Assembly (NCBI RefSeq): GCF_020740795.1
Contig: NC_067282.1
Span: forward strand, 132,427,132 to 132,491,131
Reading direction: 5' to 3'
DNA length: 64,000 nucleotides
DNA from: Apus apus
Taxonomy: Eukaryota > Chordata > Aves > Apodiformes > Apodidae
The position numbers and the translations under genes were made by a program. Positions 1-64,000 of the stretch are shown piece after piece. How positions within the stretch are numbered: the stretch's first letter is position 1; each line of letters starts with the position of its first letter. Below the pieces are notes generated by a model, which saw only the letters and a program-made list of their open reading frames with translations, was not told the DNA's origin and did not search any database.

Positions 1-3000
1 AGTACTCCAAATTTAAACATGCACACTGAGTCTAATATAAATGCCTAGGTGCAATATGCTTTACTTCACACATTCCAATCATTCTCATGGGCCAGCACAG
101 CTGCCTAACTAGAGAAATTAGCTCAAATTTAATTCAAAGATTCATGTGATACATTTTTCCTTGACAAATTCAAAACACATTTTGAGATAAGAAGGTTTAT
201 AAAATCTTCAGCTTTGAAGAGCCTGTTAGTACAACAGCTTTTCATGGCTTTTTTTCCTACCTGCGTTTCAGATAATATTCTAGCCAAATTAGATACATAT
301 CCCTAAATATTAATATCATAGAAACTTTATAAACTTCACAGTTAAACTACTAACAGCATTCACAACTCTTACAATCTCAAAAGATATTCTACTAGTACAG
401 CATTATTCATTCTGAAATGTAGTATTTTATGCATACGTATGAAGTGTGAAATAAACACTGCAAATGCAAAAAATCCATAAAATGTGCACAATGGAAATAC
501 CTTTAGATGGACTTGAAAACATCAAAGCCTGTCAACTCCTTTCCATATTTCCTTGCTGTGTAGTAAGATCCCTTGGAAATGGGATAAAAATTGCTAAAAT
601 TATTATTGTAAAACTAGTAATCTTGTTCAAGTATAAACTGGTAGGCACTACATGCTAAATTTAGCACTGTTTGTCCTTAATTACACAGACACAAGTGTTT
701 CTGCAGTACTTAATAACATGCAAAAGCAAAGAAGCTTCCTATCTAGCCTGTTTTGCCAGAAAGGGGAGGAGGGGAAAAAAGGGGCAGAAATACCAAAGAT
801 ACCCAATTGCAGTTTCAGTTTCTCTACAAGACTACTAAAAAAACCTCAGTTAATTGGATCCTTAGAGAAAGTTTTAAAAAATTAAACAACTTCATACTTT
901 TAGACAGACCAAAATGAAAAGCAAAGACACTACAGGTTGTCTTGCATAACCCTAAACTATATCCAGAATTAAATTTATTTATATTCAATTATTTAACTGC
1001 TTCTGACTTGACAATGATTAAAACTGCACAGCATGGATCTTACTCATGATACCCACACCGCTCACAGGATTTACATTCTACCAGAAACTACATCATAGCT
1101 TGATCTAAATCAAGTGCTAAAAATGTAGTAATTAGATACAGACTAGACTCATGTATTGTTCTCTGGTACAGAGATACTACAAACCAAAGCAGAAGCAGCT
1201 GTTTATGTACTACTTTGGACAAAATACTACTTAGCCAAATTCAAACCAATGTTAAGGTTCACCTACAGATCCTCTGAAATTATATGGCTTGCCCTTTAAT
1301 CTCTTCAAATTTGTATTTAGCAACATAAGTAACAAATTGGGTCCTACCTCAATGAACAGACAAGACATTCATGATAACCAGTATGAACATTTATGTTTCC
1401 CAGTGCAGTGAACAATTAAACCAAGGAAAGCACATTGTGTTCTGCAATACTGCTCAGTCTGCTGGCTTGGAAAGCTGTTCTCTGCTAGCCAATCTGTGAA
1501 CTTGTTTCAAAAATGCCAAGCAGAACAGCACTTTGCTGCAGATAGCTAAGAAAGCAGATTGGGCAGTATCACAGAACAGTAGTTACAGGAGGATCCAATT
1601 AATTCTGTTCAATTATTTTTGCAGGAGATAAAAAAACCAAAAACAACAGCACAGGTTACTATAAGATCAGGAAGCAGTTTTTCCAGTCTAGGAAGTAAGA
1701 GCTGGCATGATTTGTGTCTACACCTGTACTTTCCTTGTAAAAAAATAGTAAGTACTACATTGTAAAAACCCACTTGATTCTTACCACAAGATTAATTGAA
1801 TTTTGGAAATTAAATATTGAGTTGGAATTCAAAATTCTTTATTCAAAACCTAGTGTAACAATAAAGCATAAATAAATTAATTAAAATCTTCTGCTAGGAG
1901 TTTCAAAAATTATTTAGCATTCACTTTTTTGTAAATACAGCTTTACACATTAGTAACATCTAAGTCACTTACACCTGAGTATTTTAGAAGTCAAAAGGCA
2001 AAGACTTTTAGCTCTTTTACTTGAAACTTGCCTGACTTTGAAAAGTATTTCAATTATGTCACGTTCACTCCGCACCAAAATATTTTAAGCAAAAATTAAA
2101 GAAAAAATAACAAGTCTATATTTAAATTTATGAATTCGGGCAAATTTGAAACTTATTTTCTATTCAGGCATGACTTAAAATTAGTAAAAATCAAGAAGTA
2201 TAAGTTTAAATGAATCTTCAATTCCCTTAACTACAAGTAGTTTAAGGTTACAGTCTCTAGGCAATAAGTGTTAAATCTTTCTCAGTTGTATTTCAGCAGC
2301 TCAGGTAGCACAGCTTCAGCTGCTAGGGTGAGCAACACTGTTCCATTTATATACAGAACATTTTCCTGTGTTACATCTTGATCACCTTTGGCATCCATGG
2401 GGTTGCAAAAGCACTTATACAAAGACCTGTAGAGTGAATGATGGATGTAAACAACTCATCTTTATAGATATTATTCACTGTACTGCTCACTTCATGATCT
2501 AGCTTGATTGCTTTATGACAGTATAAATTTGTTCTGCTGGCAAAGATTGGTCTTGCTCCTAAACCCCCAGCCACTATCTTGACCCATCCCTATCCCACAA
2601 ATTCTATTCAGGAAGCCAGGTGCTAAGCTTTATCCAGCTGACAACTACTCTGCCAAAAAAAAAAAAAAAAAAGTTTCTTGCTGGAGCAGAGTACCAACTT
2701 GGGTGACACAACAGACACATAAATAGAACCAATGCAGAGGACATAGCAAGAACAAATAGTTGGCAACAATGGAAGGAACCTGATTTCCCATTTTAGTAGC
2801 AACACAAACTGTCACTGGTTTTGAAGTCAGTGCCTTAGCACTGTAAGTAGAAGTGGCAACAAGCTTCTGAGCTAGTTTAACAAGTTACAAGACGTTATGC
2901 TAACAAAAGGAATAAGCACGTACACATATGACATGATGAAAGATGCTCACCAGAAAGCCTGAAACCCCAAATCACAGGCAAAAAGGTATTTTTACTGCTT

Positions 3001-5390
3001 ATGAGTAAGTGGTAGGCACACAAGAGATTAGATTTTTGCATTTGAGCATATAAATCAAGCTAATGTAATGTCACTGAAACCTCACTGTGCAAATCACACG
3101 ACTCAAAAGTTGGTAAGAGCTTATAATGGAGATAGAGAGGATTAAGTGGTCAAGAAAGGAGTGGCAACACTTCTACGCTAATATTCATTACTCATTTGAA
3201 TTATTAACAACCATAAAATACACTAACACTCCACAGACATTCTGGAACATCTCGCAATAGCTCATGCTCCACATATGCACTAACTGGTATCTACCAGCAA
3301 CATGGCAGGCGGCTCCTCCTACAGCAAGTTGCTGTGTGAAGGAGAATATCACATTACTGTGGGGTTCTTTGGACCAACTCACACGAAGTTCCATATTTCA
3401 CTTTCCCAATTCCAAAACTGGCATGGAATTCCACCTACATTATAGGTAATGATGTCCAAACTCAAAGGGCACATTGCACTCAACACAAAGGGACTCCATG
3501 TATGCTGTACCTGAAAAGAGAACACATGACAGCACTAGAAGTGAGTTGCTGCCTGCCAGTCTGGAGCAGACTCAGCTTCAGCTGAGAAGACTCAGATTTG
3601 GCAATGTGATGAAATACTATTTTAGCATGCAAGAATCACAGGGAATCATACAACAAAAACCATATTAAAAGTAAAAAAACCCAAAACCCAGCGGAAGAGA
3701 GGGAAAACTCATGGCAACAAATGTAACAAAAGCTAGGAATGATGAAAGACAGCAAAAATAACAGAAATAGTTGTAGTGGTAGACCACAAGTGTATTTAAA
3801 GCTCCTTTATTATCCTTACTGTAATGATGTTAGCAACAATGCTATCATTCATAAGATATCAACATTTTAATGTAGTAACAGAGGCAGAAAATATATCTAT
3901 GTTGACAAATAGTGGTATCTGAGTGATATGATTATTAGCCCCCAAATTAGAAATCCAAAGGGCTGAGAAGTGCCAAAAAGTACATTCAGATTAGCTTTTG
4001 TCCAAGAAATTAAAATATCTTTTGGGGGGCTCTAAGTCACAAACATTTAAGAAGCTCTGAATATGGGGAAGTTCCAGAAGGCTAGAGAAACACTGATATC
4101 ACCTAAGCATTTTCAAAGAGACATGGTTGACTACAGACAAGTCAATTAAAATACAGCAAATAAGATGGCAATTGAGCATAACAAGTTGACTATTATTATC
4201 TAGGAAAAAAGAAAAATCAATACAACCAACTGCTTAACAGCATCCTCTTTTTATGAGGTCACCATCCTGAGTGATAATGACTATTTTGAGGAACTAGGTT
4301 GCTGAGATACAAGCTCAGTCTGATACTCCATTTATTGTAAGCTCTCAAATTACAGAGTCAAGAAATATTATGAAGCAGGATGTGTCCACCAAGCTACTGC
4401 TGAGCTATTTACCATTATTATCAGTGACCTCAAAAAAGATTAGGAATCATGACTTATCTACTGCACATCTGATTTAAGAAAAAGCCTGAGGAAACAGTAA
4501 GTAACAGGAAAAACAGTGCTGAGAAACCTATTTGGATTGTTCGTCGAAATGAGCACAAGCTAAAGATGCTAATTTGGAATTCATGTTGGGCTAGACCAAG
4601 ACAAAGTTTAATTTTCCTATCTCATAAAGATGGCCTAATATTCTAAGCATCACATTTGAAGAATTCTGAAATGGAGAGGAATGCTCAGTTGAACGTGCTC
4701 AATGAATCGAAGGATATCAACCACTGCGGGGTAGGCAGCCAGAAGGGTATGTTATCTGACTATGCATCCAAGAGAGTACCCCATTTCAGGCAGCAAGACT
4801 AATCGGCCAACTGGGCAACTAACAAGGTTGTGGTGGACCCTATATCCATTTTTCCCAAATGGGAGGTTTTCTTTGCAGCTATATAAAATGCCAACGGGGA
4901 TTCATTCAAAAAAGTCCTAAGGCTTGTATTTTTTCTGGTAAGACCAAATAATTACAAATGGCTCCTTCCTGGATTTAAACATATTAATCATTCTTTAGCA
5001 TTTATACTGTGTACTATTAGCAAGTCCGTAATCAAATTATTTTAACAGCAAGAGCAGCAGCAACTAAAATCTGTTTAAATGAATGATCACCTCTTTAGAA
5101 GTCTATAGAATGTCAATTCATGATCTGCAGATTAAAAGGTGCCTATTTGTTAAAGCAATCTGTAAAACATGCTCCCTAGGATTTATCCAAAATTACCAGA
5201 AAAGATGATAAGGAAGAAACAGAAGAATAACAAGTTAATTCTAAATTTGCAAATAAGTTTACCTATCCTGCAGACAACATGGTACATCTCATTACAGTAT
5301 CTTAAAAAAAAAAAAGTGAGTCAAATCATTGCATGTATTAAATCAAAATTCTGGTATAATACAACTGCCATCAAATTCCTTGTTAGGTCT
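1..5390. other. Non-coding AT-rich stretch, probable PACSIN2 intron 1
   Basis: No exon with good splice sites and recognisable protein similarity was seen on either strand. In particular, I found no match to the start of the PACSIN2 F-BAR coding sequence. Open frames here are short and their translations look random. The assignment to a PACSIN2 intron rests only on synteny: in human, PACSIN2 lies next to TTLL1 on the same strand and has a large first intron. No repeat family was recognised in this part apart from short A and T runs. Confidence 0.5.
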
Positions 5391-6966
5391 TGTATTGGGT
5401 TTTTCACAGCAAGTGAGGCTACAGAGGTGGCTTCTAGACTTCCCCTATGTCAGCTAAAAGCCAATGCCAATCAGCGCCAAGACAGACCCACTGCTGGCCA
5501 AGGCCACCAGAGAAGGTGGTATCATCTCTGTGATAACATATTTAAGAAAGGGAAAAAACTGCTGCTGTGCGAGAGACAACTCTGCAGGCAAGGTTTGTGA
5601 AGGAAGGGGATGAGGTCCACCAGGTGCTGTAGCAGAGATTCACTTGCAGCTCGATGAGGCAGGCTGACCCCCCCTGCAGCCCGTGGAGGTTAGTGGTGGA
5701 CCACCTGCAGCCTGTGGAGGATCCCACACCGGCGCAGTTTAACACCTGAAGGAGGCTGTAGCCCTGCGAAGAGCCTGCACTGGTGCAGGTTTGCTGGCAG
5801 GGCCCAGGGCCCTGTGGGAGACCCACACTGGAGCAGTCTGTTCCTGAAGCACTGCATTCTGTGTAAAGAACCCACACTGCAGCAGTTTGTGAAGAATTGC
5901 AGCCCGTCAGAAGGCTCACATTGTGGCCCCATTTTGAGTACTGTGTGCAGGCTGGGGCACCATGGTACAAAAAGGATATAAAGCTACTAGAGACTGTCCA
6001 GAGGAGGGCCATGAGGTTGGTGAGGCTTTTAGAAGGGACACCATATGATGGGCAGCTAAAGGCACTCGGTCTTTTTAGCCTGGAGGAGACTGAGGGGAGA
6101 CCTTATCGCAGCTACTGCTTCCTCATTAGGGAAGGAGGAGGAGTAGGTGCTGACCTCTTCTCTATGGTGAGCAAACATAGGACCAAGGGAATGGCAGGAA
6201 GATGTGCAGAGGGAGGTTTAGGTTGGACATTAGGAAGAGATTCTTCACCCAGAGGGTGGTGGAGCACTGGAGTAGGCTCTTCAGGGAAGCAGTAATGGCA
6301 CCAAACCTGACCATATTCAAGAAGCATTTGGACAGTGCCCTAAGGGACATGGTGTGAACTCTGGGATTGTCCTGTTCTGGGGTGAGAGTTGGACTTGGTG
6401 ATCCAGGCTGTCCGAGGAGGTGGTTGAGCCACCATTCCTGGAGACAGCTAAAAAGACAGATGTGGGGACAGGGTTTAATGGCAGAGTTAGAGTAGTGGTT
6501 GGACTTGATGATCTTGAAGGTCTTTTCCAACCAGAGTGACACTGAAGTTTGTGGAGGACTGTCTCCCATGGGAGGGAACCCACACTACAACAGGGGAAGA
6601 TCATGAGGAAGAAGGAGCGGCAGAGACAACGTGGTTAACTGACTGCAACCCTATTCCCTGTCTCCCTGTGCCACTTGGGGAGAAGATAAAAGTAAAATCA
6701 TGAGTGAAGCTGAGCCTGGGAAGAAGGAAGAGGTGGAGGGAAGGTGTTTTAAGATTTGGTTTTATTTCTTATTACCCTACTGTAATTTGATTGGCAATAA
6801 ATTAATTTCCCCTATTCAAGTCTGGTTTGCCTGTGACAGTAGTTGGAGAGTGACTGCTCTCTGTCCTTATCTCAACTCATTAATCTTTTGTTATCTTTTA
6901 TCTCCTCTATCCAGTTGAGGAGGGGAGTGATAATGCTGCTTCAGTGGGCACCTGACATCCAGCCAA
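5391..6966 (+). mobile_element. Solo LTR of an avian endogenous retrovirus (ERVL-like), interrupted by a CR1
   Basis: The element begins with TGTATTGGG and has a TATA-like box in AACATATTTAAGAAAGGG near 5537. It carries the repeated 'cccacactggagcag / cagcccgtgg' modules typical of a common bird LTR. It resumes after an internal CR1 with 'gaagtttgtggaggactgtctccc'. Near its 3' end are GGCAATAAATTAAT (a poly(A) signal near 6798) and the 'gtgggcacctgacatccagcc' terminus. No gag, pol or env sequence adjoins it, so it looks like a solo LTR left by recombination. The final CA and a target-site duplication could not be seen, so the right edge is approximate. The family is recognised from memory of bird repeats; the exact name is uncertain. 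Confidence 0.75.
5922..6541 (+). mobile_element. CR1 LINE fragment nested in the solo LTR
   Basis: The plus strand encodes the C-terminal end of the CR1 ORF2 reverse transcriptase (…EYCVQ… then LLETVQRRAMRLV), followed by CR1 3'UTR text such as 'attaggaagagattcttcacccagagggtggtggagcactgg'. It ends near 'gttggacttgatgatcttgaaggtcttttccaacc'. The element is 5'-truncated and frame-broken. LTR sequence resumes directly after it, which shows that the CR1 inserted into the LTR. The 3'UTR appears composite: one terminus-like segment (ending near 6405) is followed by a second 'gtccgaggaggtggttgagccacc…' segment. Confidence 0.88.
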
Positions 6967-9900
6967 CTTGCTTCATTTATCTTTGCATTTAGGACTCTCT
7001 TTACCTAAAACAGCATGAAAGTTTGCTTTGGGAACTGGTACTATGAATTATGTTATTGTTTGATCGTACTTTATCCATACATGCTGCTTTCTCCTACTTT
7101 CAAAAAAGACAAAAAACTCAGCTCAAAGCAAGAATGATTCCCCTGGGCCAAAAACACCTGCTAGTAAAAAGGAGAATGGCAGTAAAAGATACTAAACTTG
7201 GTGTAAACCAATGGAAACCACTAGTGGCTTAACATAATAGTAGACCAATACGAATAATCAATGAGATGGCAAAACTCCCAGCTGTGGGCATAACAGTTTC
7301 TAATTTAACTGCCCAAGAGAAGATCAGCTAAACACTCAATTTATTTCTCACTGTATTTGAATTACATAAGCCTGACAGCATTTCTTACACGAAGTTCTAA
7401 CACAAAGATTAAAGAAAAGTAGTTTAAAGGAAACAGTTATTCCATTTCAGTTCTCACATGTTAAAGAGTGCTCACATTCTGGAATAGAACCATCACCTCA
7501 ACCCAGCAAGAACTTGGGAATAAATCTTAACCAAGCTGCTCAGTAGCTCCTACAAATTGGGAAAATGGTATGTTGGCCAAATATTAGATTACTTAAGATT
7601 GCTTACCCTAAATAATCTAACAAAACAAAAAGGAATTTTGAAGCTTTTATCTCTGACTATTAAGGGGCAGAGAGAACCTAAAGACTTTCAGAGAAAAATG
7701 CTTTTTAAAATTGTATTCAAGGAAAGTGGAAGTAAGCACACCTACAAGTTGACATTGTATACATGTGGCTCCATTAAATACAAAGAATTGCTTTAATATA
7801 ACTAGACCTGTTTCTTGCAGATTTATCATTTCTTCTGACAAGAAAGCAGCATTGTTCCACTCAGCAGTGATCCAGGTATCTGTCAATTTGCCAAGAATGC
7901 TTCTATTAACAGAGAGGATCAGAGGCACAAGCCAAACTAAAAAGATGTCCTATTTGTCCTATGACTAATAGCAGACCATTTATTGTCATCTGTACTTCAC
8001 ATTACCACTTTCAAGGATGCACTAAGCATATTCACCCCGCACCATTTATTTGACCTATTAAGTCAGAAATATTAAAAACAAACAAACAAAAAAAAAAGCA
8101 ACCCCAAACCACATAAGCTGAAAAGAACAGGGAAGTATGGCTGTGTATCTGCTATTGAGAACAAATAGAATTCTTATTTCAAAATTCACCTACCATTACT
8201 ACGCTAAGTAAGAAGTTCTGTGCAGGTTGATTTTGAAGCCAGAGCCTTTGGCTTAGCTCAGAAAGCAGAGTTTGAGACACTAGGCATGAGAACTCCACTA
8301 GTCCTTTCAGAGCTCAGTCGATATACACCTTTTGTTGTCACAGTCACCAGCTGCCAATGCAATAGTCTGATACTCAGGGGAGATTATTATCACACATAAA
8401 AATCAGATTTACAAGTCCTATTTCTGCTATTCATGAAGAAAGAATATCATATTTATGCAAAAAGGCACTTCACAATGAAGATTACAGAAACACCACAGTC
8501 ATACAGTTTTAATACTAGCAAACAACCCACTACTTTATAATCAAAAGCTAAGAGGTATCAAATACATCACAATTCTGTGATACATCACAACAGGCATGAG
8601 AAGATACCTAAAGCACATACTTCTGAATTCCTCTGAATTCAGTGTCACTTAATACCTGCATGGCACTCATTCTCAAAGCATCTGCTGTACTGCACCTACA
8701 AGTTTATGTCAAAAGATTGCATAAAACCTTGCCTTTTTGGTTTCAGTAAAACTGTTTGAAACAAGTATTCAGTTATATGATTTTATAGGCTGCTCTTGCC
8801 CTCAGCATTTTTGCTGCTATTTGTAGTCTGGTTTGTTATTCACTGCTCTACAGTGTAAGATAAAAGGCAAAGAAGCTTGCTTACAATTTCTGGGCTGTAA
8901 ATGGCTTGGAACTCTTACAGCAGAGTCCTACAGAAGCAAAAAGGGTTACTAACATGCATTGGCCCAAAAACAGATACTGTGACTTACAGGTTTCCAACAC
9001 TGTTAAAATATTTACAACTTGTTGTGTAAGCCAGAACAGTTTTTGAATATTTGCGTATTCTAAAGTTGAACCAAACTACATCACTTAAAGCTTTTAGAGA
9101 CATTTTCTTTTTGCTTCAGAGGTCACTTACTGTGCAGTTACAATATCCCTGCTAGCTTTATCCCTATTTACTAATTAGGGCTGGGTGCCTTCTCAAATAT
9201 TGACACATCCTATCCACCAAGATTCACAGGACTCTACCAATGAACACCAGTTCACAGGGGCTCAAGTGGAATCACTCACTCTTCAAGAAGCACACATCAA
9301 GGCAGATGCTAGACCAAAACCATTAGAGAAATTGTGAACATTCCCTTGCCCCAAGCAAGGTACCTTGCAGGAGAGTCCATAAAGGAATGTCATTCAAGTC
9401 TCATGACAGAATTAACTATGACTGTAGACTGGGAATCAACCCCAGGATACAACAGCTTTTTTACTATTCATTTCAGGTTATTCTTCCAAACACCAGTGAC
9501 TCAACTATCCAGGTAACGTTCATATTAAGTATAACATTTTGTTCAACCACAGACTCAGAATACTTAGCTCAGTTTATCTCAGTATAGTTACATCACTGTT
9601 ATTTCCTGCTTTCTTCCCTTTCACGACCTGAGAACAATTAATCGTTACATTAAGTCCAGCCAAAAATCAGTGACTCGTTGAAAGGAACGTCTTTTCTTTC
9701 AGTTTTCAGGGATTAAACAAATTAAATGCTATGTTACAAAAAAAGTTGTTCACCTCATAGCCTAGTTTTCAATTAAAATATTAAAGACTTCATTCCAGGT
9801 CTCAGGCAATGAATAAGTAATTAAATCTCAGAATTTATTTTAAAAAGCAGAGATCCCAAGAAACAACAAAACACTACTCCAATGTATTAGTTTACATGCA

Positions 9901-12400
9901 TGTTTAAACAAATCCATTTAAAAAAAAAAAAAACCTTCATCCTGCATCTACTGTTCTCCTGGATGATTGTGTAAGAAGATGCAACTTTTTCCATGCACCT
10001 GTTACTCCCACACTGAGAAAACCAGCAAAAGCTCTGTTTTGGCTAGGTTGCAGTACTCCCACAGGCAATTCTTGACTATCAGCACCCCTACGTGTTTTAT
10101 CCTTTGCCATTCCTGTGACAAGAACAGAAGTGTCTTGTCTTGCATTTACAGGCTACCAACTCAAGTTACAGTGACCTTCAGGGTCATACTAACCACAATC
10201 AGGGAAGCACAGAACTGATATAAGGACATCTTTAAGCGAGCAGCTCACTAACAGATGGAAAAGATACCTATATGCTATATAAACAGACCACAAGAAGATA
10301 TAACAGGTTCACAACACTAATTTTCAGACTAACATTCAAGTGTCCCACTAAAACAAAAGAAAGCAGATATCTACCTACTAGGAAAATATATCATCTAAGT
10401 AAATTTGGAAAGGATTACTTACAAACAGTCATAGATCAAAATGTTGCCCAGAATAACACTGCACAGTCAGAAAGACAAGTTATTGTAATGGTATTTCAAA
10501 TACCAAAGGAATAAACAAGAAAAATTAGAAAAATACAATTAAATATACACTGTAAAGTAAAATGAAGTTTTTGTTAGAGATTAATCGTGGAGTTAATAAT
10601 AAACCTATAGCAGTTTAAAAGAAAGTTAAAGAACACTTAAGGACCATCCACAAAGATGCATACAGCTAACACCAAGCCCAGAAATTGTAAATGCCATCTA
10701 ATTTGTCAGCTAAATATTAACTACTCCATCCACTTGCAGAACACCATCTTCAAAATGAGAGAAAACAGTCAGAAAAAAAAATTACAGAACAGTTTTGCCT
10801 ATTAGCCATTAATAAAACTATTTCATTGCTAACTAAATTGTGCTATGTATCCTCCTTTGAACACTGACACTGTTGCTTGATGTGTGGTATGCAGCATAAC
10901 CACCCCCCTAGCAGTTCTTTAATGTTTACTCTAGTATGACACTGCACAACACACAGACCTTGAGCCAAAGAAACTGACTCTAGAACTGTAAACTATGCAC
11001 CATGGGGAGTTTAGAGCACGTGAATGCTGAACAGCCATGCCAAGGCTAACACTACAGAGGACATGGTAGCACCTGAGCTCCTCTCCTGCTTACCATGCCT
11101 AAGCTGTGGCATAGTATGAACAGAGATCTCTAAAGTGATGCTGTATTGTGCTAATTAGACATGCCCCGTGTACCAATAACCTGCTACTGTATAAGCTGAT
11201 TCTGTCATAACTGGCAGAATACAACTCTACTATCTCTGAAGGCAAATTGCAAGTTCAACAAAATATCATTTCAGGCAGGTACACGTATGAAAGAGTGAGC
11301 ACATTAGCCCATGGTGCTAATAACCTTAACAGTTAAAAACACAATTAAGAAGTGTTGCCCATCTGAAAAACAGCTGGAGAACTCTTTTAGTTACCTCTCA
11401 CCTTTAAGCAGAAATGCAAGCCTTCACACCCCAGAAAGTAACGAAGCAAGGTTCTTATACTGGTCTCACCACAGAAAAATGAGAATGATATTTTTTTGTT
11501 GCACTAAAACCAGAAAGAAAACTCAGCTGCTTACATAATGCAGCCTTCACTACAGCTATTGTAATAACGCACTGTTAATGTTTTTACCTTTTCTAAGTAG
11601 TGGAAAGGTCCTGTCTTTAGAGAAGGGCTGAACAAACTCTGGAATTAAATCCACATTAGCAGAAGGGAAAAAAATCCCCCCCTGTAGCAAGAGAAAACAG
11701 TCTTAGGGCAACCTTTCAAGCAGTCTGTTGTGAGGTCGTGCAGTGCAACAGAAGAAAGCAAAAGTGTTCAGCACTCTTTTCCAAAGGCTCATTTTTTATG
11801 ACGCCTGGGTCTCATACAACTGATCAAACTCACTGAAACAGGTATAGGAAATATGAGCAATGGTGTACTTGTTTTAAATCATCCTAAGTAATCTACGGTT
11901 TTAATCAAGAATGGCTACTTAGAAAACTGAACAAACTGCAAGACTACATTTAGTTTTCACGTACTCAGTTTTGCAAAGGTGCAGTTTACCAAGGACAGCA
12001 TGGGTGTCACTTGCACCTTTCTGGCTTCCCTCAGTGCTAGGGCAAAAGGATGAAGCCTCAGAAGGCTGCGTCTATCAGCTTCTGAGTCACTCCAACCAGA
12101 GACAGCCAAGCAGCTGGGCAAGATGGGTACAGCAAGCCAGGCAGTCACTGTAGATACCCAGGCTCTCTCTAACCAGGTAGCCTCGATGCACATAAAGAGA
12201 CTTCTGTCTCTCACACAGGCATTTCACTTGGGGAGACGAGGATACTCTTTCCACAAGCCAAAAAAAGGAAAGCCAAGAGAGCAGAAGGCAATGGCGAGAC
12301 CAAGAAGCTTGACTGAGCTGTGTCGTTAGCGGCACTGAGGAAGCTGTGAGCCGTTTAAGACCTCGCTCTCCCCCGGAGAAACACCTCCTCCCACCAAGTC
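6967..12400. other. Non-coding stretch, probable PACSIN2 intron 1 near the promoter
   Basis: AT-rich DNA without a recognisable exon, RNA gene or mobile element. Short open frames on both strands around 7.5-7.9 kb, 10.0-10.5 kb and 12.0-12.3 kb have translations without family features or convincing splice context. Nothing further is supported. Confidence 0.5.
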
Positions 12401-14110
12401 AGCATCGTTACCTGCCATCATCCAGGGAGCCAGGGTTTCAAAGGAAAAAAACCCAATGGCTCAATTTTAGGTCTCCCTCCTCGCCTTCTTCTCTCTTCCC
12501 CCCCCCCCGAAAAAAAACAAACCACAAAAAACAAAAAACTACACAACTTACGCCGTGACCACCACCGAGCGGGTCACGAAACTCCCCCGAGCAAGCCAGC
12601 TCTTCCCGCCTACAGGAACCGAGCCTCCCCGCAGCCCGTGTCGTCATCCCCCGCAAGCCCCAGCCCTGCCCTTCCCCGCCAGGCGCCGGGCAAGGAGAAC
12701 TTCACCTTCCCCGCCACCGAGGAAGCCCCGACACCGCGGCGGGGCCGCCAAGCCCGCACCCCCCCCGCCCCGCCAAGGCGCGCTCTCCTCTCCCGCCCGA
12801 CGCCCCCCGCGCCGTCACAGCGCCCCGGCGCTGCCACCCCCCGCCCCGCCGGGGGGCACCCAGCCCCCCCGGGCCCTCACCGCACGCCATCCGCCCCGCC
12901 ACGGAGCAGCGGCAGCCGCTGGGCCGGGGCGAGGGGCCCAGCCGCCGGGATCCCGCCGCCCGCCATCCTGCGCTCCCAGCAGAGGCTCCGCCGGGGGTCT
13001 AGACCCGGCCTCCCCACCGCAAGCCTCGTCGCTGGAGCCGGGGCCCAAGGCGGCGGCGACGGCGGCGGCGCCCTCACCTGAAGCGCCGGGAGCTGCGTGC
13101 CTGCCGTGCCCGCCGGCGGCAGAGGAGGGAAAGGGGCTGCCGAGAGGGCGGAAGAGCGCGGAGGAAGGCGAGAGGAGCCCCCGCCGCTGCACCCGCGCCC
13201 CGCCGCGCCGCCCTCCTGCCGCCCCCCGCGCCCTCCTGCCGCCGCCCGCCTCCCCGCCCCGCCTCCTGGCCGCCGCCCAGACGCCTCCCGATTGGCCCGC
13301 CGCGCAGGGCAGGCTCCCGCCCCGCCGCCGCCCATTGGCTGCCCGCGCTGCCAGTCCACGCCGCTTCCTAACCGGGGGCTGGAAGGGGCGGTGGGGGCAA
13401 AGGTGGCGGGCGGTGCGGGAGCGGGTGCGGGAGCGGGGCGGCAAGGGGGGGGGGGGGGGTGGGGCGCGTGCCCGCCAGCTCCCCAGCGGTGCGGTTTAGT
13501 GGGGTCGCGCCCACCCTCCCCACCCCACTCCCCCCCCCCATGGCCGAGCCCCCGGCTCCGGGGAGCACCTCCTGAGGGGGCTGTGGGCGCTGCGGGGTAA
13601 GGGCGCTGCGCCCGGCCGTGCCGCCCCGCGCCTGCCCGGCAGGCGCTGTGCAGGGGTAGGGAGGCGTGATGTCCGTGGTGGGAAAGGCGCGGGCAGTCAG
13701 TGCTGCGGAACGTGGCAGGCAGGGCGGGAGGCGGCTCGGAACCTTGCGCCCGTGTTCCGCTGCCAGCGCGGGGGGCTGCGGGGGAGCAGGGGATTTGGTT
13801 TCCCCGGGCGGAACTTGAGCGAGGTGATAGATCCCGAGAAGTGACAGGGACTTTTTAACGAAGGCTTTTAACTCCGCTCCCGCGGCAGCCCGGCCGTGTA
13901 ACGCAGTGCCCTCTTAACTTCCCGCTGCGGCAGCGCCGGTGCGGCACTGCTCCCGCCGCCGTCTGTCCGCTGCGGGGCCGTCCTGCCGCGGCGGGCAGGG
14001 CAGGACTCGGCGGGCTTGGCTGGAGAGCCAGGCGGCTCAAGGACAGAGACACCTTCAAACGGCGGGGTTACACCTCTGTGCGCAGAGGGACGCGACACTG
14101 CGATGGCACC
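12400..14110 (-). promoter_or_regulatory. PACSIN2: CpG island, likely PACSIN2 promoter and first exon
   Basis: A long GC-rich, CpG-dense block with many GGGCGG-type Sp1 boxes and CCAAT-like ATTGG motifs (13290-13340) in otherwise AT-rich DNA. Read on the minus strand it offers several consensus splice donors: CAG|gtgagg with the exon edge at 13078, GCG|gtgagg at 12881, GGC|gtaagt at 12552 and CAG|gtaacg at 12412. These would be alternative 3' ends of non-coding first exons. Long open frames here on both strands are a by-product of the GC bias: they are proline-, alanine-, glycine- and arginine-rich in every frame. Assigning it to PACSIN2 (an F-BAR membrane-remodelling protein) is inference from synteny; no PACSIN2 coding sequence is in the window. 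Confidence 0.55.
13445..13459. repeat. G15 homopolymer in the CpG island
   Basis: Fifteen consecutive G, then T and four more G. Such a run can form a quadruplex and is a common site of assembly or sequencing error. Confidence 0.9.
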
Positions 14111-15483
14111 GCCGGCAGAACTGTTACTCCAGCCTTTCCCCGTCTCTCAGACTTCGTTTGGTTTAGGCAGTGAATTATTTCACGTCCCGAGCAGCAGCCA
14201 TCACGGTAACCTTCTTTCGTTCCTTCAGCCTTTGCCTTCTCCTCCACCAGCTTCAGCAGTTCCCTCCCATCTGCCCTTCTCATCACGGATCTGCCTCCAG
14301 CCTTGTCCCAGGGGACAGCCTGGTTTGAGGACAGAGAGAGTTCTGGATCACTGGGTAGGGCTGCAAAACAGTCCTAAGAGTACTTTCCTCTTGGCCATGT
14401 TTCTTATGCAAGTCTGCATATAATCAGCAGAGACGCCAAGTCTTCCTGTACTCTTTCACTAAGTGCGTGACTCATTAACTTGAGGAGTTTTAAATTCACC
14501 GGGAATTCAGATTACCTCGGTAGGGCTGCGAGACCGTGGCACTGGGGGAAACTTTACCTTCTGAAGAAACATCCTTTAAAAACTTATTTTAATTAAATGC
14601 TATTACGTTAATTATAATTACAGGAAAAATTGCCCAAGTTGGTTAGCTTTCTAAAATTTAAATGATTTCTCCCTTCCTTAATCTCCTTTCCTTCTCTCTC
14701 CTAAGTTGAAAGTTAAAAGTTTCCATTTGAGAGGAGGAATCTTAAAATCTGTTGTTTCTTCTCTAACTCCTGATCGCAGATGCACTTTAGTTTTACACGC
14801 TGTGTGTATCATTAAATATGATATCAAGCTTTGCTCTCTTTACAGGAGGTTACAAGTGATATATATAATAATAAATAACAGCTCTTTCTGTACGGACACG
14901 AATTGAGCTTCTGTTTAGCCTTGAGCATTGTCAAAGCTGGAAATCCTCCCTGCTAGAACACTTAGACTTTCTTCAACCTCAACATCAAAACAGTTATTCA
15001 TCTATTAGTACAGACAAATAATGCTCAAACTTGTTCAAAGACTGAAGCAACAGAACAAGAATTCACAGCACTCCCTTGGTAGAACTAAGTTCATACTGTG
15101 ATGAAAGGGAATTCCATACTGGCAGAGGACAGAAGTTCAACCTGGAGCCTCTGATGGACTGACACACAAAACCCCCAACTATTCCACGCAGAGTTGATTG
15201 AATACCAACCATCCTATACCCACAAAATTACTTCATTGTGCACAAAAACAGTGCCAATCACATATATGCTACAGCACATGAAAACCAGGGCTCACATTCT
15301 TATATTAGGCCAGTATAGGGGCAATTACTGTAAATGGAGCAACAGTTGCATATGCAGACCCTGGGACTGGTTGCAAAAACCTGTAAGTCTTATAACAACG
15401 GGAAAAACAGTGTCTTTTTCTTCAAATCAGTTATTCCCATGCATGGACTTTGCTAGGCCTCTGTACTGCTTCTCCATTATGTA
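14111..15483. other. Non-coding flank of the CpG island
   Basis: GC content falls back to background. No exon, RNA gene or repeat is recognised. A pyrimidine-rich stretch lies near 14640-14700. Confidence 0.5.
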
Positions 15484-15720
15484 TCAAATAGAATCATAGA
15501 ACGGTTTGAGTTGGAAGGGACCTTAAAGGTCATCTAGTTCCAACCCCCCTGCCACAGGCAGAGACACCTCCCACTAAACCAGGTTGCTCCAAGCCCCCCA
15601 TCCAGCCTGGCCTTGAACACTTCCAGGGATGGGGCATCCACAGCTTCCCTGGGCAACCTGTGCCAGTGTCTCACCATCTTCACACTAATATCTAATTTAA
15701 ATCTCCCCTCTTTCAGTTTT
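15484..15720 (-). mobile_element. CR1 LINE 3'-end fragment
   Basis: It starts with the octamer-type 3' terminus (AATCATAGAAC on plus), then the hallmark 'gttggaagggaccttaaaggtcatctagttccaacccccctgcc' and 'cttccagggatggggcatccacagcttccctgggcaacctgt'. The sense strand is minus. About 235 bp of 3'UTR remain, strongly 5'-truncated near 'ctctttcagttttt'. No coding part is left. An AT-rich, low-complexity stretch follows immediately. Confidence 0.95.
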
Positions 15721-18700
15721 TATTATTTTACTCTATTAATTTAAATTTATTTGTCATATTATATATTATTTATTATCTTAGATATTAGTTTTAATTACAA
15801 TAATTTTCATTACATTATTTGTGTGTATATGTGCATTATATATATTTTACTACTGTACGTATTGACATATTTAAAATATGTATATACATATAAGTACAGT
15901 AAATTTAGCCCTTGTGTCAGTGCAAAGGCAGTGCTCTTGGGAGTCCACTTCATACGGATCTTGAACTGGTTCTGCCTTCCAAGGTAATGGAGGATGATCA
16001 GAAATTAGGAATTTGCACAATATTTTGGTACTAACAACTGGATTCAGATTTTAACACAACTTGAGAAATAACAATTGTTCTCCAACTTTTCACATAGGCA
16101 TCTTTATAAATCTATTAACATCTATAAAAATGCTATGAAATTATAATTAAATAATTAAATTATAATTAAAGATAAAAATGTAAAGGCAGGACTACTAATT
16201 GGAAAAAGGAAAGTTCACCAAAGTACAATTTATATGAACATTTTAATTAAATATTTGAAGGTTTCTCTAGGCACCACTTTAGGGAATAGTATTTTCAAGC
16301 TGCTGAATATCCTCTTCTGGCTGCAAGGTGCTTCCTATGCTTTTTACATTTTAGACACCTTTGGAAGTCAGTGAGACAAAAGATATCAGAATCTCAAAAA
16401 ATATGTTTTTAATTGTAAAGCTTGTGCTCCTTTTCCAAGTGTACCATTTGAAACAATATGGAAGCAATATTATTACAGTCATCTTACTCTACTTTTTGGG
16501 CCACCACTATTGATATTCCCATGAATTACCTCTATATGTGAAAGCAGAATTTGTCTGCATTGGGGTTAATATACATGCTGGTGCAGTCATTTGACTTCAT
16601 TACTTACAGTAACACAGTTAATGTATGTATAAATATATACAGGCTTGAGGCCACATTCACTGAATAAATACATATATGCACTTGAAAAACTCCTTGGAGA
16701 AATATACCTCAGTGATTAATAAGGTACTACTTTTTTCAGTGTTTAAAATGTAAAATATCTTTATGCATATTCAAACACTAAGTTTTTCTGGTAATGAATT
16801 AAAAGAGACTAGTGGTCTAATTATATCTATCATCAGTCATGCAACCTCCCAGCATGATGACATTACTAATTTTCACTTTAGTATTCTGATTTTTTTTTTT
16901 CCCCCTAAGTATTAAAATTCAGTCGTTATATTCAGAATGTGGCATCCTGGGAAAGATTATCTCCAACTTTTTTCTTAGAAGAAAGGCTAACACTCTGTGC
17001 AGTCCCGCTGGCAAGCATTTGATTCAGACTGTTAGGAACAGGACAGGAAGTTTCTGAAAAATAATTAAAAAAAAAACAAAAATTCCTCTCTCATTTTAAG
17101 TAAGTATCCCACGGTTATTTTTGCTTTTAACACAATCTATTTTTAAATATGCTTCTTGTGTCTTTGGTTGTCCTCAGAAATCCCATGTGTCCTTTTAAGC
17201 ACTAGTACTTTCTCTGTAAAGAAACTGTGTCTCTTGTCTTCACTCCATGTAAATTTTCTTGGTGTTTCTTGACTCTTGCAGTAACATTTCAGCACTCTCT
17301 TCCAAACATTTCTTTCTAGCTCAGAAAGCCCAGGTGTCATATATATTTATTTACACTTTAAATCTAAGTGTAAATCCTGAACCGTATCTTGATTGCAAAT
17401 ATAAAGCCAGTAGTGATTATATATGCCAACCAATGACACTGGTACTAAAAATATGACGCTATGATACTAAATTTAATTCCACTCAAATCCATCAACTTCA
17501 CTGGGAAAGAGCTTTTCACACATTGGACATGTTTTAATCTGACATATTCTTGATTACCTCCTTGTTTTTCACACTAATTTAAAATATTGATTAGTGTTTT
17601 ACACAGTCCAAACTTTTCTATTTCACAATTGTCTAAGATGATCTCAGGTATGAGTTACATGTTTTTAACAGGTACAAAATTTGAGAGTAGCTAAGACACA
17701 GAAGGCTGTCAGTGGTGAAGATATCTCTGTGTCCTAACAACTGGGAAGGTCCTGGCTACGGACTTCTTGAAGTATGGAGAGTTTGTTTAAGCTTGCCTAA
17801 TTTTTGATGGCAACTTAAAAAAAAGTGGGTAAAAAATAAGTCTAGCACAAACAACTTCCTGCTATTCAGTAAAAAACAATCAGTTTTTCCAAGATACTAA
17901 TTGATGTTCCTATTTCCTCTTAATGATCACATTTTTAACAAAATTGTGGCTTAAGTTAGCTTTTCCCAGCTACAGGCAATTTATTTTCTGCAGGGAATAC
18001 AGGAATAAATGTTTTGTTGGTTTTTGTTAAGGAACCCCACAGGTTAGCATAACTAGTTTGGGAGACCAGTGTTATATTTGGATACCTACACACCAGATGG
18101 CACAGAGTCCTTCCCACCAGTCTGAGGGTTAGAGCGAGCCATTTTAATGAAGCAAGCACCAAATGCAAGTTGCATTTTGGTTTTTTCCACCTAAATAAAC
18201 TGAACAGCAACTACTTCAGAAACAGCACTAGTTTATAATGACAGAGCAAAGCCCTTCCTTTACTACAGATAAATGAGCTCTGCCTGACATGTTCTGCTGC
18301 TGAAATGCAGGACTATATATCTTCTGTGAAATGTCTATTGTTTTGCTAAGTTTATAGCAGGAAGTGAATCAGGAGACAGGGACATTTCAGGCAGAAGTTC
18401 TATTGTAAAGTCAACAGCAACAAAGTAGCTTTAGGGGTAATACTGTTTCTTTTCTTCTAATTAAGTTCCTAAAGCCATATAAAGAAGCTATTCTGTGAGA
18501 ATCTATTAATTCCTTCCATGTCAAAGAATTAATAGGGAGAAAGGTTAGTGCCCAGGAAGCAAGCCCCACTATTCAACTCTAGCAATAAGCTCCTTCTACA
18601 CTGCTGTCATTAGAACAATTCCCATAGCTGTTTAGAGCTTGTCTATTTATTTCTTCATACAATACTGTCGTTATGCCAGTGATCACTTGAGCATATGAAG

Positions 18701-21700
18701 AGCAGTGTTTTAAGACTGAGACACACATTTATTTTAGTTCTGCCTGGCAAGTTATTACACTAGCTGAAGTCAGAACTTTTGAGAACTGTTATTTCTGATT
18801 TGTTTTGCTCCACTGAAAGCCAAAGCAGTTTCTTTATCCTACAGTTAGATACATTTGGAGGATGACTGGCCAAGGGCCACAGTTACTTACTCAGAACTAA
18901 GAGCTTGTTTGCTCACAGTTACTCACGTTTAAGCCCACTTAAGCCCTCTCAGTCAGAGGTAAAAGTCTTTAATCTTTTGGAGAAGAGGAAAACGAGCTAC
19001 CTTACTCGTTACTACTGTTGAATGAGAGCATCCATGTGAAGTTTAACATCTTTCATTATACACATTAGCATTACTCCTTCAGTCAATTCCCTTTAACTCC
19101 TATAGTAGATGAATGCCCCAGGTTGTGTGTACACATCTCTCTAATCATCTCAGTTCCAGCTGATAGCAGAGCACACCCCAGGCTGTTATCAGTTTGTACA
19201 CCACTTTGTACCATTAGTTCTGTCCTACTACAGCAATAGTTAAGGACAAAAGAGTGAAACGTTTAAGATTTTATTCCTGAGTAGGCAATTAAAGCATTTG
19301 TTTCCAGTTTCTCTTCCTCCTTACCAGATTTTCACCTTTACCTTTCAAGGCCACGCACAAACAAGCATCTCGCAGGGTGATATATCTACATACTACCTTC
19401 CTCCCCCTCCCCCAGAACTATTAGCTATGACTGCTTTTGTTTCCTTGTCATCCTCCTGTTTCTGAGTCTGCAGACAAGCTGCTTCATGCACAGAGAAGAC
19501 TCATTACAGCTAACACTGAACATGACCCCTTTCCTTATTAAAATTCCTTCAAAGAAGCACAGTATTTTTTCAACAGGTCTTATGTGGAAAAGAAGAGATA
19601 TTACATAGCAATGGATATTCCTAATTTTTACTGCCTCAAGAACCTTTCACTTATGTACATAAGGCTTCAAGTTCTTTATAGAAAATGAAGACTTCTTGCT
19701 TACAGGTTTTGGGGGGTTTGTTTGTTACTGACAATCAGAAAGTCAATCTTAGTAATCTATAATTCCATGAAGGTTTTTCATGCTTTGGAAGTAAAAACAT
19801 AGTTAAGCCTTCAAACTTATAGCTCTGCAAAAAGCCTGTTAGAAAAGGAAATAAGGAGAAAGGAGTCTGATGTATCTAATCACTAGTCTATTGTTTTTAA
19901 AAAGAAAGTGGAATGGGATCAGGAAGAAAGGGTCACAGTATCTGCAGTCTCTTTGACTGTTTAAAAAAGAAGACTGCATTACTGAATTCATCTTTGGGTC
20001 AGCAGGATAAATTACTAGGAATACACTGGTTGGAAATTTAAATGTGTAAAATGTGACATCAAGTTCTGAAATCTAAATTCTAGTTCTGAGACTAAGTGCT
20101 ACATAACCAAAGATTCCCATCAGATCTTTTTTTTTTTTGTCTTTTTCTCCTATTAGTAATAGTTGAATGTTTTTATTTTGAGGTAGTAATCATAACTTAC
20201 TAGATATTTTACAGAGATATTTCACCCTTAAATGTTTGAAATACTCTTTCCCAATACTACAGTGGCCAGAGAGAAAGATTTGTGTGTTCCAGACTGAAAG
20301 CACTGACACAAAAATATTGTCCATATACCTGCTACATGCTGGGACAGAAATCCTTATTCTTGGAGAACAATAATAAGACTTCCACTGACTTAAAGTGATG
20401 AGTTTTTCAGAAGTCACGACTGGAAGAGATACATTATTACACTGAGTAACAACAAACTCAAATGAGTTGACACTTTCCAAACCATTAAAAAACCCTCAAA
20501 CTAATAAATAAGAATATTCAATATTAGTGCTATTACAGGTAGCACCATTCCTAATCTGTCTTGTCAATCTGTGTTTTACAGGCCCTGATTCAATTTGCAG
20601 CCCAGCTATAAAGACACCATTGCCAACACAGAGTACTCCTACACAGAAGCTTGGAAGAACAAGATTATTTAGATGGTACCATCAGTTTTGGTGAATAAAA
20701 ACTACCCCCTAGATTAAGTCCCCAAAACCTGTAAAGGTTTTAAAAAGCAATAAATCCTAGCAACTCAGACCTGGTTTTGCTTTCACATTAAGCCTTGCAG
20801 AAAAGGATACTGAAAGTCACTGCAGTTCAGCTAGTATGTTACGACTTTTACATAATCAAAATGCTAACAGTGTGAAGTTAATTTTTTTTTACCAGAATCT
20901 GCATTTCTCAATATATCTCTTCCCTATAAAATCTCACCAGCACCAAGAGCAAAGAAGGGAAGGAGTAATCATTCTGTTGTAGCCACCCTTGCCAGTGCTA
21001 CTGTTACTATAGAACAAGACTACAACAACCCCCTTTGTCCAAGCTACTGAAGAAACTAATTATGAGCAGTGGAAACAAAAATGAGATAAAGCTCCATTTT
21101 CCTTCTATCAGAGTATCCTTGTTGTGTTGCCTGTCTGTAAGAAATAGAACCGTACCATAGGATACAATTTACTACAGCCTCATAGTTCCTAAGGCTGTCA
21201 CCACTTCCTACCTTACCTCTAACAGGCAGTTGGGGGTATAACCGGAAATATCTGCCCACTAAACAACACTTCATATCTGACCACAGATCTACTAAAGAGT
21301 AGCTTACCTGTAAAGTTTCAAACACACAAGCAAGACTCAGACACTTAGGAACTAAAACCAAAAAAAACCCAGAAAAAAAACAAACACAAAACCCCAGCCC
21401 CAAAAATGATGAGGCCTGGAACTATAGCCTTACTGTACTGCAATAATAATACTTTCTCAGCCTTATTTCAAGAGCCAACTTGAACATGTTTTATGGAGCC
21501 CAGTGAGAAGACTCAAGTCTGATGACCAGAGTCTGGTCTCTATTTTAATGGAATATACAAGACTAGGCAAGATAAGGATTATATTGGGAGTGACTCATTC
21601 AGTCTATGTATAACATTCCTTATTGTAAGGATGAATCCCCAATCACGTGTAAGGATTTTGGTCAGCCCAGCCCACATCCTCCCTCCCTCCCCAGCCCAAA

Positions 21701-22900
21701 CTACTCTTGCCACTGCACTAGTGGCATCCAGATTAGAGTGTACTATGGTTACATGGACATTGTAACTCTCAGCCTCCTTCATCTTCCTCTCTGCAGTACT
21801 CTGCCATGGAAAAAAAAAAAAAAAAAAAAAAAAGAGAGGAGGGAGAAAGAGAATAAAGACAACCAGAACTGCACATTGCAAGTGGAAGCAAGAGCCAATG
21901 ACAAACTCAACTAGTTTATTTATATGCTATGATGTTAGAAGACTGAAATACTTATTTTTAACTTTTGCTCTACAAATTTTGGTAAGCTAATCATCACAAC
22001 TTTTGTTATCAGAGCTACCAGAAATAGCTTACCATGTCCAACAACATTTTTGTTATAGTGTACACCAAATATACAAAAATATACAGATGTTGTACTTATA
22101 TACATGCATAAATACACAAAGAGATTCTGGTGCAAATAGGGATTTATCATCAGCTTCAGGCCATGAGATTTATTACAGTCTGTAGTTGTTCTGTCTGTTT
22201 TTCCAGACATGCATTATCTTGAAATAAAAATTAATGGCTACTGAAATAAAGCATCAATATACCATCTGAAACAGTCCATGAAACTTTCTACCTTTAAAGA
22301 ATTAGCAGCTGAAAACATTTAAAAGAAATTTAAAAACTCGACCTTCAGCATATAAAGTTGCTTTTCAATTTCTTAATACTGTTTATAAATCATCAGCTGT
22401 GTTAACTGACAACAGCCCCAACTCCATGTACTGCTACTTTTTCTAGCTACTCTTCTTTTACCACAAGAACCTGAACCATCATTGTGACAATATTAACACC
22501 CTTTTACACAATCCACAACTCATTTGTTACAGGGAGTATGGGGCAGGTTACTATAGGAAATAAATTATATCCAGAACAGCAAGGGGTTTCTTTGAGAATG
22601 CAGATATTGAGTTGTCATCTTTATAAAGAAAGTTCTTAATCATTACTGACAGAATATTAGTTTATACAAAGTATGTATAAAACTTATATATACATACTAC
22701 ATAAATTATTGTAATCATCATTAAGTCAGTGCATATCTAGTACAGCTCCTGGTTTTAGAGCGTTTCACATCTTTCAGAGGCTGTATTGTCCTCTTTTAGT
22801 ATTCCCCACAAGCAACGCAGCAAAATAGGGGAACCTGTTACAAAACTTAATTTTTCTTCATGACGTCTGCCTACCAAGAGTGCAGCTGTTTTACCTCTTC
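15721..22900. other. AT-rich intergenic DNA downstream of TTLL1; includes its 3'UTR at the right end
   Basis: Low-complexity AT stretches lie at 15721-15870 and 16140-16170 (ttaaataattaaattataattaa). No coding exon or RNA gene was recognised. The TTLL1 3'UTR runs leftward from 22900 for an undetermined distance. TTTATT at 22169-22174 is AATAAA on the minus strand and one possible poly(A) signal, which would give a 3'UTR of about 0.7 kb. Confidence 0.5.
21810..21833. repeat. A24 homopolymer
   Basis: Twenty-four consecutive A followed by GAGAGGAGGGAGAAAGAG, a purine-rich simple repeat. No processed pseudogene was recognised upstream of it on the plus strand. Confidence 0.9.
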
Positions 22901-38314
<15,414 letters not shown>

Positions 38315-39034
38315 TCAACCTGTAAGTAAAACAAAAGTTTAAAGATGTGAAGTTGAAAACAGGGGAGAATACAAAGCAAGAAAGTCAAAGCAAAGTGACA
38401 TTTTAACATAAGTAAAATAGAAAAGTAAATTCATTCAAAAATCAAGGAAAATAACATCTTGGGTCCAGACTGAAACCCTGCACTTGTCAACTGGACCACT
38501 GCAAATAAGGACATTAGGCACAAGGACCTTTCCCACTCCCCAGCGAATCCACCTTCATGAATGGATACACAACTCGTATCTTCCCTTAAATACACTAATG
38601 ACAGAAATCACTATCATACACTTGACGGATAATGTTTACAAAACCAAAAGTAGAGCATGGGCATTTTATTATTTCAAACCAAGTTGTACATGCATGTACT
38701 TTTTTGCTTTGTTTTGAAGTAAAAGAGTTCATATGTCTCACTTAGTGACTGGAGAAGAAAACACTTCCAAGAGAAATCCCTTACCTGCTCTGTCAAGAAT
38801 CCCAATTTCCTACACCGCAAGGAAGAGAACCAAAGTCATGTTACCAACTTTGTGCTGTCTTCTCTGGATTTCATGTAGCCATGATTGTGCCTGCCCCTCT
38901 ACCTGTGGGGATACGGATCAGCTGATATAATTAAACCCTTAACAGCAGGATTTCCCCAAACCCAAGGTCGTCAGGCTGCACTTCAACTCATGACGCCTAG
39001 GTGTCACTTTCTGCTCTCACTTGTTCTTTTCTGT

Positions 39035-39517
39035 TAGAATCACGGTATCACTCTGGCTGAAAGGGACCTCAGGGGGTGTCTTGTCCAGCCTCCCGCTCAA
39101 TGCAGGATTAACTATGAGATCAGACCAGGTGGCGCAGAGCCTTATCCAGCCACATTTTGAAAACATCCAAAGATGGAGACAGCACAGCTTCTCTGGGCAT
39201 CCTGTCTCACTCACAGGGAAAAAAAAAATAATCCTCACATATTTTTCCATATATTCTGAACCCCTCTTCTTTCAGCTTATGCCTGTTGTCTCTCATCTTC
39301 CCATCATTCACCACACTGAAGAGCCCAGGTGTATCTTTTTGATAACCTCCTCACAGGTAGCAGCACGCTGATATATTAGGTGTCCCCAGAGCCGTCTCTT
39401 CTCCAGGCTGAAGAAGCTCAGTTGCCCCAGCTTCTCTTCACCAGACAACCGCTTCAGCCCCGACCATCTTGGTAATAACCCTCAGCTCCAGTTTATTGAT
39501 GCTGGTCTTGTGCTGGG
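39035..39517 (-). mobile_element. Old CR1 LINE fragment in TTLL1 intron 1
   Basis: It begins with a diverged CR1 3' terminus (gaatcacggtatcactctggctgaaagggacctcaggggg). It continues with 'cagcttctctgggcatcctgt', 'ctcttctttcagcttatgcctgttgtctctcatcttcccatca' and 'cttctccaggctgaagaagctcagttgccccagcttctcttc', all hallmark CR1 3'UTR strings in reverse complement. More diverged than the other copies, so probably an older subfamily. Confidence 0.92.
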
Positions 39518-42125
39518 GGGCTCAAGTTACTTTTGTCAGTCCTCTGGAATATTGTGTTACATCCTTGCCCTTTTCATTTGAGAAAGACAGCCAAGCCTAG
39601 CAAGGTGGGAATGCACAACAAACTGAAGAAGGAGAGAGGACAAACCCTACACCCACAATTAATTCCTACCTCTCTGAAGGGCAGGCTGAAGCCTTCTGTC
39701 AGTAGCAAGCACCCATCCGCTTGCACTCTGCTTTACAAGGGCTCTTTGGTGAGATCCCCTTCACACAGTGTCTCATATTGTGCATCAATGTAATACCAAT
39801 TAAGATGGGGGCAAAGAAACATGAATTGAAGCATATTGTCCTTCATGCATACATAGTCTCGAGCCAAAAGCCTACAGCCCAGCTGACATGGTCAGAACAC
39901 TATAAAACAAACCATGTATTTACCCCATCTCTAAGTAACTGGTGAAGCCCAGCCTCCCAGGATCTAGGCCTGATTATTATACAACTATTAAGCAAGTTAA
40001 TATATATTAATGAGAAAATGATAATAACTGATAAAGTCAAGGGTAGACAGCTCTGGTGAGCAGTTTCAGCGTCGCTGTTGAGTCTTTCTGCAGTTCATTC
40101 CATGAATCAGTTTTACAATTGCAGCCTACTGAATTTTCATAGTTATGTTTCACATAGAACAACTGCAGACAAGTGCTGATTCAGAAGAAAATCTCTTAAA
40201 ACAAAAAACAGATTCTTTGGCACGGGCTTCTCCTAGGAACAAAACCTGCCATGCAAGGGAGTAAAAGAGAGCAAAAAGATATGCAGGGGGAGCAGTAGAG
40301 GGTGTGAAGGCTAGAGGTCTGTCCATTTGTGTGTGCATATACAACACCAGATATGACCAAAACAAAAATAAATCAAAGGGATTCATTTATTTGTACTGAA
40401 GTACGTATGATTCACAATCAGTGACTCACTAGTACCACACAGCATCTTGTTGTGGTTATAAAAGTTCAGGGATTAGTCAGCTTGGAATACAATTGTCCCT
40501 TCAAAGGGAAATGCATTAAATGCTATGATAACATTAACCAAACTCAACGTAAAATTTTTAAAACACCTTAATACGTGTCCTCCCACAACTCGAAGCTATC
40601 CCACTAGTTTTACCAACATCCAACATTATACCCGTTTCTGTTAGCTGACTTCCTGATCTTGCTCCCTACTTACCAATTGTGCCTCACTCCAGCATCCTTA
40701 GTACATAAGCAACAGCTGCCTTCAGGGACTGTGCTTCCAGAAATGTGGCATCAGACAAATGCAGCTGCCTGTGCCTCTGTCTTTATAGAAGCATGTAGCT
40801 GCTGCCTGGCAAACATTAGGAGATCGGCTGCGCTGCCACAAGCAGAGCTACTTTGCCAACACTTACAACACTGCAACCTCATTTCTACCCCGGGATGCAA
40901 CAGCTATCACTGCATCCTTTCTATAGGATTCTTGATGAGACATTGCAACACATGCTACACATCCTATAGCGAGGAACACTGAAAGCCTGCACATACTGAT
41001 CCAGCAAGTGGATTTGTGGTAGCAGGTGGGACTGCTCCATGACTGGCTGTGCTGACTCCCAGACTGCACTGGTTTGATTTCAAAAGCCACAAGACAGCTC
41101 AACAGAAGACTCACCCACAGGAAGGCAAGTTAAAACTAAACCAAAGCTAAAATTCAAGGTAACTTCTACCACAAATAGAAAGATAAATTCTATTATTTTT
41201 TCCTGTTTTGGAAACTTCAGGCCTTATAGGTAGATCCATCCTGTTACAGGAAGACTGAAATTATAGCAACAGGACAGCAGACTGAAAATTATCATTAGTT
41301 TATGCAGACAGTTTGATAAGCTCAGATGATGTTTAACTGGCCTGTAAATAAAGTCTTCTGATTTTGTGTAATTTGATTATTGAAATCCACAAAAAAAGAA
41401 GTAATAAAAAAATAACCTATACTAAGTTGTACCAAATTTTTTTCTTATTTTTAATAATATAATTTTAATACAATATAACGTTTTACAGGAATCCTCTATT
41501 TGGCAATTAGGTGTTCTAGATAACCTGATGAGATGGCACAAGACAACCATGCATTCAAATTTCTGGTCAGCTGGGATCCTTAGCTTTGGTAAACATCATA
41601 GAGGAGCTGTGTACCACACAGCACCAGCCTGCATGTAGTAGGGTAACAGTAAAGTAAGTCAAAGCCTTCAGAAACCACCCGATCCTAGTCAGGAGGCAGA
41701 TGAATAACACAGGCACAGCAGGCCTGAGACTTCCCCAAACACTGCCTTTATGGCCCAGACTGGTGCCAGGGGCAGCAGACGAATCCAAGGTGAGGGCCTC
41801 TTCCCCTGTCACAAATTCATGAGGCGCTGGCGAGATCCAAAAGCATCCTGGTTGCCACTACCAGCGCTGCAGAAACCACCCGTGCTGGTGGCAGACCATC
41901 CTTTCACACTACAAAATACGGATAAGTCAGCGGTGCCGGTGTCTGTGGCACCTGACCTGGCCATTTCTGTTCGCTGCTAGCAGTTGAAAGCGTAACTGCG
42001 GGTCATCACCGAGCTTATTACCGGAAAACCCAGTTTGGGCGATGCAGCTGTGCCATCCGAGGCGAGCGGGAGGCCGGCCTCAGAGACTCCCGAAACACCA
42101 GGGATAAAAGGGAGCCAGCGGAGAG

Positions 42126-42199
42126 CGAAGCAGCCGGGGGGCTGAGCTGCTGGGAAGGAGCAGCCGGGGGGCTGAGCTGCTGGGATGGAGCAGCCGGGG
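42126..42199. repeat. 30-bp tandem repeat, about 2.5 copies
   Basis: The unit agcagccggggggctgagct plus gctgggaagg occurs twice (from 42126 and 42156) with a single difference (gggaagg/gggatgg). A third partial copy, agcagccggggcagc, follows. It lies at the edge of the TTLL1 CpG island. Confidence 0.92.
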
Positions 42200-42642
42200 C
42201 AGCGGCAGGGCCGCCGGATGCCCTGGAAGCCACGCGCGCCTGCCACGCGCTCCCGCAGGGCACGGCAGCGGGCACCGCCGGGCTCAGGCCTCCACCAGCG
42301 CCATGTCGCGACAGCCGCGCGAAGAGGCCGCCCCGTTCCTCCCAGGCACCCTCCGAGAGCCGGCCCGCAGGAGGTAACCGGGCGAGACCACCGCCTCCCC
42401 CCCGCCCCCTCCCCAACTTCCCAGGGAGGCTCACGATGCCACAGATCCCTTCAGCTGTCGCGACACCCCCCAGGGGTAGGGAAGCCGAGCGCCTCCCGCG
42501 GTGCCGGGCGGCTGCAGCCCGCACACGTGTATGTCGGTGCGGGACGACCCACCCGGGGCCCCGCGCTCACCTGCCGGGGCAGGGGCGGCCCCGGCTGCCC
42601 GCTCCGCAGGCCGCTGCCATCGCCCCCCGCCCTTTCCGGCGC

Positions 42643-42655
42643 GTTCCCTAGCAAC
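42643..42655 (-). promoter_or_regulatory. RFX X-box-like motif
   Basis: Minus strand GTTGCTAGGGAAC: two imperfect inverted half sites close to the RFX consensus GTNRCC-(0-3)-RGYAAC. It sits just upstream of the inferred TTLL1 exon 1 donor. RFX factors drive ciliary genes, which fits TTLL1. Confidence 0.6.
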
Positions 42656-42723
42656 CGCCACGCGCCGGGGGCGGGACTTCCGGAGCCGCCGCGGCGGCGG
42701 CGGGAGGGGGGGGGAGGAGCGCT

Positions 42724-42737
42724 GTTGCTATGGAGAC
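42724..42737 (+). promoter_or_regulatory. Second RFX X-box-like motif
   Basis: Plus strand GTTGCTATGGAGAC: half sites GTTGCT and GGAGAC around an AT spacer, very near the canonical X-box GTTGCCATGGNAAC. It lies 68 bp from the first motif in the same island. Confidence 0.62.
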
Positions 42738-42960
42738 GCAGAGCTGCCCCGCCCCGCGGGCGGCCATCTTGTCTGCGAAGCTTCGCTGGGCCTGGGCCTC
42801 TCCCGCCCTTCTCTGTCACCGTCCGCACGCTGCTCGTCTGAGAAGAGGGTCCAGACGCCTGCCCAGCCACCCCGCCATCGTCCACTGGCCTCTTCAGGCC
42901 TGTGCCAGCCCCGTCGTCAGAGAAAAAGTCCCTGACAAGCACCTGATCGTGAGTAAACGG

Positions 42961-45300
42961 AAGCTTGTGGAAGGTCGTCGCGTGACAGAGCCCGCTTGGG
43001 TGTGACCAGAATACCTAAAAAATCCCAGGGTCACTCAGAAACCAAAGCTCACGTCCCTTTTTGAACACATCAGGTGCTAAGAGGTCCACCACCAGATGGC
43101 TGTAGGAATAAATATATATAGATGTAACTTTTTTTTCTACCGATCCTGTTCTGTGCAAATTTTCCCCCAAAAGTATCAACAACAATAATCTACAGTGAAA
43201 AACAAAGTGAGACAAATAGCACCGAATGAGCTATGGTGCCTGTGTAGAAAAAAGCCTGATTTACACATACAAAATTCATTGCAAAATGAGAGATGACGTT
43301 AAAGACACCGGACGGGTTACTGACGTGTTGTGATAGGCTTGATGCAAAACATGAAGGTGTTACACACAGAACTCCAGAGATTGGGAGAGTCTCTGAGGAA
43401 AGAACTAAAAGTCAAATAAGTTACTCATTCTGTAAGAAAAATTACTAAAGAATCGAACCACCAAGAAAGTAGCCGAAATGAGCAGTGTGTTGGTGTACAG
43501 TAAATAACTGATACAAATCTATATTCCCCAAGAGCCTTAATTCCCCAAATAATCTGAGTGTAATAAATATGCTTTACCAGATCATCCTATGGCAATAGGC
43601 TCCATTTCAAGGATGCAACTACAAAGAAACAGTGAAACTTCATGTAACTGGACCTATTAAATATTCCCTAGTTAAACTACGAAAGCGGCCACAAAATGCA
43701 GTCTATCTTCCTTTGGTCACGTGCAGTGGGAATTTCCTGGCACCACAAAACCCCTGGCAGCAGGAGAGAGCAGGGAGCAGCCTTCACAGCCATCCTCCAA
43801 CCAAGAAGGTCTGTCTGCTGTGACAGCTGGCAGCAAGGGAAGTGAACCTGAATCTTCCTGCTATCAATCCTTTTTTTTGTGTCCCTGCATCCATCACACC
43901 TCAGGGGAAAGCTGAAAAAGTACACTTTTTAAATGTGTTCAATAATTCATTAAGGACAGAAGCAGTTGTTTGGGTGTTTTTTTTTTTATGTAAGAGTCTC
44001 TTAGCTTAATGCAGCAATCCTTAATCAAAGTTGTAGTGCCATGGTATAAAAGCTATTGTTTTGCTGTCTCTCTGGAAACTACACCCACAGTATTACATCA
44101 CAGCTGATAATAGATGTTCCCGTTTTTAATATTAATGCATCTCCACTTTGTAACATGATTGTTCCAACGAGAGAAGTGGGGGAGAGCAGCTCAGTGATGC
44201 TTACTGTTACTGTATCAGGAAATGCTGTAGCAACGTCGGTGTGCTATCTTTGTGACAGAAATCACTCCTACGGTGAAATTGGCATCTCTTATTTTCAGCT
44301 GAGTTAAGCAAGACGACCTGTGTGTGCAAAATTAACCCTGTTTTTTTGGGAGCAGAACAGGAACGTTGAAATAATCGGAATGGGTAAAAACAGGGCATGG
44401 TCTCAGCAAGCACTGTTACTCCTGAGGTTAATTTCCCTTTTATGATGTTGTACTTTCGAGGCAATTTCCATCTAGCCTGTTGCACATGTGAACGGTAAAC
44501 ACCGTCCTCGCGGCACAGTCCTTGGCACGGGTTGGCAGATAAGCCTTGCCACGTTCCTTTTACAGAGGAGGAATCCTCATGGATGGAGCTCGGAAGATGA
44601 GGGAAAAACATCCCTGTTACCAGGAGGGTTATGACACGTCGTGCGAAAAGAAACGGTGTGTGTAAGTGTGTATACACAGGCACACACGCACTTTTCTACC
44701 TTTGGAAACGCAGCCGCGAAAGCCTGTCGCCATCCCAGCTCCAGGCGGAGGGCAGTATCTATGCCACTCGTTCTCTTTCTCCTGGTGTTTACCTTCCCTC
44801 ACACAGAGATGAAATCATACTATAAACAGGGCAAAGTCCACCCTCAGGCATGACCCGATAAAGTCTCCTGTTTGACATGACAATAAAGCGTGGAGCAACA
44901 GGGGGTTTTGGTTCTTCAAAGCTCTTCTGCAGCGAGCCGAGCTCTCCAGTGATGGGTGATCCAGCCTGAACCCCCCACCCCGCTGTTATCAACAGCACAA
45001 AAGGAAAACACTGGAAGTCCCGTGACCTCCCTAAACCTTTCGGGCGAGAGGCCAGGAGGGTTTCAGCAGACATCCCTCCCTTTAACCCCTCAGTAACCCT
45101 GCACTGGCTGTGCCGCCAGGGCGTCTCCCGTGCTCCGCACCCAAGCTCTTCCCCAGGTGCCCTGGGGGCAGCTGGGGATGGGTGCGTGTCTCAGTGGCTT
45201 TTGCTGAGCTGAGCAAACGCAAAGCAACACCTGATCCTCCTTGTTCAAAAGCCAACAACGCCACAACATTTCCAACGCTTTAAAGACTATCTTTAAAGGA
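42961..45300. other. Intergenic between the TTLL1 promoter and the BIK CpG island
   Basis: No exon was recognised. A 158-codon open frame on the minus strand (44207-44683) has no family features, no intron and no near homologue I can name, so it is left unannotated. Confidence 0.6.
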
Positions 45301-45471
45301 CGACATACATCTTGAAGCCCACGGGGGTTCTTGAGCAGCCCTCATCTCTGCCACCGGGAACAAAACCCCGCCGAAGCCCTCAGCCGGGCTGCGGGCTCCG
45401 GCACGCTCGGGCTGCGGCGACAAACACACGGCCCCACGCACACACAGCCCAGCGAAGCCGCTTGGCAAAGG

Positions 45472-45485
45472 GGTCCCTTGGCAAC
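45472..45485 (-). promoter_or_regulatory. Possible RFX-like half-palindrome
   Basis: Minus strand GTTGCCAAGGGACC: one perfect X-box half site (GTTGCC) and one imperfect half (GGGACC). Weaker than the two in the TTLL1 island. Confidence 0.3.
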
Positions 45486-45691
45486 AGGGGCCCGCCGGCT
45501 CTGGTCGCGCCGCTGGCTGCCCAGTGTCCCGTCACGTCCCGTCACCGTGGCGGGGCCATCCCACCGCGGCGGCCGGTGTCCTACCGCCCCTCCACGGGAC
45601 CATCCCGGCCTCACCCCGCTCCCTCCGAGGCGCTTCTCCCGCCGGCAGCGGCCGCCCCGGGCCACCGGCTCCGAGCCTGCGGGGCGGAGCT

Positions 45692-45772
45692 GGGCGCGGA
45701 GCGGTGCGGGGCAGGGCGGTGCGGGGCAGGGCGGTGCGGAGCGGGGCGCGGAGCGGTCCGGGGCGGGGCGGG
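45692..45772. repeat. GC-rich minisatellite in the BIK CpG island
   Basis: Repeated units of about 15 bp (gcggtgcggggcagg with gcggagcggggc variants) in roughly five degenerate copies. The repeat is G-rich on the plus strand. Confidence 0.85.
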
Positions 45773-45926
45773 CGGACAATAGGGGCAGGCTGCGAGTGAC
45801 GCCGCGGCGAGTGGCCGCGCCGGGGCGGGGCAGGGGTCCGGGGACCCCCCTCTCCTGACTCCTGCCTGCGTGCCCGCAGGGCGGCGGTGGCTTCCAGCGC
45901 GGGGCACCGAGAGGAGCCGGGCCGAG

Positions 45927-48900
45927 GTGAGCGGCGGGCTCTCGGCGGGAGAGGGGCGGCGCGGCGGGGAAACCGGCCGCCTTTCGCCGGGCAGACCCAG
46001 ACCGCGGCCCCGGGGCGGTGCGGGGGACTGAGGGCGGGCGGAGGTCCCGGGACCTGCCGCCTCACCTGCGCGCCCGGTCCCGAGGCGGGTGTCCCGGCCC
46101 CCGGGGGTGTCCCGGCACGGCTGCACAGGCAAGCCCGCCCCCCGGCACCTCCACCGGGTCTGGTGCCGCAGCATCGCTGGGCTCCGGAGTGTGTGGGGGG
46201 ATGGATGTCGTTTAAAAACCACGGCGGGCGGGGGTGAACCCGGTGAGCGGATGCGGAGCCGCCGGCTGCAGGCAGCGCCGTGCCCGCGGGCGCTGGGCCG
46301 GGGCGGGAGCGCCGCGCTGCGGAGCCGTCCTGTCCCGGCGGCGCGGCCGCGGGGGCCACGCGTGTGCCCCTCCGGGTGATGCTGCGGGGAGCTGCGTGCT
46401 TTGTACGCGGCGGCTGTCTGCTAAGCAAATGAGGAGCGGAGTACGTGTACTTTCACTCTTAGCGAAGCAGGAAATAAGCCCTCAAAATAAGTCGAAGATG
46501 TGCAGCAAAATGTGCCACCGATAAACATATTGAATGCTCCTGAAGAACCCGCTTGGTATCTGGGTGTGCGCTTACAACAATGCTACTGATAACGGGAATG
46601 ATGTGCAACAGGAGAGCTGGATAAAGAAATCCATACAGCAGTAAATACTCGGTTAAGTCATTTCAGAAGAAGCGATTACAGGAGCGTGGTGAGTTCTGTG
46701 ATTAAGCACGTTTCTAGGTGTTTAAATTACAAAGTGAGTGTTAGCCTGAGTCTGCTTCTTTAGGCTGTAGGATAAAGTTGTGTGTCTAACAAGAAGATAC
46801 AGTGGTCTCCATTACAATTTTCTCTTAACAGCTACATGGACAGTTAGTTTGAGTTAAGTTTGAGTTAATATACTGTGGGTCTGTGGTTGGTTTTGTTTTA
46901 GGGTGGTTTTTTTTTGCCAATTAATGCATGACAGTTGAATGGGAGATAAGACTGAGTATAATGATGAAGAAAATCAGTTTGTCCAAGGTACTTGATCTCT
47001 TCTGGTGTCAAAACATCACCGCTGTAGAGACCCTGTCTTTTTGAAAGGAGAAAGTAAAGAAAATTGCCTGCTTCACCTGGTCTGTAGGTGTCTGTGGTAG
47101 TTCTTTTGAAGGACTTCTGTATCAACAGGCCATTGGCCGTAAGACCATTTAGAGAGGACGAAGGAAATGGGAATGCACTCAGCTCCTGCAGGTAAACAGC
47201 CTGCCAGCCAAAGCCAGAGCTGGTTGGAGCAGGGTACTGACTGTGAGCTTGATCCCACAGTTACCAAAGGGAGTAGTAAAACCCCTCCTCATGCAGTATG
47301 GATCTGGAATGAAACTAGGAAGGCAAATACTGAAATCAAACTGTATATGAGTAAGGGCTACAAATCGACAAAAAGAAAAGGGTTGAAGAACACATTGTGC
47401 TGGAAGAAATACAGTGCTGCATCAGAGCAAGATGACTCTTGTTGTTACACTATAGTGGCACTATTTTTATGGTTACACTACCTGCAGGATGTGTGGAATA
47501 TATCACACCAATGTTAACTTGGTAATTTTATTGTATATAAAAATACCACTAAAATATTGTAGTTGAACTAGATTTTAATTCATAGTATTATTATTACAGT
47601 GTTTGTAACACTGTTACTATTGGCATTTTACCAATACAGGAAGCCTAAGTAAAACTGAGAACAGCGTGGCATTTTAATGCTTTATAGAGATGTGCAGAAC
47701 AAGAGAGACAGGATAAACAGCGAGTTAAATTTGGATTCTTAGACTTACAGTTACACCATACCTGCAAATCCATCAGTTGCTCTCATCTTCCCAATCTGGC
47801 AGCTGTAAGTGGGATCTCACAGGCTCCTGTAGGAAAAAGTCCATCAAAGGTCATGGAAGATGCTGAGTTTTCTGACCACAAGTCCAATAAAGTGTCCCTG
47901 TTAAATGGGACAAGATGCAGGTGCCAGGTGGCAATACCCAACAGCTTGTGTGCTGTGCTGCACAGCACTAAGGGCAGCCAGGGAAGGGAAAATGGCAGCC
48001 CATAGCTATCCCAAATGTGCCAGCTTTTTAAGAATATGAATGATCACCTTTAAAATAACAATATTATTTGGTCTGTTTAAACTATATGACCTTGGTGATC
48101 AGCATCCTTTAATCCTGAATTTAATATCAGGGCATGAATTCGTAATTGCTTGAGGATGCCAGCAGGCTCGTTGCAGGTAATTTTCACCCTTGGAGTGGAT
48201 GGGATGGTAGAACAAGGTCTCTTAAGTACATCAGATTTATCTGTTTTCAATGTCATCGAACAGATGTTAATGTGAGATTGAAATATTCCAAATTTATTAT
48301 GTAACTGTGTTAATGAGCATTGCAGGAACTTTTCTGACTACCAATAACAACTCTTCTAAATGCATTGCTTATTTTAGGAGCTTTCAAAAATAAAAAATCT
48401 AAGATACAAAATTTCAGAATAAATGTGAACAAATAAACATTTTCCATAGCTTCATGGTTCACTTATGGATTAGTGAACTATATACATTGTTGTACTTACC
48501 TCCTGCAACTCGGCCATGCAATTCAAGTAACAATTTAAAACAAATTCTTACTTATTATAAAAGAATCTGACCTTTTGGTGAGACTGAGAAGTGCAAAGGG
48601 CAGAAGATGTTTTGAAAAGGAAATGTAAATGTTAGAGCAGAAGCCTTCTGACTAAATCTAAACCTTAACTCTTTGTGAACAAGCAGAACAAAGGCGACAT
48701 GCCTGAGCTATGTGGTGCTGTCACGAAACAAAAATCTGAGCGTGGCAGAAAAAAATGTTGGGTGGTTTGTTTGTTTTTTTAAACAAAAATGGTTAGTTTC
48801 AGCTTGGTATCAGTATATTTGTATCTTTAGTGTTCTTAGTTCTTCCCATAAAACTTTTTGGGAATGTAATGTCTTGCTTTTGAAAAACAGCAGAACTTTT

Positions 48901-51900
48901 TTTTCTCTGAGTATTTACAAGCCATTGAAATAGGCTTGTGAGCACTGAAGGAATCATTAAGACTCTTCAAGGAAAATAATACTTTGTAAGCTTATAAAAT
49001 GGCTGTACTATCTACTTTTTAAGGTGGAAACCTATTATTCTGTACAGTCATGTTAAAAGTCATAGTAAGGACTGGTGCTCTCTGAGTGCTCTAAGAGACA
49101 ACATGCTAATTCTGATGACACAAAAATCTTGAGAAGTTCTCAAAGTTTTGACTCAGAATTTCAATCACAGCCCCTTACAAATTTTCAGCAGAGACTTAAA
49201 TTTAAGATACCTGTGCAAGCTCTTTACTTCAAAAGGTTTTCTGCATTTAAAGTCTGCTGTATGCATTTATTTTACTACTGAGGTCACAGGACTTGCTTAA
49301 GGAGTACATTTTTAATTATAATCAAACACATTATTCCTATCTTGTTTTGAGGTGGGAGAGCCTGTGTTCTCAGTGAAGGCATGTTCTCATACTAACTTAC
49401 TGAGGATAAAAATGTAAATTAAATAAAATGTAAGAAATTGAGTATTTTTTTAGATTTACAGAAGTGTGCCCTTAATAGCTGTTTCAGGCAATATTAAGAG
49501 GTGTTTATGTGTAAACAGTTTCCAAGGTCATTGATGTTAAGCTGACTGGGAACACTGTATAAGACAAAGAATTAATTTATCTTTGCTCCTTGACCTGGTA
49601 ATGGTTTAAGAGTTAATCCAGCAACCTGGGTTAACTAGCCTGCCTGATTCAAAAACGAGTAACATTGACTTAACCCCTCATCTTTCTGAGAGAAGCTGAG
49701 GTTGCTGATGGCTACCTGGCCAAGCTTTGCCTTGAGCTGTGGTGGCTCAGGAGGCAGGACAGTGGGAGCCCGGGTGTCTCTAGGAGGAAAGAGGCAGAGA
49801 TATCCTGTAGCCACAGCTGTGGTTCCCACCGCCTGTGTGCTGCCCAGGGCTTACAGCTTCTGACGTGCAAGGGCGGAGGGTCAACAGCCGAGGGCAAGCA
49901 CTGCTGATCTGGCAGGGGTCATAGGAGAGCCCAGAACCTCAGGAAAACAAAACAAAACGCCTGGGATTTTAAAGAGTGTATTCGTCCTCTCTGCAACACC
50001 CTTGGTGTCCAGTATTCCTGTTTCTCTGAAATGGCAACTAGCTCTTAATCCTCAGTCATCTTATCAAAGACTTGTCCTTGTAAAATGGCATAGAGATTTG
50101 TATTTGCAACAGTGAGGATGATGTCATGTTTTGAAAGAGCTGGCTATGGATTGGAGGGTATATATGCAAACAACCAAGCCTCTATTTGTTTTTCATTTAA
50201 ATTTAGTTTGCATGGGCAGCTGGTAGAATCTGAAACAGTTTGAGATATACTTTGATACCTCGGGGGTAAAGGACGAGCGTCCTATCTGGGAATCCATATT
50301 TATGTAGGTAGGTGCTGGGAATTAGATTATCAGTAGTAGTTTCTACTTTCATAAACAGCTTTAAAACTTAATAAACCACCCATTGTAATTATGAATAGCT
50401 TTACTGCGTAAAGTACATAAGATTGTATGTGTAAGCCACAAAGTACACAAATTACACTATAGATAAGTCATAAAACATATAAAGAGAATTCATAAACTGT
50501 AACTAAAGCAGTCAGTGCATTATACTGAAGTATCATCATGCCTGTCTTCCTAAAAAGTATTACCACAGCAAATCTAATTGAACGGACTACAAATAAATGT
50601 TAGGACCTTTCATCTTTGCCAACTCACCTGCTGGCATACTTGGTTTAACAATGTTGTTAAAACATATGTTCCTTTTTCAGGAAGAATTTCTGTTCTCTTT
50701 TGCTAGGTAAAATTAAAAAAAAGCCAGAAATAGAACAACCTGACAATGCAGAGTAAAAATAGTGTCATCATACTCTTTCTACCAAAGATGTTCATTATTC
50801 AACGTAACTGTGTTCATAAAGAGCCATAATTTCCATCATATAAATATGCATCCAGAGGGCTGTTTTTAAAAATTTGGATCTAGGCCTCTATTCAGGAAAA
50901 TGTTATGTATATATTTAGCTTGAATACATTATTAATTCTGCTGAAGGCATTTCACCATTTAAACTAAGCTTCCAGCTTACTTGGTGAAAGCCTTACAGAG
51001 AAGCATGAGCTTTTTGATCTGCTTGCTGTTTTGGAAACCATCTCAGTTGCTGGCATGGGAGCCTGCTGCCACCTCCTCAGAGGCCTGGGTTGTGGTCACT
51101 TGCTCTCTAAATGACAAGCCGTTACACATGCACACATACAACCTCTTGGGTTCTGTAAACCAAAATCAGTTTGCCTTTTCTCTCTGTATAAATGAGAAAA
51201 GCAGGAAAGCATGAGATGGGTGCTAGAAGATTAACACATCCTGCTTTGGAGAACCAGAAGGGCCTGTGAAGTGTAATACACACTCCTCTTGCCCAGCTCT
51301 GCATGGATCCCAACTCAAGGAACAGAACAGGTCCATATTAATGCAGTTTTTACATGTGTTTCTATATATACCTAGATTTAAAAAATAGCTCTAACCAGAG
51401 GGACACTGTCTGTCCTGCAAAATACATTCTAAATCCCCTCTTTGTTGGATTGCCTTTACATTGAGACAAACTGGTGGGCAAAGCCAGCGTACCAGGCTGC
51501 AGCTGAGTTGTGGAGAGCATGACATAACAGCTATGACAGTTTCTTTTTTAGCCTGTGGGAGGAAGGTATCAGAACAGGTGTGAGGTAGCATATGTTGTGC
51601 TTTGGGCTTTAGTCGCGGTATTGTATGGTTTGTTTACATGACTGAGTTCTGTCGTGCATTGACTTATTATAGGTCTTTTTCAGAACACAGTTTTCATCTC
51701 TCACAGATATAGACATTCCCATTGTGTGGTCCCATGAATGTGAAACTAGCATCTAGTCTAGAAATGATGAAAAACCAAAAAAACAGAAAGAAAATACCTT
51801 TTTTTAGATTTTTTTCACAGCGCATGGTTGTAATGGCTAAAAATAGTTAATATACATGTGCAATAGACAGCTGACTTTTTATGCTGGGTTTTAATACATT

Positions 51901-54596
51901 TTATCCACTATAGTACTTGTTTTGCTAGAAATCTCTAACAACTTTATAAGCTGTGAAGAAACACGATAAACCCATTGCCATTTGTCCAAATTTTCCTGTG
52001 GTGCTTACAGGCTACAGGAATACATCACTACATACTTAGATGTTTACTTTGTACATATGAGTACACACTTGGGCTGTTTAACCTCTAAAAGTCCAACACT
52101 GTGTGTGCTTTGACTGTTTCTCTGTGCAGCCCACTGAGACTTAACTGCATCCAGAGAACTGACACATTGGGTGTCCCAGTGAGTAGTACTTCAGCATCCC
52201 TGGGATCCTCTAAACCTTGCTCAGCCATTCACAGTTTCTCACTTGTGGATTTTCAAGAGCTCCTGCTTGAGCTCTGCTGCAGTTTTCAAGTGAGGAGCTG
52301 CCCTGAGTCACCCAGTCAGTACTGCAACTGGGTCGGTGTCACACTGGACCTTGCACAAAAAACAGACAGGGATGCACTTGTGGGAATGTGTTCGGCTGTT
52401 GATCACCCCTACACCCAGTAACCCAGTGATCTAGATGGTCTCCTGGGAAATGGAGGAGTCAGTTCAAGTGATACAGCTTCACTGCAGGGTGTGTACAGAA
52501 CCTTGGCACCTGATTCAGAGCTCCCAAGTCCTTGGGGGACTGGGTACCTGGGAATCAGATGTAATGCTGGAACGCCCAGAGTCCCTCAATGGACATTACC
52601 CTTTTTTTCACTATTTTTGTTTGGGCTGGGGAGAGAGACATACAGCAATGCATAAAGGAAGTTTTTAACACAGGGCAGTGCATCTCTTGCAGCAAATAAT
52701 AGCATCTGAAACTACTATCTATTTTTAAAATATGTTCTTATTTAATTAAGCGTTTTAACTCACCTGCAAAATATGTTCAGATTCTGCTGGTCTTAGGTAC
52801 AAATCCATAGGTGTCCCCTTGAAAGAAAGGACTGTGGTATTTTCCCCTCTGGAACAGAGTTGGTTCACACAATTCCCTTATAGTAGTCACAATAAAATTC
52901 AGAAGGCATGACCTCAGCTCCTCTTTGTCGCTGCTAAACTACACAGCTCTTCAGAAACCCAGATGGGCTTAAAATCCTAAATTATAAACCTTTATATGAG
53001 TAAAGCAGAAATGCTACAAATACAAGGAAAATACCAGAATATTAAATCTACAAACTGTATGACACACAATACTATCTACCCAGCCAAAACTAGTCTGTAG
53101 CATGCTTTACTCCATCCACATTAAACATTGGTTAGGGGAGCATTCAATTCTGTAGAATCAAGTATATTTTAATTTATTATCACATTTCTGTGTGTTTGCT
53201 TACGTAATAATGCATACAGATTAATTACTAATATTTTTTATTTGTGGAAACTGTAAATTTAATCTAAATATTGAAAGAAAATCAAGGTTTACTTGGGGCA
53301 CAAAGGCCTCAACCTCATCCTGAGTGTAAAACTTAAAGTTTACAGGACTGCAGAAACATGGTAAAGCAAATCCCTGCCAAGCAATGTTATGACAGATCCT
53401 TTTGCTTAGGGTTTAGCTCTGTTTCTGAGAATATTTTATGTGAGTTTTTTATTCATCTGACCTGCAGAGAGCATGCTTAAAAGGAGAAGATATTACAGCT
53501 GGGGGGAATCTCCTTCACTGCTGTCTGAGGCCACTTGGCTGACAAAGGGGGACAGAGATGGCCAAGAACATGCCAGATAGAAATGGAGCATCTCTACAAG
53601 ACTGTAATTAAGTTCATCATCAGGCTCCCTTGAGACAATGGGCAGAGCCTTCTGCTGCAGCAAATGTCCAAGGGACAGGAGTGTGACCCAGGGACGTGTA
53701 TGTAGTTTGAAATAACCGCTGTCCACAGCTCTGATGTCCTTTCTCTTGATAAGCCAAAAAGAAAAATTGTAATGACTACAATAACATCAGCTTTGGTCCA
53801 AGCCCTGCTGCTGGTGAACTGAATCTCTTCAATGCTTTCAGAGATGTGTTATCCAAATACTGGCAATATTAGAGATGTGCCACTTACGCTGAAACCTGTT
53901 AGGTTTTGTCATTTATTTTGCTGAGGACCACCCTCTGTGAGGTGCTTGCCTGCTAGAGCCTGGCTGCTGGTTGTGAAGGACTTTCCCATTGTATGAGCAG
54001 GCAGCTCCTATGATTTTAGTGGTTCCTACTGCCTACTCTTTCATTTGGAAAGCTATTAATCTGTTTAAATTTTTTTAATATTCTGTTTCTATGGTGAGCT
54101 TGTGATTTCCATGGTGGCAGCATCCAGCAGAAGAAGATGTGTAAACTCGGACCTAAACTAAAGACTTAGGGAAGTCTGTTCAAGTTGTCTCTTTTAGGCA
54201 CTTTGTTGCTGGGGATCTCCACCAGTTGCCGTGATTTAATGCCAGGCAGGCTGTTGTGATCAGCACAGGAAAGCATTTTGTACTAAGTGAAACTACTGAG
54301 AAGCTATACTTACCTACATTAGCTATATTTATCTAGATTTTTCCAATTTCTAGGCTGTTTTGAGCTAATACGAAGCAGCAGCCATCTAAATGCTGCATGT
54401 TTGCATTGCTGCACATCTGTTGGGTCACTGAAACTTTCCTTTGACTGCTCTCAAAATAGCTATTTTAGCAACGCTCGCGTTCTGACTGGAGAAATAAAAA
54501 GGGTAATGTTAAAAGCACGTTAAACAATTTCCATCTAAACTGAAAAGATCTTGTGTTACAAGGAGCCACAGGGTTGTCTTTCATGACTCGTTGCAG
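45927..54596 (+). other. BIK: Inferred BIK intron 1
   Basis: About 8.7 kb between the CpG-island donor and the ATG exon. No exon with family similarity was found. A minus-strand open stretch at 46898-47125 followed by an A9 run is unexplained. No CR1 or LTR was recognised in it. Confidence 0.5.
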
Positions 54597-54733
54597 AATA
54601 AGATGTCTCAAACAAGGAGAAGCCCCAGGCATTTTGTCCCCTCTGGCTACCCCAATGGAGCACCAGAAGAGGAAACCTACAGTAACCTCCGAACAATTCC
54701 AGACACCACACAGCAAATGGAGTTTAATATCAG
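54597..54733 (+). CDS. BIK: BIK exon 2, with the start codon at 54603
   Basis: The acceptor is gactcgttgcag|AATAAGATG, giving a 6-nt leader before the ATG. The donor is AATATCAG|gtatca. It encodes 43 codons beginning MSQTRRSPRHFVPSGYPNG, plus two bases of a serine codon. The ATG shortly after the acceptor mirrors the mammalian gene, whose exon 1 is non-coding. The donor is only moderately strong. Confidence 0.78.
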
Positions 54734-57700
54734 GTATCATGCTGCATTAATACTCCTTCTGTCTTCCCCATCCTTCCCCTCCTCTTCCCCCCCCAGTGCA
54801 AACCCTCAGACTTCTCAGACGACTCTGCTAAGCCAAATAATCATTGAATTATTTGGAGTGATACTGGAAATTGAATAGATGCAAGTGTAGATAACCTGTA
54901 GTGATTAATACTGACCATGCAAGATTATGCTGCATTAAATGTCTGCAAGTTTGTATCCTGCACAGGGACACAGATGTGGCTTCATTAGAAATCCACCTGT
55001 TATAGCAAGCAGCTGAGGAAGCCATTTTTACATAATTCTCTAGGCGCCTCTCACAACAAACTGATAGTGCTGCTTTGGGTTTTTCTTAATCCCATACATA
55101 CATTTTTTCCAGTTCAAGAGTCAGGGCCTGCCTTTCCCCGTCTGTGAAAATTCCTTTCTGTGGGGTTTTTTTTTCTGTTGTTGTTGGACTGACGAAACCA
55201 AGCCTAAGTTTTTTTAAGCAGATCTCTAGACTTAAGCTCTTAAGCCCACTTAGTATTCAGCAGATCTCATCAACAGATCTCAGCAGAAATACAAGTTTAA
55301 ATACAAATGTGTAGTCATTTGTTTTTCTACCAAAAAAACCCACCAAACCTGAGTGTCTAAGAGAAGCTAAATCTAATTTAAAATTTTAATCAGGAAAGTG
55401 TACCCAGTTTTTGACATCAGCCATGTAGTTCAAGGTTCTGCACACCCCCAGGACCTCCCTAAGAGCTTTAGGATTTGGTCAGTTCATACCCTGGCACCAC
55501 CCATTAGCTGGAGACCTGCACTGCATTGTGGAAATCATTGGAGTAAATCTGTTGGATGAAAAAGCCAGCAGTTCTGTAAGAGGAAATATTTTGAAAGGTA
55601 TGATAGGAGGGCTGGGACAATGTGGGGGGAAAAAACCCCAATGAGCCAGATTTCTGTTGCCTTTTATGAAGAAATAAGACACCTAAAAAAACAAAATTTT
55701 TTTTCTGAAGTGCCAAATATGCAGCTTTTTATTGAAAGCAACAAAGCACTTCTGTACACACATAAATATGGGTGTATGATGCCTAATCAACAAAACCGTA
55801 AGTAACAGGAAAAAAAAAACATTAACATTTTGCTTTTACCTGCCCAGCTTAGTCCAACTGTTAGGGGAGTAACTGTGCCTGACATTTGCAGAGTGCTCTT
55901 CAGAGAATTTCTGTTGCAGTATTTTCCTCTAACATGCCCATCCTCATACACCTTACAGCTCAGCTGTCCAGGTTGGCCATCAGCTTGCTCTGATAGGGGA
56001 TGAACTGAACAGGACATACCACAGGAAGTTTGGAGATACACTGCTCCACCTGGCACACCAGTAAGTTACCTTCCTGGCACTGTCACATCTTTTTAGAAAC
56101 CATGTTAGATGGATAAATTGTAATGTTAGATAAACAACAGTATTTCTGTACAACAAGTAAAAAAATGTTACTGCTACTACTGCTGCTTCACACAGAACCT
56201 CAAACAATCAAAACTGATACTGCGTCTTGTAGCTTTATAATGTGAATTGTCTCCATGGACTACAGCCATTTAGTCAAAAGATGTACATAGTTCCTTGGTA
56301 CTTAAATTCACAGTAGCCCTATAGTTTTCTAGGATAAACAGTGTCCTTAAACACAAGTGAAAGATGAGAAGTCTTCAGCCTAGTTAAGGGTGATGTTTTG
56401 GGGATTAACATGTTACTGCATGTCAAATAACGCACCCACAATAAAAGAAAACGTGGCCAGGCTACTTTGGATTGCCTCTTATCTGCTGTGAGTTGACAGG
56501 GTTTTCATGGATTGTTATTAACTGCAGGTTAACTGACATGCACTCATGGCCTGAACCCCCAAGCGCAGCTCTACCTCTTCTCTCCCTGCTTCAGGGAGAG
56601 GACAGTCACATATTGCAGACTTACAGAGCATACAGTTCAGTTACAGCTGCACTCCTGGATGCAGCATAGAGTCATACAACTTCTACCTCAGGAAAGCTGA
56701 ATTCATGCTGCACAAGGACCCTGGGGGATTGCTGTGTCACTCCTGTATTGCTGCCTCAAACTCCGATTCACTAGACATCAACTGCTCCCATTGGGTTGTG
56801 CTGTTCCAAGTTTGAAACAAGAGCAAAGGCACAAAACTGTTGTTCAGGAGGTCTGCTGCATGTTTCCTTGTGCGATGTTAGTGATCAATTCATTTTGAAA
56901 CCAAATTACCCTTACCACTCAAAGCTCTACTAAGTTGCCAGGTCTTAGTCCTAAATATTTAGATAGAAGTACACGTAGACTTTCAGGAAATAACACTAGA
57001 GTTTTGGGTTTATTTTTGGAGTTTTCTAAACCTGGGTATTTTATTTGCCAATTTTTAGAATAAATTTTCTATCCCCATGCTTATTTTTTTATTTTTTAAT
57101 TTTTTTCTTTTTTCTTTCTTTAAATCATCAGCATTGCTATCAGTGTTTTCCAGATATGGAATATTATTAAAAGTGTTATAAGAAGCTCTGGAAATATTTT
57201 GAACAATAACTGGACAAAGAGGATCATTGGTTATGGAAGCTGGGTATGCTCTTTCCCTTTTCTCCCACCTTTTCATTGTCAAGTAGGTAGGAGCAACAGT
57301 TTACTCCCATGTATGTATCAACGAGTAAAGCATATAATGCAGCTTCAGGTTTGGGTTTATTCCTTCATTTGTTGGTGTCCTCCCATTGCTCCTTTTTTTT
57401 TCTTTTTAGGCTAAAATTTCTCTGTTATAGACAGAGTATGCCAAATGTCTGCAAACAGCTGCCCAAGTCCCACACAGCTCCCAGGGGTTCCATGCAGAGG
57501 GAAGATTTCTCCCACTGTAAGAAGCTGCAAGGGTCTGCTCCTGGCAGAGTTTTACCCAGTGGTCACCCCCAAGAAGAGAGGATTCTTTAGAGGCTGGATG
57601 TGATGCTGCCACTGCAGCAGTCACAGTACTCACAAGCAAACCTAGATCCCAAAGCTCATTTCTAGAGGACAGGACTGTATTCTCCATTTCACACTAACCT

Positions 57701-57886
57701 CACACGCAGGGGTTCTTGTTGGCTTTTCTGCACCATCTTTTTGCTGCCTGTTATTTCTAATTACCTTCCCTTCTCTTCCCACAGATTTGCAGGCTTCCTT
57801 TCAGGTGTATCTGCCAGAAGCTGGTGCCTGCAGCCTTGCTTGTTGTTGCCTTTTGGTGGGCCATGAATTATGGACTGCAGAATTAA
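54603..57886 (+). CDS. BIK: BH3-only apoptosis inducer, BIK orthologue (four coding exons)
   Basis: BIK is a BH3-only protein of the ER and mitochondrial outer membrane that binds anti-apoptotic BCL2 proteins. Coding exons 54603-54733, 55959-56060, 57132-57243 and 57785-57886 have GT-AG borders and compatible phases (2, 2, 0). They give 447 nt, 148 codons plus TAA; human BIK has 160 residues. Residues 53-61 read LALIGDELN, aligning with LACIGDEMD of mammalian BIK and including the invariant G57-D58. A spacer ends …GYGSW (human …PGSW). The C-terminus is a membrane anchor from about L128 to Y144 (LVPAALLVVAFWWAMNY), ending seven codons beyond the WW pair. Position and orientation (between TTLL1 and MCAT, plus strand) match human BIK. 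The N-terminal 45 residues show no obvious similarity to mammalian BIK. Expression is not shown by the sequence. Confidence 0.87.
54734..55958 (+). other. BIK: BIK intron 2
   Basis: GT-AG intron. No repeat or additional exon was recognised. Joining across it preserves phase. Confidence 0.75.
55959..56060 (+). CDS. BIK: BIK exon 3 (BH3 exon)
   Basis: The acceptor is cataccttacag|CTCAGC and the donor GCACACCA|gtaagt, a near-perfect match. The first base completes AGC (Ser44). It encodes SAVQVGHQLALIGDELNRTY and then 14 further residues ending LLHLAH. An in-frame stop lies upstream at 55930, so the frame cannot extend leftward without this acceptor. Confidence 0.88.
56061..57131 (+). other. BIK: BIK intron 3
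   Basis: GT-AG intron. Its 3' end is an unusually long T-rich tract (about 57083-57125), an ideal polypyrimidine tract, followed by aaatcatcag. Confidence 0.75.
57132..57243 (+). CDS. BIK: BIK exon 4
   Basis: The acceptor is aaatcatcag|CATTGC and the donor GGAAGCTGG|gtatgc. It completes His78 and adds 37 codons, starting IAISVFQIWNIIKSV and ending RIIGYGSW. An amphipathic helix followed by a GSW turn corresponds to the segment between BH3 and the membrane anchor in mammalian BIK. Confidence 0.82.
57244..57784 (+). other. BIK: BIK intron 4
   Basis: GT-AG intron ending in a strong polypyrimidine tract, attaccttcccttctcttcccacag. Short open frames within it on both strands look random. Confidence 0.78.
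57785..57886 (+). CDS. BIK: BIK exon 5 (membrane anchor and stop)
   Basis: The acceptor is ttctcttcccacag|ATTTGC, phase 0. It encodes 33 residues: a basic, cysteine-containing lead-in (ICRLPFRCICQK), then a hydrophobic segment LVPAALLVVAFWWAMNY, then GLQN and TAA. Two later AGs (57796 and 57804 region) are possible acceptors, but only the upstream strong site gives a phase-compatible path with the full lead-in. Confidence 0.84.
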   Translation: MCRLPFRCICQKLVPAALLVVAFWWAMNYGLQN

Positions 57887-60800
57887 CAGAGAGAATTACA
57901 ACAGGAGGTCATTGCTGGACTCTGACCAATATCATTAACACCCAGGTGGTGGCAGCTGGTTTGTTTTTCAAATTTACACTGATAAAGATCTCTTTTATAT
58001 TTAAAACCTAGGCTAGTGCTGGGTCACTGCTGTTTCATACCTTTTTTAAAAAAGAAAAATGTTTAAAATGAGGTTGTTGCTGGATAACTGCCTGACTTGC
58101 TAGTTTCGAAATGTGACTCCAGGCGATTAGGAAGTCTGTCTTTTTTGTGTTTGTTTTCATGCGATATAAAGTGTCTATTTCATATAAACAAGTTTCTTAA
58201 AGAGATTCTGGATGTAGGGAATACTGAAGGCATGCTGGACAGCCTTTGAATTTTAACACAGTAAAAGCAATAGTGAAGATTAAAACCATTATACTTTTTA
58301 AAAATTAAATTGTTGCTTCAAATGTTTTGTAGTGTTTTCTACTTTATTTCCCAAGATGGTGCTATCACACATTAGTAACAGTATCTTGTTGTGTACATTT
58401 TGCTAAGACCATGGGACAGCTTTATTTCATTCTTATGTAGTAAAATTAGCATATCAAATGATAGCTTATTGGAGAGAGTTTCAAATGAGCAAGTGGGTTG
58501 CGTTGGTACTTGAGGGCCACTTTTCCAGAATGTTTTCAGAAATCTTAATATTCTGCCTCTTTTCAAAGTAAAACTTTGAGTTGCCCCAAAAAACTCAAGA
58601 ATTTGATTGAATTTGGAAAAGGGATTATTTTTAGAACACTTTTTTTTTAGAAGGCATGTACTTAGGGGGAAATAGATGACTAAGGGAAACCTGAGCACAG
58701 CTTTCAGGATGGAGATTGCTGAGGGTGTCACCCTTGCATACCCCATGGGTGCCACTGGGACACAATGGGGTTTCTTCTCTCTGACAACACACCCTGCCCC
58801 ACCTGTACCAAGTTATTCTCTGTATCTGGGTGCATCTTCCCTACTACCCTTTGCTTTTGAAGCTACTTTTCACTGTATACAGTGACAGACTCTCTCTCAG
58901 TGAGAGAAAATGAAAGTGCATCTCTGTGGTCTGGGTATTCCCCTCAGCAGAGGGAATACCTGCTTCCTGCCTAGTCAAGTGACTACTACGGTTAGCACAA
59001 TTTTGAAACAGGAAAATACAATATTTAGTGGCCTAGTGACTTCAGCACTTATCTGAGAGGTTGGAGTTTCAATTTTGAGTCCCTGCTTTCCACCAGACAA
59101 GGAATCTGAAGCACTATTTTCTTCAGTGGAGACAAATGCCAAACCCAGTCAAGTCTGGGTGGCTTGAAGAATGTGTTTTCTCTCTTTTTCCGAATGGTGC
59201 CCAAATCCCATTATGATCCTAACCACCTCAAAAAATTATTCAGTGGGGGTGGATTAAAAGAAAAAAAAAAAAGTAAAAAAAAAAAAAGGTTAAACTAGAA
59301 TATTTCACTCAACCATTTAATGTTAAATACTTCAGACATATTTTTGATTGACTTGAAATTCAGAGCAAAAAGAAGGTACACAAAGAAGGTACATACCAGG
59401 TGATGGCTCCAGCACACCTTGGATGGCTCCAGCACACCTTGGAAGTTCAAGCAGGAGCAGCAGTAGGTATTCAGGTGTCACCTCTTTTCAAAATGCTCTT
59501 GGGCCAATTTGCCATTCAGCAACAGGTAGGCAAGTTTTTTTCTAAAAAAGCACAATTAGCTCATCTGGAACCTGAGTCTCAGGAGCTGGCCAACTGATTT
59601 GCCCATATAACAAAAAACAACAGACCAAAGTTTCAGTTTTCAGTGAGTTGACTGCTCTGTTTAACTCCACAACAGCAGCGTGACAGAAAATGTGTTACTG
59701 TTTTTTCAGTGAAGGGTAAAAATTCCCATCAAGAGTGTCTAATAAACACTCAATGCACGTGCAATAGAAATACCAGCTGCCGAAAATGGATTATTCACAG
59801 CTGAATCACTTTAACACTACAAAACAATTTCAGTTATTTCTAGATAAATCATATTTATTCACAGGGGAGCAGTGATAAACAGGAGACTGCCACACTGCCT
59901 ATTCCATCTGAGAGCCGCGTGGGATGACTCTGCAATTCCTCTTGCAGTCAGTAATGTCATACTATGATTCACAAAAGGGGATGTTCAGCATGTACAGAGC
60001 AAAATGCAGTCTCAAGGACTATAAAATGTAATCACACCCATGAAGCAAGTGAAACACAAAGCAAACAGCACCCACAACAATTTGCGCAAACTGGAGTTCC
60101 CGCAGTGAGCGGTAATAACCAGGCTCCCTCTCACCTGCGGAGCTGAACAATGAGTCTCCCAGTTAAGGCTCTGCACTGTGACTCAGGAGACAAAACTGTA
60201 ATTACCTTTTTTTAATTTTTGTAACTGCACACTTCCTCATGTTACAGTTTACTGCACTTTTTTTCTACATCCCGTTTCTGCTTGTTCCTAGGTGAAGGGG
60301 ACTGTGCTGACTTTACACATTTTAAAAGTTCAGTTTCCAGAAGCAGAAGGGATACATGAGTAAGCACATAAAAGGAAGGCAGGTAACTGTGCTAAGATCT
60401 AGAAATCTTAGTTTGCACGCCACTCTCTGCAGGGCCATAGACAAGTTTTGCAACACACAGGACACCCTCCTGCTCATTTGCAGCCATACCCCAACGTGAC
60501 ACCAGGCTGCCAGGCGCTACACGAAAGCAAGCCCTGAGCGCTCTCAAGACAGGGGTATGAGGACATCCATCCCACCTTTTTTTTTAGCTGGTATAAACTG
60601 CAGCAACAACACAAGGATGATACCACTTGGCTTCTGCTTTGGAAAACAGGAGGCTCACTGAGGAGCAGCCTCAGCAGTGCAGGCTTTGCTACCTCAGCTA
60701 AGGCTCAACTGCCACCCAGAAAAAAAGCAAACACCCACGCAGTGGCTACGGTTCCTTTTCCTCACTAATTCAACAGGACCCACAGGAGCAGGATGCTCTT

Positions 60801-61200
60801 GGGATCCAGACACCCCTTTGGCACTCTGCAGCTGACCAAGATGCAAAGGTTATCTAATACTCTGCATATGCAAACAGATTTTAACCATGGTTCTCCCAAA
60901 GCCCTTTTATTCCAGGCAAAGCGTGCAAAACATGAAATGACGGTGGAAAAAAAAAATATTGTAAGAACAATACAAATAGAAAACAGGTCTCCAAAAATTC
61001 CACAAAAAGGAGAAATAATTAAAAGTCCAGAAACTGTAAAGCACTATACTAAATCCAAAATCGGTGCGACCAACATGCCATGCTCAGTTCCAACTACCAT
61101 AAAAGCTGGTTTCAAAGTCAATAACATTGTGTTTGGTCTTACAAGATGTAGTCTGAAAGTTCTAACACAGCACCTAATTCAGCATTTAATAAGATGAATG
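57887..61200 (+). other. BIK 3'UTR and intergenic DNA
   Basis: Candidate BIK poly(A) signals on plus are ATTAAA at 58279-58284 and AATAAA at 59741-59746. A 134-codon open frame at 60793-61197 has no recognisable domain and is probably chance. A 20-bp duplication lies at 59402-59441. Confidence 0.5.
59402..59441. repeat. Perfect 20-bp tandem duplication
   Basis: GATGGCTCCAGCACACCTTG occurs twice head to tail without a mismatch, which suggests a recent slippage or duplication event. Confidence 0.95.
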
Positions 61201-63223
61201 GGATTTATTTGAGATACTCTAACCACGTAGTGACAACTTTGGTATGCTTTATTGAAGAATTAGCACCTTGCCTGTAACATAGGAGCTTTCACTGAAACAA
61301 TTTTCTTTACAGTAATCCCAGCCCTTAACTGGCAGCCTCCAGTATTCCAAGAGCTGACAGCTTCTATGAAATTCTTTTCTATTTTACCAACAGTTAATAT
61401 TTACACATACCAAAAGTGGAATTTGTACTGTAAAAGGTGGGCTCAGCTGCCAATTTCAGTCCACAAAAGAACTGCTTAATAATATACTCCACAAAGCAAT
61501 CATAGTTAAGGCTAGTATTTTACAATTCACCTTACCTTTCAGAAATGTGATATTATGAAATGATTAAGACTGCAATTGGAAGTTATTCTGCATTTCATAA
61601 ATTACTGAAGACAGGCATGGTCATTTAAGTAATATATCATAATTTTTTTCCTATATATCTGTCAAACAAACCATTTAAATGCAAAAAATTAAAAAGAAGA
61701 ACAGCTAGGGTTCAGCTGAAGCTTTTCTGTAACCTCTCCCTGCTCGCTTGTACACGATCCCCCAGCAAATACAGTTCTCTCTTACTTCCTAAAGCTTTCA
61801 GTACCTCTTGCAGATGAATAGCACACAAAGCAAACACACCTTTTCTGCACACCCTGCAGATATCTTGCCCAGGCAGCAGCATGTGGCACAACTGTACCTA
61901 TTTTAATAAGCCAGGGGTTGGTTACACAATGCAAACCCGTGGATTTGGTGCTAAAGCCATTACAAGTGCTACCTAGAGCTCTGCAGGCACTAAGGAAGGT
62001 GCTGGAGGCAGCGGGTGCTCCCCTGCAGTCAGCCAGCCAGCCCAGGAACCTGCTACCAGCCCTCACCCATCCAACAACAGTCAGTGCCAACAAGGGAACC
62101 AGGAAGCTCTTTCCAGGAGGGCTTGGGACAACCCACACCTCTCCAGCTCATTTCCTGCTGCCAGAAAACATACAGGCTGGCAAAACACAGCCAAGAATAC
62201 AGAGAGAACTGAAATACCAGCATTGAAATCCTCCTCCCTGGCACTCTTGTTACCACAGGATTCAGCTGTGTACGAGGGCAGCCCCTAAAAGACCTTTCTG
62301 CAAAGTTTCCAGTGCTGCTGTTTTCTGCTCCATCAAGAAGAGTCACCCAAAAGGCCAATCCAGCCTATGCAGCCTGAAGAGGCTTGGCCAGAGACAACAA
62401 AAGCCCCATGGCCCGGGGAAGCTGGGCAATTCTGGTAGGCTTTTTCTTTCAGTGAAACATTTGTTGTGTAACTGAGCACAACCACCGTGCCACCCAACAA
62501 CTAGAAGGAAAATTACTTCCGTTCGTGTATGGCCGGCAATGATGCACCTCACAGCGTTAGAAATATCGAAACAAGCTTTATCATTTATTGACAGTTTAAC
62601 CTTCAGAAAACCACATTCCTAATTACATCTTCTGCCTTACCCGGCTGCTACCTAGCAACATGGGGACAAAATAAGACAGGATTTTACACCGAAGAACGTC
62701 CTGACAAGTCAGACAAGTTAGAAAACCGGAACATCAAGGCGCCAAAAGCTGTGCCAAGCAAACAGCTCCCCTGAACACACCCTCACGCCCACGTGTGGAG
62801 CCCTCCGCAACCCAGAGCCAACCGCCCAGTTCTATCCAGGCGGAACAACCCTGCCCCAGATAGCCACGGCTACCAACTTTAACTTGAATCCACACCCCTG
62901 GAAAAACGTTAGAAAGGACAAGAAAAAAACAAGAAAGAAGAGAGGGGAAGTTGCTTGCAGGATTGAGTCAGCCCAACAGAAGGCTAATCTGGTGCATTTA
63001 TTGGCCGTTCCGCAGTCCTGACACCGACGGGAAGAGCCCGACTTCGCTCTCCCCTTCCACACCTCAGGCACCCGGGGAAGGAAAACGTTCGCTGCGCCTA
63101 CGCACGCGGCGCCCTTTTCATCATCAGAAGCCATGAAAATGTTCAAGACTTCCTCTTTTGGGAGCACAATTCTAAAATTGGACAGAAAAATCAAGTCGCG
63201 AGGATTTTTTCTCAAAAAGCTAC
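61201..63223 (-). other. MCAT: MCAT 3'UTR and intergenic DNA
   Basis: DNA downstream of the MCAT stop. Minus-strand AATAAA signals (TTTATT on plus) occur at 62997-63002 and 62584-62589, giving plausible 3'UTRs of about 0.2 or 0.65 kb. No exon or repeat family was recognised. Confidence 0.55.
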
Positions 63224-63646
63224 TTAGGTCTCTGCTGCTTCCTCATCTTCCAGGGCATCTACATGGTTATACTGTTTCCAGGCCTTTAAATTACATTTTT
63301 TGAGAATGGCTCCCAGCTGCTTCCCGGGTCCCACTTCATACGTGTAAGGAAATTCTGTTCCTTGCTTTCTTTCATAGACAGAATGCATGGTCTGTTCCCA
63401 CATAACAGGTGAAACCACCTGCTTCACTAACAGCTTCTGAATGTGCTTTGAATGCATGTACTTTTTGCCATCAACATTGGAATAGACACAGACCAGTGGT
63501 TTCTGAATCTCAATCGATTTTAGGACTTCAGCCAAAGGCTCTACTGCTGGTTCCATAAGTCTGGTATGAAAAGCCCCACTGACCGGAAGCATTTTTGTAC
63601 GTGTAAAATAGTATTTCCGGGCATTCTCCTGCAAAAACTCCAAAGC
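63224..63646 (-). CDS. MCAT: MCAT last coding exon
   Basis: The acceptor is tctcttttatag|GCTTTGGAG. It encodes 140 residues beginning ALEFLQENARKYYFTRTKML and ending …EEAAET, with a TGA stop at 63224-63226. It includes the catalytic histidine. Confidence 0.97.
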   Translation of the reverse strand, partial: ALEFLQENARKYYFTRTKMLPVSGAFHTRLMEPAVEPLAEVLKSIEIQKPLVCVYSNVDGKKYMHSKHIQKLLVKQVVSPVMWEQTMHSVYERKQGTEFPYTYEVGPGKQLGAILKKCNLKAWKQYNHVDALEDEEAAET

Positions 63647-64000
63647 CTATAAAAGAGAGAGAGAAGTGAGAGTCTTGTACCACAGCACTCAAGTCACACC
63701 CAACCGCGGAGCACACACGCCGGAAGAAAACCCCACCGATCAAACACTCTGGGCTTGGGCGAACTACTTAACTTCCAGGCACAAGCGCCAAGAAAGCGGT
63801 CTGAAAAACCAAGAGTTAACTTGAGCGAAAAGGCACCAGTGACTCTGAAGTACCTGCAAGTGTCCTGCAACGACTCTGCAGTCTGGAAACAAATAGTTTG
63901 AGACGGCACACACAGGGTTGGCTATACCCAGCGACTCGCAGTGTTTACGGGCTTCCAGGCAGGCAAATTTGTAATTTGCCTCTCGCCGACCGATAACCGA
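63224..64000 (-). CDS. MCAT: Malonyl-CoA:ACP transacylase, mitochondrial (3' part of gene)
   Basis: MCAT transfers malonyl groups from CoA to mitochondrial acyl carrier protein, feeding type II fatty-acid synthesis and lipoate supply. Two coding segments are visible, 64000-63854 (continues off the window) and 63646-63224, with phase 0 between them. Together they give 189 residues, roughly the C-terminal half of a protein of about 390. The upstream exon reads ANYKFACLEARKHC… and SNYLFPDCRVVAGH. The last exon carries MLPVSGAFHTRLMEPAVEPL, including the catalytic-dyad histidine (GAFH), then VYSNVDGKKYMH, VSPVMWEQTMH and YEVGPGKQLGAILK. The nucleophilic serine motif (GHSLGE) and the mitochondrial targeting peptide lie outside the window. 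The C-terminal tail is acidic (DALEDEEAAET) and shorter than in human. Confidence 0.97.
63854..64000 (-). CDS. MCAT: MCAT penultimate exon (partial, cut by window edge)
   Basis: Forty-nine complete codons are visible, starting SVIGRREANYKFACLEARKH and ending VVAGHLQ at donor CACTTGCAG|gtactt. The intron to the last exon is 207 nt. The 5' end lies beyond the window. Confidence 0.95.

Follow-up and report, generated by a model that had tools for sequence, protein, structure and literature searches.

The window analysed here, the whole stretch of 64,000 nucleotides from Apus apus, almost certainly contains an intact and conserved bird ortholog of BIK, a tail-anchored BH3-only killer. Bird BIK is already known from chicken, yet the majority of the bird records found give it no name. 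An intact BIK here, as in many other birds, would mean that cell death in birds has not lost this killer from its network, and the failure of a human-based search (see below) shows why it could be called absent in birds.

Judged by splice sites and reading frame in the window sequence, four forward-strand exons join into a coding sequence of 447 nt, i.e. 148 amino acids and a stop (Table 1). All three introns run from GT to AG, and every junction given in an earlier note on this DNA is present, so that its proposal of four exons joining in phase into 148 codons is borne out. The same is true of the features it had read from the product, namely a BH3 motif of the LxxxGD type (LALIGDELN, residues 53-61), a spacer ending in GSW, with which exon 3 indeed terminates, and a C-terminal hydrophobic membrane anchor, which is supplied by exon 4 and corresponds to a helix (121-145) in the model of a swift ortholog. 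Position 54597, where the note had exon 1 begin, stands as the acceptor edge but not as the coding start, which is the ATG at 54603; the stop codon ends at 57886.

Scored against a crude consensus, the splice sites come out as ordinary (donors at the 89th-97th percentile of forward-strand GT, acceptors at the 77th-99.7th percentile among forward-strand AG), and the case is therefore carried by homology. With relatives as tblastn queries (P0001-P0015), most yield four separate pieces whose ends coincide with the exon edges or deviate from them by no more than about 20 nt; a few exon-1 pieces extend further upstream, or 19 nt beyond the donor. A possible second acceptor of exon 3 is weak (64th percentile on the same score) and may be used in this species; the resulting shortening by 4 residues would be as in the bird records P0010, P0025, P0027 and P0028. 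Further upstream, a CpG island is a candidate for the BIK promoter or for a non-coding first exon. Rfam returned nothing at gathering thresholds in the 64-kb window.

Table 1. Positions (numbered from the first letter of the window) of the BIK exons and associated features.
Feature	Position	Strand	Remarks
BIK exon 1	54597..54733; coding 54603-54733	+	residues 1-43 plus 2 nt; from splice sites, frame and bird tblastn
BIK exon 2	55959..56060	+	phase 2/2, length 102 nt; encodes the BH3 motif
BIK exon 3	57132..57243	+	linker region; ends in GSW (W115), directly followed by a phase-0 intron
BIK exon 4	57785..57886	+	contains the stop and, before it, the hydrophobic tail anchor KLVPAALLVVAFWWAMNYGLQN
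Possible second acceptor of exon 3	57144	+	12 nt downstream; use would remove 4 residues
CpG island	45501..46500	.	GC 0.73-0.81, CpG o/e 0.92-0.97; positive GC skew over and beyond the island
TTLL1 coding exons	24548..38299	-	upstream neighbour; 8 tblastn pieces, 93-100% identity
MCAT, open frame with 3' coding end	63227..63646	-	downstream neighbour; PDB 2c2n, E 1e-59; gene leaves the window

A profile comparison places residues 37-138 of the product in the Pfam family BIK (PF12201) above its gathering score (26.2 bits, cut-off 25, E 8.4e-6). The excess over the cut-off is only 1.2 bits; the match spans BH3, linker and tail, no Pfam family besides PF12201 is reported for the product at E <= 10, and 35 of the 38 aligned rows match it at E <= 1 (best 2.2e-10). 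In the PDB the product matches best a chain that bears the name Bik (5tzp), identical at 21 of 25 residues, and the paper of this structure is reportedly Anasir 2017. The gene is antisense to both flanking genes, and the predicted slot between TTLL1 and MCAT was confirmed by tblastn and by the match to PDB 2c2n, respectively; we take the same two genes to be the neighbours of human BIK. Family, relatives and neighbours together uphold the orthology that had been claimed from the sequence.

Chicken BIK (E9JEC5; P0025, "BCL2 interacting killer isoform X2" at NCBI) belongs to the same family and has the same tail, with 74% identity over its full length and a BH3 25-mer identical to that of the window at 21 of 25 positions. 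P0025 differs in its length of 144 aa, as the first 4 residues of exon 3 are missing from it, and the chicken BH3 has F where the window has L (residue 60). Mammalian BIK (human Q13323; PF12201) has BH3, linker and tail anchor in common with the product, whereas the human sequence is too distant for tblastn, and its BH3 core, LALRLACIGDEM in the accessible part of PMC9171138, appears less BAK-like by eye.

The BH3 exon in the window is strongly BAK-like: aligned with BAK over 30 residues it scores 94, which 0 of 100 shuffles reach (the highest scores 32), and in the PDB search BAK chains are matched from E 3.2e-5. BIK is shorter than BAK and shows neither the Pfam BCL2 core nor any sign of a BCL2 fold, although it possibly retains a remnant of BH2 or BH1. 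A tentative reading, compatible with orthology to BIK, is that BIK is the relic of a BAK/BAX-like multidomain gene which kept its BH3 and tail exons and shed most of what lay between. Sauropsid BIK might accordingly keep the exon layout of a BAK-like ancestor, in which an exon terminating at the old BH2 tryptophan, with its phase-0 intron, stands between a BH3 exon and a tail exon. The gene would have become BH3-only by the loss of the helices between, and bird and reptile BIK, whose BH3 is nearly BAK-like, would be a readable link lost in mammalian BIK. We consider this relic reading as a whole rather doubtful; if true, such an origin would show how one BH3-only protein arose.

The relic reading comes in two versions that contradict each other: in the one we favour, the end of BH2 and an old intron survive at GSW, and in the other the surviving trace is of BH1. 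In support of the BH2 version, a profile of 38 BIK sequences has two collinear matches on BAK chains: BIK 43-78 falls on BH3 and 78-120 on the part that ends in GGW, with the break between them at the BIK exon 2/3 junction. W115 is present in 38 of 38 rows (the G of GSW in 36, the S in 26), with the phase-0 intron directly behind it, and aligning exon 3 plus three residues by itself places W115 on the tryptophan of GGW for four of five family members (BAK, BAX, BCL2, BOK). According to the accessible part of PMC8998228, the last intron of the BCL2 family lies after the W of BH2 GGW and is retained in sponge Bak; the intron behind GSW fits this rule, while the homology of GSW with GGW has weak support and competes with the BH1 placements. 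The second BAK stretch is weak, with independent E-values of 130-280 in the four BAK alignments examined, and the exon-3 scores were reached by 8, 55, 16, 53 and 16 of 100 shuffles for BAK, BAX, BCL2, BCL-XL and BOK, respectively. Of 400 shuffles, 34 matched the BAK score, four of them also with W on W. Moreover, a single-sequence search puts the region on the BH1 of BAK; the alignments to BCL-XL and, with the tail, to BAX also place it on BH1, whereas BCL2 aligned with the tail falls elsewhere.

The BH1 version draws on an alignment of exons 3 and 4 to BAX 104-143 (BH1 onward), whose score was reached by 0 of 100 plain and 0 of 300 within-exon shuffles, and on W105, present in 37 of 38 rows. 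Yet this BAX score is one among 10 exon-3/tail comparisons, and within-exon shuffling attains the corresponding BAK score in 26 and the BCL-XL score in 31 of 300 trials. An origin by reduction is also weakened by the snake proteins, from which the GSW triplet is missing, and by the structure model. AlphaFold2 modelled the swift ortholog with low confidence (mean pLDDT 63.2, pTM 0.22); the N-terminal part is predicted to be disordered (pLDDT < 50 for residues 1-33), and the model gives no sign of a BCL2-like fold, which it tests weakly. A Foldseek search of the PDB with this model returned a single match, at E 7, and nothing at E <= 0.001. On both counts, no claim is rested on the fold. A BAK origin of BIK is not stated in the titles or abstract openings searched.

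The BAK-like BH3 exon could also point to a BAK paralogue, and the Pfam BIM family, to which 26 of the 38 rows give a match (E <= 1; the best E is 0.0022), to another BH3-only gene of the BIM or BMF type. We regard both as very improbable, since the BCL2 core family (PF00452) is matched by just one of 38 rows (E 0.04), and since the BIK family matches across BH3, linker and tail in a gene that occupies the BIK slot between TTLL1 and MCAT. At E <= 10 the product itself gives no PF00452 entry; it is BH3-only in the sense of lacking the BH1-BH2 core, with faint traces of BH1 or BH2 possible.

The protein of the swift Chaetura pelagica has the same length as the product and is 96% identical over its full length (E 3.4e-95). 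A first protein search gave 40 proteins at E <= 1 from 54 candidates. A second search gave 60 at E <= 10 (58 of these at E <= 1e-3) and added turtles, tuatara and four marsupials (31-36% identity), and a further one gave 65 at E <= 10 (59 at E <= 1e-3), adding two snakes, a frog and fish. The profile of the latter already contained three marsupials and one catfish protein, so that the fish matches are partly built in; placental BIK is absent among its 65 matches. Across the searches the relatives comprise birds, crocodile, turtles, tuatara, marsupials and snakes. The BH3 pattern LAxIGD occurs in 53 of the 60 proteins of the second search, one of which (P0059) is a BCL2-core fragment; the other seven are five exon-1-only models, one turtle isoform in which the BH3 exon is skipped, and P0048, which has LALMGDEFN.

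The 28 bird rows used are on average 81.1% identical to the window, the lowest value being 73.9%. The expectation that the BH3 exon would be conserved above background fails within birds, where it has a mean identity to the window of 79.8%, and exons 1, 3 and 4 have 79.9, 80.8 and 84.7%. In three marsupials, by contrast, it reaches 60% against 40, 24 and 41%; the excess conservation shows up at this greater distance, and exon 3 is poorly conserved outside birds. Eleven columns are invariant across the 38 rows, from birds to marsupials. A decaying pseudogene or annotation accident, i.e. a frame open by chance that yields no working protein, might be suspected from the modest score of some splice sites and from irregular database models (P0037, P0045), but it is highly unlikely in view of these invariant columns and bird identities, of the many birds with the same length and exon plan, and of the chicken transcript. 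A chance open reading frame was set aside on the full-length swift match and the 40 proteins at E <= 1.

Transcription in relatives is suggested by two full-length proteins, P0020 (151 aa, in sequence almost that of chicken) and P0026 (146 aa). Their contigs of 1614 and 1107 bases are probably cDNA, being shorter than the 3.3-kb gene here. According to an excerpt of a published study, the chicken BIK transcript was measured by RT-qPCR in hens; the reverse primer spans the position of the exon 2/3 junction. The accessible part of PMC5691656 identifies Gallus gallus Bik as UniProt E9JEC5 and FPV039:Bik as 5TZP, and the letters of the 5tzp Bik chain are those given there for Gallus gallus Bik. 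The same source reports that the chicken Bik BH3 peptide binds, and crystallised with, the fowlpox viral BCL2 FPV039, and that canarypox CNP058 has no detectable binding to it; the partners therefore differ. The product would begin with a disordered N-terminal part, continue with a BH3 helix and a linker, and end in a membrane anchor that is most likely seated in the ER or the mitochondrial outer membrane. The BH3 helix would most likely fill the groove of host pro-survival BCL2 proteins and so free BAK and BAX, which start apoptosis.

How cryptic the gene is to similarity search depends on the query. A typed human BIK found no match at E <= 10 by tblastn in a 1.2-Gb search space, in line with the earlier note, and two marsupial queries found there the BH3 exon plus one last-exon match at E 0.5, but chicken BIK finds each of the four exons at about 1e-9 or better. 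Nor is the gene new to birds: chicken Bik is in print, and among 40 NCBI/UniProt rows those of chicken and burrowing owl bear the BIK name. Our literature search found no claim that BIK is lost or absent in birds and no work on avian BIK evolution; the words "birds" and "aves" do not occur in PMC8998228. As only these two of 40 rows are named BIK, and 33 are labelled "hypothetical" or "uncharacterized", the annotation can be corrected. Some database models of the gene (P0037, P0045) are intron read-throughs or fusions.

Judged from its sequence, the gene in the window is a real and correctly read ortholog of BIK (BCL2 interacting killer). The coordinates proposed in an earlier note (four exons joined in phase) all proved correct in the window sequence, although position 54597 is the acceptor edge of exon 1 and not the start codon. 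The spliced coding sequence comprises 447 nt (148 codons plus stop), with intron phases 2, 2 and 0, splice sites that are ordinary by simple splice scores, and the BH3 motif LALIGDELN at residues 53-61. The sole Pfam family matching the product at E <= 10 is Bcl2-interacting killer (PF12201; residues 37-138, 26.2 bits vs a cut-off of 25), and among PDB chains the product best matches Bik in 5tzp (identity at 21 of 25 residues), with BAK next.

Coordinates of BIK and other features in the window
Feature	Position	Strand	Remarks
BIK exon 1	54597-54733	+	ATG at 54603; GT-AG introns
BIK exon 2	55959-56060	+	102 nt, phase 2/2; GT-AG introns
BIK exon 3	57132-57243	+	last residues exactly GSW; GT-AG introns
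BIK exon 4	57785-57886	+	GT-AG introns
MCAT 3' coding end	63227-63646	-	open frame downstream of BIK
CpG island	12501-14000
CpG island	42001-43000
CpG island	45501-46500

The position between TTLL1 and MCAT likewise holds, as both flanks were found in the window on the minus strand, TTLL1 upstream in eight tblastn pieces between 38299 and 24548. The human gene order is TTLL1-BIK-MCAT-TSPO. In a pelican protein listed as translocator protein isoform X2 (P0045, Pelecanus crispus), BIK exons 1-2 are followed by TSPO sequence; it represents either a read-through transcript or an annotation fusion, and fits TSPO as the next plus-strand gene. The CpG island at 45501 may be the BIK promoter and that at 42-43 kb the TTLL1 promoter; GC skew is positive over about 45.5 to 48 kb. 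The N-terminal part of PACSIN2, considered for the island at 12.5-14 kb, had no match in the window.

Of 54 candidates from a protein search with the product, 40 reached E <= 1; judged by their names they come chiefly from birds, plus one turtle and one crocodile. The closest, from the chimney swift Chaetura pelagica (Apodiformes), is likewise 148 residues long (96% identity over the full length, E 3.4e-95). Bird relatives P0001 to P0015 align to the window in separate tblastn pieces that end at or near the exon edges; by such similarity the gene exceeds chance. A profile search (58 of 60 matches at E <= 1e-3) added further turtles, tuatara and four marsupials; a second profile, including three marsupials and one catfish protein (E 7.2 in the first), gave 59 of 65 at E <= 1e-3 and added two snakes, a frog and fish, with several entries bearing the name bcl-2-interacting killer. 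Placental BIK was absent from these 65 matches, and the tie to it therefore depends on PF12201 and the gene's position.

We aligned the product with 37 of the 60 first-search proteins, omitting 23 (all 'lgn' and 'ena' entries, the majority of the fragments, fusions and odd models, marsupial P0054 and the catfish protein). At E <= 1, PF12201 matches 35 of the 38 rows (best 2.2e-10) and the BIM family 26 (best 0.0022); the BCL2 core family matches one (E 0.04). Identity to the window averages 81.1% in the 28 bird rows (minimum 73.9%). The expectation that the BH3 exon is conserved above the rest fails within birds (79.8% vs 79.9, 80.8 and 84.7% for exons 1, 3 and 4; BH3 core 86.0%), and the exon is distinctive only at greater distance, given identities for exons 1-4 of 63, 67, 50 and 59% in the six rows from turtles, crocodile and tuatara and of 40, 60, 24 and 41% in three of the four marsupials (BH3 core 80%).

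Detectability was assessed at a search space of 1.2 Gb with a short word, and on these outcomes the gene is "cryptic" for human but not for bird or turtle queries. Human BIK found no match at E <= 10, whereas chicken P0025 and turtle P0041 recovered all four exons (at about 1e-9 and 1e-5 or better, respectively). Tuatara P0044 likewise found four (9e-4 or better) and crocodile P0036 three (2.5e-6 or better; exon 3 at 0.17). The BH3 exon was found by human BAK (E 0.001), frog P0063 (0.006), catfish P0060 (7.7), marsupials P0051 (alone) and P0052 (with the last exon at 0.5) and snake P0061 (last exon at 10); fish P0068 and P0075 had no match in the window. Among the 40 relatives, each row being one cluster with one displayed name, only those of chicken and burrowing owl are called BIK, while 33 carry the label hypothetical or uncharacterized and five are nameless; marsupials P0051-P0054 (Sarcophilus, Phascolarctos, Macrotis, Trichosurus) lack the BIK name in the rows shown. 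Bird BIK is frequently mis-modelled, since several database proteins (P0037, P0040, P0055-P0058) continue exon 1 into intron 1.

BIK proteins are tail-anchored and BH3-only. The BH3 helix would occupy the groove of pro-survival BCL2 proteins, whereby BAK and BAX would be freed; host partners and membrane site we infer for bird BIK. The bird gene is not new: chicken BIK is already named, partly crystallised and measured. PMC5691656 cites 5TZP as the complex of the chicken BH3 peptide (residues 43-67 of UniProt E9JEC5) with fowlpox FPV039, and in it canarypox CNP058 had no detectable affinity for Bik. PMC7142900 reports RT-qPCR of BIK in hen liver and spleen. The reverse primer given there fits the spliced window sequence best at offset 226 (5 mismatches, vs 6 for the best genomic fit), where it spans the exon 2/3 junction (at 233); the difference in mismatches is small because the primer was designed for chicken, and its position is the telling point. 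Besides this assay, two full-length proteins lend indirect support to expression: P0020 (151 aa, 14 member sequences, contig 1614 bases) and P0026 (146 aa, contig 1107 bases) probably derive from cDNA, as their contigs are too short for an unspliced 3.3 kb as in the window.

The point of note on this otherwise known gene is its origin. Profile comparisons hint, tentatively, at descent from a multidomain BCL2-type ancestor with traces of BH2 or BH1, although a structure model was poor and matched nothing. The BH3 exon scores 94 against BAK (shuffle maximum 32; none of 100 as high) and beats all 100 shuffles against BCL2 and BCL-XL, not all against BAX and BOK. In a rival placement, the linker with GSW could correspond to BH1, as chosen on BAK by single-sequence search and shared by the BCL-XL alignment; moreover, BAX residues 104-143 (BH1 and beyond) match exons 3 and 4 of the BIK profile (57132-57886) with a score that none of 100 shuffles and none of 300 within-exon shuffles equalled, the strongest of ten exon-3/tail comparisons. 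This alignment conflicts with the main version of the reading, that GSW is the GGW of BH2 in a BAK-like ancestor. There, a second collinear stretch (BIK 78-120, profile of 38 BIKs) puts GSW at GGW on BAK chains, yet is weak (independent E 130-280). According to PMC8998228, the last intron of BCL2 family genes sits behind the W of GGW; in the window a phase-0 intron follows W115, which is present in all 38 rows. When only exon 3 and three further residues are aligned, W115 coincides with the tryptophan of GGW in four of five family members. However, 8 to 55 of 100 shuffles equal the exon-3 scores, GSW is missing in snakes, and of 400 shuffles against BAK 34 score as high, 26 place W on W and 4 do both. 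The BH1 and BH2 placements are mutually exclusive, yet each would speak for a multidomain ancestor.

Skipping of exon 2 would remove BH3 and preserve the frame (102 nt, phase 2/2), and the turtle model P0047 (Carettochelys isoform X3) lacks BH3 in just this way. Exon 3 has a candidate tandem acceptor, 12 nt apart (57132-57144); the corresponding four residues are missing in 4 of 31 aligned records (P0010, P0025, P0027, P0028).
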